DNA of 64,000 nt from Kaistia soli DSM 19436 (GTDB lineage Bacteria; Pseudomonadota; Alphaproteobacteria; Rhizobiales; Kaistiaceae). Every line of letters starts with the position of its first letter. Position 1 is the stretch's first letter. The position numbers were made by a program, and so were the translations under genes. Under the pieces are notes generated by a model that did no database searches, was not told where the DNA came from, and was given only the letters and a program-made list of their open reading frames with translations. The stretch spans positions 496,001-560,000 of the forward strand of contig NZ_FQUP01000003.1 of the NCBI RefSeq assembly GCF_900129325.1, written 5' to 3'. Positions 1 to 64,000 of this stretch are shown in pieces.

Positions 1-802
1 GCGCCGTGCCGCCGATGACCACCATGGCGATGACTTCCAGCTCATAGCCGGTGCCGCTGTTGGGATTGGCGGCAGACGTGCGGATCGAGGAGATGATGCC
101 GGCGAGCGCCGCCATGACCGAGGACAGCATGAACAGGCCGATCTTGACGCGGTCGACCGCGACGCCGCGGGCGCGCGCGGCGCCAGGATTGCCACCCGCC
201 GCCTGGATCCAGTTGCCGGTGCGCGACTTCGTCAGGACGTAGCCGAGGATGATCGCTGCGGCGATGAACCAGAACAGAGAGGCATAGATGCGGAACGGGC
301 CGACATAGAAGTCGCCGACGAGGATCTCGGCCAGCCAGCTGCCGCCTGCACTCCAGGTGCGCTGCGGGAAGCCGTCCGTCACGAACAGGGCCGTGCCGCG
401 CACGACGAGCAGCATGCCGAGCGTGACGAGGAATGACGGGATCTTCAGCTTGGTGACGAACCAGCCGTTGACGAGACCGATGATCGCCGCGACGACCAGT
501 GCCGTGACGAAACCCGCTTCCAGCGGCATGACGCCGGCATTGAACAGCGTCCACATCAGAACCGGTGAGAAGCCGAACAGCGAGCCGACCGAAAGGTCGA
601 ATTCACCGGACGTCATCAGCAGCGTCATGGCGAGCGCGATGAGGCCGAGTTCGACCGTGAAGGCGAGCGTGTTGGAGATGTTGAGCGGCGAGAGGAAGTC
701 GTGATTGATCGACCAGAACACGACGACTTCGACCACCAGCAGGACCAGCGGGCCGAATTCGGGCTTGGCGATCAGGCGCTGGAGAAGGGATCGGTTTTCC
801 AC
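1..802 (-). CDS. Sugar ABC transporter permease, RbsC family (C-terminus cut by window start)
   Basis: Inner-membrane permease of a ribose/simple-sugar type ABC importer. About 267 codons are present; RbsC proteins are usually about 320-340 residues, so the last 60 or so residues lie outside the window. The reading frame shows many hydrophobic segments, the family motif GEFDLSVGS (RbsC has GGIDLSVGS) and the cytoplasmic-loop motif GGNPGAARARGV. I placed the start at a GTG (800-802, read as VENRSLLQR) because no ATG lies upstream in frame near the hydrophobic N-terminus; no good ribosome-binding site supports it. It follows the binding-protein gene after a 116-bp GC-rich gap that can fold (ctccgc 843-848 with gcggag 856-861). 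Such gaps after binding-protein genes often stabilise the upstream message. The exact sugar cannot be told. Confidence 0.88.
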   Translation of the reverse strand, partial: MENRSLLQRLIAKPEFGPLVLLVVEVVVFWSINHDFLSPLNISNTLAFTVELGLIALAMTLLMTSGEFDLSVGSLFGFSPVLMWTLFNAGVMPLEAGFVTALVVAAIIGLVNGWFVTKLKIPSFLVTLGMLLVVRGTALFVTDGFPQRTWSAGGSWLAEILVGDFYVGPFRIYASLFWFIAAAIILGYVLTKSRTGNWIQAAGGNPGAARARGVAVDRVKIGLFMLSSVMAALAGIISSIRTSAANPNSGTGYELEVIAMVVIGGTA

Positions 803-918
803 GATAAACCCGCACGATGTTGGAAGGGCCGGCGCGCCCTCGCTCCGCGCAAGCGGCGGAGGGTCAGCCGGACGAGGGGGCGCGACGGCCAGGGCCGCCG
901 CGCCGATCGATCTGCGGA

Positions 919-1857
919 TTACTGCTTCTTGCCGGACAGGATGTCGTCGTAGACCTGCGCGGTGTCCTTTTCATAGAGCGCGCCGGTGATGACGTTGAAG
1001 CCCGGAGGAATGCCGCTGGCGGCCATGTTGGCGAGCGAGAGCGCCACATAGCTGGTCGCCTGCGGGTCCTGCCACTGGCCGGCATTGACATAGCCGGTCA
1101 GCACTTCCTGCGTGGTATCGAGCGAATTGCCCCAGCCGACGACCGGGATTTCGCCCGGCTTGACACCGACCTGGTCGAAGACGCGCTTGATCGAGCCGGT
1201 CACCAGATCGCCAAGGCCGATAATCGCGTTGATCTTGCCCTTGTTGGTGGTGAGGTAGTCGACCATGCGGTTGATCACCTCGGCCTGGTCGAGCGTCGCC
1301 TCGGTCACTTCATAGGTGATGCCAAGCGGCTCGAGCACGCTCTTGATGCCCTCTTCTTCCTGCACGCCATAAGTGGCGCCAGGGATCTCGACCGGCATCC
1401 AGACATGATCGCCCTTCTTGATCAGGCCCTTGTCGACCAGATACTGCGCCCAGTGCTTGCCGAAGGTGACGTTGTCACCACCGACATAGGCATTGAAGCT
1501 CGCCTTCGGATCGGGCGTGTTGAAGTTGATGATCGGAATCTTCGCGGCGTTCGCTTCCTTGGCGATCTCGACCAGGCTGCCCGGATCGGGGCTCGTCGTC
1601 ACGATGCCGTCAGCCTTGGCGGCGATGGCGGCGCGCACGGCTTCCTGCTGCGAGGCGACGTCACCATTGTGGAACGAGGTGTTAACCGTATTGCCTGTGT
1701 CGGATGCCCACTGCTTGGCTCCCGCGAGGAAATAGGTCCAGACCGGGTCGGCCGGGCCGCCATGCGAGACCCAATAGAATGTCTTGGCTTCGGCGGCGAG
1801 CGGCATGGCGACAGCCATGACCAGGCCCGCCACGGCGAGTGTCAGTTTCTTGAACAC
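919..1857 (-). CDS. Sugar ABC transporter substrate-binding protein (periplasmic, RbsB-like)
   Basis: Periplasmic sugar-binding protein of the LacI/RbsB fold that feeds the adjacent permease. I chose the GTG start at 1855-1857 because GGGAGG lies about 6 bases upstream. Translation from there opens with a typical signal peptide (VFKKLTLAVAGLVMAVAMPL) and likely cleavage after AEA, before KTFYWV. The mature part shows the two-lobe pattern: AIAAKADGIVTTSPDPGSL, then AAKIPIINFNTP in lobe 1, and NAIIGLGDLVTGSIKRVF with EIPVVGWGN in lobe 2. At 312 residues it is normal for the family. The region upstream carries an operator-like palindrome at 2055-2066. Ribose, xylose or inositol-type sugars are possible ligands; the sequence alone does not decide. 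Confidence 0.9.
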   Translation of the reverse strand: MFKKLTLAVAGLVMAVAMPLAAEAKTFYWVSHGGPADPVWTYFLAGAKQWASDTGNTVNTSFHNGDVASQQEAVRAAIAAKADGIVTTSPDPGSLVEIAKEANAAKIPIINFNTPDPKASFNAYVGGDNVTFGKHWAQYLVDKGLIKKGDHVWMPVEIPGATYGVQEEEGIKSVLEPLGITYEVTEATLDQAEVINRMVDYLTTNKGKINAIIGLGDLVTGSIKRVFDQVGVKPGEIPVVGWGNSLDTTQEVLTGYVNAGQWQDPQATSYVALSLANMAASGIPPGFNVITGALYEKDTAQVYDDILSGKKQ

Positions 1858-2054
1858 GGTTGTCCTCCCGAACAAACTCTTTGTCTTTATGAGCCGGCAG
1901 CATGAGAACGGGCGCGGCCTCCGGCTGGCCACGCATTCGTCAGTCGCGGATCCGGGTACCTCCCCTCATCCTCGCGGAGACTGGCGTCTCAGCAATAGAC
2001 TGACACACTGCGGTCGGCACCTCAATCGCCGCGGAGGCTCTCACAGAACGAATT

Positions 2055-2066
2055 TCAATCGATTGA
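2055..2066. promoter_or_regulatory. LacI-family operator-like palindrome upstream of the sugar ABC operon
   Basis: TCAATCGATTGA is a perfect 12-bp palindrome with the central CG and AAT/ATT arms typical of LacI/GalR-family operators. It lies about 200 bp before the binding-protein start, in the only long non-coding stretch there. Function is inferred from form and place only. No LacI-type regulator gene is in the window. Confidence 0.45.
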
Positions 2067-2107
2067 GATGACCGGTGAGCACCGCGGCAGCGGCACGTGC
2101 CATCTGC

Positions 2108-2899
2108 CTATAGCCGGGCGAGCAGTTCTGCCTTCTTGGCGGCAAATTCCTCGTCCGAAAGGATCCCGCGATCCCTCAGCGTCGCGAGGCGCTCGATCAG
2201 CCCGACAACATCGCCTTCTTCGGGACGAGACGGCGAGCCCGTTGCGGTGGCGGGCGTCTCTCTTGGCGACGACGGCTCGGCAGCCAATGGCTGCGGTGGC
2301 TGGTCGTCTCCGCCGGCGACGCGTCGCAGCGTGTCGAGCCGAACCGTGCCGTATTGGCTGGTGAAGGTGAGGCTCTGGTCGCCGGACTGCTGCTGGGACA
2401 CGCCGCCAATCGCGTGATCGGCGGTATCGTAAAGCGTGATGTGACCGCCCTTGCGGATCGCGAGCCGCCGGCTGTCCGGGAAATAAGCATAGTGCAAGTC
2501 GTTCTGGGCGCCGCTCGTCGAGGGCGTTCCAAGCTCGTCCGGCCAACTCGAGGCGGCAAAGCCACCGCCCGGCGCAAAGAGACCGGCCCCTTCCCTGCCA
2601 TCGCGGCGACCCTCTGCGGCCGGTTCGAACAAATCGCCGCCCCGGAGCGCTGTCGCGAGTTCGCTCAGGAAGCCGTCGACCCGGTGCTTGAGGTCGTTGT
2701 TGAACATGTCGCCGACCATGATCATGCCGCCGGCCGACCATTGCCCCATGCCACCGAGATCCGGATGAGAGAATTGCGCTTGGCTGCCGCCGCCTGCAAC
2801 AAGCGCCGCGATGAGCACTTCGGCTGCGTCTTGGCTGATGCCATAGCGTTCGGAAATCCCGTCGAGAATGCGTCGACCGGTGCTGGAAAGCTGCTGCAT
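2108..2899 (-). CDS. SHOCT-domain protein of unknown function
   Basis: A 263-residue cytoplasmic protein. The start at 2899 (MQQLSSTGRR) is chosen because AAGGATC lies just upstream; an upstream in-frame start adds 12 residues. The last ~30 residues (VGLIERLATLRDRGILSDEEFAAKKAELLARL region) form a SHOCT motif, a short C-terminal helical module often found at the ends of bacterial proteins and thought to mediate oligomerisation. The N-terminal part has a helical segment (GRRILDGISERYGISQDAAEVLIAAL), then a Gly-rich stretch with QWSAGGMIMVGDMFNN and a beta-rich middle (ALRKGGHITLYDTADHAIGG, with I for L at the first position possible). No catalytic motif is seen. It is transcribed away from the DUF2189 gene. 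Confidence 0.75.
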   Translation of the reverse strand: MQQLSSTGRRILDGISERYGISQDAAEVLIAALVAGGGSQAQFSHPDLGGMGQWSAGGMIMVGDMFNNDLKHRVDGFLSELATALRGGDLFEPAAEGRRDGREGAGLFAPGGGFAASSWPDELGTPSTSGAQNDLHYAYFPDSRRLAIRKGGHITLYDTADHAIGGVSQQQSGDQSLTFTSQYGTVRLDTLRRVAGGDDQPPQPLAAEPSSPRETPATATGSPSRPEEGDVVGLIERLATLRDRGILSDEEFAAKKAELLARL

Positions 2900-3075
2900 T
2901 GAAGATCCTTTTCTTTGGCGAGCCATCCACAACAACGCGGACGCGGGATTGTGATCAGTCGAAAGGGCGAAGCTGCGCTATCCTGTCGCAGCTTCGGGAA
3001 CGGCGCCAGTGCTCACCGCCCGGGATGTCCGCCCCGCTCGACAGCCGTGCAACACGGCAGAGGGAGGATCGGCTT

Positions 3076-3867
3076 ATGGCTCTTTCGAATGTAATGACAG
3101 GTTCGGTCGCGGACCGCGAGATACCCGTCATCCGCCGGATCGGCTTTCAAGACATCGCGGCGGCGCTCCGCGAAGGTCTCGACGACTTCCTAGCAATGCC
3201 ATCGCATGCGTTCTTCCTGGTCATCATCTATCCCGTTCTCGGCCTCGTCCTCGGGCGGGTCGTCTATGGAACGGCGGTGCTGCCGTTGCTCTTTCCGCTG
3301 ATGGCCGGTTTCGCGCTGCTCGGCCCGATCGCGGCACTCGGGCTCTATGAATTGTCGCGGCGGCGCGAGCAGAAGCTCGATACGGCCGCGCACCATGTGC
3401 TCGACATTCGCCACGCGCCGTCGTTTGGCGCCATTATCGCGCTCGGCCTCCTGTTGATGGTGATCTTCCTCTGCTGGCTGGCAACCGCGCAGGCCATCTA
3501 TGTCGGCACGTTCGGCTATGCGGCCGCGGCGGCAATGCCCGATTTCCTCAACCGGGTGTTCACGACGCCGGAAGGCTGGACGTTGATCATCATGGGCAAT
3601 CTGGTCGGCTTCCTGTTCGCGCTCCTGGTGCTGGCGATCAGCGCCGTCTCCTTCCCGCTGCTCCTCGATCGCGACGTCGGGGCTGCCACGGCCATGCTGA
3701 CGTCGTTCAAGGCGGTTGTCGCCAATCCGGGCCCGATGGCCCTCTGGGGTCTCATCGTCGCCGTACTGCTGGTGCTCGGAACGCTGCCATTCTTCCTTGG
3801 CCTCGCCGTCGTGCTGCCAGTGCTTGGCCACGCCACCTGGCATCTCTATCGCCGCGTCGTCGTGTAG
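3076..3867 (+). CDS. DUF2189 integral membrane protein
   Basis: A 263-residue protein with about six hydrophobic segments and the DUF2189 pattern: RIGFQDIAAALREGLDDFLAMPSHAFF before the first membrane span, then LFPLMAGFALLGPIAALGLYELSRRRE. Proteins of this family are common in alphaproteobacteria and have no proven function; some are annotated as cytochrome c oxidase subunit I-like membrane proteins without experimental support. I chose the ATG at 3076 because GGGAGG lies at 3062-3067 and the upstream extension is low-quality coding sequence. It stands alone, divergent from the SHOCT gene. Confidence 0.8.
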   Translation: MALSNVMTGSVADREIPVIRRIGFQDIAAALREGLDDFLAMPSHAFFLVIIYPVLGLVLGRVVYGTAVLPLLFPLMAGFALLGPIAALGLYELSRRREQKLDTAAHHVLDIRHAPSFGAIIALGLLLMVIFLCWLATAQAIYVGTFGYAAAAAMPDFLNRVFTTPEGWTLIIMGNLVGFLFALLVLAISAVSFPLLLDRDVGAATAMLTSFKAVVANPGPMALWGLIVAVLLVLGTLPFFLGLAVVLPVLGHATWHLYRRVVV

Positions 3868-3955
3868 ATCGGCGTGAAAGCGCGGGTCCGAGCGTCTGGC
3901 CATCTCTCCGTAACAGAGCCGGTCAGGCGCCACGGTTTCGCCTCAGCCATTAATG

Positions 3956-3984
3956 TTGCACTGCACACGCTGATGGATTGTTAA
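3956..3984 (+). promoter_or_regulatory. Possible promoter for the DUF1127 gene and cuckoo RNA
   Basis: TTGCAC (3956-3961), a 17-base gap and TGTTAA (3979-3984) fit a weak sigma-70 promoter and would give a leader of about 140 bases before the DUF1127 gene. In Rhodobacter the related locus uses heat-shock sigma factors, so a RpoH-type promoter elsewhere in 3990-4110 is an alternative. Not proven. Confidence 0.3.
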
Positions 3985-4128
3985 TGCTGCCTTGCATCAT
4001 CCGCATTCCAGCCATGCGTTTTTTCCGGCTGCTCAGCGCGGCGGCTCACTCCTACATTCGGATCAACAAAGGGCGAGGCAAGAACCTAACGGTTGCCGCC
4101 CCAGAGATCAGATTGAAGGATGACCACG

Positions 4129-4278
4129 ATGAACCTCATCAACAGCTACAAGAATTGGCGCAAGTATCGCGAAACCTACAACGAGCTGGCGCGTTTGACT
4201 CGCCGTGAGCTCGACGATCTCGGCATCAACCGTGCCGACATCACCAAGGTCGCCCGCAGCGCGGTCGCCGGTTACTAA
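4129..4278 (+). CDS. DUF1127 small protein (YjiS/CcaF1-like)
   Basis: A 49-residue, Arg/Lys-rich protein: MNLINSYKNWRKYRETYNEL, then ARLTRRELDDLGINRADITKVARSAVAGY. This is the classic DUF1127 pattern, with the conserved RELDDLGI.R.DI core. I prefer the ATG at 4129 to the one at 4120 because GAAGGA (4115-4120) is then well spaced. Short DUF1127 proteins of alphaproteobacteria bind RNA; the Rhodobacter sphaeroides member CcaF1 affects small-RNA maturation and RNA turnover. Here the gene is followed at once by three CCTCCTCCC-type stem-loops, the same arrangement as ccaF1-ccsR1-4. A role in phosphate or carbon metabolism has also been shown for other DUF1127 proteins. Confidence 0.9.
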   Translation: MNLINSYKNWRKYRETYNELARLTRRELDDLGINRADITKVARSAVAGY

Positions 4279-4289
4279 GAATTCAGTTT

Positions 4290-4410
4290 CGCAGGGACGA
4301 ACCTCCTCCCTCGTCCCAGCGATCAGGCGGCTAGCGAACCTCCTCCCTCGCGACGTCGCCACCTCTGAGAAGCGCCCGCCGATCTCCTCCCCGGCGGGCG
4401 CTTTTCGTTT
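4290..4410 (+). ncRNA. Cuckoo-family (CcsR-like) small RNA with CCUCCUCCC loops
   Basis: Three stem-loops follow the DUF1127 stop. Hairpin 1: GGGACGA (4294-4300), loop ACCTCCTCCC, TCGTCCC (4311-4317). Hairpin 2: GCGA (4334-4337), the same loop ACCTCCTCCC, TCGC (4348-4351), extended by GGCG (4326-4329)/CGCC (4357-4360). Hairpin 3: an 11-bp stem 4370-4380/4393-4403 with loop GATCTCCTCCCC and a T-rich tail, a factor-independent terminator. CCUCCUCCC is complementary to Shine-Dalgarno sequences. The architecture matches cuckoo RNAs and the CcsR1-4 RNAs of Rhodobacter, which are processed from a DUF1127 transcript under stress. The exact 5' end is unknown, and it is open whether one RNA or several are made. 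Confidence 0.85.
4370..4406 (+). terminator. Rho-independent terminator ending the DUF1127/cuckoo transcript
   Basis: AAGCGCCCGCC (4370-4380) pairs perfectly with GGCGGGCGCTT (4393-4403) across a 12-base loop and is followed by TTCGTTT. The loop itself holds CTCCTCCCC, so the terminator doubles as the third anti-Shine-Dalgarno hairpin. Confidence 0.88.
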
Positions 4411-4449
4411 GTCTGAGCCTCCGTCCCCCGCTTCGAGCGCGGCAGATGG

Positions 4450-4476
4450 TTGTTTGGAGCGCGCCGTCGCCATAGT
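4450..4476 (+). promoter_or_regulatory. Possible trmFO promoter giving a near-leaderless message
   Basis: TTGTTT (4450-4455) and CATAGT (4471-4476) sit 15 bases apart, and the ATG of trmFO starts 9 bases after CATAGT, where transcription would be expected to begin. No Shine-Dalgarno sequence precedes the ATG. Confidence 0.35.
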
Positions 4477-4485
4477 GTCCGCGCC

Positions 4486-5919
4486 ATGACCTCCATCGAT
4501 CCGACATCCAAGAGCGCGGCAACGCGTCCAATCCACATCATCGGCGGCGGCCTCGCCGGCTCCGAGGCCGCGTGGCAGATCGTCCGACGCGGCGTGCCCG
4601 TCGTGCTGCACGAGATGCGGCCGGTCCGAAAGACCGACGCCCATCAGACCGACGGCCTCGCCGAACTGGTCTGCTCGAACTCCTTCCGTTCCGACGATGC
4701 CGAAGCCAACGCGGTCGGCCTGCTGCATGCGGAAATGCGCATGGCCGATTCCCTCATCATGGCGATGGGTGACAAGCACCAGGTTCCGGCCGGCGGCGCT
4801 CTGGCCGTCGATCGCGAAGGTTTTTCGGCCGCGGTGACGGCCGTGCTGGCCAGCCATCCGCTCGTCACGATCGAACGGGGCGAAGTGGCAGGGTTGCCGC
4901 CCGAGGGCTGGGACAATGTGATCGTCGCGACGGGGCCGCTGACCTCGGCGGCGCTCGCCGAAGCGGTCCGCGGCCTGACGGGCGAGGATTCGCTCGCCTT
5001 CTTCGATGCGATCGCGCCGATCGTGCATTTCGACTCGATCGACCGCGACATCGCATGGTTTCAATCACGCTACGACAAGGCCGGCCCTGGCGGCACGGGC
5101 GCTGACTATCTGAACTGCCCGATGACAGAGGTCGAATATAACGCGTTCGTCGATGCGCTGATCGCCGGCGAGAAGACCGAATTCAAGGAGTGGGAAAAGA
5201 CACCCTATTTCGATGGCTGCCTGCCGATCGAAGTCATGGCCGAGCGCGGCCGCGAGACGCTGCGCTTCGGGCCGATGAAGCCGGTGGGCCTGACCAATCC
5301 GAACAATCCGACGGTCAAGCCCTATGCGATCGTGCAGCTTCGCCAGGACAATGCCCTTGGCACGCTGTTCAACATGGTCGGCTTCCAGACCAAGCTGAAA
5401 TATGGCGCGCAGACCGCGATCCTCCGCATGATTCCGGGGCTTCAGAACGCCGAATTTGCCCGCCTCGGCGGCCTGCATCGCAACACCTTCCTGAATTCGC
5501 CCAAGCTGCTCGACGAGACGCTCCGCCTCAAGGCGATGCCGCGCCTGCGCTTCGCAGGACAGATCACCGGCTGTGAAGGCTATGTCGAGTCGGCGTCGAT
5601 CGGCCTGCTGACCGGCCGCTTCGCGGCCGCCGAGCGCCTCGGCGAAGCGCCGTCGCTACCGCCGCCGACGACGGCCATGGGCGCGCTGGTGCGGCATATT
5701 ACCGGTGGGCATATCGTCGCCGACGAAGGCAGCACGCGGTCGTTCCAGCCGATGAACGTCAATTTCGGCCTGTTCCCGCCGATCGAGGTCCCGAAGGAGC
5801 CCGGCAAGCGGCTGCGCGGCGCCGAGAAGACACTGGCCAAAAAGCATGCCCTGACGGCCCGCGCCCGCGCCGATGCCGCAGCGTGGCTCGCCGCGGACGT
5901 CCGTGTGGCGGCGGAATAG
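4486..5919 (+). CDS. trmFO: tRNA (uracil-5-)-methyltransferase TrmFO (folate/FAD dependent)
   Basis: Makes ribothymidine at tRNA position 54 with 5,10-methylene-tetrahydrofolate as methyl donor and FAD as cofactor. The 477-residue product shows the dinucleotide-binding motif [11 protein letters not shown] (about 20-30), then [35 protein letters not shown], a signature of the TrmFO/Gid family, and [20 protein letters not shown] near the C-terminus. Length is slightly above the usual 435-470. The ATG at 4486 is the natural start by homology but has no ribosome-binding site, and a -10-like CATAGT lies 9 bases before it, which suggests a leaderless message. The gene stands alone between the cuckoo terminator and a palindromic repeat. 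Confidence 0.95.
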
Positions 5920-5967
5920 GACTGGCTGGAGCATCGACCGACTCTCGAGTCATCCGATGCGGAAGGT

Positions 5968-6000
5968 CTGTCATTGCCGGGCTTGACCCGGCAATGACAG
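5968..6000. repeat. Palindromic REP-like element (14-bp arms)
   Basis: CTGTCATTGCCGGG (5968-5981), loop CTTGA, CCCGGCAATGACAG (5987-6000) is a perfect inverted repeat. It lies between the convergent ends of trmFO and the YCII gene. The core GTCATTGCCGG recurs at 16514-16524. The form matches the dispersed palindromes of many Hyphomicrobiales genomes. It could also stop transcription from both sides, though there is no T-run. Confidence 0.8.
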
Positions 6001-6044
6001 TGGATGGAACGGCAGGCGGGACGGATTCGTGACCGTCGAATGTC

Positions 6045-6395
6045 CTAGCGGAGGCTGCGCACCGCGCGGACCTCGATCCGGCCATAGCGCGCCATCGGAA
6101 TCGCGGCGGCAATGGACAGAGCCTCTGCCTGGTCAGCCGCCTCGATCAGGATGAAGCCGCCGATATGCTCCTTGAGCTCGGCGAAGGGACCATCGGTATA
6201 GAAGGTTTCGCGGTCGCGCACGTGGATGGTCGTCGCGGTCGGCGGCTCATCGAGCGCGTGAGCCGCCACCAGGATGCCGCGCGCCGCCAGCTCGTCGTCA
6301 TAGGCGAGCGACTCGGCGGTGATCGCACGATGATCTTCGGCGGTCAGGCCCTCGAACCGGGCAGGGTCAACAATCACGAGGCAGAGATAGCGCAT
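6045..6395 (-). CDS. YCII-related domain protein
   Basis: A 116-residue cytoplasmic protein of the YCII/DGPF family: it opens MRYLCLVIVDPARFEGLT and contains IHVRDRETFYTDGPFAELKEHIGGFILIEAADQAEALSIAAAIP. The family has a ferredoxin-like fold with a proposed His-Asp active site. The TDGPFAE segment corresponds to the DGPF box of proteins often linked to ECF sigma factors; no such sigma gene is next to this one. I chose the ATG at 6393-6395 with AGGGA about 10 bases upstream over an in-frame start 15 codons earlier. Biochemical function is not known. Confidence 0.85.
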   Translation of the reverse strand: MRYLCLVIVDPARFEGLTAEDHRAITAESLAYDDELAARGILVAAHALDEPPTATTIHVRDRETFYTDGPFAELKEHIGGFILIEAADQAEALSIAAAIPMARYGRIEVRAVRSLR

Positions 6396-6470
6396 AGGGT
6401 GTCGTTCCCTCGACAATGACATCTCGAGGACGAACGGCACCGGGCGCTGCCGACACCCGGCCCCCGTCCT

Positions 6471-7355
6471 TTATTCCGTGACAGGCACGCCGAGACGTCC
6501 GGCCAGATCGAGCGTGAATTGCCAGGCGACGCGGCCCGACCTTGCGCCGCGTGTCGTCGCCCATTCGAGCGCCTGCCAATCGAGATCGGCTTCCGGCAGC
6601 TCCAGCCCGAAATGCGCGGCATAGCCATGCACCATCGCGAGATAATCCTCCTGGCTGCATTTGTGGAAGCCGAGCCAAAGGCCGAAGCGATCGGAGAGTG
6701 ACACCTTTTCCTCGACCGCCTCGCTCGGGTTGATGGCGGTCGACCGCTCGTTTTCCATCATGTCGCGCGGCAGCAGGTGGCGGCGATTCGACGTCGCATA
6801 GAACACGACGTTCTCGGGCCGGCCTTCGACCCCGCCATCGAGCGCGGCCTTCAGCGACTTGTACGACGTATCGTCGTTGTCGAAAGAGAGGTCGTCGCAG
6901 AACAGGATGACACGGCGGCCGGAGCTCCTCAGGATCGCCATCAGCTCGGGCAGGCTGTCGATATCCTCGCGGTGGATCTCGATCAGCTTCAGCGCATGGC
7001 CGCCGGGCTGTGAGCCGGACGCACGGTTGGCTTCGGCATGCGCGGCCTTGACCAGCGAGCTCTTGCCCATGCCGCGCGCGCCCCAGAGCAGGACATTGTT
7101 GGCCGGCAGGCCGCGTGCGAAGCGCTCGGTGTTTTCGACGAGAATGTCGCGGACGCGGTCGACGCCCTTGAGCAAGCTCATGTCGACGCGGTTGACCTTC
7201 GGCACAGGCTGAAGGCTCGCCGAGGCAGCCTGCCAGACAAAGGCATCGGCTGCACCGAGGTCGATCAGGGGCCGCGCCGGGGGCACCGCGCGCTCGATGA
7301 GAGCGAGCAGCCGGTCGAGCCGCTCGGCGATCGGGGTCAGGTCAAGCTCGCCCAT
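6471..7355 (-). CDS. DUF815 family AAA+ ATPase
   Basis: A 294-residue ATPase of the DUF815 family, widespread and uncharacterised in bacteria. The P-loop is GARGMGKSS (92-100), Walker B is VILFCDD (149-155), and a sensor-like segment NVVFYATSNRRHLLPRDMMEN follows, typical of the group. The N-terminal ~85 residues carry no catalytic motif. It is the only gene between the YCII gene and yajC, read away from yajC. Its substrate is not known; the mix of a DnaC/clamp-loader-like fold and a short length argues for a chaperone-like or nucleic-acid-linked role, but that is inference. Confidence 0.9.
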   Translation of the reverse strand: MGELDLTPIAERLDRLLALIERAVPPARPLIDLGAADAFVWQAASASLQPVPKVNRVDMSLLKGVDRVRDILVENTERFARGLPANNVLLWGARGMGKSSLVKAAHAEANRASGSQPGGHALKLIEIHREDIDSLPELMAILRSSGRRVILFCDDLSFDNDDTSYKSLKAALDGGVEGRPENVVFYATSNRRHLLPRDMMENERSTAINPSEAVEEKVSLSDRFGLWLGFHKCSQEDYLAMVHGYAAHFGLELPEADLDWQALEWATTRGARSGRVAWQFTLDLAGRLGVPVTE

Positions 7356-7430
7356 GCCGCGAACGCTCCTTGATTTATCGGGGTCGACAGTGGATGAAGA
7401 CGGCCTGCGGTATCACGCCGGCGGCTGCAT

Positions 7431-7458
7431 TTGCAAAGGCCGGCCTCGCCGCTATAGT
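7431..7458 (+). promoter_or_regulatory. Probable sigma-70 promoter of the yajC-secDF operon
   Basis: TTGCAA (7431-7436), a 16-base spacer and TATAGT (7453-7458) form a good promoter match about 105 bases before yajC. The discriminator CCGCGCC that follows is like the one between the -10 element and ATG of trmFO. Confidence 0.55.
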
Positions 7459-7565
7459 CCGCGCCGTTTTGCAAGCCGCTGTCTCTCCCTATGTGAAGGC
7501 CGGCGCAAGCGACGCGCTTTTTTTGATGCGTTCCCTCCGGATCGCAGAAGCATAGGGAATCGTCG

Positions 7566-7907
7566 ATGTTCATCAGCCAAGCCTTTGCCCAGGCAGCCGG
7601 TGCAGGGCCCGCCGGCAGCATGGAAATGCTGATCCAGTTCGTCCCCTTCATCTTCGTCTTCGCGATCATGTGGTTCCTGATGATCCGGCCGCAGCGTCAG
7701 CGCGCCAAGCAGCATCAGGAGATGATCAAGAATGTCCGCCGCGGTGACACGATCGTGATGACCGGCGGCCTCATCGGCAAGATCTCCAAGGTCGTCGACG
7801 ACAGCGAGCTGCTGCTCGAAGTCGGCGAGAACGTGCGCGTCCGTGTTTCGCGCTCCGCCATCGCCGACGTGCGCGCCAAGGGCGAGCCGGTCAAGGAAGG
7901 CGAATAG
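7566..7907 (+). CDS. yajC: Preprotein translocase subunit YajC
   Basis: Small inner-membrane partner of SecDF. The 113-residue product has one membrane span (about 20-42, LIQFVPFIFVFAIMWFLMI), then the cytosolic YajC domain with RPQRQRAKQHQEMIKNVRRGDTIVMTGGLIGKI. The start ATG at 7566 has AGGGAA upstream. It is first in a plus-strand operon with secD and secF, as in most proteobacteria. Confidence 0.96.
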   Translation: MFISQAFAQAAGAGPAGSMEMLIQFVPFIFVFAIMWFLMIRPQRQRAKQHQEMIKNVRRGDTIVMTGGLIGKISKVVDDSELLLEVGENVRVRVSRSAIADVRAKGEPVKEGE

Positions 7908-7964
7908 TCCTTTCCCCGATAACGGCCGATCACACGGCTGAAGCCATCTGGAACGCAAACTCCC

Positions 7965-9572
7965 ATGCTCCACTTCACTCGCTGGAAGATGATCGGGATC
8001 CTGGCCATCGTATTGGTCGGGATCCTGGCGGCCGTGCCGAATCTGTTTTCGAAGGAAACGGTTGATTCCTGGCCGAGCTGGGTGCCGAAACGCCAGATGG
8101 TCCTCGGCCTTGATCTGCAGGGCGGCGCCTACCTGCTTTATGAAGTGGACAAGCAGGACTATGTGCAGCGCCGGCTGCGCACGCTGGTCAGCGAAATCCG
8201 CAAGGCGATGCTGCAGGAGCCGCGCATCGGCTATTCCGGCCTTGGTGTCCAGGGCCAGGGCGTCCAGCTGCGCATCCGCGACACCTCGCAGCTCGACCTC
8301 GTGCAGAAGCGTCTCCAGCCACTGCAAAATCCGCTTGGCAATTCGCTGCTCGGCGGCACGGCCATCAATGAGTTCGACTTGACCGTCGGCAGCGACGGCC
8401 TCGTCCAGATGTCCTATTCGGAGGCTGGGCTCACCCAGCGCATCCGCCAGATCGTCGATCAGTCGATCGAGGTCATCGCCCGCCGTATCGACCAGCTCGG
8501 CACCGTCGAGCCGTCGATCCAGCGCCAGGGCCAGGACCGCATCCTCGTCGAGGCACCCGGCCTCGGCGACCCCGAGCGCCTGAAGTCGCTGGTCGGCCAG
8601 ACCGCGCAGCTCACCTTCCATCTCGTCGACTCGTCGTTCCAAACGGGACAGGCGGAGCCGCAGCGCAAGCCCGGCACGATCGTCCTGCCCGGACAGGACA
8701 ATCCCAACGTCCAGTATGTGCTGGAAGAAACCCCGCTGATCACCGGCGAGGATCTCACAGACGCGCAGGCGACCTTCGACCAGCGTTCCAACGAGCCGGT
8801 CGTGTCGTTCCGCCTGACGACGGGCGGCGCGCAGACCTTCGGCGACGTCACCCAGAAGAACGTCAACCGCGCCTTCGCCATCGTTCTCGACGACAAGGTG
8901 ATCTCGGCACCGGTGATCCGCGAGCCGATCCTTGGCGGCTCCGGGCAGATCAGCGGCTCGTTCTCGGTCCAGTCTGCCAATGATCTCGCGATCCTGCTGC
9001 GCGCCGGCTCGCTGCCGGCCAAGCTGACGATCGTCGAGGAGCGCAATGTCGGACCGGGCCTCGGCGCCGATTCGATCCGCGCCGGCAAGATCGCCGCGAT
9101 CATCGGCACGGCAGCGGTCTGCGCCTTCATGATCGCGACCTATGGCGTGCTTGGCTGGATCGCCAACATCGCCGTGGTGGTCAACGTGATCATGATCTTC
9201 GGCATCGTGACGCTTCTCGGCGCGACCTTGTCGCTGCCCGGTATCGCCGGCGTCATCATCACGGTCGGCACGGCAGTCGATTCGAACGTGCTGATCTATG
9301 AGCGCATCCGCGAGGAATACCGATCCGGACGCTCGGCCATCGCCTCGATCGACGCCGGCTTCCACCGCGCGCTCGGAACCATTCTCGATGCGAATGTCAC
9401 CACGCTGATCGCGGCCCTGGTGCTGTTCTATCTCGGCTCCGGCCCGATCCGCGGCTTTGCCGTCACACATGCCATCGGCGTCGCGACGACGATGTTCACC
9501 GCCTTCACCTTCACGCGCCTTCTGGTCGCGCTGTGGGTGCGCTGGCGCCGTCCGACCAAAATCACGCTCTGA
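7965..9572 (+). CDS. secD: Protein translocase subunit SecD
   Basis: Uses the proton motive force with SecF to pull secreted proteins out of the SecYEG channel. The product is 535 residues. A first membrane span (about 8-26) is followed by the family motif GLDLQGG (48-54), the large periplasmic P1 region, and five C-terminal spans beginning near IAAIIGTAAVCAFMIATYGVLG. The segment SLPGIAGVIITVGTAVDSNVLIYERIREE is the strongly conserved SecD/RND membrane block. Spacing to yajC (57 bp) and secF (20 bp) fits one operon. Confidence 0.97.
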   Translation: MLHFTRWKMIGILAIVLVGILAAVPNLFSKETVDSWPSWVPKRQMVLGLDLQGGAYLLYEVDKQDYVQRRLRTLVSEIRKAMLQEPRIGYSGLGVQGQGVQLRIRDTSQLDLVQKRLQPLQNPLGNSLLGGTAINEFDLTVGSDGLVQMSYSEAGLTQRIRQIVDQSIEVIARRIDQLGTVEPSIQRQGQDRILVEAPGLGDPERLKSLVGQTAQLTFHLVDSSFQTGQAEPQRKPGTIVLPGQDNPNVQYVLEETPLITGEDLTDAQATFDQRSNEPVVSFRLTTGGAQTFGDVTQKNVNRAFAIVLDDKVISAPVIREPILGGSGQISGSFSVQSANDLAILLRAGSLPAKLTIVEERNVGPGLGADSIRAGKIAAIIGTAAVCAFMIATYGVLGWIANIAVVVNVIMIFGIVTLLGATLSLPGIAGVIITVGTAVDSNVLIYERIREEYRSGRSAIASIDAGFHRALGTILDANVTTLIAALVLFYLGSGPIRGFAVTHAIGVATTMFTAFTFTRLLVALWVRWRRPTKITL

Positions 9573-9592
9573 GCGAACGAAGGACAGTCATC

Positions 9593-10537
9593 ATGCGCCA
9601 TCTTCGCCTCGTCCCGGACAACACCAAGATCCCGTTCATGCGCATGCGGCGCTGGACGTTCCCGATCGCGGCCTTCCTGTCGATCATGTCGGTCGTGCTG
9701 TTCTTCGCCGTCGGCCCGAACTACGGCATCGACTTTCTCGGCGGCACCGTCATCGAAATCCAGACCAAGGATCCGAAGCCGGACCTCGGCAAGCTGCGCG
9801 GCTCGCTGAACGACCTCGGCATCGGCGACGTGCAGGTTCAGACGATCGGCGAGGAGAACTCGATCCTCATCCGCATCGGTCAGCAGGCAGGCGGCGAGAC
9901 GGCGCAGCAGGAGGCGATCGGCAAGGTTCGCACGGCAATCGGCGACAGCGCCGAGTTCCGGCGCATCGAGATCGTCGGCCCGCGCGTTTCGGGCGAACTC
10001 GCCTTCAACGGCGCGCTCGCCATGATCGTCACCTTCGCGGCGATCGCTGTCTATGTCTGGTTCCGCTTCGAATGGCAGTTCGCGGTCGGCAGTATCATTT
10101 CGGCGGCGAATGTCGTGGTCATGACCTTCGGCTTCTATGTCGTCACGCAGCACGAGTTCAACCTGACCTCGCTCGCCGCCATCCTGACGACGGTCGGCTA
10201 TTCGCTGAACGACACCGTCGTCGTCTATGACCGAATCCGCGAAACGCTTCGAAAATACAAGAAGATCTCGCTTGGCGACCTGATCGACCGCGCGATCAAC
10301 GACATGCTCGGCCGAACCGTCATTACGACGATGACGACCCTGATCGCCCTGTTCTCGCTCTATATCTTCGGCGGCGAGGTCATCCGCGCCTTCACGCTCG
10401 CCATGATCTTCGGCGTGATCGCGGCCATCTTCTCGTCGATCTGCGTCGCGGCGCCGGTGCTGATCTATTTCGGCCTGCGCTCCGACGCCATGAACGACAA
10501 GAAGAAGGACGAGGGCGCGGCGCCGCAGAAGGCCTGA
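9593..10537 (+). CDS. secF: Protein translocase subunit SecF
   Basis: The second half of the SecDF motor, 314 residues. I chose the ATG at 9593 (MRHLRLVPDN) because GAAGGA stands just upstream. It shows a first span near residue 24, the motif GPNYGIDFLGGT at the periplasmic face, and the conserved block LAAILTTVGYSLNDTVVVYDRIRE in the membrane domain. It is followed after 6 bp by the MTH938-like gene, so translation of the two may be coupled. Confidence 0.97.
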   Translation: MRHLRLVPDNTKIPFMRMRRWTFPIAAFLSIMSVVLFFAVGPNYGIDFLGGTVIEIQTKDPKPDLGKLRGSLNDLGIGDVQVQTIGEENSILIRIGQQAGGETAQQEAIGKVRTAIGDSAEFRRIEIVGPRVSGELAFNGALAMIVTFAAIAVYVWFRFEWQFAVGSIISAANVVVMTFGFYVVTQHEFNLTSLAAILTTVGYSLNDTVVVYDRIRETLRKYKKISLGDLIDRAINDMLGRTVITTMTTLIALFSLYIFGGEVIRAFTLAMIFGVIAAIFSSICVAAPVLIYFGLRSDAMNDKKKDEGAAPQKA

Positions 10538-10543
10538 TCGGCC

Positions 10544-10948
10544 ATGGCGCTGTTCAAACGTCCGCCGGCGATCGTTCCGCGCCAGCAGCATCTGCCTCAG
10601 CAGGTGCCGATCGATGCCTATGGTGGCGAAGCGGGGTTTCGCTTCGCCGAGATGGCGCATCCGGGCTCGATCCTGGCGCTGCCGAGCGGCATCTATGGCT
10701 GGGCGCCGAAAAGCGCCACGGAGATCGACGCCGAGACACTGGCGCCGGTCATCGATGAAGCCGCTTCGATTGCCGTGCTGGTCATCGGGACGGGCAGCGA
10801 CATCGCGGCCATCCCCGCCCCGCTACGCCAGGCGCTGCGCGAGGCGTCGATCGGCGTCGAGATCATGGCGACCGGGTCGGCAGTGCGCACCTATAATATC
10901 CTGCTCGCCGAGGGCCGCTCGGTCGCGGCGGCGCTGATCGCGCCCTAG
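10544..10948 (+). CDS. MTH938/DUF498 domain protein, NDUFAF3-like
   Basis: A 134-residue protein of the MTH938 (DUF498) family: VPIDAYGGEAGFRFAEMAHPGSILALPSGIYGWAP, then AVLVIGTGSDIAAIPAPLRQALREASIGVEIMATGSAVRTYNILLAEGRSVAAALI. The human relative NDUFAF3 is a respiratory complex I assembly factor, and the bacterial relatives are known to sit near secF, as here (6 bp after it). The next gene is NDUFAF6-like, also a complex I assembly family. Role in complex I maturation is therefore a fair inference, not shown by this sequence. Confidence 0.88.
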   Translation: MALFKRPPAIVPRQQHLPQQVPIDAYGGEAGFRFAEMAHPGSILALPSGIYGWAPKSATEIDAETLAPVIDEAASIAVLVIGTGSDIAAIPAPLRQALREASIGVEIMATGSAVRTYNILLAEGRSVAAALIAP

Positions 10949-10957
10949 GCGGATCCC

Positions 10958-11800
10958 ATGGACGCGTTCGCCTTCGCCGCCACCGAGGTCCGCCAGCACG
11001 ATCCCGAGCGCTTCTTCGCCGATCTCTTCGCGCCGGAAACCGAACGGCGCTATCTCTTCGCCCTGCATGCCTTCAATCTGGAGATCGCCCGCGTGCGCGA
11101 GCGCGTCAGCGAGGCGCTGCCCGGCGAAATTCGCCTGCAATGGTGGCGCGACCTGCTCGAAGGCTCGGCGCATGGCGAGGTGGCCGGCAACCCGATCGCC
11201 GCGGCCCTGATCGAGACGATCGGCCTCAACAACCTGCCGCGTGCGGCGCTCATCAACCTGATCGAGGCGCGCGTCTTCGACCTCTACAACGACCCCATGC
11301 CGAGCCTTTCGGACCTCGAAGGCCATGCCGGGGAGACGGCGGCGGCGCTGATCCAGTGCGGCGCGCTCATCCTCGCCAAGGGCCGCGATCCCGGCAGCGC
11401 CGATGCCAGCGGCCATGCCGGCGTTGCGCAGGCGATCGCGGGGCTGCTGCGCGCCCTGCCCTGGCATGCGCGCCGACAGCAGCTCTATCTGCCGGCCGAT
11501 CTCATGGGGAAACATGGCGCCAAGGCCGACGACATCTTCGCCGGCCGCACGACGCCAGCGCTGATGGCCCTCCTCGCGGAAATGCGGGCGATCGCCCGCG
11601 ACCATCTGCACAAGGCGCGTGCCGCGATCGGACAGCTCGATCCGTCCCTGCTGCCCGCGTTCCTGCCGGTCGCTCTCGTTGAGCCGACGCTGCTGAAGAT
11701 GGAGAAGCGCGGCTACGACCCATTCCAGACGGCCGTCGCGCTGCCGCAGTGGCAGGTCCAATGGCGGCTCTGGCGGGCGGCGCGGCGCGGAAATATCTGA
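10958..11800 (+). CDS. Squalene/phytoene synthase-fold protein, NDUFAF6-like
   Basis: A 280-residue all-alpha protein of the squalene/phytoene synthase superfamily. It keeps the family frame (ERRYLFALHAFNLEIARVRERV, LQWWRDLLEG, HAGETAAALIQCGALIL) but lacks the Asp-rich DxxxD motifs needed to bind diphosphate substrates: where they belong, FNLEIARV and GHAGE are read. It is thus unlikely to make carotenoids or hopanoids. This fits the NDUFAF6 (C8orf38) branch, which assists complex I assembly in mitochondria. It lies 9 bp after the NDUFAF3-like gene, in the secDF operon. Confidence 0.87.
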   Translation: MDAFAFAATEVRQHDPERFFADLFAPETERRYLFALHAFNLEIARVRERVSEALPGEIRLQWWRDLLEGSAHGEVAGNPIAAALIETIGLNNLPRAALINLIEARVFDLYNDPMPSLSDLEGHAGETAAALIQCGALILAKGRDPGSADASGHAGVAQAIAGLLRALPWHARRQQLYLPADLMGKHGAKADDIFAGRTTPALMALLAEMRAIARDHLHKARAAIGQLDPSLLPAFLPVALVEPTLLKMEKRGYDPFQTAVALPQWQVQWRLWRAARRGNI

Positions 11801-11830
11801 GGCCGGCGCGGGGTTTGCCCGGCCGGCCTC
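11799..11830. terminator. Hairpin between convergent NDUFAF6-like and nlpD genes
   Basis: GAGGCCGGC (11799-11807) pairs with GCCGGCCTC (11822-11830) across a 14-base loop. It lies in the 54-bp gap between two convergent stops, so it could end both transcripts. There is no long T-run on either strand. Confidence 0.55.
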
Positions 11831-11854
11831 GAAACTCACGTCATCCGTGGTGGA

Positions 11855-13261
11855 TCAGCCCTGGAGATAATCCATCGGGTTGACCGGCTTGGAACCCTTG
11901 CGGAGCTCGAAGTGGAGCTGCGGTGCGTTGACCGAACCGGAGGTGCCGGCGCGGGAGACGATCTGGCCGCGACGCACGGTATCGCCACGCTTCACCAGGA
12001 TCTGGCTGTTGTGGGCATAGGCCGAGACCCAGCCGTCGGCATGGCGGATCAGCACCAGATTGCCGTATCCCTCGAGCTCGTTGCCGGCATAGATGACGGT
12101 GCCAGCCTCGACGGCCTTGATCGATGTTCCTTCCGGCACGGCGAGATTGATGCCGTCATTACGCTCTCCGGTCGCGGCGGTGCCGAACGAGCCGATGATG
12201 CGGCCGCGCACCGGCCAGCGGAACGAGGTGCCGTTCGCCGAGGGCGCATCCGCGACAGGCGCCGATGCGGTCTGATCGGCCGGCGGCGTCTTGGCGGCGG
12301 CTGCAGCCATTTCCTTGGCCGCGTCGCCGGCAGCCGTATTGGTCGGGACCGGTGCGATCGATGCCGTCGTCTCGGGAACGTCGACCTGCGGCTTCGCGGT
12401 GGCGACGGGCGTTCCTTCCGGCTCCTCGCCCTGCGCCAGTTCCGGCTTGCGGGCCGGATCGGGCCGCAAGGCGGCCGTGCTGGACGGGGAGTGGCCCGGG
12501 ATCTTGATTTTCTGGCCGCTCTTCAGCGTATCGGCGGCGTTCAGATGATTGGCCGCGGCGATTTCCTTGGGGCTCACATTATAGAGCCGCGCGACCTGAT
12601 CGAGCGTCTGGCCGGGTGTCACCGTATGCAGGCCGCCAAGCGACGTCGTGGTGTCGGCGACGCTGGCAAGCTTCTTGTCTTCCACCGCTGCCGCGACGGG
12701 CTTTGCAGCCGCGCCTGCCACGCCATAGGTCGGGATCGTGATGCGCGCGCCGACGCCGACGGCCGACGGATCCGTGATGTTGTTGGCGCGGGCGAGTTCC
12801 TTGACGGGAACGCCATAGCGACGGGAGATCGAGGACAGCGTCTCGCCGGCGCCGAGCGTCACGACCGTGCCGCCCGTCGTATCCCAGCCGCCCTTGCCGG
12901 AATTGGTGGCCACGGCGGCGGCAGGTGCCGGGCGGGCCAGAGGCTGCGGCTCGGCGGCGGTCGCGACGGCGCCTGCGCTCGGCGCGACGCCGGGCAGGAG
13001 CGCGTCCTGCTGGGCGGATGTCGGCGGAAGACTGCTTCGCTGAACCTGCGAGGGTGGCGTGTAGGGGCTCGGCTGAACCGGGGCCGGCATCGGCTGGTCG
13101 CCGCCGATGATCGCCTTCTGGTTCGCCGTGCTGCCGGTGAAGGCGGGAATTCCAAACCGCGATGCATCGCCGCTGCATGCAGCCGTCAGCCCTGCGAGCA
13201 GGGAGATAACCGCAACCTGGCTCAGAACGCGGGACCGGACAGACAGAACGCTTTTACGCAT
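11855..13261 (-). CDS. nlpD: NlpD/DipM-like lipoprotein with two LysM domains and a degenerate LytM (M23) domain
   Basis: Envelope lipoprotein, 468 residues. A signal peptide ends in the lipobox LTAAC (Cys29). A long Pro/Ala linker leads to LysM domains at about 132-177 and 211-255, another linker, then the LytM fold at about 355-460. Of the zinc ligands, the canonical HxxxD reads N368-D-G-I-N372 and the HLH motif reads Q448-L-H450, so only some metal ligands remain. E. coli NlpD is degenerate in the same way and works by activating amidases during cell separation; DipM plays that part in Caulobacter. The ATG at 13261 is chosen so that the lipoprotein signal starts the protein. The order surE-pcm-nlpD matches the E. 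coli locus. Confidence 0.9.
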   Translation of the reverse strand: MRKSVLSVRSRVLSQVAVISLLAGLTAACSGDASRFGIPAFTGSTANQKAIIGGDQPMPAPVQPSPYTPPSQVQRSSLPPTSAQQDALLPGVAPSAGAVATAAEPQPLARPAPAAAVATNSGKGGWDTTGGTVVTLGAGETLSSISRRYGVPVKELARANNITDPSAVGVGARITIPTYGVAGAAAKPVAAAVEDKKLASVADTTTSLGGLHTVTPGQTLDQVARLYNVSPKEIAAANHLNAADTLKSGQKIKIPGHSPSSTAALRPDPARKPELAQGEEPEGTPVATAKPQVDVPETTASIAPVPTNTAAGDAAKEMAAAAAKTPPADQTASAPVADAPSANGTSFRWPVRGRIIGSFGTAATGERNDGINLAVPEGTSIKAVEAGTVIYAGNELEGYGNLVLIRHADGWVSAYAHNSQILVKRGDTVRRGQIVSRAGTSGSVNAPQLHFELRKGSKPVNPMDYLQG

Positions 13262-13470
13262 CGGTGAATACTCTCGACGCCACAAAATTTCGATGTCGCG
13301 AGTAGACAGCGGTAACGTTGACAAAGGCTTAAGCGACTCGGATTCGTCTTCGAAAAGCCCAAGCGGCGCCTTGAGATGGTGGCAACGCTGCGGCATTTGC
13401 GCCACGGGCGACTGTCAACCAATTCACCCCTTACAGGGACGGCTGGCGGCGCTTTCAATGTCCGGACAGA

Positions 13471-14160
13471 TTAGAGCCGAACGGCCTTGCCGGGGATCAT
13501 CGGGACGAAGCGCACCGGGGAGATCGGCTCGGATTCGATGACCCGGTCGACGCGCTTGAAGCGCGTGAGCATTTGCAGGCCATCGGCGGGCCCGACGGGC
13601 ATGATCATGATGCCGTGCGGGGCGAGCTGGTCGATGAGATATTTCGGCGGCTGCGGCGCCGACGCCATTGTCACGATGCGATCGAATGGCGCCTTCTCGG
13701 ACCAGCCATGGATCCCGTCGCCGAAGACGGCCGTGATGCTGTCACTGCGGATGGCGGCAAAGCGCGCGTCGGCGGCGCCGGCCAACGTGCGGAAGCGCTC
13801 CATCGTGTAGACATGGCGCGCCGTCATGGAAAGCACGGCCGCGAGATAGCCGGTGCCGGTGCCGACATCGAGCACGCGCTCGCGCCCGCTCAAGGCAAGC
13901 GCCTTCAGCACGTGGGCGACGATGATCGGCGGGGTATTCTGCTGGCCGCAGGCGATGGGTTGCGGCCGTTCGGCGAAGAGCGGGCCATGCCGCGCGTCGC
14001 CATCGAGGAACAGGCTGCGCGGAACTGCCTCGAGCGCGGCGAGGATCTGGCGGTCGACGATGCCGATCTGACGCAGCCGCAGCAGGAACTCGGCGATCGG
14101 AATTCGCGAGCCGTCGTCGAAGTCATCCGCCGGATAGAATTGAACCGCCCCGAGTGCCAT
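13471..14160 (-). CDS. pcm: Protein-L-isoaspartate O-methyltransferase
   Basis: Repairs aged proteins by methylating L-isoaspartyl residues with S-adenosylmethionine. The 229-residue product carries the SAM-binding motif VLDVGTGTGYLAAVLS (about 115-130), preceded by RPQPIACGQQNTPPIIVAHVLKAL, where the usual family form is a GqtISqP segment. The later FDRIVTMASAPQPPKYLIDQLAPHG is also typical. It sits between surE and nlpD in a conserved order, 70 bp after surE. Confidence 0.94.
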   Translation of the reverse strand: MALGAVQFYPADDFDDGSRIPIAEFLLRLRQIGIVDRQILAALEAVPRSLFLDGDARHGPLFAERPQPIACGQQNTPPIIVAHVLKALALSGRERVLDVGTGTGYLAAVLSMTARHVYTMERFRTLAGAADARFAAIRSDSITAVFGDGIHGWSEKAPFDRIVTMASAPQPPKYLIDQLAPHGIMIMPVGPADGLQMLTRFKRVDRVIESEPISPVRFVPMIPGKAVRL

Positions 14161-14230
14161 ACGCTACGCGCCCTCGCCTTCTTGTGACGAGTGATGCACC
14201 GGCACTGGTAAACGGGTTGTTAGTGCAACC

Positions 14231-15001
14231 TTAGGAATCGCCAAACAGCGTCTTGAGTCCCGCCAGTTCGTCATAGGCAGTCATGTCGAGGCGCAGCGGC
14301 GTGATGGCGATCGACTGATGCGTGATGGCGTGCATATCCGTTCCAGCGTCGTGCTCTTGCGCTGCGCGCTGGTACTTCAGCCAGAAATAGGGATTGCCGC
14401 GACCATCCGTGCGTTCCTCGATAGCGAGGCCATGGCTGACGACACCCTGCACGGCCACGCGGACGCCGACCACCGCCTCGGCCGGGCAGCCGGGGAAGTT
14501 GACGTTGTAGAGCACGCCGCGCGGCGCGCCATGCGCCACGAGCTTCTCGATGATATCAGGCGCATGACGCTCTGCCGTCTCGAATGGAATGGTCCGCTTG
14601 CCGTCGACGGTCAGCGAGGCCTGGCTGAGCGCGATCGAGGGAATGCCGAGCAGCGTCCCCTCGATGGCGCCGGCCACCGTTCCCGAATAGGTCACGTCGT
14701 CAGCGGCGTTCTGGCCGGCATTGACGCCGGAGAGAACGAGATCCGGCTTGCCGCCGAGCACCTGGTGCACGGCCATGATCACGCAGTCGGTCGGCGTGCC
14801 GCGCAGCGCAAAGGTCTTCTCCGAAACTTGCCGCAGTCGAAGCGGATCGCTCAGCGTCAGCGAATGCGCCAGCCCCGACTGATCGGTCTCCGGCGCGACG
14901 ACCCAGACATCGTCCGAAAGCGTGCGCGCGATGCGCTCCAGCGCCGCGAGCCCCGGCGCGTGGATGCCGTCGTCATTGGTCAGCAGGATGCGCATCGTCA
15001 T
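14231..15001 (-). CDS. surE: 5'/3'-nucleotidase SurE
   Basis: Survival protein SurE, a metal-dependent nucleoside monophosphatase and exopolyphosphatase. The N-terminal motif [14 protein letters not shown] holds the metal-binding Asp-Asp pair. The segment [28 protein letters not shown] is the family's second motif with the metal ligands Ser and Asn. Length (256) is normal. Two starts are possible, ATG at 15001 (MTMRILL) and ATG at 14995 (MRILL); the second is better spaced from GAAAGA. It lies 24 bp after serS. Confidence 0.96.
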
Positions 15002-15025
15002 TCTTTCAAGCGGAAAGCTTTGCCT

Positions 15026-16306
15026 TCAGGCGGAGATCTTGTCGATGCCACCCATATAGGGCCGCAGCGCCGCGGGGATCGTCACACTGCCATCGCCGTT
15101 CTGGAACGTCTCCATCACCGCGATCAGGCAGCGGCCGACCGCCGTGCCCGAGCCGTTCAGCGTGTGCACGAAGCGCGTGCCCTTGGCGTCGCCCGCCGGG
15201 CGATAGCGTGCATTCATGCGCCGCGCCTGGAAGTCGCCGCAGACCGAGACGGAAGAAATCTCGCGATAGGCCTTCTGGCCCGGCAGCCAGACCTCGATGT
15301 CATAGGTCTTCTGGGCGCCGAAGCCCATGTCGCCCGTGCAAAGCGTCACGACGCGGTAATGCAACTCCAGCGCCTGGAGCACCGCCTCAGCGCAGGAAAG
15401 CATGCGCTCATGCTCGCCGAGCGAGGTTTCCGGCGTCGTGATCGAGACCAGTTCGACCTTGTTGAACTGATGCTGGCGCAGCATGCCGCGCGTATCGCGC
15501 CCGGCAGAACCCGCCTCCGACCGGAAGCACGGCGTCAGCGCGGTGAAGCGCAGCGGCAGTTCCTTCTCATCGAGAATGGATTCGCGGACAATATTCGTCA
15601 GCGGAACTTCGGCGGTCGGGATCAGCCAATGCTGCTCGCCCGCCTTGAAAAGGTCCTCGGCGAACTTCGGCAACTGTCCGGTGCCAAACAACGCGTCGTC
15701 GCGCACCAGCAGCGGCGGCTGAACCTCGGTATAGCCGTGCTCGGTCGTGTGCAGGTCGAGCATGAACTGGCCGAGGGCGCGCTCGAGCCGGGCGAGTCCG
15801 CCCTTCAGCACGACAAAGCGGCTGCCGGAAAGTTTTGCTGCCGTCTCGAAGTCCATCAGCTTCGTTGCGACGCCGATCTCGAAATGCTCAACCGGTTCGA
15901 AGTCGTAGAGCCGCTTCTGGCCGGACATCGACTTCTCGACATTGTCATGCTCGTCCTTGCCATTGGGCACATCGTCGAGCGGGATATTGGGCAGCGTCGC
16001 CAGCAGGCGGCTCAGCGCCGTGTCGAGTTCGCGCTCCTTCTCCTCGGCATGCGCGAGGAATTCCTTGATCTCGCCGACCTCGGCCATCAGCGCGGCGGCG
16101 GTCGCCTCGTCCTTGGCGGCCTTGGCCTTGCCGATTTCCTTAGAAGCCGAATTCCGCAGCTCCTGCGCCGACTGCACCTTCTGGACATGCGAACGCCGCT
16201 CCTCGTCGAGACCGAGTATGGCCTCTGCGGCCGGCGGTGCGCCACGACGCGACAGCGCGCGATCAAAGGCGGCAGGGTTTTCGCGGATCCACTTGATATC
16301 GAGCAT
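15026..16306 (-). CDS. serS: Serine--tRNA ligase
   Basis: Class II aminoacyl-tRNA synthetase charging tRNA-Ser and tRNA-Sec. The 426-residue product opens [22 protein letters not shown], then the long N-terminal tRNA-binding coiled coil (about 30-100). Motif 2 is [22 protein letters not shown] and motif 3 is [19 protein letters not shown] chose the ATG at 16304-16306 because serS proteins start MLDI; an earlier in-frame ATG would add an unlikely 26-residue tail. It probably starts its own transcript, as 355 bp separate it from tatC. Confidence 0.97.
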
Positions 16307-16661
16307 GGCAGGAGTCTCGGCTTGATGCCGGCCACAGGTGCGCGGCCGCGCCTGAGGGATAGAGGGAGACGCGGAAGGGATCAACCCGCTGGATCAATCT
16401 CGGGCGGCAAACCAAGCTATCGTGGGTTCGACGCCGACGGTGGCGTTTCCTCCGATGAAGCGCCGATGTCCTCGCTTCCAAAGGTGCCGTCGTCCCACTC
16501 CCACTATCGAGCCGTCATTGCCGGACGTGTTGCGGCCATCCACGACTTGCTGAGCCGTCCGCGACCATGAGCCGATGCCCGAGACGTGGATGCCCGGGAC
16601 AAGCCCGGGCATGACGGTGGAGGTTTATTCGGAGAAAGGGAACGGGACGAAATCGCCCGCT
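16307..16661. other. 355-bp gap between tatC and serS, holding a REP-like element
   Basis: No coding sequence with a credible start is seen on either strand. The gap holds the 106-bp palindromic element at 16512-16617; the rest (16307-16511) contains the expected serS leader and promoter, but I see no clear promoter match or terminator there. Confidence 0.6.
16512..16617. repeat. Composite palindromic element (REP/BIME-like)
   Basis: Outer arms CCGTCAT (16512-16518) and ATGACGG (16611-16617) and inner arms CATCCACG (16537-16544) and CGTGGATG (16585-16592) fold back on each other. A tight hairpin ATGCCCGGG/acaag/CCCGGGCAT lies at 16590-16612. The core GTCATTGCCGG is shared with the element at 5968-6000. 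The sequence matches the dispersed 'tcatgcccgggcttgtcccgggcatccacg' palindromes of Hyphomicrobiales. Confidence 0.8.
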
Positions 16662-17483
16662 CTATTCGTCCTTCGCGTCGGCAGCTGCCTTTGCCGCCTC
16701 GGCTGCCTTCCGCTGGCGCTCGATCATGCGCACCGAGATGATCGAGAGCTCGTAGAGCAGGATGGCAGGCACCGCGAGCGAGATCTGGCTGATCATGTCC
16801 GGCGGCGTCAGCACCGCGGCGATGATGAACGCGACGACGATCGCATAGCGCCGCTTCGACTTCAGCATCTCGCTCGAAACGATGCCGGCGCGGCCGAGCA
16901 AGGTCAGGATCACCGGCAGCTGGAACACGGTGCCGAAGGCCAGGATCAGCGTCATGATCAGGCCGAGATACTCATTGACCTTGAACAGCGCCTCGATGGA
17001 AGCCTTGCCGTTGCCGCCCGTCTGCTGGAACGACAGGAAGAAATGCAGCGCCAGCGGCAGGATCAGGAAATAGACCAGCGCGGCGCCGAGACAGAACAGG
17101 ATCGGCGTCGCAATGAGATAGGGGATGAAGGCGTTGCGCTCGTGCTTGTAGAGCCCGGGCGCGGCAAACTTGTAGATCTGCGAGGCGATGACCGGAAATG
17201 CGATGAACACGGCGCCGAACAGCGCGAGCTTCATCTGCGTCAGGAAATATTCCTGTGGCGCCGTGTAGATCAGCTTGACGTCCTGCGCCGGGCCGACGGC
17301 CCATTCATAGGGAATGACGAGGATGTTGTAGATCGTGCCGGCGAAATAGAAACAGATCAGGAAGGCGACCAGAATGGCGCCGATCGCCCACATCAGCCGC
17401 TGCCTGAGTTCGATCAGATGATCGAGCAGCGGCATGCGGCTGGCTTCGATCTCGTCTTCATGCGTCGGCTGGTCGGTCATCAA
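16662..17483 (-). CDS. tatC: Sec-independent protein translocase TatC
   Basis: Receptor for twin-arginine signal peptides, 273 residues and six predicted membrane spans. It opens MMTDQPTHEDEIEASRMPLLDHLIELRQRLM, where the LLDHLIELRQRL segment is the conserved TatC N-terminus, and shows EYFLTQMKLALFGAVFIAFPVIASQIYKFAAPGLYKHER, the signature region that includes the Phe-Pro and Glu residues needed for function. It overlaps the tatB stop by 4 bases (ATGA), a sign of coupled translation. A Lys/Ala-rich cytoplasmic tail ends the protein. Confidence 0.97.
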   Translation of the reverse strand: MMTDQPTHEDEIEASRMPLLDHLIELRQRLMWAIGAILVAFLICFYFAGTIYNILVIPYEWAVGPAQDVKLIYTAPQEYFLTQMKLALFGAVFIAFPVIASQIYKFAAPGLYKHERNAFIPYLIATPILFCLGAALVYFLILPLALHFFLSFQQTGGNGKASIEALFKVNEYLGLIMTLILAFGTVFQLPVILTLLGRAGIVSSEMLKSKRRYAIVVAFIIAAVLTPPDMISQISLAVPAILLYELSIISVRMIERQRKAAEAAKAAADAKDE

Positions 17484-18220
17484 CTGCGCTCTTCAGTCGG
17501 CGGCGCGGGCGTCGGCGCGGCGGCGATCTCATTGGCCGGGGCGGCCGGAACCGTCGGCGCCAGCGGCGCATGCACCGGCAGACTGAGCGACGAGGCCATA
17601 TCGAGTTGCACCGGCTCTGCCGGCGGCGGCGTTGTCGCGACGTCCTGCGGGGCCGGCTTTGCGCGCGGCGCGCGTGGCTTCTTCACGACAGCGACGACTT
17701 CGCCTTCTGCAACCACCGCAGCCGCCTTCGGCTTGGCGGCTCGCTTCGGCGAAGCAGGCTGAACCTCGCCCTCGGCGATTTCGGCCTTCGGCTTCCGCTT
17801 GCGAGCCCGCTTCTTCTCCGCCGCGGCCGCCTGATCAACCGGAAGCGGATCGGCCGCCGGAACAAGATCTGCGTCGGTCATCGGCTGGGCGAGCTGGTTC
17901 ATCGGCGGCGGCACCGGCGCGGGTGCCGGCTTCGCCACCGGCTCCGGCTTGGCGAGCGCCGCCTGAATCGGATCGAGTTGCTTGCGGATCTCATTCATCG
18001 GATTGAGACCGCGAAGCTCGTTCAGCGAATCCTTGACGCCGTCGAGTTCGGCTTCACGCAGCGCTTCGTTGAACTGGCTCTGGAATTCGCCGGCCGTCTT
18101 GCGCAGCTTCGAAACCATGCGACCCGCAGCACGCAACATCGGCGGCAGGTCTTTCGGCCCGACCACCACGATCGCGACGATCGCGATCAGCAGGATTTCG
18201 CTCCAGCCTATATCAAACAT
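17480..18220 (-). CDS. tatB: Sec-independent protein translocase TatB with long charged tail
   Basis: TatB works with TatC in the signal-peptide receptor. The N-terminus MFDIGWSEILLIAIVAIVVVGPKDLPPMLRAAGRMVSKLRK gives the membrane span, the Gly-Pro hinge and the amphipathic helix. At 246 residues it is longer than E. coli TatB (171); the extra is a Pro/Ala-rich tail with Lys/Arg clusters (EKKRARKRKPKAEIAEGEV). Such long tails are common in alphaproteobacteria and not conserved in sequence. It lies 78 bp after tatA. Confidence 0.95.
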   Translation of the reverse strand: MFDIGWSEILLIAIVAIVVVGPKDLPPMLRAAGRMVSKLRKTAGEFQSQFNEALREAELDGVKDSLNELRGLNPMNEIRKQLDPIQAALAKPEPVAKPAPAPVPPPMNQLAQPMTDADLVPAADPLPVDQAAAAEKKRARKRKPKAEIAEGEVQPASPKRAAKPKAAAVVAEGEVVAVVKKPRAPRAKPAPQDVATTPPPAEPVQLDMASSLSLPVHAPLAPTVPAAPANEIAAAPTPAPPTEERS

Positions 18221-18298
18221 CGATCAACGCCCGCCGACATGCAAAAAACGCCCCGTCGACGACGCGGCGGTTCCCCATGGCCGGCGGCTCCTCGAATG

Positions 18299-18529
18299 CT
18301 AGCTGGTGCGCGTCTTTTCGTCGGTCGTCGGGGTGACGATGTCGGCGGGCTTGTGGTCGATGTTGCCGGTCGGGCGGACCACGGTCTCGTCTTCATCCGC
18401 GAGCCCCTTCTTGAAGCTCTTCACGCCCTTTGCGACGTCGCCCATCATGTCCGAGATCTTGCCCTTGCCGAACAGCAAAAGCACGATCACCAGCACGATC
18501 AGCCAATGCCAAATGCTAAGCGAACCCAT
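18299..18529 (-). CDS. tatA: Sec-independent protein translocase TatA
   Basis: Forms the protein-conducting assembly of the Tat system. The 76-residue product has the TatA pattern: [43 protein letters not shown], one span, then FGKGKIS hinge and amphipathic helix with the conserved GxFKKG-like motif. Order tatA-tatB-tatC is standard. Confidence 0.97.
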
Positions 18530-18628
18530 GAACCCTCTCCAAAGCGCCTTCTGCGGCGCAGCCGGGACGAACTATTGCAGACCCGTCCGGCTGCCGCAAC
18601 CTGACCTAACCCTATGCGGCATGTAGGG

Positions 18629-19768
18629 CTATTGTGAGACTTTATCAAACACGAGGACATCGCGTGCCTCGAGCGCGATCGAAACGGTGTCCCCAACGCC
18701 ATAAGGCAAGGGTCCGCGCGTCCGTACCTTGACCGGAACATCGCTGCCATCGACCGCGACGTCGTAGAGATCGACCTCGCCGAGAAAACGATGGCCGACG
18801 ACCCGGCCGGGGACACCCTCCCCGCCGAGGCGAACGCCCTGAGGCCGAATGCCGACAGTGACGGCGCTTCCCTCGGACCGCGTGCCGGCATCGACGATTC
18901 CCGCCGGCGTTTCGACCCCGCCATGGCTAACAACGCCGTTGAATTCGTTCATTTCCGAGAAGAACCGGGCTGCGTAGAGATCGATAGGACGCTCATAGAG
19001 ATCGCGCGCCGTGCCGATCTGCAGCAGGCGCCCGGACCGCATCAGCGCGATCCGATCGCTCATCCGCATTGCCTCTTCAGGATCATGCGTGACGATGATG
19101 CAGGTCGCCCGAGTCTCCCGAATGATGGCCAGCGTCTCGTCGCGGACATGGTCGCGGAGGCGTTTGTCGAGGCCCGAGAACGGCTCGTCCATCAGCAGGA
19201 CGCTCGGACGCGGCGCGATGGCGCGGGCGAGCGCGACGCGCTGCTGCTCGCCACCCGATAATTCATGGGGATAGGCGGAGGCGAATCCTTCGAGACCGAC
19301 ACGCGCTAGCGCCCGATGGCCCTGCCGCTCGGCTTCGGCGCGCGGCGTCGACGCCAGCCCGTAGATGACGTTCTTGAGAATCGTCATGTGTGGAAAAAGC
19401 GCATAGTCCTGAAACATCAAGCCGATGCCGCGCTTTTCGGGCGGGACATGCGTCTTCGGACCGGCGATTTCGCGGCCATTGATGGTCACGCGGCCGCCCG
19501 ACGGCATTTCGAGACCTGCCGTCACCCGGAGCAGCGTGGTCTTGCCGCAGCCCGAGCGGCCGAGCAGCGAAACGACCTCGCCAGGCTCGACCAAAAGATC
19601 GATGCCGCGCAGTGAAACCTCGCTGCCATAGTGATGCGTGACACCCTCGAAACCGAGCCGCGCGGCGATCGTGACGCCGGCAGTTCCCCGGAGGCCCCAT
19701 GCGGTGCGTTCGAGCGAAGGGGCGCTCTCCGGCGATTTGGCGACTGTCGATTGGATATTGGCGGTCAT
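18629..19768 (-). CDS. ABC transporter ATP-binding protein (PotA/CysA/FbpC type) without a permease
   Basis: A 379-residue import ATPase. Walker A is GRSGCGKTT (70-78), the Q-loop lies in GLMFQDYALFPHM, the signature is LSGGEQQRVALARA, Walker B is VLLMDEPFSGLD, the switch is IIVTHD, and the C-terminal part (from about 285) is a TOBE-type domain. This build is typical of polyamine, sulfate or iron importers. No permease or binding protein is near: it lies between scpB and tatA. The N-terminal ~38 residues are outside the family frame, so the true start may be further in, for example near LGFEGVTHHYG. Partner genes must lie elsewhere, or it serves several permeases. Confidence 0.85.
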   Translation of the reverse strand: MTANIQSTVAKSPESAPSLERTAWGLRGTAGVTIAARLGFEGVTHHYGSEVSLRGIDLLVEPGEVVSLLGRSGCGKTTLLRVTAGLEMPSGGRVTINGREIAGPKTHVPPEKRGIGLMFQDYALFPHMTILKNVIYGLASTPRAEAERQGHRALARVGLEGFASAYPHELSGGEQQRVALARAIAPRPSVLLMDEPFSGLDKRLRDHVRDETLAIIRETRATCIIVTHDPEEAMRMSDRIALMRSGRLLQIGTARDLYERPIDLYAARFFSEMNEFNGVVSHGGVETPAGIVDAGTRSEGSAVTVGIRPQGVRLGGEGVPGRVVGHRFLGEVDLYDVAVDGSDVPVKVRTRGPLPYGVGDTVSIALEARDVLVFDKVSQ

Positions 19769-19817
19769 GGCTGCGGTTTAGCCCGAAGGCAGCTGGAGGT
19801 CGACAGAATTGAAGCGT

Positions 19818-20489
19818 TCAGTCCTCGCGGAGGCCTGAGGGCAGAAGATCCTCCGGGTCGAGCGGGTCTTCATCCGCGGTCAGGTCGGGCGCGTCGCGGG
19901 GCTCGGGCACAGAGAACCCGGGCGGGATGCGGCCGTCCAGCAGACCCGCGCCGCGCAACTCCTCAAGACCCGGCAAATCACCCACGCTTTCGAGACCGAA
20001 ATGCACGAGGAAGTCTTCGGTCGTTCCATAAGTGATCGGCCGGCCGGGCGTCTTGCGTCGGCCGCGCATGCGCAGCCAGCCGGTTTCCAGCAACACGTCA
20101 AGCGTTCCTTTCGAGGTTGAAACGCCGCGGATTTCCTCGATTTCGGCCCGTGTTACCGGCTGGTGATAGGCGATGATCGCCAGCGTCTCCAGCGCCGCGC
20201 GCGAGAGCTTCTTCGGCTCCTCCTGCTCGCGCTGCAGCAGGAAGGCGAGATCGCCCGCCGTCCGGAACATCCACTTGCCCGCGACCTGCACGAGATTGAC
20301 GCCGCGGCCGGAATAGGCGTGCTGCAATTCGCGGATCAGGCTCGCAACATCGCTGCCTTCCGGCAGCCGCGCGGCGATCTCGGAGGCGGAAAGCGGGGCC
20401 GCACTGGCGAAGAGAATGGCCTCGACCATGCGGAGCGCCATGCGCTGCGCCTCAGGCGCCAGCGAGGTGATCGCGGCCGGCTCAGGCAT
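19818..20489 (-). CDS. scpB: Segregation and condensation protein B
   Basis: Winged-helix kleisin partner in the SMC-ScpAB condensin. The product has the ScpB frame: RMVEAILFASAAPLSASEIAARLPEG, then LSRAALETLAIIAYHQPVTRAEIEEIRGV and TLDVLLETGWLRMRGRRKTPGRPITYGTTEDFLVHFGLESV. Two starts are possible, ATG at 20495 and ATG at 20489; I prefer 20489, which is 6 bases after GAGGG. The gene overlaps the end of scpA by 8-14 bases, a sign of coupled translation. An acidic C-terminal tail (PDLTADEDPLDPEDLL) is present. Confidence 0.94.
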   Translation of the reverse strand: MPEPAAITSLAPEAQRMALRMVEAILFASAAPLSASEIAARLPEGSDVASLIRELQHAYSGRGVNLVQVAGKWMFRTAGDLAFLLQREQEEPKKLSRAALETLAIIAYHQPVTRAEIEEIRGVSTSKGTLDVLLETGWLRMRGRRKTPGRPITYGTTEDFLVHFGLESVGDLPGLEELRGAGLLDGRIPPGFSVPEPRDAPDLTADEDPLDPEDLLPSGLRED

Positions 20490-21300
20490 CGTCATCCCTC
20501 GCCGCGGCATCCCGCAGCATGATCGGCGCGAAGGCCCCGTCCTGGCGCAGCGCGAGCCTGCCTTCGCGCACCAGTTCGAGACTGGCTCCGAACGCACTCG
20601 CCCGCACGCTCGGCCGGATTTCGGGCGAAACGAGATAGGGCGACAGGAACACCTCCATCGGCGTCCATTCGGCAATCGAACCGATCATCCGCTCCAGCAA
20701 TTCGCGCCCTTCGGCAAGCGACCAGACCTGCCGGCGCCGCACATGGACAATCGAAACCATCTGCCGCTGCCGCTGCGCCGCATAGGCCGAGAGCAGATCG
20801 AAAAGCGAAGCGGAGTAACGGCTTCGACGCAGCAGTTCGACCGGCTCGGGCGCGCCGCGCGGAAAGACGTCGCGGCCATTGCGGTCGCGGTTGACGAGCC
20901 GCGCCGCCGCTTCGCGCATCGCTTCAAGGCGCTGCAGGCGAAAGGCAAGCGCTGCGGCGAGTTCCTGCCCGCTTGGCTCGTCCCCGGCTTGCGGCTCCGG
21001 CAAAAGGAGCTTCGATTTCAGGAATGCCAGCCATGCCGCCATCACCAGATAATCGGCGGCAAGCTCCAGCCGCAGCTTCCTGAGCTCCTCGATATAAGCG
21101 AGATACTGGTCGGCGAGCGCGAGGATGGAGATGCGCGCGAGATCGACCTTCTGGTTGCGAGCAAGCGCCAGCAAGAGGTCGAGCGGCCCTTCAAAGCCGT
21201 CGACATCGACGACGAGCGGCGCATCCGCATCCGCCTTTGGCCGGTCCTGCCGCTCCCAGGCTTCGGACCCGGCCCCCTCGCCGCGCGCCGCCTCCGCCAT
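20482..21300 (-). CDS. scpA: Segregation and condensation protein A
   Basis: Kleisin subunit of the SMC condensin. About 272 residues; the conserved N-terminal frame is VDVDGFEGPLDLLLALARNQKVDLARISILALADQYLAYIE, followed by LELAADYLVMAAWLAFLKSKLLLPEP. The C-terminal winged helix starts near AEWTPMEVFLSPYL. I placed the start at 21300 (MAEAARGEG), 7 bp after the nagZ stop; an upstream in-frame start would overlap nagZ. It is co-transcribed with nagZ and scpB. Confidence 0.94.
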   Translation of the reverse strand: MAEAARGEGAGSEAWERQDRPKADADAPLVVDVDGFEGPLDLLLALARNQKVDLARISILALADQYLAYIEELRKLRLELAADYLVMAAWLAFLKSKLLLPEPQAGDEPSGQELAAALAFRLQRLEAMREAAARLVNRDRNGRDVFPRGAPEPVELLRRSRYSASLFDLLSAYAAQRQRQMVSIVHVRRRQVWSLAEGRELLERMIGSIAEWTPMEVFLSPYLVSPEIRPSVRASAFGASLELVREGRLALRQDGAFAPIMLRDAAARDDDA

Positions 21301-21307
21301 CGGGCGC

Positions 21308-22342
21308 TCAGCTCGCGGCCGGCGGCCAGCCGGAACGCTCGGCAAGGATCATGAATTCCGCCTCAGCCGCTTCCCGATCCAACGGATGGGCCGCGGCTCG
21401 GTGAGATAGAGCGGCGGCCGCGCGTTCAGCGGAGCGGCCTTGGAGTGTCGGCACAGCGGCGGCCACGGCGCGCATTTCGGTCATGTCGCCATTGCAGTGG
21501 AGGACGAGATCGCATCCGGCGTCGATGACCCGCGCCGTGCGCTCGCTGACGTCGCCCCCGAGCGCCTTCATCGAGAGGTCATCGCTCATCAACAGGCCGT
21601 CAAAGCCGATCTGACCACGGATGACGCTGTCCACCACCGTGCGCGATGTCGTCGCCGGCTGGTCAGGATCGATCGCCTTGAAAACGATATGCGCCGTCAT
21701 CGCCATCGGCAGCGCCGCCAGAGCGCGGAACGGCGCAAAATCGGTCTTCTGCAAGGTCGAGAGGCTGGCGGAAACTTCCGGCAGCGCGTGATGGCTGTCG
21801 ATCACCGCGCGACCATGACCGGGCATATGCTTCATGACCGGAAGGACCCCGCCTGCCATCAGCCCTTCGGCGGCCGCAGCACCCAGGATTGCGACCATGT
21901 CGGGATCGTGACCATAGGAACGGTCGCCGATCGCCGGGTGGGTCTCCGCCGTCGCGACATCGAGCACGGGCAAGCAGTCGACCGTGATGCCGAGATCGGC
22001 AAGATCCGCCGCGATCAGCCGTCCCTGCAGCCAGGCCATGCGTCGACCTGCGGCTTCGTCGCTCTCATAGAGCGTCCCCGCGAACTGTGCGGCGGGGCGG
22101 CTCTTCCAAAGTGGCGGGGCTATGCGCTGAACGCGGCCGCCTTCCTGGTCGATGAGCACCGGCCGATCCGGATCGCCGAGAACGTCACGGAAGGTGGCGA
22201 CGAGATCGCAGACGTCTTCGGGCGTTCCGATGTTGCGCTTGAAGAGGATGAGGCCCCAGGGCCTCGCCTCGCGGAAGAACGCGATCTCGTCAGCAGTGAG
22301 CGCAATGCCGGCACAGCCGGAGATGAAGGCCTTGGCTGTCAT
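21308..22342 (-). CDS. nagZ: Beta-N-acetylhexosaminidase NagZ (glycoside hydrolase family 3)
   Basis: Cytoplasmic enzyme of cell-wall recycling that releases GlcNAc from anhydro-muropeptides. Product of 344 residues. The family motif KHMPGHGRAVIDSHHALPEV carries the His/Asp dyad typical of NagZ, and LLMSDDLSMKAL carries the nucleophile Asp. The start at 22342 (MTAKAFISGCAG) matches the family. NagZ beside SPOR and scpAB is usual in Hyphomicrobiales and ties peptidoglycan recycling to growth and division. Confidence 0.95.
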   Translation of the reverse strand: MTAKAFISGCAGIALTADEIAFFREARPWGLILFKRNIGTPEDVCDLVATFRDVLGDPDRPVLIDQEGGRVQRIAPPLWKSRPAAQFAGTLYESDEAAGRRMAWLQGRLIAADLADLGITVDCLPVLDVATAETHPAIGDRSYGHDPDMVAILGAAAAEGLMAGGVLPVMKHMPGHGRAVIDSHHALPEVSASLSTLQKTDFAPFRALAALPMAMTAHIVFKAIDPDQPATTSRTVVDSVIRGQIGFDGLLMSDDLSMKALGGDVSERTARVIDAGCDLVLHCNGDMTEMRAVAAAVPTLQGRSAERAAAALSHRAAAHPLDREAAEAEFMILAERSGWPPAAS

Positions 22343-22487
22343 TCTGGCGATGCTCGCTCACGCGTTCGACGGACGGCGACTCGTCCGGCCGTCCGATTTC
22401 CACTAGCGTTCCGCGCTTCGGCGGCTGAAAGCAAGTCCGGCCGCCCGCTGACCAGAAGCATCAGCACGGGCGGCCGGCCAAGAGATA

Positions 22488-24173
22488 TCAGTTCTTCTGG
22501 ACGATACAGGTTCCGCCGGCAGCGCGCAGCTGTTCGCAGAAATTGACCGCTTCGTCGCGCGTCGCCATCGGTCCGACGCGGACGCGATAATAGACGCCCT
22601 TCGCACCGAGATCGGCCTTGGCGATATCCGGCTCGCGATCGCCCATGAGGCTCGGGAACTTGCGCTGCAGGCTCTTATAGGCCGTCTGGGCGGCACCCTC
22701 AGAGCGTTGCGACGAGACCTGAACCACAAACCCTCCGCTCGAAGGCGTCGCGGCAGGCGCCGCAGGCTCGGGCGTAGCCGGAACGGGCGTCGGCGCAGCG
22801 GCAACCTCAGGTGCTGCCGCAGCCGGAGCCGAGAGTTGCGAAGCGTCCTTCGCAGGGGCCGCCATGGCGGGAGCCGTGTCATCCGCGGCCGTCGACGGCG
22901 CCGTGTCAGCGCCATCTGCGGCAGGCGTCTGCAGCGCGGTCGGCGACGTGGCGCTGGCAGCATCGGTCGATGCCGGCGCATTCGTATTGGCTGCCGGCGT
23001 CGCACCACGCGGCGCGGCCTCGCTGGAGACGATCGTGCCATCCGGCTTCACGACGACCGTGCGGACCTTCCGCGGACCTGAATCATCACCGGTATTGGGC
23101 ACCGTGTTGTCCACGCCGCCCGGAACTGCCGGGCTCGATGACTGGTCGCCAGGGCCGCCTGGAAGGATGATCCGCGAAATCTCGCGGCTCGCCTGGCTCT
23201 CGTTCGACTGTGCGGTGGCGTCGGCGGTGCCGTTGTCCGGAATCTGGAGCTGGTCCGGCGATGCTGTGTCGGGATCGGCGCGGTCGTAGATCAGCTTGTT
23301 CTGCTGTGTGTCCTGGTTCTGCGTCGGCTGAACCTCCGGCTCGACCTTGGTCGGGCTCTGGTCCGCTGCGATTACTTGCGGTGTGCCGCCGCCGCTGACC
23401 GACGATCGACCCTTCAGCGCCAATGCACCAAGCCCGCCTGCAACCAGCACGGCGAGAACAACACCGACGGTGATGAGCGCCTTGCGGGAACGGCGCGGCG
23501 GCTCGCCCTCGAAATCGGGCTCATCGAGATAGCCGTTGTCACCGTCCTCATAGTCGGCGCGCAGATCCTCATCATCGATGTAGTCATCGCCGTAGTCGTC
23601 GTCATCGCGAAGCGGGGGAGCCGGCTGCGCCGCCGGGCGCCGCTGCATCGTCTCAGAGACGCGGCCGCGGCCGAAATCCGGGGCGGCGACATAGGCTTCG
23701 GGCGCGGGGGCTGCCGGAATGGCAGCGCGCGGCGGCGCGATCGGCGCTCCGGGACGCACGGCCATATGGTCGAAATCGTCGGCGCGGGGCGCCGGGTCGG
23801 CAGCACGCGACGGCGCCCGGACTGGCTCCGGTGCACGCGGCTGGGACAGCCTTGGGTCCGGCGCACGCGGCTCGGGCGCACGCGGCACCGGCCGTGCGGC
23901 TGGATCGAATGAGGAGTGAAGGTCGTTCAATAGCTCCGCCTCGAGGTCGAACGACGTGTCGCGCGGCGGCTGTGCCGAACGCGGCGACGCCTGGCGGGGC
24001 GGGTCCTGGGGCTGATAGCGGGAGCCGAGGATCTGGTCGAAACTTTCATTGCCCGAAACAATGCGAGCAAGTTCCACCAGCGGATCGTCCTCGGGAAGAT
24101 CGGCCGCGTCATCGCGGCGCGGAACCTCACCTGAAGGGCGACGCGCAAAAGACTTGTCGAAGCGATCTGCCAT
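22488..24173 (-). CDS. SPOR-domain inner-membrane protein
   Basis: A 561-residue bitopic protein. The cytosolic part (about 1-230) is low-complexity, with Pro/Arg/Ala-rich repeats (RAPEPRAPDPRLSQPRAPEP) and an acidic patch (RDDDDYGDDYIDDEDLRADYEDGD) before the membrane span KALITVGVVLAVLVAGGLGALAL (about 232-254). A long Ala/Pro-rich periplasmic linker leads to the C-terminal SPOR domain (about 478-561; GGFVVQVSSQRSEGAAQTAYKSL, then GVYYRVRVGPMATRDEAVNFCEQL). SPOR domains bind denuded glycan strands at the septum, so a division role is likely. The gene lies 62 bp after argS. Confidence 0.92.
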   Translation of the reverse strand: MADRFDKSFARRPSGEVPRRDDAADLPEDDPLVELARIVSGNESFDQILGSRYQPQDPPRQASPRSAQPPRDTSFDLEAELLNDLHSSFDPAARPVPRAPEPRAPDPRLSQPRAPEPVRAPSRAADPAPRADDFDHMAVRPGAPIAPPRAAIPAAPAPEAYVAAPDFGRGRVSETMQRRPAAQPAPPLRDDDDYGDDYIDDEDLRADYEDGDNGYLDEPDFEGEPPRRSRKALITVGVVLAVLVAGGLGALALKGRSSVSGGGTPQVIAADQSPTKVEPEVQPTQNQDTQQNKLIYDRADPDTASPDQLQIPDNGTADATAQSNESQASREISRIILPGGPGDQSSSPAVPGGVDNTVPNTGDDSGPRKVRTVVVKPDGTIVSSEAAPRGATPAANTNAPASTDAASATSPTALQTPAADGADTAPSTAADDTAPAMAAPAKDASQLSAPAAAAPEVAAAPTPVPATPEPAAPAATPSSGGFVVQVSSQRSEGAAQTAYKSLQRKFPSLMGDREPDIAKADLGAKGVYYRVRVGPMATRDEAVNFCEQLRAAGGTCIVQKN

Positions 24174-24236
24174 CGCGTTACACTCTCCGCCTGCCCGCTC
24201 TCAAGCGGGCCGAAATAACGCTCGTGATAAAGACGC

Positions 24237-25991
24237 TCAACGCATCTCTTCAGGTGCGCTCACGCCAAGCACATCGAGCCCGGATGACAGCACCTGCTTT
24301 ATGGCATGAACAAGGGCAAGCCGAGCCATGGTCGATGCTGGCTCATCAGCGTTAATAAAGCGTAATTGCGGCAGATCCTTGCCGCGGTTCCATTGCTGAT
24401 GGAACTCGGCCGCGAGCTCATAAAGGAAAAAGGCGATGCGGTGCGGCTCATGCGATTCAGCCGCGCCCTCGATGAGGCGCGGATATTCCGCGAGCCGCCG
24501 CTGCAGGCTGATTTCACCCTGGTCCTGAAGGACCGAAAGGTCTGTCTCCGCAAGGCTTTGCGCCGAAAGATCGATGCCCGGAAGCTCGATCGCTGCGTTG
24601 CGGAGAATCGAGGCCGCGCGGGCGTGGCCATACTGGACGTAGAAGACCGGGTTGTCCTTCGACTGCTCGGTGACCTTCTGGAAATCGAAATCGAGGGGCG
24701 CGTCGCTCTTGCGATACAGCATCATGAAGCGGACTGCGTCGCGGCCAACCTCTTCGACCACATCCCGCAGCGTGACGAAATCGCCCGACCGCTTGGACAT
24801 ACGCACCGGCTCACCGGCCCGGAAGAGCTTCACGAGCTGGCAAAGCAGCACTTCGACGCTTACGGTGCCGTTTGAAAGAGCGCGGCCAAGCGCCTGAAGA
24901 CGCTTCACATAGCCGCCATGGTCGGCGCCGAGGACATAGATCAGGCGCTTGAAGCCGCGGTCGACCTTGTCCTTCATGTAGGCGACGTCGCCGGCAAAAT
25001 AGGTGTAGCTGCCGTCGGACTTGACCAATGGCCGGTCGATATCGTCGCCGACATCGGTGGCGCGGAACAGCAATTGCTCGCGATCCTCCCAGTCCTCAGG
25101 GAGTTGGCCCTTCGGCGGTGGCAGCGTGCCGCGATAGACGAAGCCGCGCTCGGTCAGATCATCGATAGTCGACTTGATCTTGCCGCCATTGTCGCCGCCG
25201 AGCGAGGCTTCGGAGAAGAAGACATCGTGGTGGACATTGAGCAGCGCGAGATCATCACGGATCATCGCCATCATCATGTCGATCGCGGTCTGGCGAACCG
25301 CTGGAAGCCATTCGGCCTCCGTCTCCGCCAGCAGCGTATCGCCGAAGCGCTCGACGAGCGCGGCACCGACCGGCTTCAGATAGTCGCCCGGATAGAGTCC
25401 CTCCGGAATGGCGATCGTCTCGCCCAGCGCCTCGCGGTAGCGCAGGAACGCCGAACGGGCGAGCACGTCGACCTGGCCGCCGGCGTCATTGATGTAGTAT
25501 TCCTTGGTTACGCCGTAGCCGGCGACGGCAAGCAGGTTGGCGAGCGCATCGCCGACGACAGCCCCACGGCAATGACCGACATGCATCGGGCCGGTGGGGT
25601 TGGCCGAGACATATTCGACATTGACGCTGGTGCCGCTGCCGATCGTGCTGCGGCCATAGTCTGGGCCAGCCAGGATGGCGGCCTTCAGCCCGCGGGCGCG
25701 GTAGCCTTCCGACAGCGTGATATTGATGAAGCCGGGACCGGCGACCTCCGCCGAGGCGACGTCCTCGTCATCGCGCAGGCGGCCGGCGACGGCCTCGGCG
25801 AGATCGCGCGGCTTCAGGCCGAGTGGCTTGGCCAGCACCATGGCGGCATTGGTGGCAAGATCACCATGCGCGGCGTCGCGCGGCGGCTCGACGACGATAC
25901 GCGAAAGATCCGTGCCCTCATGGCCGCCGGCCGCGAGAATGATCTCGACGGCCGATGTGACGCGCGCGGTGAAGTCGCGGAAGATGTTCAT
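24237..25991 (-). CDS. argS: Arginine--tRNA ligase
   Basis: Class I aminoacyl-tRNA synthetase, 584 residues. The HIGH-type motif is read as [15 protein letters not shown] (about 130) and the KMSKS-type motif as [12 protein letters not shown]. The N-terminal additional domain (about 1-110) with [24 protein letters not shown] and the C-terminal DALR anticodon-binding domain (from about 460, [20 protein letters not shown]) complete the usual layout. Start at 25991 ([13 protein letters not shown]) matches family N-termini. Confidence 0.97.
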
Positions 25992-26036
25992 GATCAGACG
26001 GATGCCTTCGGCGAAGCTCTAAAGGGATGCTGGCGC

Positions 26037-27248
26037 CTAGCCCAAATCGGGCCATGCGTCAAACAGGCGCTTGTGCTCCCGCAGCGCATAACGGTCGGTC
26101 ATGCCCGCCAGGAAGTCGGCAATGCGGCGCGCGCGGCGCGCAGGATCCGCGTCGTCGGGCGACGGCCGCCACTCGTCCGGAAGCGCAGCAGCGTCGCTGA
26201 AATAGCGCTCGAACAGTCGCTCAAGGACTGCCTCGGCCGACCGCATGACTGCCATCACGCGATCATGACGATAGACGTTCTGCTTCAAATAGGCTTTCAC
26301 AGCCCGGTCTGCCGCGGCCATTTCCTCGGAGAAGCCGATCAGTGGACGGCCGAGACAGCGCACGCCGGAGATCGAGCGCGGGTCAGCGGCCACGATGCGC
26401 CGAAGTGACTCGCCGATCACGTCCTCGATCATCCGGGTGATGACGCGGCGGACGATCTCATTGATGAGGCGCGGTCCGGTGACGCCCGGATGCGCGCGCT
26501 CGATCGCTGCCATGATCTCCGCCAGAAACGGTACTTCGCGCAGCCCATCGACGCTGAGAAGCCCCGCCCGCAGTCCGTCGTCGATGTCGTGCGCGTCATA
26601 GGCGATGTCGTCGGCGATCGCCGCTGCCTGCGCCTCGGCGGAGGCGAAGGTCGCAAGTTCGAGGTCCTGCTCGGCTGAATAGGCCCGGATCGCAGCGGGA
26701 AGCGTCGCCGCATCCGCCCCTGGCGCCAGCAGCGGGCCATTATGTTTGACGAGGCCCTCCAGCGTCTCGAACGCAAGGTTGAGCCCGTCGAAATCCGGAT
26801 AGCGGCGCTCGAGTTTAGTGACGACCCGCAGGCTCTGCGCGTTGTGATCGAAACCGCCATAGGGGCTCATGACGCGATCGAGCGCGCGCTCGCCGGCATG
26901 GCCGAAGGGCGTATGGCCAAGGTCATGCGACAGCGCCACGGCCTCCGCGAGATCCTCGTCGAGGCGCAGAGCCCGAGCGAGCGCACGAGCGATCTGCGCC
27001 ACCTCGATCGTGTGGGTCAGCCGGGTGCGGAAATGGTCGCCCTCGTCGTAGAGGAAGACCTGGGTCTTGTTGTTGAGGCGGCGGAAGGCGGTTGAATGGA
27101 TGATGCGGTCGCGGTCACGCTGGAACGGCGTCCGCGTGGGGCTCGCCGGCTCGGGGTGTAGGCGGCCACGGCTCGCTGTCGGATCGGCGGCGAAAGGCGC
27201 CCGCGCCGCGCCGCCAAAGCCGATCAATCCATCGAATTCGTGCTGCAC
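26037..27248 (-). CDS. dgt: Deoxyguanosinetriphosphate triphosphohydrolase-like protein
   Basis: HD-domain dNTP triphosphohydrolase, 403 residues. It shows [25 protein letters not shown], then [19 protein letters not shown] with the first His, and [22 protein letters not shown] with the HD pair. The start is a GTG at 27246-27248. The N-terminal 40 or so residues are less conserved. It is divergent from erpA and at the head of the argS-SPOR-nagZ series. Confidence 0.93.
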
Positions 27249-27275
27249 GCTGCCGCCATCCGTCCATTCGGCGCA

Positions 27276-27304
27276 TTGACACTGCCGATCGCGTTCTTAA
27301 CTAT
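27276..27304 (+). promoter_or_regulatory. Probable erpA promoter
   Basis: TTGACA (27276-27281), then 16-17 bases and TAACTAT (27298-27304) form a good sigma-70 match about 45 bases before the erpA ATG. It lies between the divergent dgt and erpA starts. Confidence 0.5.
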
Positions 27305-27347
27305 CGCGAAGGGCCTGCCAACGGTAGGCCGGCAACGGAACATCCTC

Positions 27348-27686
27348 ATGACGACTGCAACGCTCGACATCACGCTTTCCGACCGGGCCGCAAAGCGCAT
27401 TGCCCGCATCCTTTCCAAGGAAGCGGATGGTACGGCGCTGCGCATCAGCGTTTCGGGCGGTGGCTGTTCCGGCTTCCAGTATGGCTTCGATCTCGATACC
27501 GCACGAAATCCCGACGATCTCGTCCTTGAAAAGAACGGCGCCACGGTTTTGATTGATTCGGTCTCGATCCCGTTCATGGAGGGATCGGAAATCGATTTCG
27601 CCGACGATCTGATCGGGCAGTCGTTCCAGATCAAGAACCCGCTCGCCAGCTCCTCCTGCGGCTGCGGCACCAGCTTCGCTATCTGA
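27348..27686 (+). CDS. erpA: A-type iron-sulfur carrier protein (ErpA/IscA family)
   Basis: Delivers Fe-S clusters to target proteins. Product of 112 residues: MTTATLDITLSDRAAKRIARIL, SGGGCSGFQYGFDL with the first Cys, and the terminal SSSCGCGTSF with the CxC pair, the usual three cysteines of A-type carriers. I chose the ATG at 27348; an in-frame extension of 36 residues does not resemble the family. Whether it is ErpA or IscA cannot be fixed without a tree. It stands divergent to dgt, a common order in Hyphomicrobiales. Confidence 0.95.
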   Translation: MTTATLDITLSDRAAKRIARILSKEADGTALRISVSGGGCSGFQYGFDLDTARNPDDLVLEKNGATVLIDSVSIPFMEGSEIDFADDLIGQSFQIKNPLASSSCGCGTSFAI

Positions 27687-27698
27687 TTGGCGCTGCGC

Positions 27699-28472
27699 TC
27701 AGGCGCGGTGCACGGCGCAGCCCAGCGCCTCGATTGCCGCTGTCATCTCTTCTGGCACTGATAATTCTGTGACCAGATGGCTGACTGCCGTCATCGGTGC
27801 GACCCGGTAGGGCGCAGCGGTCGCCAGCTTGTCGGCGATGGCCGCGACCGCGATCAGGCGGCTGTTGCCGACCATGGCCCGCTTGGCTTCGGCATCATCA
27901 GGATCGAACGCCGTCACGCCGGCTGACGCATCGAGCGCGCAAGCGCCGAGAAACATGAGGTCCGCGCCGAGCCTGTCGATCGCCCGAACGGTCTCCGCAC
28001 CGAGGCAGGCGCCTGTCGACGCATCGAACGCACCGCCCAGCACGATCAGCTTTACGTCCGGATTTTCGGAGAGCACGCTGGCGACGCCCAGCGCGTTGGT
28101 GGCGACCGTCAGCGCCATGCCGGCCGGCAGCGCGCGCGCTATGGCGATATTTGTCGAACCCGCATCGATGAAGACGAGTTGGCCCGGCACGAGCAGCTTG
28201 ACCGCCTCGGCGGCAAGTCGTGCCTTAACCTCAGGCGCGATGGCGGCGCGGACACCGACGGGACCACGATTGGGTGCGGCGGTCACGGCGCCGCCATAGA
28301 CACGGCGGCAGGCGCCGAGACGCGCCAGCTCGCGCAGATCGCGACGCACGGTATCCTCGGAAACGCCGAAGCGCGCCACGAGATCGGTCGCCAGAACCTG
28401 GCCGTGCACCGTCAGCAGGTCACGGATGACCCGGTACCGCTCCTCGGCGAGGATATGTATGTTCACACCCAT
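27699..28472 (-). CDS. DeoR/GlpR-family transcriptional regulator
   Basis: A 257-residue repressor-type regulator. The N-terminal HTH (about 9-60) reads EERYRVIRDLLTVHGQVLATDLVARFGVSEDTVRRDLREL, and the DeoRC sugar-phosphate sensor domain has GGA...KARLAAEAVKLLVPGQLVFIDAGSTNIAIARAL, a family signature. The divergent gene is an MFS transporter, so the regulator probably controls it. The ATG at 28472 lies inside a 30-bp near-palindrome (28468-28497), so binding there would also block its own start. The effector is unknown. Confidence 0.93.
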   Translation of the reverse strand: MGVNIHILAEERYRVIRDLLTVHGQVLATDLVARFGVSEDTVRRDLRELARLGACRRVYGGAVTAAPNRGPVGVRAAIAPEVKARLAAEAVKLLVPGQLVFIDAGSTNIAIARALPAGMALTVATNALGVASVLSENPDVKLIVLGGAFDASTGACLGAETVRAIDRLGADLMFLGACALDASAGVTAFDPDDAEAKRAMVGNSRLIAVAAIADKLATAAPYRVAPMTAVSHLVTELSVPEEMTAAIEALGCAVHRA

Positions 28473-28497
28473 TCATGCACGTTCTTGCATGGTTGGG
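28468..28497. promoter_or_regulatory. Operator-like 30-bp near-palindrome between DeoR and MFS genes
   Basis: CCCATTCATGCA (28468-28479), CGTTCT spacer, TGCATGGTTGGG (28486-28497): 10 of 12 arm bases pair. A further CATGCA lies at 28503-28508. It sits between divergent genes and overlaps the DeoR start, fitting an autoregulatory operator. Confidence 0.6.
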
Positions 28498-28573
28498 CGG
28501 GGCATGCAATATCTCGTCTCCCCTCAGGTGCTGCTTCGGCCCGCCTCCCGTCCTCCTTCGATCGAGAATAGCG

Positions 28574-29788
28574 ATGCGCTTCGGCCTGCCGCTCGGACCC
28601 CAGCACCGCATTTATGCGGCCTTCGCCGTCTATGCGTTCAGCATGGGCAACATTTTCCCGCGCCTGCCTGACATCAAAGCGGCCATGGGCGTGCAGGAAG
28701 GCGCGCTCGGGCTCAGCCTGATCGGGACGCCGCTCGGCACGCTTGTCTCGCTGACTGTGGCGGCGCCCTTCCTGGAGCGCATCGGTTTCCGCCGCGCGCT
28801 TCTGCCTCTCATTCCGCTGGTCGCACTTGGCTATGCTCTTGCGAGCCATGCGCCGTCGCCCATCGCTTTCTTCCTGCTGCTGTTCCCGGTCGGCGTGCTG
28901 CTCGGCTGCGTCGAGATCATCCTGAATGTCGAGGCCGACCGAACCGAGTTCCTGATCGGGCGGCGCATCATGAACCGCGCGCATTCCTTCTGGAGCATCG
29001 GCTTCTTCAGCGCCGGTCTCTTCGGCGGCGTCATTGCCCATCTGGGCATCTCTGTGCAGGTGCATCTCGCGCTGGTCGTGCTGATCTCCATACTCGGGGT
29101 CAGCCTCTTCCTTGGCGGATACCAGCCCTCGCCTAAGCGCGAGACGAGCGAGACGGCCACGCCGAAATTCGCGCGGCCGACCGGCGCCATCCTCGTGCTC
29201 GTCGCTGTGACGCTATCGGCGATGTTGATGGAGGGCGCCAGCCTCGACTGGTCGGCCATCTATATGCGCAACGTCTTCGAAGCGGGGCCCTTCCTCGCCG
29301 CGTTCGCAGTGGCAGTGTTCGCTTTCTGCCAGGCAACGACGCGCTTCTTCGCCGACAGCTTCGTCGATCGACATTCGCCGGCGGCGGTCGCGCGCACGCT
29401 GATCGTCGTCATGGCCGTTGGCATAGCACTCGTGTTCTTCTCACCGATGCCAGCGGTGTCGCTTCTTGGGTTTGCGATGCTTGGCGTCGGTTCCGGGACA
29501 CTGTTCCCGCTCGCCGTATCGGCGGCGGCGCAGCGGACCGATCGACCCGCGGCGATCAATGTCGCCGCGCTAACGCAGATCGCTTTCGTCGTGTTCCTGC
29601 TCGGACCACCATTGCTCGGCTTTGTTGCGGAGCATTGGGGCATCCGCTCGGCCTTCGGCCTCGGCCTGCCGCTGGTGGTCGTGAGCTTCCTGACCGCCGG
29701 CTCGCTGGGGCGCAAGCCGGCCAAGGCCAGCCTTCCGGGCGAAGGCGACGCCGTCGCCAAGGCCTCGGCTCATCAGGACGCGTTCTGA
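28574..29788 (+). CDS. MFS transporter (FucP/YbjJ-like)
   Basis: A 404-residue carrier with about 12 membrane spans. It opens MRFGLPLGPQHRIYAAFAVYAFSMGNIFPRLPDIKAAMGV, a pattern of the YbjJ/FucP-like MFS group, and shows LIGTPLGTLVSLTVAAPFLERIGFRR in the loop 2-3 motif. The ATG at 28574 is chosen because the upstream frame reads through the operator and promoter. The substrate is not known; the divergent DeoR-type regulator hints at a sugar or sugar derivative. Confidence 0.88.
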   Translation: MRFGLPLGPQHRIYAAFAVYAFSMGNIFPRLPDIKAAMGVQEGALGLSLIGTPLGTLVSLTVAAPFLERIGFRRALLPLIPLVALGYALASHAPSPIAFFLLLFPVGVLLGCVEIILNVEADRTEFLIGRRIMNRAHSFWSIGFFSAGLFGGVIAHLGISVQVHLALVVLISILGVSLFLGGYQPSPKRETSETATPKFARPTGAILVLVAVTLSAMLMEGASLDWSAIYMRNVFEAGPFLAAFAVAVFAFCQATTRFFADSFVDRHSPAAVARTLIVVMAVGIALVFFSPMPAVSLLGFAMLGVGSGTLFPLAVSAAAQRTDRPAAINVAALTQIAFVVFLLGPPLLGFVAEHWGIRSAFGLGLPLVVVSFLTAGSLGRKPAKASLPGEGDAVAKASAHQDAF

Positions 29789-29844
29789 TCGAGCACACCC
29801 AATCGGGCGACGTGTCGCGCCAGTAGGCCGCAGGTCGCTCGATC

Positions 29845-30255
29845 TCAGAAGAAGCGGTCAAGGGCCGCTGTCGCCGCTTCGGATAGACCGACGATTTTGT
29901 CGGTTGCCTGGCGATAGAACTTAAACTGCAGTTCAGCCAGCCCTGCGTCGGTGTCTGAGCTCGCGAAGGGTTTCAACTCGGCGCGACCCAAAGGCTTTGT
30001 CGCCAGCGATTCGCGGCGAACCCTGACACTGACACGCGGCGTCTGCCGACCTGGCCCTGGCACTCGCGGCAGAGGTTCGACGCCGATCACCCTGCCCCTG
30101 GCGAACAGGCCACGGCCACCGTGGTTCTCGCTCGCGAAGATAAAGACCACGTCACCGGCCGCGATCGCCTTGCCGCCATACATCGTCTTTTGCGCCGGAA
30201 ACTCGAACGTCTCGGCGGCGGCGTCGAGGATTGCGGCCTTGATCGCGAATGCCAA
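29845..30255 (-). CDS. Small hypothetical protein, possibly EVE/PUA-like
   Basis: A 136-residue protein I do not recognise with certainty. The segment GDVVFIFASENHGGRGLFARGRVIGVEPLPR recalls the EVE (PUA-like) fold, in which a small beta-barrel binds modified nucleotides. The middle is Arg/Pro-rich (RVPGPGRQTPRVSVRVRRESL). It follows the amn gene by 11 bp and could be co-transcribed. A nucleotide-linked function would fit that neighbour, but this is speculative. Confidence 0.65.
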   Translation of the reverse strand: MAFAIKAAILDAAAETFEFPAQKTMYGGKAIAAGDVVFIFASENHGGRGLFARGRVIGVEPLPRVPGPGRQTPRVSVRVRRESLATKPLGRAELKPFASSDTDAGLAELQFKFYRQATDKIVGLSEAATAALDRFF

Positions 30256-30266
30256 AGGCCGGCGTC

Positions 30267-31769
30267 CTATTGAAATGACGGCTCGGTAAAGCTGCGCAGC
30301 TTGCGCGAATGCAGCCGCTCCGGCGCCATCTCGCGCAGCTTTTCGAGCGCGCGGATGCCGATCTCGAGATGTTGGCCGACCTGCGTCCGGTAGAATTCCG
30401 AAGCCATGCCCGGCAGCTTCAGTTCGCCATGCAACGGCTTGTCGGAAACGCAGAGCAGCGTTCCATAAGGAACGCGGAAGCGGAAGCCGTTCGCAGCGAT
30501 CGTCGCCGATTCCATGTCCAGCGCCACCGCACGCGACTGCGAGAAGCGTTGCACGGGCTCGCGATGGTCGCGCAGTTCCCAGTTCCTGTTGTCGATCGTT
30601 GCGACTGTGCCGGTGCGCATGATCCGCTTCAGATCATAGCCCGCCAGTCCCGTCACTTCCTCGACGGCCTCCTCCAGCGCCACCTGCACCTCGGCGAGCG
30701 GCGGGATGGGAATCCAGCTTGGGAGATCGGCGTCAAGGACGTGATCCTCGCGGACATAGCCGTGCGCCAGGACATAGTCACCCAGCGCCTGGCTGTTCCT
30801 GAGGCCCGCGCAATGGCCGAGCATCAACCAGGCATGCGGCCGCAGCACCGCGACATGATCGGTGATCGTCTTGGCGTTGGACGGGCCAACGCCGATATTG
30901 ATCATGGTGATGCCGGAGGACGCGCCAAACTTCAGATGATAGGCCGGCATCTGCGGCAGGCGCGGCGGTGCGCGGCCGGAAACCGGCTCCTGATGACCCG
31001 CGGGCGTCAGCAGGTTGCCGGGCTCGACAAATGCCGAATAGCCACCGCCGCCCTCGGCCATCAGCTTGCGGGCGCGGACGCAGAATTCGTCGATATAGAA
31101 CTGGTAGTTCGTGAAGAGGACGAAATTCTGGAAATGCTCGGCGCCTGTCGCCGTGTAGTGCGCCAGGCGGAACAGCGAATAGTCGATGCGCGGCGCGGTG
31201 AAAGGCGCAAGCGGCAACGGCGTGCCGGGCACAGGCTCATAGGTGCCATTGACGATCGCATCATCTGTGACGGCGAGATCCGGCACGTCGAAGATGTCGC
31301 GCAGCGGCCGCTCGATGCGCTCGGCGAGTTCGCCTTCGACATGGACGCCGTTCGGGAACGCGAAATGCAGCGGTATCGGCAGGTTCGACGGCCCGATCAT
31401 GACGGGAACGCCGTGATTGCGCAGCAGCAGTCGGATCTGCTCGGTCAAATAGGTACGAAAGAGTTCGGGCTGCGTCACCGTCGTCGCATAATCGCCTGGA
31501 CCGGAAACATGGCCATAGGCAAGACGGGTATCGACCTTGGCGAAACTCGATGTGCTGATGGCGATCTGCGGGTATGTGGCGCGGACGCGGCCGGGCGGAA
31601 CATCACCCTTCAGCATGGCGAAGAATCGATCGCGCAGATGCTTCGTGTGGGCGTCGTAGATTTCGATCAGTCGTGCGACGGCCCTGCTGGCGTCGGTGAA
31701 AGCTTCGGTTGGAAACGGAGGCGGCAGGTCGAACGGGATCGTCTCGCGCGGATAGTCTCGTGTCATCAT
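30267..31769 (-). CDS. amn: AMP nucleosidase
   Basis: Splits AMP into adenine and ribose 5-phosphate. The 500-residue product is of the usual length and has an N-terminal AMP nucleosidase domain (FPTEAFTDASRAVARLIEIYDAHTKHLRDRF), then a C-terminal nucleoside phosphorylase-type domain with MINIGVGPSNAKTITDHVAVLRPHAWLMLGHCAGLRNSQALGDYVLAHGY. The terminal EFYRTQVGQHLEIGIRALEKLREM is also typical. It stands between osmC (upstream) and a small unknown gene. Confidence 0.95.
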   Translation of the reverse strand: MMTRDYPRETIPFDLPPPFPTEAFTDASRAVARLIEIYDAHTKHLRDRFFAMLKGDVPPGRVRATYPQIAISTSSFAKVDTRLAYGHVSGPGDYATTVTQPELFRTYLTEQIRLLLRNHGVPVMIGPSNLPIPLHFAFPNGVHVEGELAERIERPLRDIFDVPDLAVTDDAIVNGTYEPVPGTPLPLAPFTAPRIDYSLFRLAHYTATGAEHFQNFVLFTNYQFYIDEFCVRARKLMAEGGGGYSAFVEPGNLLTPAGHQEPVSGRAPPRLPQMPAYHLKFGASSGITMINIGVGPSNAKTITDHVAVLRPHAWLMLGHCAGLRNSQALGDYVLAHGYVREDHVLDADLPSWIPIPPLAEVQVALEEAVEEVTGLAGYDLKRIMRTGTVATIDNRNWELRDHREPVQRFSQSRAVALDMESATIAANGFRFRVPYGTLLCVSDKPLHGELKLPGMASEFYRTQVGQHLEIGIRALEKLREMAPERLHSRKLRSFTEPSFQ

Positions 31770-31847
31770 GCACCCCTCGATGGGGCGAGACTGTCCGCCA
31801 GCCGGCCGGCCCGGTCAAGGCATGCCGGCTGGGACAATTGCGCTCTC

Positions 31848-32273
31848 TCAGACGAGCTTGGCGTCGAGCGAGATCGGCACGGCTTTCAGTGCCTTGGAGA
31901 CCGGACAGCCTTCCTTGGTCGCCGCGGCGATCTCGTCGAAAGCTCCCTTGTCGATCCCCGGCACCTTCGCCTCGGTAACGAGCTGGATCGAGGTGATCTC
32001 AAAACCGCCGGATACCGGATCGACCTTGACCTTGGCCGTCGTGTGGACGCTGTCGACCGTGTGGCCGGCGCCGCTGAGGCCGGCAGCGAGCGCCATCGAG
32101 AAGCAGGCCGCATGCGCCGCGGCGATCAGTTCCTCGGGATTGGTGCCAACGCCGCTCTCGAAGCGGGACGAGAAATTGTACTGGCCCTCAAAGGCGCCGC
32201 TTCCGAGCTTCACCGAGCCTTTGCCGGCCTTGAGATCGCCCTTCCATTCGGCGTCCGAAATACGTGTCGGCAT
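31848..32273 (-). CDS. osmC: OsmC family peroxiredoxin
   Basis: Thiol-dependent reductase of organic hydroperoxides. The 141-residue product has both reactive cysteines in the family frames, HAACFSMALAAGL and EGCPVSKALKAV, and opens PTRISDAEWKGDLKAGKGSVKLGSGAF, close to OsmC. I chose the ATG at 32271-32273; an in-frame ATG 10 codons earlier is less likely. The OsmC subgroup rather than Ohr is indicated by this N-terminus. Confidence 0.92.
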   Translation of the reverse strand: MPTRISDAEWKGDLKAGKGSVKLGSGAFEGQYNFSSRFESGVGTNPEELIAAAHAACFSMALAAGLSGAGHTVDSVHTTAKVKVDPVSGGFEITSIQLVTEAKVPGIDKGAFDEIAAATKEGCPVSKALKAVPISLDAKLV

Positions 32274-32408
32274 TCGTTTCTCCCTTGAACGCGCCGCCGG
32301 CAAACCGGCAGATTGCAGATGGAGCCGTTGCGGCTCCGCGCTTCAAGTTAGGGTCGGCAGATCACCGCGCCAAGACGGGGCGCGTCGCTAACGGTAAAAA
32401 GGCTGCCC

Positions 32409-33881
32409 TCAATGGGCGCCGAAAACGTCGTCCCGAGGCCTGGCATACCGAGGCAGGAAGAAGGTCAGGAAGCCGACGATCACCATGGCGGCGGCACCGA
32501 AGCCGGTCGACCAGACAAAGGCGCTGACGAAATCCTGCGCGGTGACCGCAAGGCGCCCGAAGAATACGACGCCGGTCAGCGCGATGCCCATCGCGGTGCC
32601 GACCTGGCCAACGGCGCTGACGACGCCCGAAGCCGAACCGGCATGACGCACTGGTACGTCGACGAGCACGAAATTGAAAACCGGCGAGACAATCAGCCCC
32701 ATGCCGATGCCGCCGATGATCAATGTCGGGATCATGTCGATCGGCGTCACGTCATGCCCGAGCCAGTCGGCCGTCAGACCGAGGCCGGCGATGGCGGCGG
32801 CGAGCACAAAGCAGCCAACGGTCAGCACTAGGCGCCCGAAGCGTGGCACGAGCAGCGGCCCCGATGCGCCGGCCGCCACTGCCACACCGAGCGAGAACGG
32901 AATGCCGGTCAAGCCGGCCTCCAAGACGGAGAAGCCAAGCCCAAGCTGCATGTAAAGCGTCTGGGTCAGGAAGAAACCGCCGACGACGCCGAAGAAACTG
33001 CCAGCGATGAGGATACCGACCACGAAGGAGCGGTAGCGGAAGAGATCCGGCACCACCAGCGGCGAGCCATCGATGCGATCCCGTCGACGCTGGCTCCAGG
33101 CGAACAGCACGAAGGCGGGAAAGGAGGCCGTGATCATGGCGAAGCCCCAGAGCGGCCAGCCCTGCTCGCGGCCCTGGATGAGCGGAAAGGTCAGGAGGCT
33201 CATCGCGAGCAGCGCCAGCACCGTTCCGGTCAGGTCCAGCTTCAGCGGATGCGGCGACTTCGCATTCGGCAGCGCGAACCAGGCCGCAATGAGCGCAAAG
33301 ATACCGACCGGGACGTTCACCAGAAAGATCATGCGCCAGCCGAGTCCGAACAGGCTACTCGCAACGAGCAGTGCGCCGAGGATCGGTCCAAGCACGCTGG
33401 CAAGGCCGGCGATGGCGCCGTAATAGGCCGAGATGTGCTGCCGTTCCTTGGGATCGACATAGAGGATCTGGATCATCGACATGATCTGCGGGACCATGAT
33501 CGCCGCAGTCGCGCCCTGGAACAGGCGGGCCGCAACTAGTCCATGGCCGGTCGTCGAGAAGCCGCAGACGGCGGAGGCGACCGTGAAGCCCGCCATGCCG
33601 ATCAGGAACATCGTCTTGTAGCCGTAGATGTCGCCGAGGCGGCCGCCGGGGATCAGGAACAGCGCAAAGGTGAGCGCATAGCCCGCGACGATCCACTGGA
33701 TGGCGGCGTAATCGGCGCCAATGCCGTTCTGGATCGAGGGTATCGCCACATTGACGATCGTGCCGTCGAGGATATCCATGAAGAACGCGAGGAGGACCAC
33801 CAGGATCGCAATGCGTCGCGCCATGCCCTTGAGAGGCGGTTCAACGGCGGCATCCGCCACGGCGCTCGTCTGTGCATCCAA
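32409..33881 (-). CDS. MFS transporter, DHA2 (EmrB/QacA) drug-exporter type
   Basis: A 14-span major facilitator of about 490 residues. It opens (after the leader) MARRIAILVVLLAFFMDILDGTIVNVAIPSI, with the motif D1-type DILDGTIVNVA, and has LIPGGRLGDIYGYKTMFLIG and IMSMIQILYVDPKERQHISAYYG. I chose a TTG start at 33881, because GGGGAG lies 8 bases upstream; an ATG at 33824 with poor signal would give 471 residues. No TetR-type regulator is adjacent. The promoter region shared with xthA holds GTATATAC at 33954-33961. The substrate is unknown. Confidence 0.85.
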   Translation of the reverse strand: MDAQTSAVADAAVEPPLKGMARRIAILVVLLAFFMDILDGTIVNVAIPSIQNGIGADYAAIQWIVAGYALTFALFLIPGGRLGDIYGYKTMFLIGMAGFTVASAVCGFSTTGHGLVAARLFQGATAAIMVPQIMSMIQILYVDPKERQHISAYYGAIAGLASVLGPILGALLVASSLFGLGWRMIFLVNVPVGIFALIAAWFALPNAKSPHPLKLDLTGTVLALLAMSLLTFPLIQGREQGWPLWGFAMITASFPAFVLFAWSQRRRDRIDGSPLVVPDLFRYRSFVVGILIAGSFFGVVGGFFLTQTLYMQLGLGFSVLEAGLTGIPFSLGVAVAAGASGPLLVPRFGRLVLTVGCFVLAAAIAGLGLTADWLGHDVTPIDMIPTLIIGGIGMGLIVSPVFNFVLVDVPVRHAGSASGVVSAVGQVGTAMGIALTGVVFFGRLAVTAQDFVSAFVWSTGFGAAAMVIVGFLTFFLPRYARPRDDVFGAH

Positions 33882-34091
33882 TGCGTCGTCTCCCCTTCGG
33901 CAAACCGGGCCCTCAGCCCCTTGGCCACCGTCGCGCTCCAACAGGTCGCGTCGGTATATACGAATTCTCTGCCGACGCAGGTCCTCTTCATTGCTGCGAC
34001 CGAATGAACCGGAAGGACATTTCCCGGCGGCCGCACGGATCGGGATGCCGGCATCTATGCACCGCCCTGCTCTCGCACTAGTCTGCCGCGC

Positions 34092-34874
34092 ATGAAAATA
34101 GCCACCTGGAACATCAACGGAATCAGGGCTCGCATCGAGACGGCCGTCGCCTGGGTGCGCGAGGCGCAGCCGGACATCGTCTGCCTGCAGGAGATCAAGA
34201 CGGTCGACGAAGGCTTTCCTGCCGTCGCCTTCGAAGACCTTGGCTACAATGTCGCGACGCATGGCCAGAAGGGCTTCAACGGCGTCGCCCTGCTCTCCAA
34301 GCTTCCCTTCGACGAAGTCAATCGCGGCCTGCCGGGCGATGACGGCGACGAGCAGTCGCGCTTCATTGAGGGCGTGTTCTCGGTGCCCTCAGGCGCCCTC
34401 CGCGTGGTCTCGCTCTATCTGCCGAACGGCAATCCGATCGGCACGGAGAAGTTTGCCTATAAGCTCGCCTGGATGGAGCGGCTCCGGACCTGGGCTGCGG
34501 CGCGGCTTCTAATCGAAGAGCCGCTGGTGCTCGGCGGCGATTACAACGTCATCCTCGAGCCGCGAGATGCGAAGGATCCGTCTCTCTGGACGGGCGATGC
34601 GCTGTTCCAGCCCGAGAGCCGGCAGGCCTTGCGCGCGATCGAGGCGCTCGGATTTACCGATGCGTTGCGCGCGACGACGGATGCAGGAGGCCTCTACACC
34701 TTCTGGGACTATCAGGCCGGCGCCTGGCAGAAGGACAACGGCATCCGCATCGACCATGTGCTGCTGTCGCCCCGCGCTACCGACCATCTGGTATCGGTCG
34801 GAATCGACAAGCATGTCCGGGCCTGGGAAAAGCCGTCGGACCATGTGCCTGTTTTCGTCGAGCTTTCGCTGTGA
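34092..34874 (+). CDS. xth: Exodeoxyribonuclease III (AP endonuclease)
   Basis: Base-excision repair nuclease that cuts at abasic sites. The 260-residue product opens MKIATWNINGIRARIETAVAWVREAQPDIVCLQEIK with the metal-binding Asn and Glu, has VLGGDYNVILEPRD with the Asp-Asn pair and IRIDHVLLSPRA...SDHVPVFVEL at the end. The ATG lacks a Shine-Dalgarno sequence, and a -10-like ACTAGT (34077-34082) lies 9 bases before it, which suggests a leaderless start as in trmFO. The stop overlaps the next gene. Confidence 0.95.
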   Translation: MKIATWNINGIRARIETAVAWVREAQPDIVCLQEIKTVDEGFPAVAFEDLGYNVATHGQKGFNGVALLSKLPFDEVNRGLPGDDGDEQSRFIEGVFSVPSGALRVVSLYLPNGNPIGTEKFAYKLAWMERLRTWAAARLLIEEPLVLGGDYNVILEPRDAKDPSLWTGDALFQPESRQALRAIEALGFTDALRATTDAGGLYTFWDYQAGAWQKDNGIRIDHVLLSPRATDHLVSVGIDKHVRAWEKPSDHVPVFVELSL

Positions 34875-35278
34875 CCGAGGCGATCACCGGCGGTTGCCTG
34901 TGCGGCCGGATCCATTACCGGATCGACAAGCCGCCGCGCCTCGTCTGTCACTGCCATTGCCGGCTCTGCCAACTTGCGGGCGGCGCGCTCTTCCTGACCT
35001 GGGCGACGTTTGACTCGTCGGCTTTCCACCTGACGGCTGGCGCGCCCGCGATCCATGAATCATCGTCGCTCGGCCGGCGGCATTTCTGCGCCGATTGCGG
35101 CACGCCGCTGATGATGACCATGACCGACGACGACATCCGCATCGATGTCACCCTCGCCTCGCTCGACGAGCCGGACCGCTTTCCGGTTCAGCACAATATC
35201 TGGGTCGGTAGCCGCCGCAGCGCCGCCAAGGGCTTCGACAGTGCCCTGCCTTCGCACTTCGACGAGCCCGAAGGCTAA
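34871..35278 (+). CDS. GFA family protein (Mss4-like zinc fold)
   Basis: A 135-residue protein of the glutathione-dependent formaldehyde-activating (GFA) family. It has the zinc motifs GGCLCGRIHYRI, CHCHCRLCQ and FCADCGTPL, spaced as in the family. True Gfa enzyme activity has been disputed for most members, so the substrate is open. The start is a GTG that overlaps the xth stop (GTGA), which implies coupled translation. Confidence 0.9.
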   Translation: MTEAITGGCLCGRIHYRIDKPPRLVCHCHCRLCQLAGGALFLTWATFDSSAFHLTAGAPAIHESSSLGRRHFCADCGTPLMMTMTDDDIRIDVTLASLDEPDRFPVQHNIWVGSRRSAAKGFDSALPSHFDEPEG

Positions 35279-35827
35279 GTCCGCGCTCCCGACATTCCGG
35301 AATAACCTTCCGATTGCTGACGCATATCTCTGATCAGCTCGCCTTGCCGCGTGCCGGGCCAGCTCGTATGCGCCGTCAAGAGGGTTGATACTGGCTCCGG
35401 CTGATGATGATCGCCAGCTTGTACGGGATCCAGATAGGCAGGCTCCGATAGGGATGACCCTTGGGCAGCTTCAACCGATGGCGCCGGGCGTTCCTCGCTT
35501 CAAACCGCGCGCGACGTGCACTCATAGGTAGAGGATAGATGCTTACCGCCGGATCCACTGGACTCACCGAAGTCATGCAAGCTCCTGCCGATAGCTAAAT
35601 CAGGACAAACAAAATCGCCGCGCCACATGACTGCGGCACGCTCTCATCATTCGGCGATATACACTTGAAAACGCTGTACTTTTCGCCATCCCAATCAGAA
35701 TATATCGGCTTGTCCGATCGCTTCAAATGGCAGAAAATGGATATGTTCGGAATTTGAAGCGAAGTCCTCAGGTCGGCATCGGGTCTCCCGACGAGCTCTG
35801 ACTCTGAGAAAACGACAGGTTGTGGTG
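35279..35827 (+). other. 549-bp gene-poor, AT-richer stretch
   Basis: No convincing gene is seen. A minus-strand frame at 35376-35576 (about 66 codons) and a plus-strand frame without a start from about 35600 to 35757 (ending SDRFKWQKMDMFGI) are open but match nothing I know; the second could be the tail of a decayed gene. AT-rich tracts near 35680-35760 stand out from the flanks. It is followed by the tandem-HTH gene. Confidence 0.5.
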
Positions 35828-36736
35828 ATGGACTACGGAATGCCCGTCGCGGACCCGTGGCTTGGGGTCGACAGCGAAGCAATCACGGCGGAGGTGATGG
35901 CATTACGGGCCCTGCCGAAGTTCAACAGCGCAGTTATCGATCTGCTTGATGAGCTGTTGCAAAACTATGCGCATCGGCCTGCTTTGCATGTCGTCATGAA
36001 CGATCGAGGTCGCTTCCTGGTGATGCTTGCGGCACATCTTCTGCACCACGTGCCCGATGAACGAGGGCACCGGCTGTCAAAAGCTCGTCTCGCTGCCTAT
36101 TGCCACGAGTGGAAGATCTGCAGTCGCGGTCGCGCGCGTGCCATCGGGTCAGGCCTGCGCTGGGCTGGTTTTCTTGAGGCCGGGCCTGCCCTCAAGGATG
36201 GCCGCACACGTCCGATCGTTCCGACCCCCGAACTCGATCGCCTGCTGACCAGCCTATGGAGCCGGCTCCACGAGATGATCGCGCAGCTGATGCCGGAGCA
36301 TGGTCGGTCTCTGGCTTCGCTAGATGAACACACTTTCGCGCGCCGGGCCGAATGGGCGCTCATATCACTGAACTTTTCCGGCTTTCGCCTTCTTGATCAT
36401 GCACCAAGGTTGCGCGCGCTCGCCGATAGCAATGCCGGGCTTGCCATCGCCGTCTTCGCCGCGATCAGCGTCGCGCGTGGTGATCCGCCGCCGTCGATTG
36501 CCTCACTGGCCCGCCAATTCAGCGTGTCGCGCGCCCATGCCCGCCAGATACTACAGACTGCCGAGATCGAAGGACTGTTGGCCTGCGATGCCAAGCCCAT
36601 CGCGCCCCTCGAACAGTGGCTGCTCTTCGATGAATTCGCCAGTCTGGCGGCGTGGCTGCTCGTGATCCTGATCAGGGTCGGTTCAGAGGCCGACTTGGTC
36701 TCCGGACGACCGCGCGCGGTCGCCGCCGCGTCATGA
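35828..36736 (+). CDS. Unrecognised protein with two winged-helix-like HTH segments
   Basis: A 302-residue protein I cannot place in a named family. Two segments resemble winged helices: LSKARLAAYCHEWKICSRGRARAIGSGLRWAGFLEAG (about 89-125) and SIASLARQFSVSRAHARQILQTAEIEGLLACD (about 224-255). Each is preceded by a similar hydrophobic helix (DRGRFLVMLAAHLLHHV and NAGLAIAVFAAISVARG), which hints at an internal duplication. No effector domain is seen. The ATG at 35828 has ACAGG upstream; a GTG at 35822 is an alternative. Function is probably DNA binding; target unknown. It stands between a gene-poor region and era. Confidence 0.7.
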   Translation: MDYGMPVADPWLGVDSEAITAEVMALRALPKFNSAVIDLLDELLQNYAHRPALHVVMNDRGRFLVMLAAHLLHHVPDERGHRLSKARLAAYCHEWKICSRGRARAIGSGLRWAGFLEAGPALKDGRTRPIVPTPELDRLLTSLWSRLHEMIAQLMPEHGRSLASLDEHTFARRAEWALISLNFSGFRLLDHAPRLRALADSNAGLAIAVFAAISVARGDPPPSIASLARQFSVSRAHARQILQTAEIEGLLACDAKPIAPLEQWLLFDEFASLAAWLLVILIRVGSEADLVSGRPRAVAAAS

Positions 36737-36755
36737 CGCGGCGGCTGTCCAATGG

Positions 36756-37709
36756 CTATCTCGGGAATTCGATGCCCATCTCGCGGTAGCGCTCCGGGTC
36801 GTCACCCCAGTTTTCACGCACCTTGACGAAGAGGAAGAGGTGGACCGGCTTTTCGGCCATCTCCTGAATGTCGGCGCGTGCCGCCATCGAGATCGCCTTG
36901 ATGGTCTCGCCCTTATGGCCGATCACGATCCGTTTCTGGCTCTCGCGCTCGACATAGATCGTCTGCTCGATCCGTGCCGAACCGTCGGCCTGGTCCTTCC
37001 ACTGCTCGGTCTCGACCGTCGAGGCGTAGGGCAATTCGTCATGCAGACGCAGGAACAGCTTCTCGCGCGTGATCTCGGCTGCCAGCGCCCGGAGCGGCAG
37101 ATCGGAGACCTGATCGTCGGGATAGAGCCATGGCCCTGGCGGAACGGCACCGGCGAGATAACTGAGAAAATCGCCGCAACCATCGCCGGAAAGAGCCGAA
37201 ATCATGAAGGTCTGTTCGAAGCGCACCCGATCATTGGCCTTCATGGCCATTTCGAGCAGCACTTCGCGCCTAACCTGGTCGATCTTGTTGAGGATCAGGA
37301 TCTTGGGCTGGCGCACATCCGCCAGCTTGCCAAGAATCCCGTTCACGTCGTCGCCAAGGCCGCGTTCGGCGTCGACCAGCAGCGCGACGAGATCGGCATC
37401 CTTGGCGCCACCCCAGGCCGTATCGACCATGGCGCGGTCGAGCCGGCGCTTCGGGCGGAAGATGCCCGGCGTATCGACGAAGATGATCTGCGAAGCGCCT
37501 TCAAGCGCGATGCCGCGCATGATCGCGCGCGTCGTCTGAACCTTATGGGTGACAATCGAGATCTTGGTGCCGACGAGGCGGTTCAAGAGCGTCGACTTGC
37601 CGGCATTCGGCGCGCCGATCAGGGCGACGAAACCGCAGCGGGTATCGTGCTGCGATGAGGATGCGGCTTCCGGTGTCATGTCCGAGTGCGCGTCATCAAT
37701 GGGTGTCAT
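36756..37709 (-). CDS. era: GTPase Era
   Basis: Essential GTPase that assists 30S ribosome maturation. Product of 317 residues: GAPNAGKSTLLNRL (G1), FVDTPGIFRPKRRLDRAM (G3), ILNKIDQV (G4), and the C-terminal KH domain with IVIGHKGETIKAISMAARADIQEM. The ATG at 37709 has GGAGG 10 bases upstream and overlaps the rnc stop by 14 bases; a second in-frame ATG at 37679 lacks a ribosome-binding site. It is the last gene of the lepB-rnc-era cluster. Confidence 0.96.
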   Translation of the reverse strand: MTPIDDAHSDMTPEAASSSQHDTRCGFVALIGAPNAGKSTLLNRLVGTKISIVTHKVQTTRAIMRGIALEGASQIIFVDTPGIFRPKRRLDRAMVDTAWGGAKDADLVALLVDAERGLGDDVNGILGKLADVRQPKILILNKIDQVRREVLLEMAMKANDRVRFEQTFMISALSGDGCGDFLSYLAGAVPPGPWLYPDDQVSDLPLRALAAEITREKLFLRLHDELPYASTVETEQWKDQADGSARIEQTIYVERESQKRIVIGHKGETIKAISMAARADIQEMAEKPVHLFLFVKVRENWGDDPERYREMGIEFPR

Positions 37710-38409
37710 GGGTTTCGGGCCTCCAGACCCCCTGTGCGACCAGAACGGCGGTCGCGGCCTTCTGCTCGGCCTCGCGCTTGGACCGGCCGGCGCCGACCAC
37801 CGTCGGCATGCCGTCGATCGTGACGGCGACACGGAAGCTCGGCGCATGATCGGGGCCGCTGCGCTCGACGATCTCGTAGGTCGGCGCCGCAAGGCCACGG
37901 CCCTGCACCCATTCCTGCAGTGTCGTCTTGGCGTCGCGCAGCGGACCGCTCCAGTTGAGCATCCGCGCCTGCCAATGCGCTGCAATGAAATCACGCGCCG
38001 CAGAAAGGCCGCCGTCGAGATAGAGCGCACCGATGACCGCCTCACAGACATCGCCGAGAATCGCGGCCTTCTTGCGGCCGCCTGACTGGATTTCACCACC
38101 GCCGAGGCGGATCCAGTTGCCAAGCCCGATTTCCAGCGCCACCTCGGCGCAGCTTTCGTTGCGCACGAGAGCGGTCAGCCGGCGGGCGAGTTCGCCCTCC
38201 TCCGCGTCGGGAAAGGCAGCAATGAGCATGTCCGCGATGACGAGTGCCAGCACCCGGTCGCCAAGAAATTCCAAGCGCTGGTAGCTGGCAGCATGGCCTA
38301 GATGGGCCTCGGCGACGGCGCTCGCGTGCGTCAGCGCGCGTTCGAGCAGGTCGATCACCGCGAAGCGATGGCCGAGGCGTAGTTCAAGAGGGGCGAGACC
38401 GCTAGACAT
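37696..38409 (-). CDS. rnc: Ribonuclease III
   Basis: Double-strand-specific RNase that processes rRNA and mRNA. The 237-residue product has the signature QRLEFLGDRVLALVIADML (about 42-60), the second acidic site GDVCEAVIGALYLDGG, and a C-terminal double-stranded RNA-binding domain (from about 155, AKTTLQEWVQGRGLAAPTYEIVERSGPDHAPSFRVAVTI). The start codon overlaps the last base of lepB, so translation is coupled. Confidence 0.96.
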   Translation of the reverse strand: MSSGLAPLELRLGHRFAVIDLLERALTHASAVAEAHLGHAASYQRLEFLGDRVLALVIADMLIAAFPDAEEGELARRLTALVRNESCAEVALEIGLGNWIRLGGGEIQSGGRKKAAILGDVCEAVIGALYLDGGLSAARDFIAAHWQARMLNWSGPLRDAKTTLQEWVQGRGLAAPTYEIVERSGPDHAPSFRVAVTIDGMPTVVGAGRSKREAEQKAATAVLVAQGVWRPETHDTH

Positions 38410-39164
38410 CAGATCAACTTGAAGATGCGGTCGAAGCGAACGGTCCAGGGCCAGCGCCAGAACTGCCAGGCTGGTTCGCCTTCCTTGACCGAGAAGAAAA
38501 TGAGGCCGGCGCGGCCGACGAAATTCTCAAACGGAACATAACCGACCGCGCCGAGCACGCGGCTGTCGGTGGAGTTGTCGCGGTTGTCGCCCATCATGAA
38601 GTAATGATCAGGCGGGACCTCGAAGACCTGGGTGTTGTCTGAAAAACTGTGCGGGTCGAGATCGAGCACCGTATAGCTGACGCCGTTCGGCAGCGTTTCC
38701 TTGTACCGTGCTACCCGCGTCTCCGCGCCGAACTCATCCGTGGTGGTGTAGTCGTCGATCTTTTCCTTGGGCACCGGCGTGCCATTGATCTGGAGAACAC
38801 CGTCGATCATCTGGATCTTGTCGCCCGGAAGCCCGATCACCCGCTTGATATAGTCCACCGAGGGATCACGCGGCAGCTTGAAGACTGCGACATCACCACG
38901 CTCGGGCGGCGTCGCCCAGATGCGGCCCGAGAAGATGTCCGGCGCAAACGGCAGTGAATAGCGGCTGTAGCCATAGGCATATTTGGACACGAACAGGTAG
39001 TCGCCGACCAGAAGCGTGTCCTTCATCGAGCCAGACGGAATATTGAAGGGCTGGAACAGGAAGGTGCGGACGATCAAAGCCAGCACAAGCGCCTGGACGA
39101 TGATCTTGACGGTCTCGCCGAAGCCGCCGCGCTCTGACTTGTATTTGTCGCCGGCCACGCTCAT
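38409..39164 (-). CDS. lepB: Signal peptidase I
   Basis: Membrane serine protease that removes signal peptides. The 251-residue product has one N-terminal span (about 19-40), the nucleophile Ser in PSGSMKDTLLVGDYLFVSKYAYGYS and the general-base Lys in DPSVDYIKRVIGLPGDKI; the later box D/E GDNRDNSTDSR is also present. It heads the minus-strand lepB-rnc-era set. A TATAGT hexamer on this strand about 40 bases before the ATG could be its -10 element. Confidence 0.96.
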   Translation of the reverse strand: MSVAGDKYKSERGGFGETVKIIVQALVLALIVRTFLFQPFNIPSGSMKDTLLVGDYLFVSKYAYGYSRYSLPFAPDIFSGRIWATPPERGDVAVFKLPRDPSVDYIKRVIGLPGDKIQMIDGVLQINGTPVPKEKIDDYTTTDEFGAETRVARYKETLPNGVSYTVLDLDPHSFSDNTQVFEVPPDHYFMMGDNRDNSTDSRVLGAVGYVPFENFVGRAGLIFFSVKEGEPAWQFWRWPWTVRFDRIFKLI

Positions 39165-39258
39165 GAGCCTTCCCGATCCGTCACTATAAGGGCCCTCGCG
39201 GGCGCATGGTTCTTATCGGCTTCTCCGGCAGCGTGCAACGCGCCGCCGCATCCTGCGC

Positions 39259-39663
39259 TCAGGGCGGGGACGGCAGCGCCTCGATGATCACGAAGGCCTG
39301 GGCGAGTGGATACTCGTCGGTGATCGTCAGGTGGATGACAGCCTCATGGCCGGCCGGGAGCAAAGCCGCGAGACGGACGGCCGCGCCGCCGGTGAGCTTC
39401 ATGGTCGGCTTGCCGCTTGGAAGGTTCACGACGCCCATGTCCCGCCAGAAGACGCCCTGGCTGAGACCCGTCCCGAGCGCCTTCGAACAGGCCTCCTTGG
39501 CCGCGAAACGCTTGGCATAAGACGCAGCGCGCTCCTTGCGCCGGTTGGAGCGCGCCTTCTCGATTTCGGTGAAGATGCGGTCGATGAAGCGGTCACCGAA
39601 GCGCGCGAGCGATTTCTCGACGCGGCGGATGTCTATCAAGTCGCTGCCGAGGCCGATGATCAC
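39259..39663 (-). CDS. acpS: Holo-[acyl-carrier-protein] synthase
   Basis: Transfers phosphopantetheine from CoA to acyl carrier protein. Product of 134 residues: [35 protein letters not shown] with the metal-binding Asp, and [16 protein letters not shown] with the conserved Lys-Glu. Its start overlaps the pdxJ stop by 4 bases, so pdxJ and acpS form an operon. Confidence 0.96.
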
Positions 39664-40430
39664 AGAACCGCCTCCTTCGCCGCGGCCATGCGTGCCTCAT
39701 CCATCGCCGCACGCATCAGGCGGATGGAGGCTTCCAGTCCGATGAAAACCGCCTCGCCGATGAGGAAATGGCCGATATTGAGTTCGCGCACAGCCGAAAT
39801 CGCCGCCACCGGCCCTACGGTGTCGTAGGAAAGGCCATGGCCCGCATGGATCTCAAGCCCGAGAGAGGCTCCGTGGCGGGCCGCTTCGACGAGGCGCCGT
39901 GTCTCCGCGGCGAACGCATCCGCGCCCTGTTCGTGAGCCTCGCAATAGGTGCCGGTATGGAGTTCGACAACGGGCGCCTGAAGATCGGCAGCGGCATCCA
40001 GCTGGCGAAGATCCGGCGCAATGAACAGCGACACGCGAATGCCGGCCGCGCCAAGCTCGGCGATCATCGGCCGAAGATTCGCCATCTGTCCGGCAGCATC
40101 GAGGCCGCCTTCGGTCGTGCGCTCCTCGCGCCGTTCCGGCACGATACAGGCGGCATGGGGGCGATGACGGAGCGCGATAGCGACCATCTCACGCGTTGCC
40201 GCCATTTCGAAATTGAGCGGCAGAGTGATTTCGGCTTTCAGCCGTTCGATATCGGCATCGCGGATGTGACGGCGATCTTCGCGAAGATGCGCCGTGATGC
40301 CATCGGCCCCGGCGGCAGCGGCAAGCTCAGCCGCCCGTAGCGGATCAGGATGCGCGCCGCCGCGGGCATTTCGGATCGTTGCGACGTGATCGATGTTGAC
40401 GCCGAGGCGGAGCGGTTCGAAACGGGACAT
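39660..40430 (-). CDS. pdxJ: Pyridoxine 5'-phosphate synthase
   Basis: Last step of DXP-dependent vitamin B6 synthesis. The 256-residue product reads [19 protein letters not shown] near the start, [20 protein letters not shown] and, near the C-terminus, [19 protein letters not shown] and [17 protein letters not shown], all family motifs. I chose the ATG at 40428-40430 ([10 protein letters not shown]); a longer upstream frame reads through intergenic DNA. It is followed by acpS with a 4-base overlap. Confidence 0.96.
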
Positions 40431-40459
40431 CGGGCGGGCGCTCCCTTCAGGATGCACGA

Positions 40460-41032
40460 TCAAAAACGACTGCCATGCAGTTCGCGCCGGCGGATGGCGA
40501 ACCGTTCGCGGCGCGAGGTCTGGAAGGCCTCGGCAGCGAAGAAGACGGCGATGTAGGAGATGCCGCCGGCCACGATCGCGAGCGGGATCGAGCCGATCAG
40601 CATCGGCTCGATGACGGGCCAAATCGTGTGAAACGAGCTCGTCAACAGACGGTGCGACAGCTCTTCCGCTGTCTTCGCGTGACTGGCGAGACCGAACCAG
40701 CCGAGAACCATATTGCCGGTCTCATAGGTAGCGAACCAGATGAATGGGAAAGTCAGCGGATTGCCGATCGTCGTGCCGAGCACAGCGGCCAGCACATTGC
40801 CGCGGACCAGGAAGGCGGCGACGAAGCAGAGCAGGTAGTGAAAGCCGATGAACGGCGTCATTGCGAGCGCGACGCCCACGGCAAAGCCGGCCGCGATCGA
40901 ATGCGGCGTTCCGGAAAGGCGAAGCAGGCGCTTGCCATAATAGCGCAGCGCTCGTCCCCAGCCGCGTTTCGGCCAAAGGAAATGATTGAGCTTCTGGTGG
41001 AGACGCAGAGGGTGGCGACGACGGAACAACAT
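40460..41032 (-). CDS. DUF2062 inner-membrane protein
   Basis: A 190-residue membrane protein with about four spans. The segment [55 protein letters not shown] is the DUF2062 core. The family has no settled function and is widespread in proteobacteria. It lies between pyrE and pdxJ with short gaps (24 and 29 bp). Confidence 0.9.
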
Positions 41033-41056
41033 GACGGCGAACTATAGCCGATCCAT

Positions 41057-41635
41057 TCAGGAGAGATTGCGGCTGCCCGGCTTCACGGCGGGAATCGACT
41101 GGAGTTCCGGCGGCAGATCATCGGCGGGATAGGCCGGAACCTTGTAGTCCGCCAGAGCGACGAGCGGAACGCCGACATCGGCCTCTCCAGCCGAACGATC
41201 GATCAGGCAGGCGACCGCGACGACCGTGCCGCCCAGCGCCTTGATGGCTTCGATCGTCTCGCGGCTCGAAAGCCCCGTCGAGATGATGTCCTCGACGACC
41301 AGGACGCGGGCGTTCTCGGGCAGGTCAAACCGACGGAGACGGAAGACGCCGCCTTCCCGCTCGACCCAGAGCGCCGGAACGCCGAGATGGCGCGCCGTCT
41401 CGTAACCGGGAATGAGACCGCCGAGGGCCGGCGAGATGACGACGTCGAACTCCAGCCCACTGGCGCGGATCTTTTCGGCGAGTGCCTTGCAGAGCAGCTC
41501 GGTGCGGTCCGGATACATGAAGACGCGCGCCTTCTGCAGGAAGACCGGGCTGTGCAGGCCGGAGGACAGGATGAAGTGTCCTTCGAGCAGCGCGCCGGAC
41601 TGGCGGAACACGTCGATGACCTCGTGCTGTTGCAT
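41057..41635 (-). CDS. pyrE: Orotate phosphoribosyltransferase
   Basis: Makes orotidine 5'-phosphate in pyrimidine synthesis. The 192-residue product shows [41 protein letters not shown] and the PRPP-binding motif [26 protein letters not shown]. The length and motifs fit the branch of PyrE that is common in alphaproteobacteria. It follows rsh by 26 bp. Confidence 0.95.
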
Positions 41636-41661
41636 GGCGATTCCCAGACTGATGACGCCGA

Positions 41662-43869
41662 TCAGGCGTTGACTCGATTGGCCGAACTGACGACGTGGCG
41701 CTCGCGCAGGTCGCTCAGCAGGCGGTTCAGATGCTTGACGTCCCAGACTTCCAGATCGATCTCGATTTCGGAAAAGTCTGGGGCGCTCCTGATGATTTTG
41801 AGGTTGGATATATTGCCGTCATTGTCGGCGATCACCTGCGCCACCTGCGCCAGGGTCCCGGGCTCGTTGATGGCAACGACCTCGATGCGAGCCGGGAAAC
41901 GCTCGCGATTGGCGGCGTCGATATCCCAGCGCACATCCAGCCAGCGGTCCGGCTCGTCGTCGTAATCCTTGAGGCTCGGCGACTGGATCGGATAGATCGT
42001 GATCCCCTCGCCCGGCGTCATGATGCCGACGATACGATCGCCCGGCACGGCGCCGCCTTCGGGGGCGAAGCGCACGGGCATGTCGCCATGCAGTCCGCGG
42101 ATCGGGATCGCATGCTCGGCATCGGCGGGATCGCCGCTCGGCACGCGGAAGATCATGCCGCTCGCCTTCTTCAGGCCGAACCAGCCAGCCTCGCCGCCCG
42201 TCCCGGCCCCCCCCTTCGGCAGGGAAGCCCGCTCGTCCTTGTGATCGGGATAGACGGCCTTCAAGACATTAACGGAGGGGATTTCGCCTCGCCCGACCGA
42301 GGCCAGCATGTCCTCGATATTCTGCTGCGCAAGGCGCGGCAGCGCCGCCTTGAGGCGGTCCTCGGAATAATCGCGGCCGGCACGCTCGAAGGCCCGCTCG
42401 ACGATCTTGCGACCAAGACCGGCATATTGCTTGCGGATCGCGGCGCGGGCGGCACGGCGGATCGAGGCGCGCGCCTTGCCGGTAACCGCAATGGATTCCC
42501 AGGCTGGCGGCGGGATCTGCCCCTTTGAGCAGATGATCTCGACCTCGTCGCCATTCTTCAGTTCGGTCGTGAGCGGCATCATGCGGCCGTTCAACTTGCA
42601 GCCGACGCAGGTGTCGCCGATGTCGGTGTGAACAGCATAGGCGAAGTCGATCGGCGTCGCGCCGCGCGGCAAGGCGATGAGGCGGCCCTTGGGGGTGAAA
42701 CAGAAAACCTGATCGTGGAAGAGCTCGAGCTTGGTGTTCTCGAGAAACTCCTCCGGCGTGTCGCCTTCGGCCAACATCTCGACAGTGCGGCGGAGCCAGG
42801 TATAGGCGCGGCTTTCGTCCGAGAGCTTGCCGCCGACCTTGTCCTTGTAGAGCGCATGAGCCGCGATGCCGTATTCGGCGACCTCGTTCATGTCCCAGGT
42901 GCGGATCTGCAGCTCGACGCGCTGACGGCCGGGACCGACCACCGTCGTGTGGATCGAGCGATAGTCGTTCTGCTTCGGCGTCGAGATGTAGTCCTTGAAA
43001 CGTCCTGGCACCGTTGGCCACGACATGTGGACGATGCCGAGCGCGGCGTAGCAGGCGGCATGGCTGTCGACGATGACGCGAAAGCCAAGGATATCGGACA
43101 GCTGCTCGAACGAGATCGCCTTCCGCTCCATCTTGCGGAAGATCGAATAAGGCCGCTTCTCGCGGCCATAGACCTGCGCCTTGATGCCGTTCTTCTCGAA
43201 CTTCTCCTTGAGGTCCTTCTCGATCTCGACGATGAGCCCCTGATTGCGCACGCGGATTTCGGCGAGGCGGTCCGTCACCGCCTTGTGCGCTTCGGGATTG
43301 ACGACCGCGAAGGCCAGTTCCTCAAGCTCCTCGCGCATGTCGTGCATGCCCATGCGCCCCGCGAGCGGCGCATAGATCTCAAGCGTTTCCTCGGCGATGC
43401 GGCCGCGCTTCTCCACCGGCATGAAGTGGAGCGTGCGCATATTGTGCAAGCGGTCGGCCAGCTTCACCAGGAGGACGCGGACGTCCTCGGAAATGGCGAG
43501 CAGAAGCTTGCGGAAGTTCTCGGCCTGCGCCGCCTTCTTGGAAACAAGGTCGAGGCGCTTGATCTTGGTGAGGCCCTCGACCAGCCGGCCGATATCCTCG
43601 CCGAAGGTCGCGTCGATCTCCGAGCGCGTCGCGTCCGTGTCTTCGATCGTATCGTGAAGCAGCGCGACGGCGATGGTCGAATCGTCCAGCTTCAGGTCCG
43701 TGAGGATGCCGGCGACTTCGAGGGGATGCGAAAAATAGGGGTCGCCATTGGCGCGCCGCTGGCTGCCATGCTTCTGCATGGCATAGACATACGCCTTGTT
43801 CAAAAGCCCCTCGTCGGCCTGCGGATTGTACCGCTGGACACGTTCGAGGAGTTCATACTGGCGCATCAT
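41662..43869 (-). CDS. rsh: Bifunctional (p)ppGpp synthetase/hydrolase (Rsh)
   Basis: The stringent-response enzyme, 735 residues. The HD hydrolase domain has [22 protein letters not shown] (His72-Asp73), and the synthetase has [32 protein letters not shown] and [14 protein letters not shown] (about 390-450, [28 protein letters not shown]) and C-terminal ACT (from about 655, [31 protein letters not shown]) domains follow. Both catalytic domains look intact, so it is the single long RelA/SpoT homologue typical of alphaproteobacteria. It lies after rpoZ. Confidence 0.96.
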
Positions 43870-43896
43870 GGCGCGGCAATCCGATGACAGACTTCT

Positions 43897-43918
43897 GGAC
43901 CGGGATCAGGCCCGGTCC
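43897..43918. terminator. Hairpin between rpoZ and rsh
   Basis: GGACCGGG (43897-43904), loop ATCAGG, CCCGGTCC (43911-43918): an 8-bp perfect stem in the 130-bp gap after rpoZ. No clear T-run, so it may be a weak terminator, a processing site or a decayed palindromic repeat. Confidence 0.4.
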
Positions 43919-43999
43919 CTTGCTATGTCATATAGGATCGCGGCCCGCGCCGAACGACAAGCAGTTTGACGCGCGCCAAGCAGCCGCGCTTGCAGTCGA

Positions 44000-44380
44000 T
44001 CAGAAATCGTCCTGCTTGTCCGGCGGCACCATGCTCTCAAGACCGCGCAGCAGCTCTTCCTCGGACATCCGATCGAAGGCGATCGCATTGTCCTCAGCGA
44101 CGTCTTCGTCGCCGCCGGCGAGCAGCGGAATATCCTGCTCGGGCTCGTCGACTTCGACATATTTCTGCAGCGAGTGGATGAGGTCCTCCTTGAGGTCCTC
44201 CGGCGCGACAGTCTCGTCGGCGATCTCCCTGAGAGCCACGACGGGATTCTTATCATTGTCGCGCGGCACGGTCAGAGCAGAGCCGCTGGCAATCATGCGG
44301 GCGCGATGTCCGGCCAGCAGCACGAGCTCAAAGCGGTTCTCGACCTTGTCGACGCAATCTTCCACGGTCACGCGCGCCAT
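44000..44380 (-). CDS. rpoZ: DNA-directed RNA polymerase omega subunit
   Basis: Helps assemble the polymerase core and anchors ppGpp sensing. The 126-residue product opens [33 protein letters not shown], the omega signature, and has an acidic extension ([17 protein letters not shown]) usual in Hyphomicrobiales. The neighbour rsh is the conserved partner. Confidence 0.96.
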
Positions 44381-44654
44381 GGCAGGTCTCCTGGAAACAT
44401 GTTCGGGTTCAAGCGGGATGAATAGGTGTCGGGGCCGTAGAATGCAAGCCCCGCGCCGAAATCCGGTTTGAGTGAGCCGGCGTTCGCCTGAGAGGATGTC
44501 GCCCGGCTCGTGGATTCACCATCTCCACAACTTCGGCCGGCAAACCGTTTGCGAGCCGCAAGCCGACGTCCTATTTGATTCAAATCACTTGCGGAGGACG
44601 ACCATATTGCCGTCCCGACGCGAAACGCCATTTTCAGAATCTGGATATCGCACC

Positions 44655-45257
44655 ATGTTTGATTCACGCGAAAAGATAGCTCTCTTCATCGATGGCGCAA
44701 ATCTCTATGCCACCGCCAAGGCCCTCGCATTTGATATCGACTACAAGAAGTTGCTCAACGAATTCAGCGGCAAAGGCAATCTGATCCGCGCCTATTATTA
44801 TACGGCGCTGTCGGAAGATCAGGAATATTCGTCGATCCGGCCACTGATCGACTGGCTCGATTACAATGGCTACTCGGTGGTGACCAAGCCGACCAAGGAA
44901 TTCTACGACGCGACCGGCCGCCGCAAGATCAAGGGCAATATGGATATCGAGCTCGCCGTCGATGTCATGGAGCTCGCGGACCATATCGACCACATCATCC
45001 TCTTCTCGGGCGACGGTGATTTTCGTTCGCTGGTCGAGGCCGTGCAGCGCAAGGGCCGCAAGGTCAGCGTCATCTCGACGCTCGCCACTCAGCCGCCGAT
45101 GATCGCGGACGAACTCCGACGCCAGGCCGATCACTTCGTCGATATCACGACGCTGCAGTCGCGGATCGGCCGCGATCCGGGTGAACGGGCCGTGCGCGCC
45201 GCGGAACGGGCGCAGGCGCAAGAGGCCTTCGACGACGGTTTCGACGAGGGCGTCTGA
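44655..45257 (+). CDS. NYN domain protein (LabA/DUF88-like)
   Basis: A 200-residue PIN-like nuclease-fold protein: EKIALFIDGANLYATAKAL, where the first Asp is an expected metal ligand, then KGNMDIELAVDVMELADHIDHIILFSGDGDFRSLVEAVQRKGRKVSVI with the second and third acidic residues. NYN proteins are thought to cut RNA, but activity has been shown for only some. I chose the ATG at 44655 because the domain starts at once after it. A 13-bp palindrome ATTTGA-T-TCAAAT lies upstream at 44573-44585. Confidence 0.9.
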   Translation: MFDSREKIALFIDGANLYATAKALAFDIDYKKLLNEFSGKGNLIRAYYYTALSEDQEYSSIRPLIDWLDYNGYSVVTKPTKEFYDATGRRKIKGNMDIELAVDVMELADHIDHIILFSGDGDFRSLVEAVQRKGRKVSVISTLATQPPMIADELRRQADHFVDITTLQSRIGRDPGERAVRAAERAQAQEAFDDGFDEGV

Positions 45258-45271
45258 TCGCGGAGGCGCCT

Positions 45272-45913
45272 GTGAGCCTCGCCGACAGCGACGCCCCGCG
45301 CGACTGCCCGTTCTGCCCAAGACTCGTGGCGTTTCGCGAGGCCTGGCGGGTCCGTGAGCCGCTTTGGCATAATGCCCCGGTCCCGTCCTTCGGCACTGCC
45401 GAAGGACGCCTCCTGATCGCGGGCCTCGCGCCTGGGCTCCGTGGCGCCAACCGCACCGGGCGCCCATTCACGGGCGACTATGCCGGTGACCTCCTCTATG
45501 ACACGCTGATCCGGTTCGGCTTTGCCGAGGGAATTTTCGAGGCGCGGCCCGACGACAGCCTCTCACTTGTCGACACGGCCATCGCCAATGCAGTGCGCTG
45601 CGTTCCGCCGGAAAACAAGCCGACCACCGAGGAAATCCGCACCTGCAGGCCTTTCCTGACCGCGACAATCGCCGCCATGCCGCGCCTCGAAATCGTCGTG
45701 GCGCTCGGCAAGATCGCGCATGATTCCCTCGTTGTCGCGATGGGCGAGAAAATGGCTCGCTATCCGTTCGGCCATGGTCGGCAGCACCGGATCGGGAGAT
45801 TGATGATCTTCGATAGCTACCATTGCTCCCGCTACAACACGAATACCGGCGTGCTGACCCCCGAGATGTTCCGGGCGGTTTTTGCCAATGTCAGGGCGTT
45901 CCTTACCCCCTGA
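45272..45913 (+). CDS. Uracil-DNA glycosylase, family 5 (UDGb) type
   Basis: Removes uracil (and in this family other deaminated bases) from DNA. The 213-residue product opens with an Fe-S-like Cys pair CPFCPRL and has LIAGLAPGLRGANRTGRPFTGDYAGDLL, matching the family 5 motif GLAPAxHGGNRTGR. Cys pairs near CPFC and VRCVPPENKP, YHCSRYNTNTG fit a 4Fe-4S cluster and the second motif. Start is GTG (45272), 5 bases after GGAGG. It follows the NYN gene after 14 bp, so the two may share a transcript. Confidence 0.88.
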   Translation: MSLADSDAPRDCPFCPRLVAFREAWRVREPLWHNAPVPSFGTAEGRLLIAGLAPGLRGANRTGRPFTGDYAGDLLYDTLIRFGFAEGIFEARPDDSLSLVDTAIANAVRCVPPENKPTTEEIRTCRPFLTATIAAMPRLEIVVALGKIAHDSLVVAMGEKMARYPFGHGRQHRIGRLMIFDSYHCSRYNTNTGVLTPEMFRAVFANVRAFLTP

Positions 45914-46150
45914 TCGGCCATCGTGCTAAAAAAGCCACGATTGCCGGCTGATGCACCCAGCTTCAGACATTCGCACTGCGCAATTGATATGTTTGCATTA
46001 CCATAAGCATGTCTAGTTGGTTCGATGGCGTGGCAAAAGTTTCGGCTTCTCGCCTGTAATCATTTAGAAATTTTCTAAGGGCGCCTTATGCCCGTCCGCA
46101 AAGGCTGCCGTCTGCTGTTGACGGCGCGGCCCTCGAACGGAGATTTTCCA

Positions 46151-47404
46151 ATGCGATTGAAGACGTTCATCCTCTGCTCCGCCGCGAGCCTCGCCACGAT
46201 CGGTGGCGCCCAAGCCGCCGATCTGACGGTCGCCGAGCCCGTCGACTATGTGAAAGTCTGCGACGCATTCGGTGAGGGCTTCTTCTATTCGCCGGGCACC
46301 GACACCTGCATCAAGGTCGGCGGCTATGTGAAGTTCGGCACGGCGTTCGGCGACACCGACTTCGGCTATTACAACGAGAGCTATCCGACGAGCCGATGGA
46401 GCAATTTCTACACGGAAGCCTCGATCCAGCTCACGGCCTCGTCGGTGACTGAGTTTGGTAATCTGACCGGCTTCATCGATATGCGGGCGCAGTCGGGCAA
46501 CGAGGGCAATTTCAGCGAGTCGCTGACGCAGGCCGTCAACAGCGCGACGAACTCGGCCTATATCGACAGCGCCTACCTGCAGCTCGGCCCCGTCCAGGCT
46601 GGCTATTTCACGTCACTGTTCGACTTCGGCCGCGGCTATACGGATACCGAGGGCTTCGGCTCGGACGAAACCACAGACCACATCCAGTTCACCTATGCGT
46701 CCAACGGGTTTGCCTTTGCGGCTTCGATCGAAGACCAGCGCGATCGCGGCGCGGCAGGCAGCACGGACGGCCTGACCGATGTGGACGGCGTCTACACGAT
46801 CGGTGGGCAGGACAACATTCCAGACCTGATCGCGGCGATTTCCTATTCGTCGGGGATCGTCAGCGGCAAGCTGGCAGCCGCGTATGTTAACCAGGCCGTC
46901 GATGTGACGGGCTCCGGCACGGCCAGCGATCCCTATGTGGGCACCGGCAAGGACGGCTGGGCCGTCGGCGGCGGGCTAGAATTCTCGCTCGACAGCTTCT
47001 CGAAGGGCGACGGGTTCTTCATGTCCGCCGCGTATGGCAAGAATGCCAATAGCTTCACGGGCATCGCGGGCGGCACTTCGGTCGCGGATCTCGGCGGCTT
47101 CGAGGATGACGAGCTCGCGACCATCGCGACGGGCACCAGCTGGAGTGCGCTCGCCTCATACAAGCATCAGTGGAACGAGGCCGTCTATTCGGCGGTCACC
47201 GGCGGCTATGCCCAGTTTGATGGCGACGGTGCGCTGTTCACGGATTACAGCCTCAAGGCTTGGCGCGGCGTCTTCTCGACGAGCTGGACGCCCGTCACCA
47301 ATCTCGAGCTGATGCTGGACGGCAGCTATTCGCGCGTCGAACAGACGGACGACACCACTGGCGACGCCTGGGCGGTCAATCTCTGGATGCAGCGTTCCTG
47401 GTAA
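46151..47404 (+). CDS. Porin of the Hyphomicrobiales Omp2-like family
   Basis: Outer-membrane beta-barrel channel. The 417-residue precursor starts with the signal peptide MRLKTFILCSAASLATIGGAQA, cut before ADLTVAEPVDYVKVCDAFGEGFFYSPGTDTCIKVGGYVKFGTAFG, a family signature with a Cys pair. The C-terminus ends in an aromatic residue (QRSW), as needed for barrel assembly. The ATG at 46151 is chosen for the signal peptide; an upstream in-frame start adds 21 residues. A strong terminator-like hairpin follows. Confidence 0.95.
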   Translation: MRLKTFILCSAASLATIGGAQAADLTVAEPVDYVKVCDAFGEGFFYSPGTDTCIKVGGYVKFGTAFGDTDFGYYNESYPTSRWSNFYTEASIQLTASSVTEFGNLTGFIDMRAQSGNEGNFSESLTQAVNSATNSAYIDSAYLQLGPVQAGYFTSLFDFGRGYTDTEGFGSDETTDHIQFTYASNGFAFAASIEDQRDRGAAGSTDGLTDVDGVYTIGGQDNIPDLIAAISYSSGIVSGKLAAAYVNQAVDVTGSGTASDPYVGTGKDGWAVGGGLEFSLDSFSKGDGFFMSAAYGKNANSFTGIAGGTSVADLGGFEDDELATIATGTSWSALASYKHQWNEAVYSAVTGGYAQFDGDGALFTDYSLKAWRGVFSTSWTPVTNLELMLDGSYSRVEQTDDTTGDAWAVNLWMQRSW

Positions 47405-47420
47405 GCGTCGTTACGATCGC

Positions 47421-47450
47421 GGGGCGAGGGTCCGGCCCTCGTCCCGCCCC
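47421..47450 (+). terminator. Hairpin after the porin gene
   Basis: GGGGC (47421-47425) pairs with GCCCC (47446-47450) and GAGGG with CCCTC inside it, with a 5-base bulge. It follows the porin stop at a distance of 16 bases. A short T-containing tract follows. Confidence 0.55.
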
Positions 47451-47557
47451 ATTCTACCCAGTTAGGGCCATCGGGCTGACAGTGCTTGGCGCGTGATCGT
47501 CGCGAGCCACATGGATAAACGAATCAACGGATTAGAAGCGTCGGCCGAGATATTGAA

Positions 47558-48034
47558 TCAACCTCGGTCGCGCAGCACGCGGCTCTTCTCGCGATTCCAG
47601 TCCCGCTCTTTCTCGGTCGCGCGCTTGTCGTGCAGCTTCTTGCCCCGCGCCAGCGCGATCTCGACCTTGGCCCTGCCCTTGTCGTTGAAGAAGATCTTGA
47701 GCGGCACGATGGTCATACCCTCGCGCTGAACTGCGACGGCAAGCCGGCCGATTTCCTTCTTGTGCAGGAGAAGCTTCCGCGGACGGCGGGTCTCGTGGTT
47801 GAACTGGTTCGCCTGGAGATATTCCGGGATATAGGCGTTGTAGAGCCAGACCTCGCCACCCTTTTCGGCCGCGTAGGAATCGCTGATCGTCGATCGGCCG
47901 CCACGCAGAGACTTGATCTCGGTGCCGGTCAGCATGATACCCGCCTCGAAGACCTGGCCGATCTCGAAATCATACCGAGCGCGGCGATTATCGGCCGCGA
48001 GCTTGTAACGGGGATCGCCCGTTCCGCCGGACAT
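47558..48034 (-). CDS. smpB: SsrA-binding protein SmpB
   Basis: Partner of tmRNA in ribosome rescue. The 158-residue product reads [41 protein letters not shown], with the OB-fold core, and [19 protein letters not shown] at the basic C-terminal tail, both typical. It follows dapA by 10 bp, a conserved order. Confidence 0.97.
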
Positions 48035-48044
48035 CAGCGCATCC

Positions 48045-48920
48045 TCAATTGGTCAGGCCGGCATGCACCAGCGCAGCCCGGATCGCCGTCTTGGTCGGCT
48101 CGGTGATGCCGACCAGCGGCAGGCGCACGTCGTCTTCCATCCGGCTCAACACCGAAAGGGCGTACTTCGCTCCCGTCGGGTTGGGCTCGATGAACAGCGC
48201 CTGGTGCAGCGGCATCAGCCGGTCCTGATAGGCAAGCGCCTTGGCGAAGTCGCCCGCGATGCAGGCCGCCTGGAATTCCGCGCAGAGCTTCGGTGCGACA
48301 TTCGACGTCACCGAGATACAGCCGCGTCCGCCATGCGCCATGAAGGCAAGAGCTGTCGCGTCCTCGCCAGAGAGCTGGATGAAATCGTGTCCAATGGCAT
48401 GGCGGGTCTGGCTGACGCGTTCGAGCTTCGCCGTGGCGTCCTTGACGCCGACGATATTCGGCAGCTCGGCCAGGCGCGCCATGGTCTCGACGCTCATGTC
48501 GACCACGGAACGCGGCGGAATATTGTAGATGATGATCGGCAGGCCGACGGCGTCGTTGATCGCCTTGTAGTGCTGGTAGAGCCCCTCCTGATTGGGCTTG
48601 TTGTAGTAGGGCGTCACCACCAGCACGGCATCGGCGCCCGCCTTCTCGGCATGGCGGGCGAGGTCGATTGCCTCTCGGGTGTTGTTCGAGCCGGCACCGG
48701 CGATGACGGGCACGCGGCCGGCCGCCACCTCAATGCACAATTCGACGACGCGCTTATGCTCTGCATGGGACAAAGTGGGGCTTTCACCGGTCGTGCCGAC
48801 GGGAACGAGCCCGTTGGTTCCCTCGGTGATTTGCCAGTCCACAAAGCTGCGGAACGCCTCTTCGTCGACGGAGCCGTTCCGCATCGGCGTGACGAGTGCC
48901 GTGATCGAACCCTTGAACAT
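48045..48920 (-). CDS. dapA: 4-hydroxy-tetrahydrodipicolinate synthase
   Basis: First step of the lysine/diaminopimelate branch. Product of 291 residues: [72 protein letters not shown] with the active-site Tyr and [13 protein letters not shown] with the Schiff-base Lys. The ATG at 48920 matches the family. No T-box or lysine riboswitch is seen upstream. Its minus-strand leader abuts the divergent slt leader. Confidence 0.96.
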
Positions 48921-49184
48921 CGCGCGATTCCGCCTTTTGCCGTCAATCAGCCCAAATCCGCCCGGATAGAGTTCGGTTGCGGAACGGGATATGCTGCGGC
49001 GATCGTTGCTCTTTCCTCGAGGCCGGGACCATAGATGGTGCCTTGCGGCAGGGCAAGAACCGCCGTCGAACACGAGGCGTCAAGCCTTTGTTCACCACGT
49101 GGTCCTAACATTGGATGATCGGTCCGGCGTGGCATTGAACTCGTGGCCGTCCGGACTTGTGGTGTGCGTGAAGGAAGAGCGGGC

Positions 49185-51335
49185 ATGATCGAGAATTCTC
49201 GGGGCGGGAGGCGGCAAAGGGCGCAGTTGATGGCGCGGGTCGCGCTCGCCGCGCTGTTGGCCGCGACCATGGCTTCGGAAACGCTCGCCCAGGCCCTGCC
49301 GAAGCCCCGCTCCCATCCGGCCCGGTCGGCCGATGCGACCGACGACCTGACGACATCCGCGATCACGCCGGTTGCCAAGCCGACGACGAGCAAGGCCTCC
49401 GCGGCCTCGCTCGCCAATGACATTTCCACGTCCTTCTCGCCGAGCCAGCTCGGTCTCGAGGCGGCATTGAAGCTGGTCGATGCCGGTCAGATCGGTAAGG
49501 CGATGGCGATCGCCCAGCTGATGCCGGACCAGACCAACCGCCACATCATCCAGTGGCTGGTCGCCCAGAGCGGCAGCCCGGATGTCTCGGTGACGCAGAT
49601 CACGCAGACCGCGCAGGAACTGTCGGATTGGCCCGGACAGGCGCTGATGCGCCGCCGCGCCGAACAGGCGCTGCAGCGGATGAATGCTGATCCGGAGACC
49701 ATCGTCTCCGCCTTTGCCAACACCAAGCCGGGTTCCGACGAAGGTCTCATCCTGCTCACCGGCGCGCTCGTCGCGACGGGCCGGACCAAGGATGCGGCTG
49801 CGCTGTTGCGTCCTCGCTGGCGCAAGGATTCCTTCTCGTCCAGCAACGAGGCGGCGATCCTGAAGCAGTTCAGCGGCCTCCTGACTCCCGCCGATCACAA
49901 GGCGCGGATGGACATGTTCCTCTACAATGACGACGCGGCCGAGGGCCTCGCCGTCTCCAAGATGCTCGACCGAAACATGCAGGCGCTGGCCGCTGCCCGT
50001 GCCGCGGTCATTACCAAGTCGGCCAATGCCGGCGCTCTGCTCGCCAAGGTGCCCGGATCGCTGCGCAAGGACCCCGGCTATATCTACTCGGCGACCCAGT
50101 ATCTGCGCCGTTCCGAGCGGTACAAGGAAGCGGCGGCGATGATGCTGACCGCGCCGCGCAATGCCGAGCAGCTGGTCGATCCCGATGCATGGTGGGTCGA
50201 GCGGCGCGTGCTTTCGCGCGAGATGCTCGACATGGGCGACCCGCGTACCGCCTACAAGCTCGCCTCCGAGCATGCCGCCGAATCGAGCGCCAACCAGGCC
50301 GATGCGGAGTTCCATGCAGGCTGGTATGCTCTGCGCTTCCTCAATGATCCGGCCACCGCGCGCAGGCATTTTGCTGCGATCCAGGCGGCCTCCTCGATGC
50401 CGCTCAGCCAGTCGCGCGCCGAATACTGGCTTGGTCGCGCCGCCGAAGCGATGGGCGACCGCAACGAGGCGATCGCGCAATACCGCCTCGCCGCCGCCTA
50501 TCCGACGACCTTCTACGGCCAGATCGCCTCGGCCAAGCTGGGCATGAAACAGTTGAGCCTGTCGGGACCTGGCAGTGCCGACAACGCAACCCGGAAGCGT
50601 TTCGCCAACCGGGAGATGGTTCAGGCCCTGCAGCGCCTGTCGGCGGCTGGCTATGATGATCGCGCCCGCGCCTTCTACATGCAGTTGGCAGATACGCTGA
50701 CGAGCCCGACGGAAGTCGGCCTGCTCGCGCAGATGGCCGAGAAGGAAGGCCAGCATCAGGTGGCGCTGCAGATCGGCAAGAAAGCCTATGTGCGCGGCCT
50801 TCCGGTCGACACGCTCGCCTTCCCGATTGCGGCGATCCCGCGCGCGGTCAAGACCACCGCTGTCGAAAAATCGGTTGTCTATGCCGTCGCTCGCCAGGAA
50901 AGCGCCTTCAATCCGGCTGCCGTCAGCCATGCCGGCGCCCGCGGCCTGCTGCAGCTGATGCCGGGCACGGCCAAGATGGTCGCCAAGGCTGCCGGCGTTC
51001 CCTATTCGCTGCAGCGTCTCACCAGCGATCCGGGCTATAATGCGACGCTCGGTGCCGCCCATCTCGGCGACCTCGTTGGCGACTTCAACGGCTCCTACAT
51101 CATGGCCTTCGCCGCCTATAACGCCGGCAAGAGCCGCGTGGTGCAGTGGGTCCAGCAATATGGCGATCCACGCGATCCGAATGTCGATGCGATCGACTGG
51201 ATCGAGCGCATTCCCTACACCGAGACGCGCAACTATGTGATGCGCTGCACGGAGAACTTGCAGGTGTATCGCGCACGGCTTGGCGAGCCGGCGCTCGTGA
51301 TCAACCGGGACCTGCATCGCGGCGGCCCGACCTGA
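49185..51335 (+). CDS. slt: Soluble lytic murein transglycosylase
   Basis: Periplasmic enzyme that cleaves peptidoglycan to anhydro-muropeptides, 716 residues. A signal peptide runs to about residue 40 (ARVALAALLAATMASETLAQA). A long helical superhelix region (about 60-540) is followed by the SLT domain with the catalytic Glu in YAVARQESAFNPAAVSHAGARGLLQLMPGTAKMVA and FAAYNAGKSRVVQWV. I chose the ATG at 49185 because GGAAGAG precedes it. Length fits the long Slt70-type family. Products feed NagZ in this same organism. Confidence 0.94.
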   Translation: MIENSRGGRRQRAQLMARVALAALLAATMASETLAQALPKPRSHPARSADATDDLTTSAITPVAKPTTSKASAASLANDISTSFSPSQLGLEAALKLVDAGQIGKAMAIAQLMPDQTNRHIIQWLVAQSGSPDVSVTQITQTAQELSDWPGQALMRRRAEQALQRMNADPETIVSAFANTKPGSDEGLILLTGALVATGRTKDAAALLRPRWRKDSFSSSNEAAILKQFSGLLTPADHKARMDMFLYNDDAAEGLAVSKMLDRNMQALAAARAAVITKSANAGALLAKVPGSLRKDPGYIYSATQYLRRSERYKEAAAMMLTAPRNAEQLVDPDAWWVERRVLSREMLDMGDPRTAYKLASEHAAESSANQADAEFHAGWYALRFLNDPATARRHFAAIQAASSMPLSQSRAEYWLGRAAEAMGDRNEAIAQYRLAAAYPTTFYGQIASAKLGMKQLSLSGPGSADNATRKRFANREMVQALQRLSAAGYDDRARAFYMQLADTLTSPTEVGLLAQMAEKEGQHQVALQIGKKAYVRGLPVDTLAFPIAAIPRAVKTTAVEKSVVYAVARQESAFNPAAVSHAGARGLLQLMPGTAKMVAKAAGVPYSLQRLTSDPGYNATLGAAHLGDLVGDFNGSYIMAFAAYNAGKSRVVQWVQQYGDPRDPNVDAIDWIERIPYTETRNYVMRCTENLQVYRARLGEPALVINRDLHRGGPT

Positions 51336-51344
51336 GCCGCTGCC

Positions 51345-52199
51345 ATGGTCGAAGACTTCAGCTATCTCGGCCGTGACGGACTGACGCTTGCCGGGCGCGA
51401 CTACGGTTCTGGCGATTCGCCGTTGTTGCCGGTCGTCTGCCTGCCCGGGCTGACGCGCACGACCCGCGATTTCGAACTCCTGGCCGCTCCGCTCGCCGCC
51501 CGAAACCGCCGTGTTCTCGTCTTCGACTATCGCGGGCGTGGACGATCCGGCCGCGATCCAACCGGCCTGTCCTACACGGTACCGACCGAAATTGACGATA
51601 TCCTGCTCGGCATGGCGTCGCGCGGTGTCAGCCGCTCGGTCTTCGTCGGCACTTCACGCGGCGGCATCATCGCCATGAGCCTTGCGGCGGCGCGGCCCGA
51701 TCTCGTCGCGGGCGCCGTGCTCAACGATATCGGCAGCGTTGTCGAGGCTACGGGCCTGCTGCGCATCAAGTCCTATGTCGGCAAGGGAGCGGCGCCGGGC
51801 GACTGGGGCGAGGCGGCCGGCATGTTGCGGGCGCTGCATGGCGCGTTCTTCCCCGCCTTTTCGGATCTCGACTGGCAGACGCAGGCGCGGCTTACCTTCG
51901 CCGAGCAGGATGGAAAGCCCGTCATGGACTATGACCCGCTGCTGGCGCGCGGGCTCGACGCGCTGAACGACGCGACGCCTTCCGCCGACCTTTCGGCGGT
52001 TTTTCAGGCGCTTGTGGCGGTACCAGTGATGCTGATCCGCGGTGGTACATCGGATCTCATCACGCGCGAAACCGCAGAGACGATGGCCCGTCAGCATCCG
52101 GGGCTCGTCACGATCGAGGTGCCAGGCGAAGGTCATCCGCCGATGCTGCGCGGGAACCTCGTCACCGCCATTGCAGATTTCATCGACGGTATTCGCTAA
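51345..52199 (+). CDS. Alpha/beta hydrolase
   Basis: A 284-residue hydrolase of the abhydrolase_1 fold. The nucleophile elbow is GTSRGG (about 104-109); the Asp and His are likely in GGTSDLITRETAETMARQHPG and VPGEGHPPMLRG. The oxyanion-region motif near LPGLTRTTRDFELLAAPL is typical of esterase-type members. It lies 9 bp after the slt stop, so they may be co-transcribed. The substrate is unknown. Confidence 0.9.
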   Translation: MVEDFSYLGRDGLTLAGRDYGSGDSPLLPVVCLPGLTRTTRDFELLAAPLAARNRRVLVFDYRGRGRSGRDPTGLSYTVPTEIDDILLGMASRGVSRSVFVGTSRGGIIAMSLAAARPDLVAGAVLNDIGSVVEATGLLRIKSYVGKGAAPGDWGEAAGMLRALHGAFFPAFSDLDWQTQARLTFAEQDGKPVMDYDPLLARGLDALNDATPSADLSAVFQALVAVPVMLIRGGTSDLITRETAETMARQHPGLVTIEVPGEGHPPMLRGNLVTAIADFIDGIR

Positions 52200-52206
52200 C
52201 CTCCTG

Positions 52207-52803
52207 TCAGGACCGTGGACGGCGCCCCGGTCCATCCGATGCCGCGAGCCGTGCCGCCTGCCCGACCCAGTCCTCGCCATCGATCGTCTCGCCGAGATTG
52301 AGGTAGCCCGAGACCCAGGCGATCTCCTGCGGGGTCCAGGCGGCGATCTGGCTGAAATGATAGACGCCAATCGCGTAGAGGCGGTCCGCATGGCGGCGCG
52401 TCAGGCCGGGGATGCGTTGCAGTTGATCCGCCCTGCCCTGACGCGGCCCTGGAAGCGCCGGCGGACGCATGCGCGGCGGCAGCTTAGGTGTCCGCGGACG
52501 CGAAGCCAAATCCGCCGCTGGTGCTGATGGAGCCGATGCAGTGGGTTGTGGCGGAGCCGGCGCGTTGACGGGCCGCGCCTCGATCGTGAAGGTCGGCTCC
52601 TCCCGGCGAGTTGCTGAGGACTGGAGCGAGACTGGCTGCGGCAAGGGCACCAGCGTCGCGAGTACCTCTTCGTCTGTCTCTTCCGGACCCGCGCGGCGGA
52701 TGAAGAGCGGCCAGATCAGCCGGGCAAGCACCCAACCGACGAGCGCGCCGATCACGAAGCAGCAGGCAAGGATCGCCCAGAGTTCGGCTGCAAAGAGAAT
52801 CAT
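52207..52803 (-). CDS. Membrane-anchored helix-hairpin-helix protein
   Basis: A 198-residue protein with one N-terminal span (LFAAELWAILACCFVIGALVGWVLARLIW) and a C-terminal HHH-type domain: LQRIPGLTRRHADRLYAIGVYHFSQIAAWTPQEIAWVSGYLNLG, then EDWVGQAARLAASDG. The same domain appears in alphaproteobacteria at the ends of other proteins (the predicted 5' nuclease-like group), with unproven nucleic-acid binding. A Pro-rich linker joins the two parts. It overlaps the preceding small gene by 4 bases. Confidence 0.8.
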   Translation of the reverse strand: MILFAAELWAILACCFVIGALVGWVLARLIWPLFIRRAGPEETDEEVLATLVPLPQPVSLQSSATRREEPTFTIEARPVNAPAPPQPTASAPSAPAADLASRPRTPKLPPRMRPPALPGPRQGRADQLQRIPGLTRRHADRLYAIGVYHFSQIAAWTPQEIAWVSGYLNLGETIDGEDWVGQAARLAASDGPGRRPRS

Positions 52804-52949
52804 CGCAGTCCCCTGCCCGGCGCTCGGGGCTCGGCGGCACGGCGGGCGGCGGCGCGGGCCGACAGCACCGCGCCGATGGCGCCAGAGACCAGCCCAAGCA
52901 CAGTGGCTGCCGCCATGAATGGCCAGATATGGAGCAGCAGGTAGTCCAT
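52800..52949 (-). CDS. Small single-span membrane protein (49 residues)
   Basis: MDYLLLHIWPFMAAATVLGL begins a 49-residue protein with one hydrophobic span and an Arg/Ala-rich tail (SARAAARRAAEPRAPGRGLR). The ATG at 52947-52949 has GGGAG 7 bases upstream. Its stop overlaps the start of the HHH gene (ATGA type), and it follows the OmpA-like gene by 10 bases, so the three form one operon. No family is recognised. Confidence 0.7.
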   Translation of the reverse strand: MDYLLLHIWPFMAAATVLGLVSGAIGAVLSARAAARRAAEPRAPGRGLR

Positions 52950-52959
52950 GCGTGACTCC

Positions 52960-55095
52960 CTATCGGCTCTCGACCGTGAAGACGATGCGATTGTTCCGGT
53001 CGCGGCCATCGGCCGTCGCGTTGGAAGCGACGGGCTTTGATTCCCCATAGCCAACCGCGGTCAGCCGCTCGCGCCTTACCCCGTCCGCCACGAGCCGTTC
53101 CAGGACGTTTTCGGCTTCGTCGGCGCTGAGCGCCTTGTTGCGCCTGGCGGAACCGGCGGAATCGGTGTGGCCGCTGATCTCGACGCGCGCAGCTGGGCAA
53201 CGCTGTACGATGGCGGCGAGACGGTCGACAAGGCCGAAGCTCTGCGGCTGGATCGATGCGTCGTCCTCGTCGAAAACGATCTGCTGGCGCGAGAGCTCAA
53301 CGTCGAGCGCCTGCTGGCATTCGGGCGCCGATAGAGGATCCCCGCCCACCGCGACGATGATCGCCGAGCTGAGGACATATCCTTCAGGAAGCGCAGCGGT
53401 CAGATCGGCCTCGATTGCCTGCCGGGCACCATCCGAAACGGCGGCACCAGAGAGATCGAGCTGGCGATCAGTCAGCACGGCATGCCCGGCGGCAAGGCGG
53501 CTGACGGCCTGGAGTGCGGCCAGCACGCCCTCCTGCAGACCATCAGGTGCACCGCTCGCGCGGTCCAGCCCAAGCTCGATCTCCCCGTCAGGAAAGAGAG
53601 GTTTCGCTGCAGCCAGAATCGCAGCCGTCATCTCATCGGTCGGCACATAGCCCGAAAGCGTCAAGCCGCGATCAGTCCGGAGAATACCGAAGACGAACGG
53701 CGAGACGGCAGCCGGTGCCACGGCGTTGCGCCCCAGCGTCATGCTCGCCGGCAAGGTGCGTTTCAGTTGCTCCGTCAGTGTCTTGAAATCGGCAACAGAC
53801 GCGGCCTCTCCTTCGATGCCGTAATTGCGGCCCGTGAGCGATACGGCCCCCTGGCCGAGCAGTGCGAGCTGGCCGAGGCTGAAGCGCAAGGCGCCAATCC
53901 AATCCATTTTTGGATCGCCGGCAGCGATGGCCAGCCGGTCCTCGATCCTGAGCGACGGGAACTGGCGCGTCGCCTCGGCCGCGATCTGCTTTTCCGCCCC
54001 TTCCGTCGGCACGTAGCCGGACAGGATCACACGATCGGCCTCGCGCGTCGCACGCCAGACATAAGGATCGACGAAGGGCGGCTCGACATCGACGCTGCCG
54101 ATCGTCACGCCCTCCTCGGTCTTGTCTCGGCGGGCGCCGAGATCGGCCAACATCGCCTGATGATCATCGACCGACTTGGCCTTGCCGGATAGCGTCAGGA
54201 CCGCGCCCTCGATCAGGGCGAATCCTTCCGAGAGATGGGGCAACTGTGTGGCGGCAAAGGCTGCCGCCGAACCGAAGCCTTCCGGCGCGCCCGAGGCGAG
54301 CCGCGTCTGATCGTCGATGGTGATCCCTGGCCCGGCCGCTGCCAATGCGCTGCGAATGGCGCCACGCGCGAGTTCGGAAGGAACGAAGCCCGTGATGACC
54401 GCCGTGTGGCCGTCATAGTTGACGCGCCAGGTGAACGTCGCGGCGCGCGGCGGCAGGATACGCACGGTTCGCAATTCGATGCTTGGCGGTAGCCCATGCG
54501 TCAGCGCATCCGCTGCCGAGGCGAAGCTTGCCTCGTCTTTCGCGGTGCCATCGATCGAGAGCGAGGGGCCGGCGAGCGTCGCCGTACCCTCCGAAAGTTC
54601 GGCAACGCGCGCGACGGCGAATTGCGCGAGGCCAATGAAGTCAACAGGCTGGCCGCGCGCCAATGTCGTGTTGTCCGTAACCGGGACGCCCGAAAGCCGC
54701 GTGGCCATATCGGTCTTGAGTGCAAGCCGGACGTCGCCAGAGGGCAGATAGCCCGTCAGCGTCAGCCCATCGGCGGATCGGGCAAGCGTGAAGACATAGC
54801 TCGCCTGCAGCGGCAGGATCGCGCTTGCATCAACGACTCGCCGGATGCCCCAGACGCCGCTGGCGGCTGCAATGGCCAGCCGCTGGGCTTCGAGAGTTGG
54901 TGCGGTGCCCGACAGGATGGCCGTTTGGCCGTCGACAGCCACGCTCGCCCAGGACTGCCCGGCATCGACGAGCTGCTGGTCGACGCGGGCGGCGAGGTCG
55001 CTCGCCATCGGCCCGGCCGCGAGAACGAACACCGCAGCGGTCAACAGCGAGACGAGGAGAAGCCCGGCAGCGAGAACAAAGCGGAGCCCGGCCAT
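52960..55095 (-). CDS. OmpA-family envelope protein with tandem BON-like repeats
   Basis: A large periplasm-facing protein (about 711 residues from the ATG at 55093-55095, or 731 from a GTG at 55155) with one N-terminal span (AGLRFVLAAGLLLVSLLTAAVFVLA). The middle holds four or five repeats of about 150 residues, each with a motif like GLTLTGYLPS, AVITGFVPSE, VILSGYVPTE or LTLSGYVPTD; these resemble BON domains, which bind phospholipid or other ligands. The C-terminal OmpA domain (from about 585) has ARVEISGHTDSAGSARRNKALSADEAENVL, the peptidoglycan-binding frame. It is read as an inner-membrane-anchored protein linked to the cell wall. Confidence 0.82.
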   Translation of the reverse strand: MAGLRFVLAAGLLLVSLLTAAVFVLAAGPMASDLAARVDQQLVDAGQSWASVAVDGQTAILSGTAPTLEAQRLAIAAASGVWGIRRVVDASAILPLQASYVFTLARSADGLTLTGYLPSGDVRLALKTDMATRLSGVPVTDNTTLARGQPVDFIGLAQFAVARVAELSEGTATLAGPSLSIDGTAKDEASFASAADALTHGLPPSIELRTVRILPPRAATFTWRVNYDGHTAVITGFVPSELARGAIRSALAAAGPGITIDDQTRLASGAPEGFGSAAAFAATQLPHLSEGFALIEGAVLTLSGKAKSVDDHQAMLADLGARRDKTEEGVTIGSVDVEPPFVDPYVWRATREADRVILSGYVPTEGAEKQIAAEATRQFPSLRIEDRLAIAAGDPKMDWIGALRFSLGQLALLGQGAVSLTGRNYGIEGEAASVADFKTLTEQLKRTLPASMTLGRNAVAPAAVSPFVFGILRTDRGLTLSGYVPTDEMTAAILAAAKPLFPDGEIELGLDRASGAPDGLQEGVLAALQAVSRLAAGHAVLTDRQLDLSGAAVSDGARQAIEADLTAALPEGYVLSSAIIVAVGGDPLSAPECQQALDVELSRQQIVFDEDDASIQPQSFGLVDRLAAIVQRCPAARVEISGHTDSAGSARRNKALSADEAENVLERLVADGVRRERLTAVGYGESKPVASNATADGRDRNNRIVFTVESR

Positions 55096-55353
55096 CAGCG
55101 CCACGCTCTCAGGAGACGGCTCACGCCGAAGCGATTTACCGCGAAGAGGAGACACGGCACGGCTTCGCCAGGCGCCGCCGGCACCCGATTTCCTGCTCCA
55201 AGCGGGTCAATGCCGGCCGTCATTCTACCTCTCCGGCCACGCCCGCCCGCTACGAACGCCGGCCGGCGCCGCCGCGAAACGGGGAGAGGAATGGTTGCCG
55301 AATTCGGAGGGCCGCCGCAAGCCGCCATCGCGAGACGGCGGTGGATGAATGGT

Positions 55354-56169
55354 TCAGCGCGAGGCGGTGGCGGCGTTCTTGCTGAGCCAGTCGTCGGCCA
55401 GCGCCAGCGCTGTGCGGCGCTCGGTTTCCGTCGCGACCGAGAAGGCCTGTTCCTGCAGCCTCTGGATCCAGGGATCGAGCGGCTTGGCGCGGTCACGCGC
55501 GACGGTCAGGAACATGAGGCCGAGCACCGGCTCGCGATTGACGCCTTCCCCCTCGAACAGCATATGGCCGAGCAGCGCCTGTGCGCCGACATTGCCCTTG
55601 TTCGCGGCAAGCTTCGCCCAGCGGACGGCTTGGCGCGGATCGCGTTCCCCACCCTCGCCGTCATAATACATCCGGGCCAGATTAAGCTGCGCGTCCGGAT
55701 CGCCAAAATAGGAGGCTGCATAGGCAAACATCTGCCGCGCACGGCCGAAATCTGGCTGGATCGAGCTGTTCGGTATGCCTTGGCGATAATAGGAGCCGAG
55801 CTCGACAAAGGCATTGGCGACGAAGCGGGCAGAGCTGCCTTCCGGATTGTCGTCGGCATGGCCGTCGGCGATCTCGCTGAACATCTCGAACGCTTTGATG
55901 TCATCCTTGGCGAGGCCATCGCCCTCGGCATACATCCGGCCGAGCTTCCACTGCGCCCCGGCATGGCCCTTCTCGGCGGCATAGGTCAGCGCCTCGACGG
56001 CAGCTGTCTTGTCGCCCTGCTTATAGGCGTTGTAGCCGAAACGGAACGCTTCCATTGGCGTCGCGTTTTTGTCGAGCGTGCGCGCATCAAGGGCATAGGC
56101 TCCCGCGAGGCCGCTGAGAAGACCGATGCCAAAAAGGGCGGCGCCGCCGAACGCGTTACAAAACCGCAT
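55354..56169 (-). CDS. exoR: ExoR-like Sel1-repeat periplasmic regulator
   Basis: A 271-residue exported Sel1-repeat protein. After a signal segment (FGGAALFGIGLLSGLAGAYA) it reads LDARTLDKNATPMEAFRFGYNAYKQGDKTAAVEAL and TYAAEKGHAGAQWKLGRMYAEGDGLAKDDIKAF, close to ExoR of Sinorhizobium meliloti. ExoR restrains the ExoS-ChvI (ChvG-ChvI) two-component system, and is cut in acid to release it. Further Sel1 units (GDPDAQLNLARMYYDGEGGERD, GNVGAQALLGHMLFEGEG) follow. ChvG/ChvI are not in the window. I chose the ATG at 56167-56169. Confidence 0.85.
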   Translation of the reverse strand: MRFCNAFGGAALFGIGLLSGLAGAYALDARTLDKNATPMEAFRFGYNAYKQGDKTAAVEALTYAAEKGHAGAQWKLGRMYAEGDGLAKDDIKAFEMFSEIADGHADDNPEGSSARFVANAFVELGSYYRQGIPNSSIQPDFGRARQMFAYAASYFGDPDAQLNLARMYYDGEGGERDPRQAVRWAKLAANKGNVGAQALLGHMLFEGEGVNREPVLGLMFLTVARDRAKPLDPWIQRLQEQAFSVATETERRTALALADDWLSKNAATASR

Positions 56170-56709
56170 AGCTTGCCACTTCGTTATGGACAGCCGACCA
56201 GGTTGCGGCCAAAGACGGCCGCACGAGATCAAGGCAGGTCGCGTTTCCACGACCATTGTTGGATTGCTGGAAAGAGTGCACCCGGTTTCCGGCGAAACCT
56301 AGGCCGTCCCGCCATAGGCCGGTCGAATGACTCATCCCTGCCGTCGATGCGAAAGCAAAACAGGTATTTCCCACAATACGCCGCAAGGTCTGTCCTATCC
56401 GCCCCCGGATCGCTGGCGAAGCTCGTGTCGCTTTATGGCTGAAAGGCGGCAGATGATGTCTGGCGAAGGTCTTACGACGACAATGAAATCCGGTGTTGCG
56501 GGACCGCCACAGAGTGACATCGGCGCCACCGCAACCGCAATCGGTTGCTAGCCCGGACTAAATCGACCGGTTTCCAGCCGGAACTCCTGGCGGCACGGTC
56601 GAACAAACAGGAAACACCCTCGCCGTGAAGCCGGCAGCATGGCAAGATTCGTGCTTGATTCGGATGGCCCGCCCGGCCATGTCAGCGGCCGGACCCAAAC
56701 GGAAGACCC
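56170..56709. other. 540-bp intergenic region upstream of exoR and parE
   Basis: Divergent regulatory DNA for exoR (minus) and parE (plus). No promoter stood out clearly on either strand. A short frame starting ATGATG at about 56453 (32 codons, preceded by AAAGG) is open up to a TAG near 56551; I do not claim it as a gene. Confidence 0.5.
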
Positions 56710-58761
56710 ATGGACGACACCAGCGATCTCTTCGGATCGGCAGCGGCCGAGATTGTGACCGAGAACAGCGCGCCGTCAGCGGCCGCCAACAAGGCTGCAG
56801 CCGCACGCCGATCGAGCCAGGCCGCAGCCGAGGCCGATTATTCGGCCGCCGACATTGAGGTGCTCGAGGGACTCGAGCCGGTGCGCCGGCGTCCTGGCAT
56901 GTATATCGGCGGCACCGATGAAAAGGCGCTGCATCATCTCTTCGCCGAGGTGATCGACAATTCGATGGACGAGGCCGTCGCCGGTCACGCCAATTTCATC
57001 GAGGTCGAAGTCTCTGTGGATGGCTTCGTGACGGTCACCGACAATGGGCGCGGCATCCCGGTCGACCCGCATCCGAAGTTCAAGGACAAGTCGGCGCTCG
57101 AAGTCATCATGACGACGCTGCATTCGGGCGGAAAGTTCGATTCGAAGGTCTACGAGACGTCCGGCGGCCTGCATGGCGTCGGCGTTTCCGTAGTGAACGC
57201 GCTGTCGGAGGTGCTCGAGGTCGAAGTCGCGCGCGGCCGAAAGCTCTATCGCCAGACTTTTGCACGCGGGGTTCCAACCTCGGGGCTCGTGCTTGTCGGC
57301 GACGTTCAGAACCGCCGCGGCACCCGTACCCGCTTCAAGCCCGATGCGCAGATCTTCGGTGCCGCAGCACAGTTCAAGCCGGCGCGTCTCTTCGCGATGG
57401 CCCGGTCCAAGGCCTATCTCTATGGCGGCGTCGAAATCCGCTGGAGCTGCGCGCCGGAACTTCTTGGGCCGGACGCAGCGACACCTTCGACGGCGGTGTT
57501 CCATTTTCCCGGCGGGCTCAAAGATTTCCTCGCGGCGGACCTAACCGGCGAGAAGACCGTCACCGGCCAGATCTTCGCCGGTCGCACTGATAAGACCTCG
57601 GGCCATGGCGCGGCGGAATGGGCGGTCGCCTGGTTCCCCGGGGACGGCTATGTCCGTTCCTATTGCAACACCGTGCCGACACCCGAGGGCGGCACGCATG
57701 AGCAGGGGCTGCGCTCGGCGCTGCTCCGCGGGCTCAAGTCCTATGCTGAGCTAACCGGCAACAAGCGCGCGTCGGTGATCACTGCCGACGACGTGATGAC
57801 GTCCTGCGCCGCGATGCTTTCGGTATTCGTGCGGGAGCCTGAATTCGTCGGCCAGACCAAGGATCGCCTCGCTTCGGGCGAGGCGACGCGCATCGTCGAG
57901 AAGGCGCTCGGCGATCCGTTTGACCATTGGCTCGCGGCCTCGCCGCAGGACGCGACACGCCTGCTCGACTGGGTGATCGAGCGCGCCGAGGAGCGGCTTC
58001 GCCGGCGGCAGGAAAAAGAGGTCAACCGCAAGAGCGCGGTCCGCAAGTTGCGCCTGCCGGGCAAGCTGGCCGATTGCAGCCAGACCGCGGCCCAGGGCAG
58101 CGAGATCTTCATCGTCGAGGGCGACAGCGCCGGCGGCTCGGCCAAGCAGGCCCGCGACCGCGCGAGCCAAGCGATCCTGCCGCTGCGCGGCAAGATCCTC
58201 AACGTCGCCAACGCCGGCCGCGAAAAGCTCGGTGCCAACCAGCAGCTCGCCGACCTGATGCAGGCGCTGGGCGTCGGCCCGCGCAACCAGTATCGCGACG
58301 AAGATCTGCGCTACGACAAGGTCATCATCATGACCGACGCCGATGTCGACGGCGCCCATATTGCCTCGCTGCTCATCACCTTCTTTTATCGCGAGATGCC
58401 GGAGCTGATCGCCACCGGCCATCTCTATCTCGCTGTTCCGCCGCTCTACCGCATCACGCAGGGCGGCAAGACGCTTTATGCCCGCGACGACGGCCACAAG
58501 GACGAATTGCTGGCGACGGAATTCACCGGCAAGGGCAAGGTCGACATCGGTCGCTTCAAAGGCCTCGGCGAGATGATGCCGGCGCAGCTCAAGGAAACGA
58601 CGATGGACCCCAGGAAGCGCACGCTGCTACGCGTCGGGATCGTCGACGGCGAGATCGAGCTGACGCGCGACACGGTCGAGCAATTGATGGGCAACAAGCC
58701 GGAGGAGCGCTTCCGCTTCATCCAGGACAACGCCGCCTTCGCAACCGAGATCGATATCTAG
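56710..58761 (+). CDS. parE: DNA topoisomerase IV subunit B
   Basis: ATPase subunit that separates linked daughter chromosomes. The 683-residue product has an N-terminal GHKL domain (HHLFAEVIDNSMDEAVAGHANF, VTDNGRGIPVD), a transducer region, and the TOPRIM with FIVEGDSAGGSAKQARDRASQAILPLRGKILNV and MTDADVDGAHIASLLITFFYR. The absence of the long GyrB insert and the length near 680 fit ParE. An Ala/Ser-rich N-terminal 35 residues precede the domain. Confidence 0.95.
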   Translation: MDDTSDLFGSAAAEIVTENSAPSAAANKAAAARRSSQAAAEADYSAADIEVLEGLEPVRRRPGMYIGGTDEKALHHLFAEVIDNSMDEAVAGHANFIEVEVSVDGFVTVTDNGRGIPVDPHPKFKDKSALEVIMTTLHSGGKFDSKVYETSGGLHGVGVSVVNALSEVLEVEVARGRKLYRQTFARGVPTSGLVLVGDVQNRRGTRTRFKPDAQIFGAAAQFKPARLFAMARSKAYLYGGVEIRWSCAPELLGPDAATPSTAVFHFPGGLKDFLAADLTGEKTVTGQIFAGRTDKTSGHGAAEWAVAWFPGDGYVRSYCNTVPTPEGGTHEQGLRSALLRGLKSYAELTGNKRASVITADDVMTSCAAMLSVFVREPEFVGQTKDRLASGEATRIVEKALGDPFDHWLAASPQDATRLLDWVIERAEERLRRRQEKEVNRKSAVRKLRLPGKLADCSQTAAQGSEIFIVEGDSAGGSAKQARDRASQAILPLRGKILNVANAGREKLGANQQLADLMQALGVGPRNQYRDEDLRYDKVIIMTDADVDGAHIASLLITFFYREMPELIATGHLYLAVPPLYRITQGGKTLYARDDGHKDELLATEFTGKGKVDIGRFKGLGEMMPAQLKETTMDPRKRTLLRVGIVDGEIELTRDTVEQLMGNKPEERFRFIQDNAAFATEIDI

Positions 58762-58816
58762 GGATCGATCGGCCGATAGCAGAAGGACGACGCGGCAGCG
58801 AGTTCGCCGCGGCGGT

Positions 58817-60091
58817 TCATGCGTCGGCCTGCCAGGCCGTCTGCATGTCACGCAACCGCTGTCTATCGGCATCGAGGGTCAGAGCGGCCTCGGCGCGTGA
58901 GAAGGCCATTTCCGCCTGCCGACGCGCTGCGGCGCGGAATGCGGCGTCGCCCAGGGCGCCCAGCGCGTAGAGAGCCTTCTGGATGCGCAGTTGCACCTCG
59001 ACGAGCGCCGCTCCATCGCGGGCCATCAGCATGAAGGCGTCTTCGAGCAGATCGTCGGATTCGAGCGCTGGCACATGCAGGCGCTTGTGGCGCATCGCGT
59101 CGGGCGCCGGCTCGGGCCGTTCGGCCCAGATGCTCAGCAGGCGTGTCATGCGGCCGATGACATCGATCGCCGTTCCCGAATCGTTGAATGCGGCCGAGAG
59201 TGCGCGCGAGCCGATCTCGCTCATGACCGCGAGCCCGAAGCGCGGATCCTGATCGAAATTCCGTTCCGCGGCGATCGAATAGGCGCGCCTGATCGTCTCT
59301 GTGATGTCGTTCGCCGCCTCGTCCTCGGGTGGCTGCTCCAGAAATGCGAGCGGCGAATTTGGAAAGATAAAAGCACCGGGAATCGCCGCCAGGACGATAT
59401 CGGACCCGATCTCGTCGGCGAGGCCCGCCAGCGCTCCCATGTCGATATGCTGCACATAGCCGATGCTATCGGCGGTGACCGCCCAGCCTTTGGCGGCGCG
59501 CGCCCGCATCGCCTCTTCGAGGCGCAGTCCTCCAAGATAAGGCTCCTCGATCCGCGACTCGAGAGCTGCCAGCGCCGCCGCCTCGACACGGTTGGTTGTC
59601 TCGCCGACACGGCCAAGCCGGGTCAGATGATCGATCCAGCGCAGCAGCGTCACCACGATGAGGATGATCACGCCAATCGTGACCAGGAACAGGATGACGC
59701 GACCACGATCGCCATATGCGCCGATCTTCAGAACCACGATGCCGACGATACCGAACAGGAATGAGCCGATAAAGGTCGAGAGCACGTTCTGGGTGACCCG
59801 ATCTTCCATCAGCAGCTTCGTGGCGCGCGGGGTGACATTGCTGGTCGCCGAGCCATAGGCGGATGTCATGACGCTCAATGAGAAGGTCGTCACCGCCAGC
59901 ATGCTCGACGCGATGATGTCGAGGATGCCTTCAACGGCGTCGGCGCCGATCTTGCCGGGCAACTGCCAGGGGATGTAACGCTCGATCACGGCCGCTAATA
60001 CCGCGGCGACGACACCAAGCGCGCCGATGAGGCTGGCTCGAAACCAGAGGCGCCGCGTGAACTGCCTCCAGAGCCATTGCCAGCGCGACAT
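58817..60091 (-). CDS. DUF2254 integral membrane protein
   Basis: A 424-residue protein with four N-terminal spans; LDIIASSMLAVTTFSLSVMTSAYGSATSNVTPRATKLLMEDRVTQNVLSTFIGSFLF is the DUF2254 core. A cytosolic C-terminal region with many charged helices (PDAMRHKRLHVPALESDDLLEDAFMLMARDGAALVEVQLRIQ) follows. Function is unknown. It is convergent to parE. Confidence 0.9.
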   Translation of the reverse strand: MSRWQWLWRQFTRRLWFRASLIGALGVVAAVLAAVIERYIPWQLPGKIGADAVEGILDIIASSMLAVTTFSLSVMTSAYGSATSNVTPRATKLLMEDRVTQNVLSTFIGSFLFGIVGIVVLKIGAYGDRGRVILFLVTIGVIILIVVTLLRWIDHLTRLGRVGETTNRVEAAALAALESRIEEPYLGGLRLEEAMRARAAKGWAVTADSIGYVQHIDMGALAGLADEIGSDIVLAAIPGAFIFPNSPLAFLEQPPEDEAANDITETIRRAYSIAAERNFDQDPRFGLAVMSEIGSRALSAAFNDSGTAIDVIGRMTRLLSIWAERPEPAPDAMRHKRLHVPALESDDLLEDAFMLMARDGAALVEVQLRIQKALYALGALGDAAFRAAARRQAEMAFSRAEAALTLDADRQRLRDMQTAWQADA

Positions 60092-60189
60092 GCTTTCCCC
60101 CTATCGTGGCGCACCAAGCGACGCCGATTCCATCCAACCTATGTAATGCGGTCTTCGCCGCCGACATCTGCCACGGAATGACAGGGGTG

Positions 60190-60618
60190 ATGGAACTCAC
60201 AGGGCTGTTTGCAGCCTCCTTCCTGGCGGCGACGCTGTTGCCAACGCAATCCGAGGCGGTGCTGGTCGCGTTGCTGATCAAGGGCGACGTCGCGCCGTGG
60301 TTGCTGGTCGCAACGGCCAGTCTCGGCAATGTGCTCGGCGCCATCGTCAACTGGCTGCTCGGCCGTTTCCTGGAGCATTTCCGGCAGCGGCGCTGGTTTC
60401 CGGTGAGCGGCGCGGCGCTGGGCCGGGCGCAGCGTTGGTATCGACGCGCCGGGCGCTGGAGCCTTCTATTCTCGTGGCTGCCGATCGTCGGCGATCCGCT
60501 CACCGTCGTCGCAGGCGCCTTGCGAGAGCCGCTGTGGAGCTTTGTCCTGCTCGTCGCTATCGGCAAGGTCGGCCGCTATGTCGTTCTTACGCTCGCAACG
60601 CTGGGTCTCGCTGGCTGA
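60190..60618 (+). CDS. YqaA-family (SNARE-associated/DedA-like) membrane protein
   Basis: A 142-residue membrane protein. It opens MELTGLFAASFLAATLLPTQSEAVLVALLI, the YqaA pattern, and has LGNVLGAIVNWLLGRFLEHFRQ and LFSWLPIVGDPLTVVAGAL with the conserved polar re-entrant motif of the DedA/VTT group. I chose the ATG at 60190 (family N-terminus); an ATG at 60178 is an alternative. Members handle lipids or ions at the membrane; the substrate is unknown. Confidence 0.88.
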   Translation: MELTGLFAASFLAATLLPTQSEAVLVALLIKGDVAPWLLVATASLGNVLGAIVNWLLGRFLEHFRQRRWFPVSGAALGRAQRWYRRAGRWSLLFSWLPIVGDPLTVVAGALREPLWSFVLLVAIGKVGRYVVLTLATLGLAG

Positions 60619-60698
60619 TGGCGCGGCTTGCCAGAGGCGCGCGATGACGCGATAGATTTTCGCAACGCTGCCAATCCGTCTCGATCCGGAACGACATC

Positions 60699-61172
60699 AT
60701 GCGGAAAAACTTGCTTGGTCCTGCAATGAGGGCGGCGGCCACCCTGGCGCTTTTCGCCGGACTGCTCGCCCCCATGGTGAACACAGCCCGGGCCGACAGC
60801 GTCTCCAATACGGTCCAGGCGCTCGATGCGTCGGTGCAAGACCTGCGCATCGCCGGCAATTGGGAAAAGGACGGCCGCAAGGGTGTCTACCGGATTCTCG
60901 TCGCTCGCACGGCAGCGCCGAAGCCGACGGCGCGGCTCTTCGTGCAGTGGATCGCGACGGGCGTCGACGGCTCACTCCGGGTCGAGCGCTCGATCGAAAT
61001 TGCCGAGCTTGCCGAACTCAAGCTCGATATCTCCGACTTCGTCGCCGAATCGGATCCAGACGGGCTGAGCGTTTTCGTCGAAGTCGTTGACCCCTCGCAG
61101 GACACCGACCAGAGCTACGAACTGTTTGTCGATGACGACGGGACATACCGGTTTGGGCCCGCCAGTAACTAA
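60699..61172 (+). CDS. Hypothetical exported protein
   Basis: A 157-residue protein with a signal peptide (MRKNLLGPAMRAAATLALFAGL, cleavage near TARADS). The mature part, DSVSNTVQALDASVQDLRIAGNWEKDGRKGVYRILVARTAAPKPTARLF, then AELKLDISDFVAESDPDGLSVFVEVVDPSQDTDQSYELFVDDDGTYRFGP, is beta-rich and acidic. I recognise no family. It precedes rhlE with 144 bp between them and has its own start with a weak ribosome-binding site. Confidence 0.75.
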   Translation: MRKNLLGPAMRAAATLALFAGLLAPMVNTARADSVSNTVQALDASVQDLRIAGNWEKDGRKGVYRILVARTAAPKPTARLFVQWIATGVDGSLRVERSIEIAELAELKLDISDFVAESDPDGLSVFVEVVDPSQDTDQSYELFVDDDGTYRFGPASN

Positions 61173-61218
61173 GTTCGACGCGAATCGCCGCCGAAAGCGC
61201 CGAATTCCTTCAAAAGAT

Positions 61219-61248
61219 TTGACAAATCGTCACCGATGCGGGTATTTG
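61219..61248 (+). promoter_or_regulatory. Probable rhlE promoter
   Basis: TTGACA (61219-61224), a strong -35 match, an 18-base spacer and TATTTG (61243-61248). Transcription from about 61255 would give a leader of about 62 bases before the TTG start. Confidence 0.45.
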
Positions 61249-61316
61249 CCAGCGTCACTCATCGATGGTGATGGCGTTCTCTCGCTGTCCCACGCAGCCT
61301 TCGGGCCTTTTTCTTC

Positions 61317-62801
61317 TTGACCACATCCTTCTCTACGCTCGGGCTTAGTCCCAAAGTGCTGGCCGCCGTTGAATCGAGCGGCTACACCACGCCGACGCCG
61401 ATTCAGGCCGAAGCCATCCCGCATGTCCTCAATCGCCGTGACGTTCTGGGCATCGCCCAGACGGGAACCGGCAAGACGGCTGGCTTCGTGCTGCCCATGA
61501 TCACCCTGCTCGAGCAGGGTCGGGCTCGCGCCCGCATGCCGCGCACGCTGATCCTCGAACCGACGCGCGAACTCGCTGCGCAGGTCGAGGAGAACTTCAA
61601 CAAATACGGCCAGAACCACAAGTTGAACGTCGCCCTGCTCATCGGCGGTGTCTCGTTCAACGAGCAGGAAAAGAAGCTCGATCGTGGCGTCGACGTTCTC
61701 ATCGCGACGCCCGGCCGCCTGCTCGATCACTGCGAGCGCGGCAAGCTTCTGATGACCGGCGTCGAGATCCTCGTGATCGACGAAGCCGACCGCATGCTCG
61801 ACATGGGCTTCATTCCGGATATCGAGCGCATCAGCAAGCTGCTGCCGTTTGGCCGCCAGACGCTGTTCTTCTCTGCGACGATGCCGCCAGAGATCGAACA
61901 CCTTGCCGATACGTTCCTGTCCAACCCGGCCCGGATCGAAGTCGCGAAGCCTGCGACGACGGCTAAGACGGTAACGCAGGTCTTCGTGGCTGTCGGGCGC
62001 GAGTCGGCCGAGAAGCGCGAAACGCTGCGCGAACTCATCCGCAACGCAGTCGATCTCAAGAACGCGATCATCTTCTGCAATCGCAAGCGCGAAGTCGCTG
62101 TTCTCGCCCGCTCTCTGGAGAAGCATGGCTTCTCCGTCGGCGCATTGCACGGCGACATGGACCAGCGCGCCCGCATGGCTACGCTGGACGGCTTCAAGCA
62201 TAACAAGATCACGCTGCTCGTCGCGAGCGACGTGGCGGCGCGCGGGCTCGATATCCCCGATGTCAGCCATGTCTTCAACTTCGACATCCCGACGCATGCC
62301 GACGACTACGTCCACCGGATCGGCCGCACTGGCCGCGCCGGCCGGTCGGGTACAGCGATGACGTTGGTCGCTCCCGCTGACCAGAAATACCTTTCGGCGA
62401 TCGACAAGCTGACCGGCGACGGCGTGAAATGGCTCGGCGATCCCGTCGGAGCCGCGCCAAGCCGCGAGCGGTCCGAGCGTCCGGAGCGTGCTGAACGCCC
62501 CGAACGTGCGCCCCGCGCTGAACGCGCGCCTCGCGCACCGCGTGCAGCAGATACGGCCAAGTCCAGCGAGCCGCGCGAAAGCGTTGTCGAGGCGAAGCCC
62601 GCCACGACCGCACCGCGCATCGCCGAAGAGCCCGTCCGTCCGAGCGCCGAGGGCCGCCGCGAGGCAACTCGCCGGCAGCAGACGGCACGCCCGGAGCGGC
62701 CCCAGCGTCGCGACCGCGACGACGGTGGCGAGCGGGTTATCGGCCTTGGCGATCACGTGCCGCAATTCCTGCTACGCCCGGTTCGCCTCCCGTCCTCCTA
62801 G
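61317..62801 (+). CDS. rhlE: DEAD-box RNA helicase, RhlE type
   Basis: ATP-dependent RNA helicase, 494 residues. It reads FSTLGLSPKVLAAVESSGYTTPTPIQAEAIPHVLNRRDVLGIAQTGTGKTAGF with the Q motif and motif I, then LVIDEADRMLDMGF (DEAD), FFSATMPPEI (SAT), and HRIGRTGRAGRSGTAM (motif VI). The C-terminal region (from about 380) is rich in Arg, Glu, Pro and Ala repeats (RSERPERAERPERAPRAERAPRAPRA), which may bind RNA. The start is TTG at 61317 with no Shine-Dalgarno sequence and just after a short GC hairpin plus T-run; this is odd for a highly expressed gene and may reflect leader control. Confidence 0.9.
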   Translation: MTTSFSTLGLSPKVLAAVESSGYTTPTPIQAEAIPHVLNRRDVLGIAQTGTGKTAGFVLPMITLLEQGRARARMPRTLILEPTRELAAQVEENFNKYGQNHKLNVALLIGGVSFNEQEKKLDRGVDVLIATPGRLLDHCERGKLLMTGVEILVIDEADRMLDMGFIPDIERISKLLPFGRQTLFFSATMPPEIEHLADTFLSNPARIEVAKPATTAKTVTQVFVAVGRESAEKRETLRELIRNAVDLKNAIIFCNRKREVAVLARSLEKHGFSVGALHGDMDQRARMATLDGFKHNKITLLVASDVAARGLDIPDVSHVFNFDIPTHADDYVHRIGRTGRAGRSGTAMTLVAPADQKYLSAIDKLTGDGVKWLGDPVGAAPSRERSERPERAERPERAPRAERAPRAPRAADTAKSSEPRESVVEAKPATTAPRIAEEPVRPSAEGRREATRRQQTARPERPQRRDRDDGGERVIGLGDHVPQFLLRPVRLPSS

Positions 62802-62850
62802 GATCGGGACAAAGACCATGCTGACGGCTGCCGCCGACGGCCCGTCGGTG

Positions 62851-62927
62851 TTAAGCGGCCGTTAGGCACGATTATCGACCGCGGATGCAGCGCAGCGGCG
62901 CGACCGATTGTATTAGCTCCTCGTTAG
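62851..62927 (+). promoter_or_regulatory. Paired TTAR-N7-TTAR boxes (CtrA-like) before the cyclase gene
   Basis: TTAA-N7-TTAG (62851-62865) and TTAG-N7-TTAG (62913-62927) are spaced like CtrA half-sites (consensus TTAA-N7-TTAA). Both lie between rhlE and the diguanylate cyclase. One or two mismatches per pair make this a candidate only. Confidence 0.3.
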
Positions 62928-62992
62928 AAATTCGCGTCCAGATTGCAGCCGACGAAGATTGATATTCGTTCGATGCGATTGGATGGGGGGCC

Positions 62993-64000
62993 ATGGTCGC
63001 ACGCAGCTTCGAGGATACGGCGCTGCTCGCGCAACGCGCGCTTGCGCTGCTGAAGGCTTATGACCTTCCGGCCGAGCCGCGCTACTATGCGCTTTGGTAT
63101 GCCTATGTGGCTGAGCGCGAACCGCTGCTCAACGAAGCCATCGACGGCATCATCCGCGAGCGCGGGCGTCTCTCGCTTGAGGAGGTGTCGACCCTCCAGC
63201 GCGCCTTTCTCGACGGCAGGACAGAGTCCGAGGCTGCCAGATGTCAGCCTGGCGAACCTGATCCGATCCTCGCCGCCATCGCGACCGCAGCACTCGACGG
63301 AGCTTCGGATGCGGCGCTTCGGCTCGCCGTGGCTCGTGACGCGATCAAGGACCAGGACACGCGGCACTCGACGGAAGATCTCGTCAACCGCCTCGTGACC
63401 GCCTCCCGCATCATCGACCAGCGCAAGCGGCGTATCGAAGCCGAACTGGCAGAAGCCCGCTCGGAGCTCGATATGCTGCAGACCAGCCTCGACCATGTCC
63501 GACACGAGTCGATGCGCGACCAGCTGACGACGCTCGCCAGCCGCAAACATTTCGACGACGCATTGGCGGCCGCAATCGGAGAAGCGACCACGACCGCGAC
63601 GCCGCTGTCTCTCTTGTTCACGGACATCGACAACTTCAAGTCGTTCAATGACCGGTATGGACACCAGACGGGCGACCACGTCCTGCGGCTTGTTGCGCTG
63701 GCCGCAAAGCAGAATATCCGCGGCCAGGACACGGCGTGCCGCTATGGCGGCGAGGAGTTCGCGATCATTCTGCCGCGGACACCGATCGCCCAGGCGACAA
63801 TTATCGGCGAGGCCATCCGGGAAGCGGTAATGAACCGCGAGATCCGGCAGAGGTCGACCGGCGAGCGGCTCAGCCGCGTCACGATCTCGATCGGCATTGC
63901 CAGCTTCCGTCCCGGCGACACCACACAGACAATGATTGAACGCGCCGACAGCTGCCTCTATGGCGCGAAGAGCGGTGGCCGCAACCTCGTTGTCGTCGAG
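62993..64000 (+). CDS. Diguanylate cyclase with GGDEF domain (cut by window end)
   Basis: Makes cyclic di-GMP. The 336 codons in the window give an N-terminal region of unknown type (about 1-150), a coiled-coil-like linker (RRIEAELAEARSELDMLQTSLDHV), then the GGDEF domain with MRDQLTTLASRKHFDDAL, DIDNFKSFNDRYGHQTGDHVLRL and the active motif GGEEF (252-256). An inhibition site RGQD lies at 243-246, the usual spacing before GGEEF. The ATG at 62993 is preceded by GGGGGG. Only the last few residues lie beyond the window, if the domain ends as usual. Confidence 0.92.
   Translation, partial: MVARSFEDTALLAQRALALLKAYDLPAEPRYYALWYAYVAEREPLLNEAIDGIIRERGRLSLEEVSTLQRAFLDGRTESEAARCQPGEPDPILAAIATAALDGASDAALRLAVARDAIKDQDTRHSTEDLVNRLVTASRIIDQRKRRIEAELAEARSELDMLQTSLDHVRHESMRDQLTTLASRKHFDDALAAAIGEATTTATPLSLLFTDIDNFKSFNDRYGHQTGDHVLRLVALAAKQNIRGQDTACRYGGEEFAIILPRTPIAQATIIGEAIREAVMNREIRQRSTGERLSRVTISIGIASFRPGDTTQTMIERADSCLYGAKSGGRNLVVVE

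Follow-up and report, generated by a model that had tools for sequence, protein, structure and literature searches.

A DUF1127 gene followed by a three-hairpin ar14 RNA

The locus lies in a window of 64,000 nucleotides (the whole stretch of DNA that we analyzed) from the genome of Kaistia soli DSM 19436 and carries, on the forward strand, a small-protein gene (4129–4278) and, 5 nt after its stop codon, a small RNA (sRNA) of the ar14 family (4284–4406). The reading frame starts with an ATG at 4129 and ends with a TAA at 4276–4278, just as an earlier note on this DNA had placed it, and the encoded 49-residue product matched the DUF1127 family (PF06568; cut-off, 23.3 bits) with a score of 52.4 bits. 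A search of NCBIfam with the same protein returned no match. An alternative in-frame ATG at 4120 would lengthen the product to 52 amino acids. The genome (15 contigs, 5.23 Mb) contains five DUF1127 genes above the cut-off, four of them directly 5′ of an ar14 match. The role of DUF1127 proteins is unsettled, and the available text on the subject describes them as RNA-binding or PhoR-binding (PMC12501420).

Ten bases separate the stop codon from the first of three stems. Hairpin 1 (4289–4322) and hairpin 2 (4326–4360), both delimited by folding and covariation, present the same 10-base loop, ACCUCCUCCC (ACCTCCTCCC in DNA letters, at 4301–4310 and 4338–4347). Hairpin 3 (4367–4406), identified as an intrinsic terminator by the ar14 consensus, folding and covariation, presents the loop AUCUCCUCCC (ATCTCCTCCC in DNA letters, at 4382–4391). 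The anti-Shine-Dalgarno (aSD) motif CUCCUCCC is unpaired in all three loops, the third being one base off the full 9-mer. The earlier description of three hairpins 3′ of the DUF1127 gene, two with identical 10-base loops and the third a terminator, was correct to the base.

The covariance model of ar14 (RF02344) scored the RNA at 71.8 bits (E 5.7e-11; gathering threshold, 58.8), spanning model positions 1–123 of 123, and this was the single Rfam match in the whole window at gathering thresholds. The CcsR1 model (RF02791), run at relaxed limits, reached 30.1 bits, well below its gathering threshold of 65.3, and membership in that family was rejected; nor did the Rfam scan match the RNA to ar15 (RF02345). 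The covariance-model search that the earlier note had proposed therefore came out for ar14 and against CcsR1. Its view of a cuckoo or CcsR-type locus survives in part: a short DUF1127 gene directly upstream of an CCUCCUCCC-loop RNA is the CIN1/cuckoo arrangement, as CIN1 is defined in the accessible part of PMC10253847, and the RNA belongs to the cuckoo class of aSD RNAs, but its family is ar14 rather than CcsR1. The window RNA is a genuine, ordinary member of ar14 in a CIN1 layout.

Folding and covariation agree with this assignment. The interval 4279–4415 folds with −64.2 kcal/mol (z −6.4), a value equaled by none of 200 shuffled sequences. In an alignment of 45 distinct ar14 sequences, 93.9% of the cells were paired and 23 of the 36 pairs had changed on both sides, which gives the variable stems around a conserved loop that characterize ar14. 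The covariation score was 0.262, compared to 0.138 for shuffled alignments (none of 500 reached it) and at most 0.114 for structures slid along the alignment. A weaker measure, the number of further pair types, was 46 versus 41.8 after shuffling and was reached by 22 of the 500. We rejected the count of the 9-mer CCTCCTCCC as evidence because its frequency is unremarkable, both in the window (2 occurrences versus 0.61 expected, with 2 reached in 12 of 100 shuffles) and in the genome (38 versus 51 for the reversed pattern); the evidence is, therefore, the placement of the motif in the loops, the covariance model and the covariation of the stems.

The terminator that itself presents a loop had been regarded as the novelty of the locus. 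Yet a CUCCUCCC loop is already part of the terminator in the ar14 consensus, as also published (PMC10746234), and the available accounts of ar14 describe three hairpins with the motif in each (PMC10746234, PMC3927594). The form thought to be new is, thus, the ordinary form of the family. Variation of the motif does occur: in a close relative of the window locus (L206, G007:C1:859181-859303), hairpin 2 has CCTCTTCCC, so that the motif is changed and the stem kept.

The same note had attributed the 16-base repeat CGAACCTCCTCCCTCG (4298–4313 and 4335–4350) to a recent duplication of the first unit. Each copy comprises the loop and its three closing pairs. Among 53 ar14 matches of at least 55 bits, this cassette was present in hairpin 1 of 24, in hairpin 2 of 22 and in both hairpins of 15. 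Within the same genome, the paralog on contig C9 has it twice and the two copies on C14 have it once each, and other loci carry compensated closing pairs (CAA...UUG / CAAA...UUG, CUG...CAG, CCG...CGG, GCG...CGC). At the window locus, the stems of hairpins 1 and 2 are dissimilar outside the 16-mer and the likeness ends at the borders of the cassette. The recurrence of the 16-mer across loci and the covariation of its closing pairs argue against a recent duplication of hairpin 1, which we rejected; as judged from these alignments, the repeat is a conserved or recurrent loop cassette.

A LysR-type box and putative core promoter upstream of the gene

Conservation identified two operator elements and a putative core promoter upstream of the DUF1127 gene, all on the forward strand. 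The first operator element is a LysR-type TGC-N7-GCA (TGCATCATCCGCA, 3993–4005) of the published LsrB box form; with the next base it reads TGCA-N6-GCAT (T-N11-A), exact at 3993–4006. The second is a conserved operator half, CAGCCATG (4009–4016), similar to a portion of the VtlR motif CAATGCAGCCATGCA quoted in PMC12595884. The putative core promoter, TGCTCA-N17-TACATT (4030–4058), is conserved across relatives and would consist of a −35 element, TGCTCA, at 4030–4035 and a −10 element, TACATT, at 4053–4058, with transcription predicted to start near 4064–4067. A generic scan of the window locus for the TTGACA/TATAAT consensus found no promoter. Counted from the predicted start, the TGCA-N6-GCAT box lies at about −73 to −60 and would occupy the position of the published LsrB box of NfeR1, which has the same form and falls in the −72 to −60 stretch (according to the accessible text of PMC10746234).

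The upstream elements recur at related loci. TGC-N7-GCA was found within 200 nt upstream of DUF1127 at 51 of 52 loci (shuffled mean 6.6, maximum 15), and the CAGCCATG-like and TGCTCA-N17-TAnnTT elements that come next were present by strict pattern at 20 of the 52 (shuffled mean 0.04). The composite of box and core promoter (3993–4058) had four exact matches in the genome of the window, and these are the four DUF1127-ar14 loci; allowing up to three mismatches added 20 places, compared to 9 when the pattern was reversed. A form of the composite loosened at two bases yielded 38 exact matches in 25 genomes (0 for the reversed pattern), every one of them 41–291 nt upstream of an ar14 match. Permitting one mismatch added 19 places, of which 5 belong to ar14 loci; a single recurrent sequence makes up 10 of the remaining 14. 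In genomes G000 to G015, 9 of the 46 ar14 matches of at least 55 bits were without the exact composite and all 9 had TGC-N7-GCA. The short box TGCA-N6-GCAT alone is not specific, with 187 places in the genome. The new element at this locus is the promoter, that is, an LsrB/VtlR-type box tied to a DUF1127-ar14 unit. The earlier note described cuckoo RNAs as stress-induced; the conserved control element at this locus is the LsrB/VtlR-type box.

One operator-like site with three mismatches, a class for which the reversed pattern gives about 9 chance matches, precedes a 71-amino-acid frame elsewhere in the genome (L284, near 1501–1542; G000:C4:1736885). By eye the frame resembles a divergent DUF1127 protein, and it had no Pfam match at E≤1.

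Contig C4 encodes a LysR protein of 296 amino acids with a full-length match (E 3e-128) to the 9HH1 chain, deposited as LsrB of A. tumefaciens (Agrobacterium) according to the available part of PMC11975290. Its gene comes after one for a pyridine-nucleotide-disulphide oxidoreductase (thioredoxin-reductase-like), which we read as trxB. On the basis of this match and this neighbor, the genome has an LsrB/VtlR ortholog; NCBIfam supplied no LsrB/VtlR name for the protein. Next in order is a weak ar15 match (18.8 bits against a cut-off of 40, the second of three weak matches), from a search that also gave sub-threshold matches in 8 of 14 control genomes, and an operator with three mismatches lies 30 nt before this ar15-like stretch. 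The reported gene order in A. tumefaciens is trxB-vtlR-abcR1/2 (PMC7486931). Together with the synteny, the 18.8-bit match points to a putative AbcR RNA at this place.

Layouts of the locus across genomes

An ar14 match at E ≤ 0.01 was found in 33 of the 41 genomes searched, and 20 had one above the cut-off; none of the 14 control genomes did. The genome of the window has four matches above the cut-off and three weaker ones below it. Fifty-eight ar14 matches were taken for closer reading, 49 of them above the cut-off, and a DUF1127 stop codon lay less than 100 nt upstream of 45 of these 49 (39 of 40 in the same genus). In the genome of the window, a weak ar14 match of 36.3 bits (L005, 1501–1596; G000:C4:1192640-1192735, minus strand) sits beside a different small frame; by eye its minus strand has two motif-loop hairpins and may represent another cuckoo-like RNA that lacks a DUF1127 gene.

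In one relative (L193, G013:C3:138070-138273), the promoter lies 41 nt from ar14, DUF1127 is absent and all three hairpins are kept. An alignment with its relatives shows a gap that opens just past the predicted start and closes close to where the frame ends, although an assembly error is possible. The earlier note had proposed that the DUF1127 protein helps process the RNA; this relative keeps ar14 despite the loss of the adjacent frame, but its genome has other DUF1127 copies. As aligned, this is the promoter-ar14 layout of NfeR1 arising inside the genus.

Other layouts emerged when named genomes were scanned for pairs of motifs 20–50 nt apart. Among the matches listed, 59 of 120 stretches were alphaproteobacterial, as sorted by record titles (one is titled only Pseudomonadota), and a DUF1127 gene within 100 nt accompanied 22 of these 59 compared to 1 of the 61 others. 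That one (L159) comes from a metagenome-assembled genome titled only 'bacterium isolate RI_272', in which DUF1127 is followed by many motif copies. Four loci from Rhizobium, a Rhizobiales and Agrobacterium (L115, L137, L143 and L150) have a DUF1127 gene with its own box and then a multi-motif RNA; by eye, a GC-rich terminator without a motif loop follows DUF1127 in all four, and a further box stands before the RNA in three (not in L143).

The box was also common at the expected place before these clusters, counted over clusters far enough from the stretch ends and, in Rhizobiales, over those with at least three motifs. Among the matches listed, TGC-N7-GCA was so placed in 17 of the 31 Rhizobiales clusters that stand alone (shuffled mean 3.7, maximum 7), 4 of 7 Rhizobiales clusters with DUF1127 (0.5, maximum 3), 11 of 11 Rhodobacterales clusters with DUF1127 (2.0, maximum 7) and 2 of 5 Rhodobacterales clusters without it (0.5, maximum 2). 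A stricter pattern from the box to TAnnnT was found, among the matches listed, in 17 of 43 Rhizobiales clusters (shuffled mean 0.3) and 8 of 19 Rhodobacterales clusters (0.2). Eight CcsR-type clusters (L084, L093, L120, L133, L146, L147, L168 and L174) have a TGC-N7-GCA box with equal box-to-promoter spacing; L084 is titled Pseudomonadota and the other seven are Rhodobacterales by title. For R. sphaeroides the literature gives an RpoHI/RpoHII promoter (PMC10253847, in the part available), so the box in Rhodobacterales is an unverified lead.

Candidate targets of the aSD loops

The ar14 loops are complementary to GGGAGGAGGU. Sites of the form GGGAGGA-N3-11-ATG number 141 in the genome, versus 6 for the reversed pattern. 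We sampled 70 of the 141, taking the longest frame behind each site; 10 had no frame of 60 amino acids and 3 were repeats, which left 57 genes. As a control, 70 of the 102 sites of an AAGGAGA pattern (with a spacer of 4–10 bases, compared to 3–11 for GGGAGGA) gave 55 genes after removal of 15 without a 60-amino-acid frame (there were 0 repeats). Among the matches listed (25 of 51 families), the 57 GGGAGGA-site genes included 9 with SBP_bac_1, 4 with Peripla_BP_4 and 4 with BPD_transp_2. The 55 control genes had neither SBP_bac_1 nor Peripla_BP_4 among the matches listed (25 of 32 Pfam families in half the set). A different binding protein, OpuAC, occurred once among them, as did BPD_transp_2, ABC_tran and BPD_transp_1. 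The difference corresponds to a Fisher p of ~0.001 for solute-binding proteins (13 of 57 versus 1 of 55, presuming that the SBP_bac_1 and Peripla_BP_4 genes do not overlap) and 0.003 for 17 of 57 versus 4 of 55.

Perfect 9-nt sites number 38 in the genome, some within the RNAs themselves, and 11 of the 34 distinct ones examined precede a frame of at least 60 amino acids; the 11 include three solute-binding proteins with the site 5–6 nt from the ATG, an ABC ATPase and a protocatechuate dioxygenase subunit. However, in a genome of the same order with no ar14 match at E 0.01 (G037; 30 of 105 GGGAGGA sites sampled, 24 kept), up to 7 of the 24 GGGAGGA-site genes also encode solute-binding proteins. 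GGGAGGA sites, thus, make uptake genes accessible to an RNA of this kind but do not mark ar14 carriers, and solute-binding and uptake genes are a plausible class of ar14 targets, not evidence of co-evolution. In the window, the minus strand at 1855–1869 reads GGGAGGA-CAACC-GTG, complementary to the ar14 loops, with the GTG at 1857 as the likely start codon of a periplasmic sugar-binding protein (PF13407) 2.4 kb from the RNA. At the ribosome sites of DUF1127 genes, the longest match to the loops was at most 4 nt in 51 of 52 cases.

A model for the expression of the DUF1127-ar14 unit

From the family, structure, covariation and promoter conservation that we observed, together with the LsrB ortholog, we infer a single transcript, its activation by LsrB, its processing and its targets. 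In the best reading, which we hold at a probability of roughly three in four, one LsrB/VtlR-controlled transcript would give rise to both the DUF1127 small protein and the aSD ar14 RNA. A LysR regulator of the LsrB/VtlR type, presumably LsrB itself, would bind at 3993–4005 (about −73 to −61 from the predicted start) and activate a sigma-70-type promoter, so that the locus would be expressed as one transcription unit. Translation of the transcript would produce the 49-amino-acid DUF1127 protein and its 3′ end (4284–4406) would be the ar14 sRNA, either freed by endonucleolytic processing or acting within the message. Each CUCCUCCC loop could then pair with Shine-Dalgarno sequences of the GGGAGGA type and block translation, chiefly of mRNAs for the uptake of sugars and other substrates by ABC systems. 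The DUF1127 message itself should escape the loops, because its ribosome site hardly matches them.

The ar14 RNA could instead be made from a promoter of its own inside the DUF1127 frame, independently of the protein gene, as in NfeR1 of S. meliloti, which its own promoter drives directly (PMC10746234, available text). Stand-alone ar14-like loci in named Rhizobiales fit such an arrangement; among the matches listed, the strict box-promoter pattern, where present, mostly starts 84–91 nt before their first motif. We nevertheless consider it unlikely at the window locus, where the conserved box and core promoter of the genus lie upstream of DUF1127 and the gap between the DUF1127 stop codon and the start of ar14 is 5 nt; moreover, in the relative without the frame the very same promoter directly precedes the RNA. 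Less probable still is control by sigma factors of the RpoH type with maturation of the RNA by the DUF1127 protein and RNase E, as reported for the ccaF1-CcsR locus of R. sphaeroides (PMC10253847), with which the window shares the gene order. Here the conserved elements are a LysR-type box and TGCTCA-N17-TAnnTT, which leave room for a second promoter, and the CcsR1 model scored below gathering. That the hairpins are a mere terminator with pyrimidine loops is very improbable: the trans-acting role of the window RNA is itself read from sequence, but the loops are conserved while the stems covary, the relative that has no DUF1127 frame kept the promoter and all three hairpins, and NfeR1, of the same family, is reported to silence ntrB and transport mRNAs via its loops (PMC10746234).

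The single-transcript reading combines features of systems already described. For NfeR1, the silencing of ntrB and transport mRNAs, the redundancy of the loops and activation by LsrB are all published (PMC10746234, PMC7143759, as far as the accessible text goes). The ar14 family, to which NfeR1/Smr14C2 of S. meliloti belongs, shares with the window RNA the three aSD-motif hairpins, terminator included, and the LsrB-form box at the window locus would lie about as far from the predicted start as that of NfeR1; in NfeR1, however, the promoter drives the RNA directly, whereas at the window locus a DUF1127 frame stands between the two. The CIN1 locus of R. sphaeroides likewise has a DUF1127 gene, ccaF1, followed by and co-transcribed with CCUCCUCCC-loop RNAs (PMC10253847). 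It differs in having four RNAs, CcsR1–4, instead of one three-hairpin ar14 unit, a published RpoHI/RpoHII promoter instead of a LysR-type box, and a longer protein (71 amino acids for CcaF1, 49 in the window). Brucella and Agrobacterium have a VtlR/LsrB regulon in which the box precedes DUF1127 genes and an AbcR RNA (PMC12595884, PMC7486931), and the control of DUF1127 genes by VtlR has been described (PMC12595884). The available portions of these papers treat the genes as protein genes and mention no ar14 tail, unlike the unit of box, DUF1127 and ar14 in the window; the product of atu1667 was left undecided between protein and RNA (PMC7486931). AbcR (ar15, RF02345) is also an sRNA of the aSD type with, according to the papers, the regulator and target class in common, yet it is a separate family, which the window RNA did not match.

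The promoter evidence links two known regulons, the subjects of research lines that have so far stood apart: VtlR/LsrB control of DUF1127 and AbcR, and LsrB control of NfeR1. A search of the accessible literature found no paper that unites the box, DUF1127 and ar14; the paper defining cuckoo RNAs and CIN1 (Reinkensmeier and Giegerich, 2015) may describe part of it. A common operator, a DUF1127 frame lost in nature and loci with two promoters together suggest one switch with two outputs. It is an evenly balanced proposition that one operator of the LsrB/VtlR type with its core promoter was a common ancestral module and that a single nutrient-uptake switch yields both the DUF1127 protein and the aSD RNA. 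Such a module would have given a fused DUF1127-ar14 transcript in this genus, ar14 alone in the relative that lost the frame and, by extension, in NfeR1, and separate promoters for both products in Rhizobium and Agrobacterium, and several CcsR-type clusters of Rhodobacterales would retain its box-to-promoter spacing. In this framework one can test whether loss of the protein, of the RNA or of both underlies the phenotypes of DUF1127 deletions, and also whether the DUF1127 protein acts on the RNA that accompanies it. If the proposition is true, an attached or adjacent RNA may account for part of the phenotype of DUF1127 genes in the VtlR regulon elsewhere.
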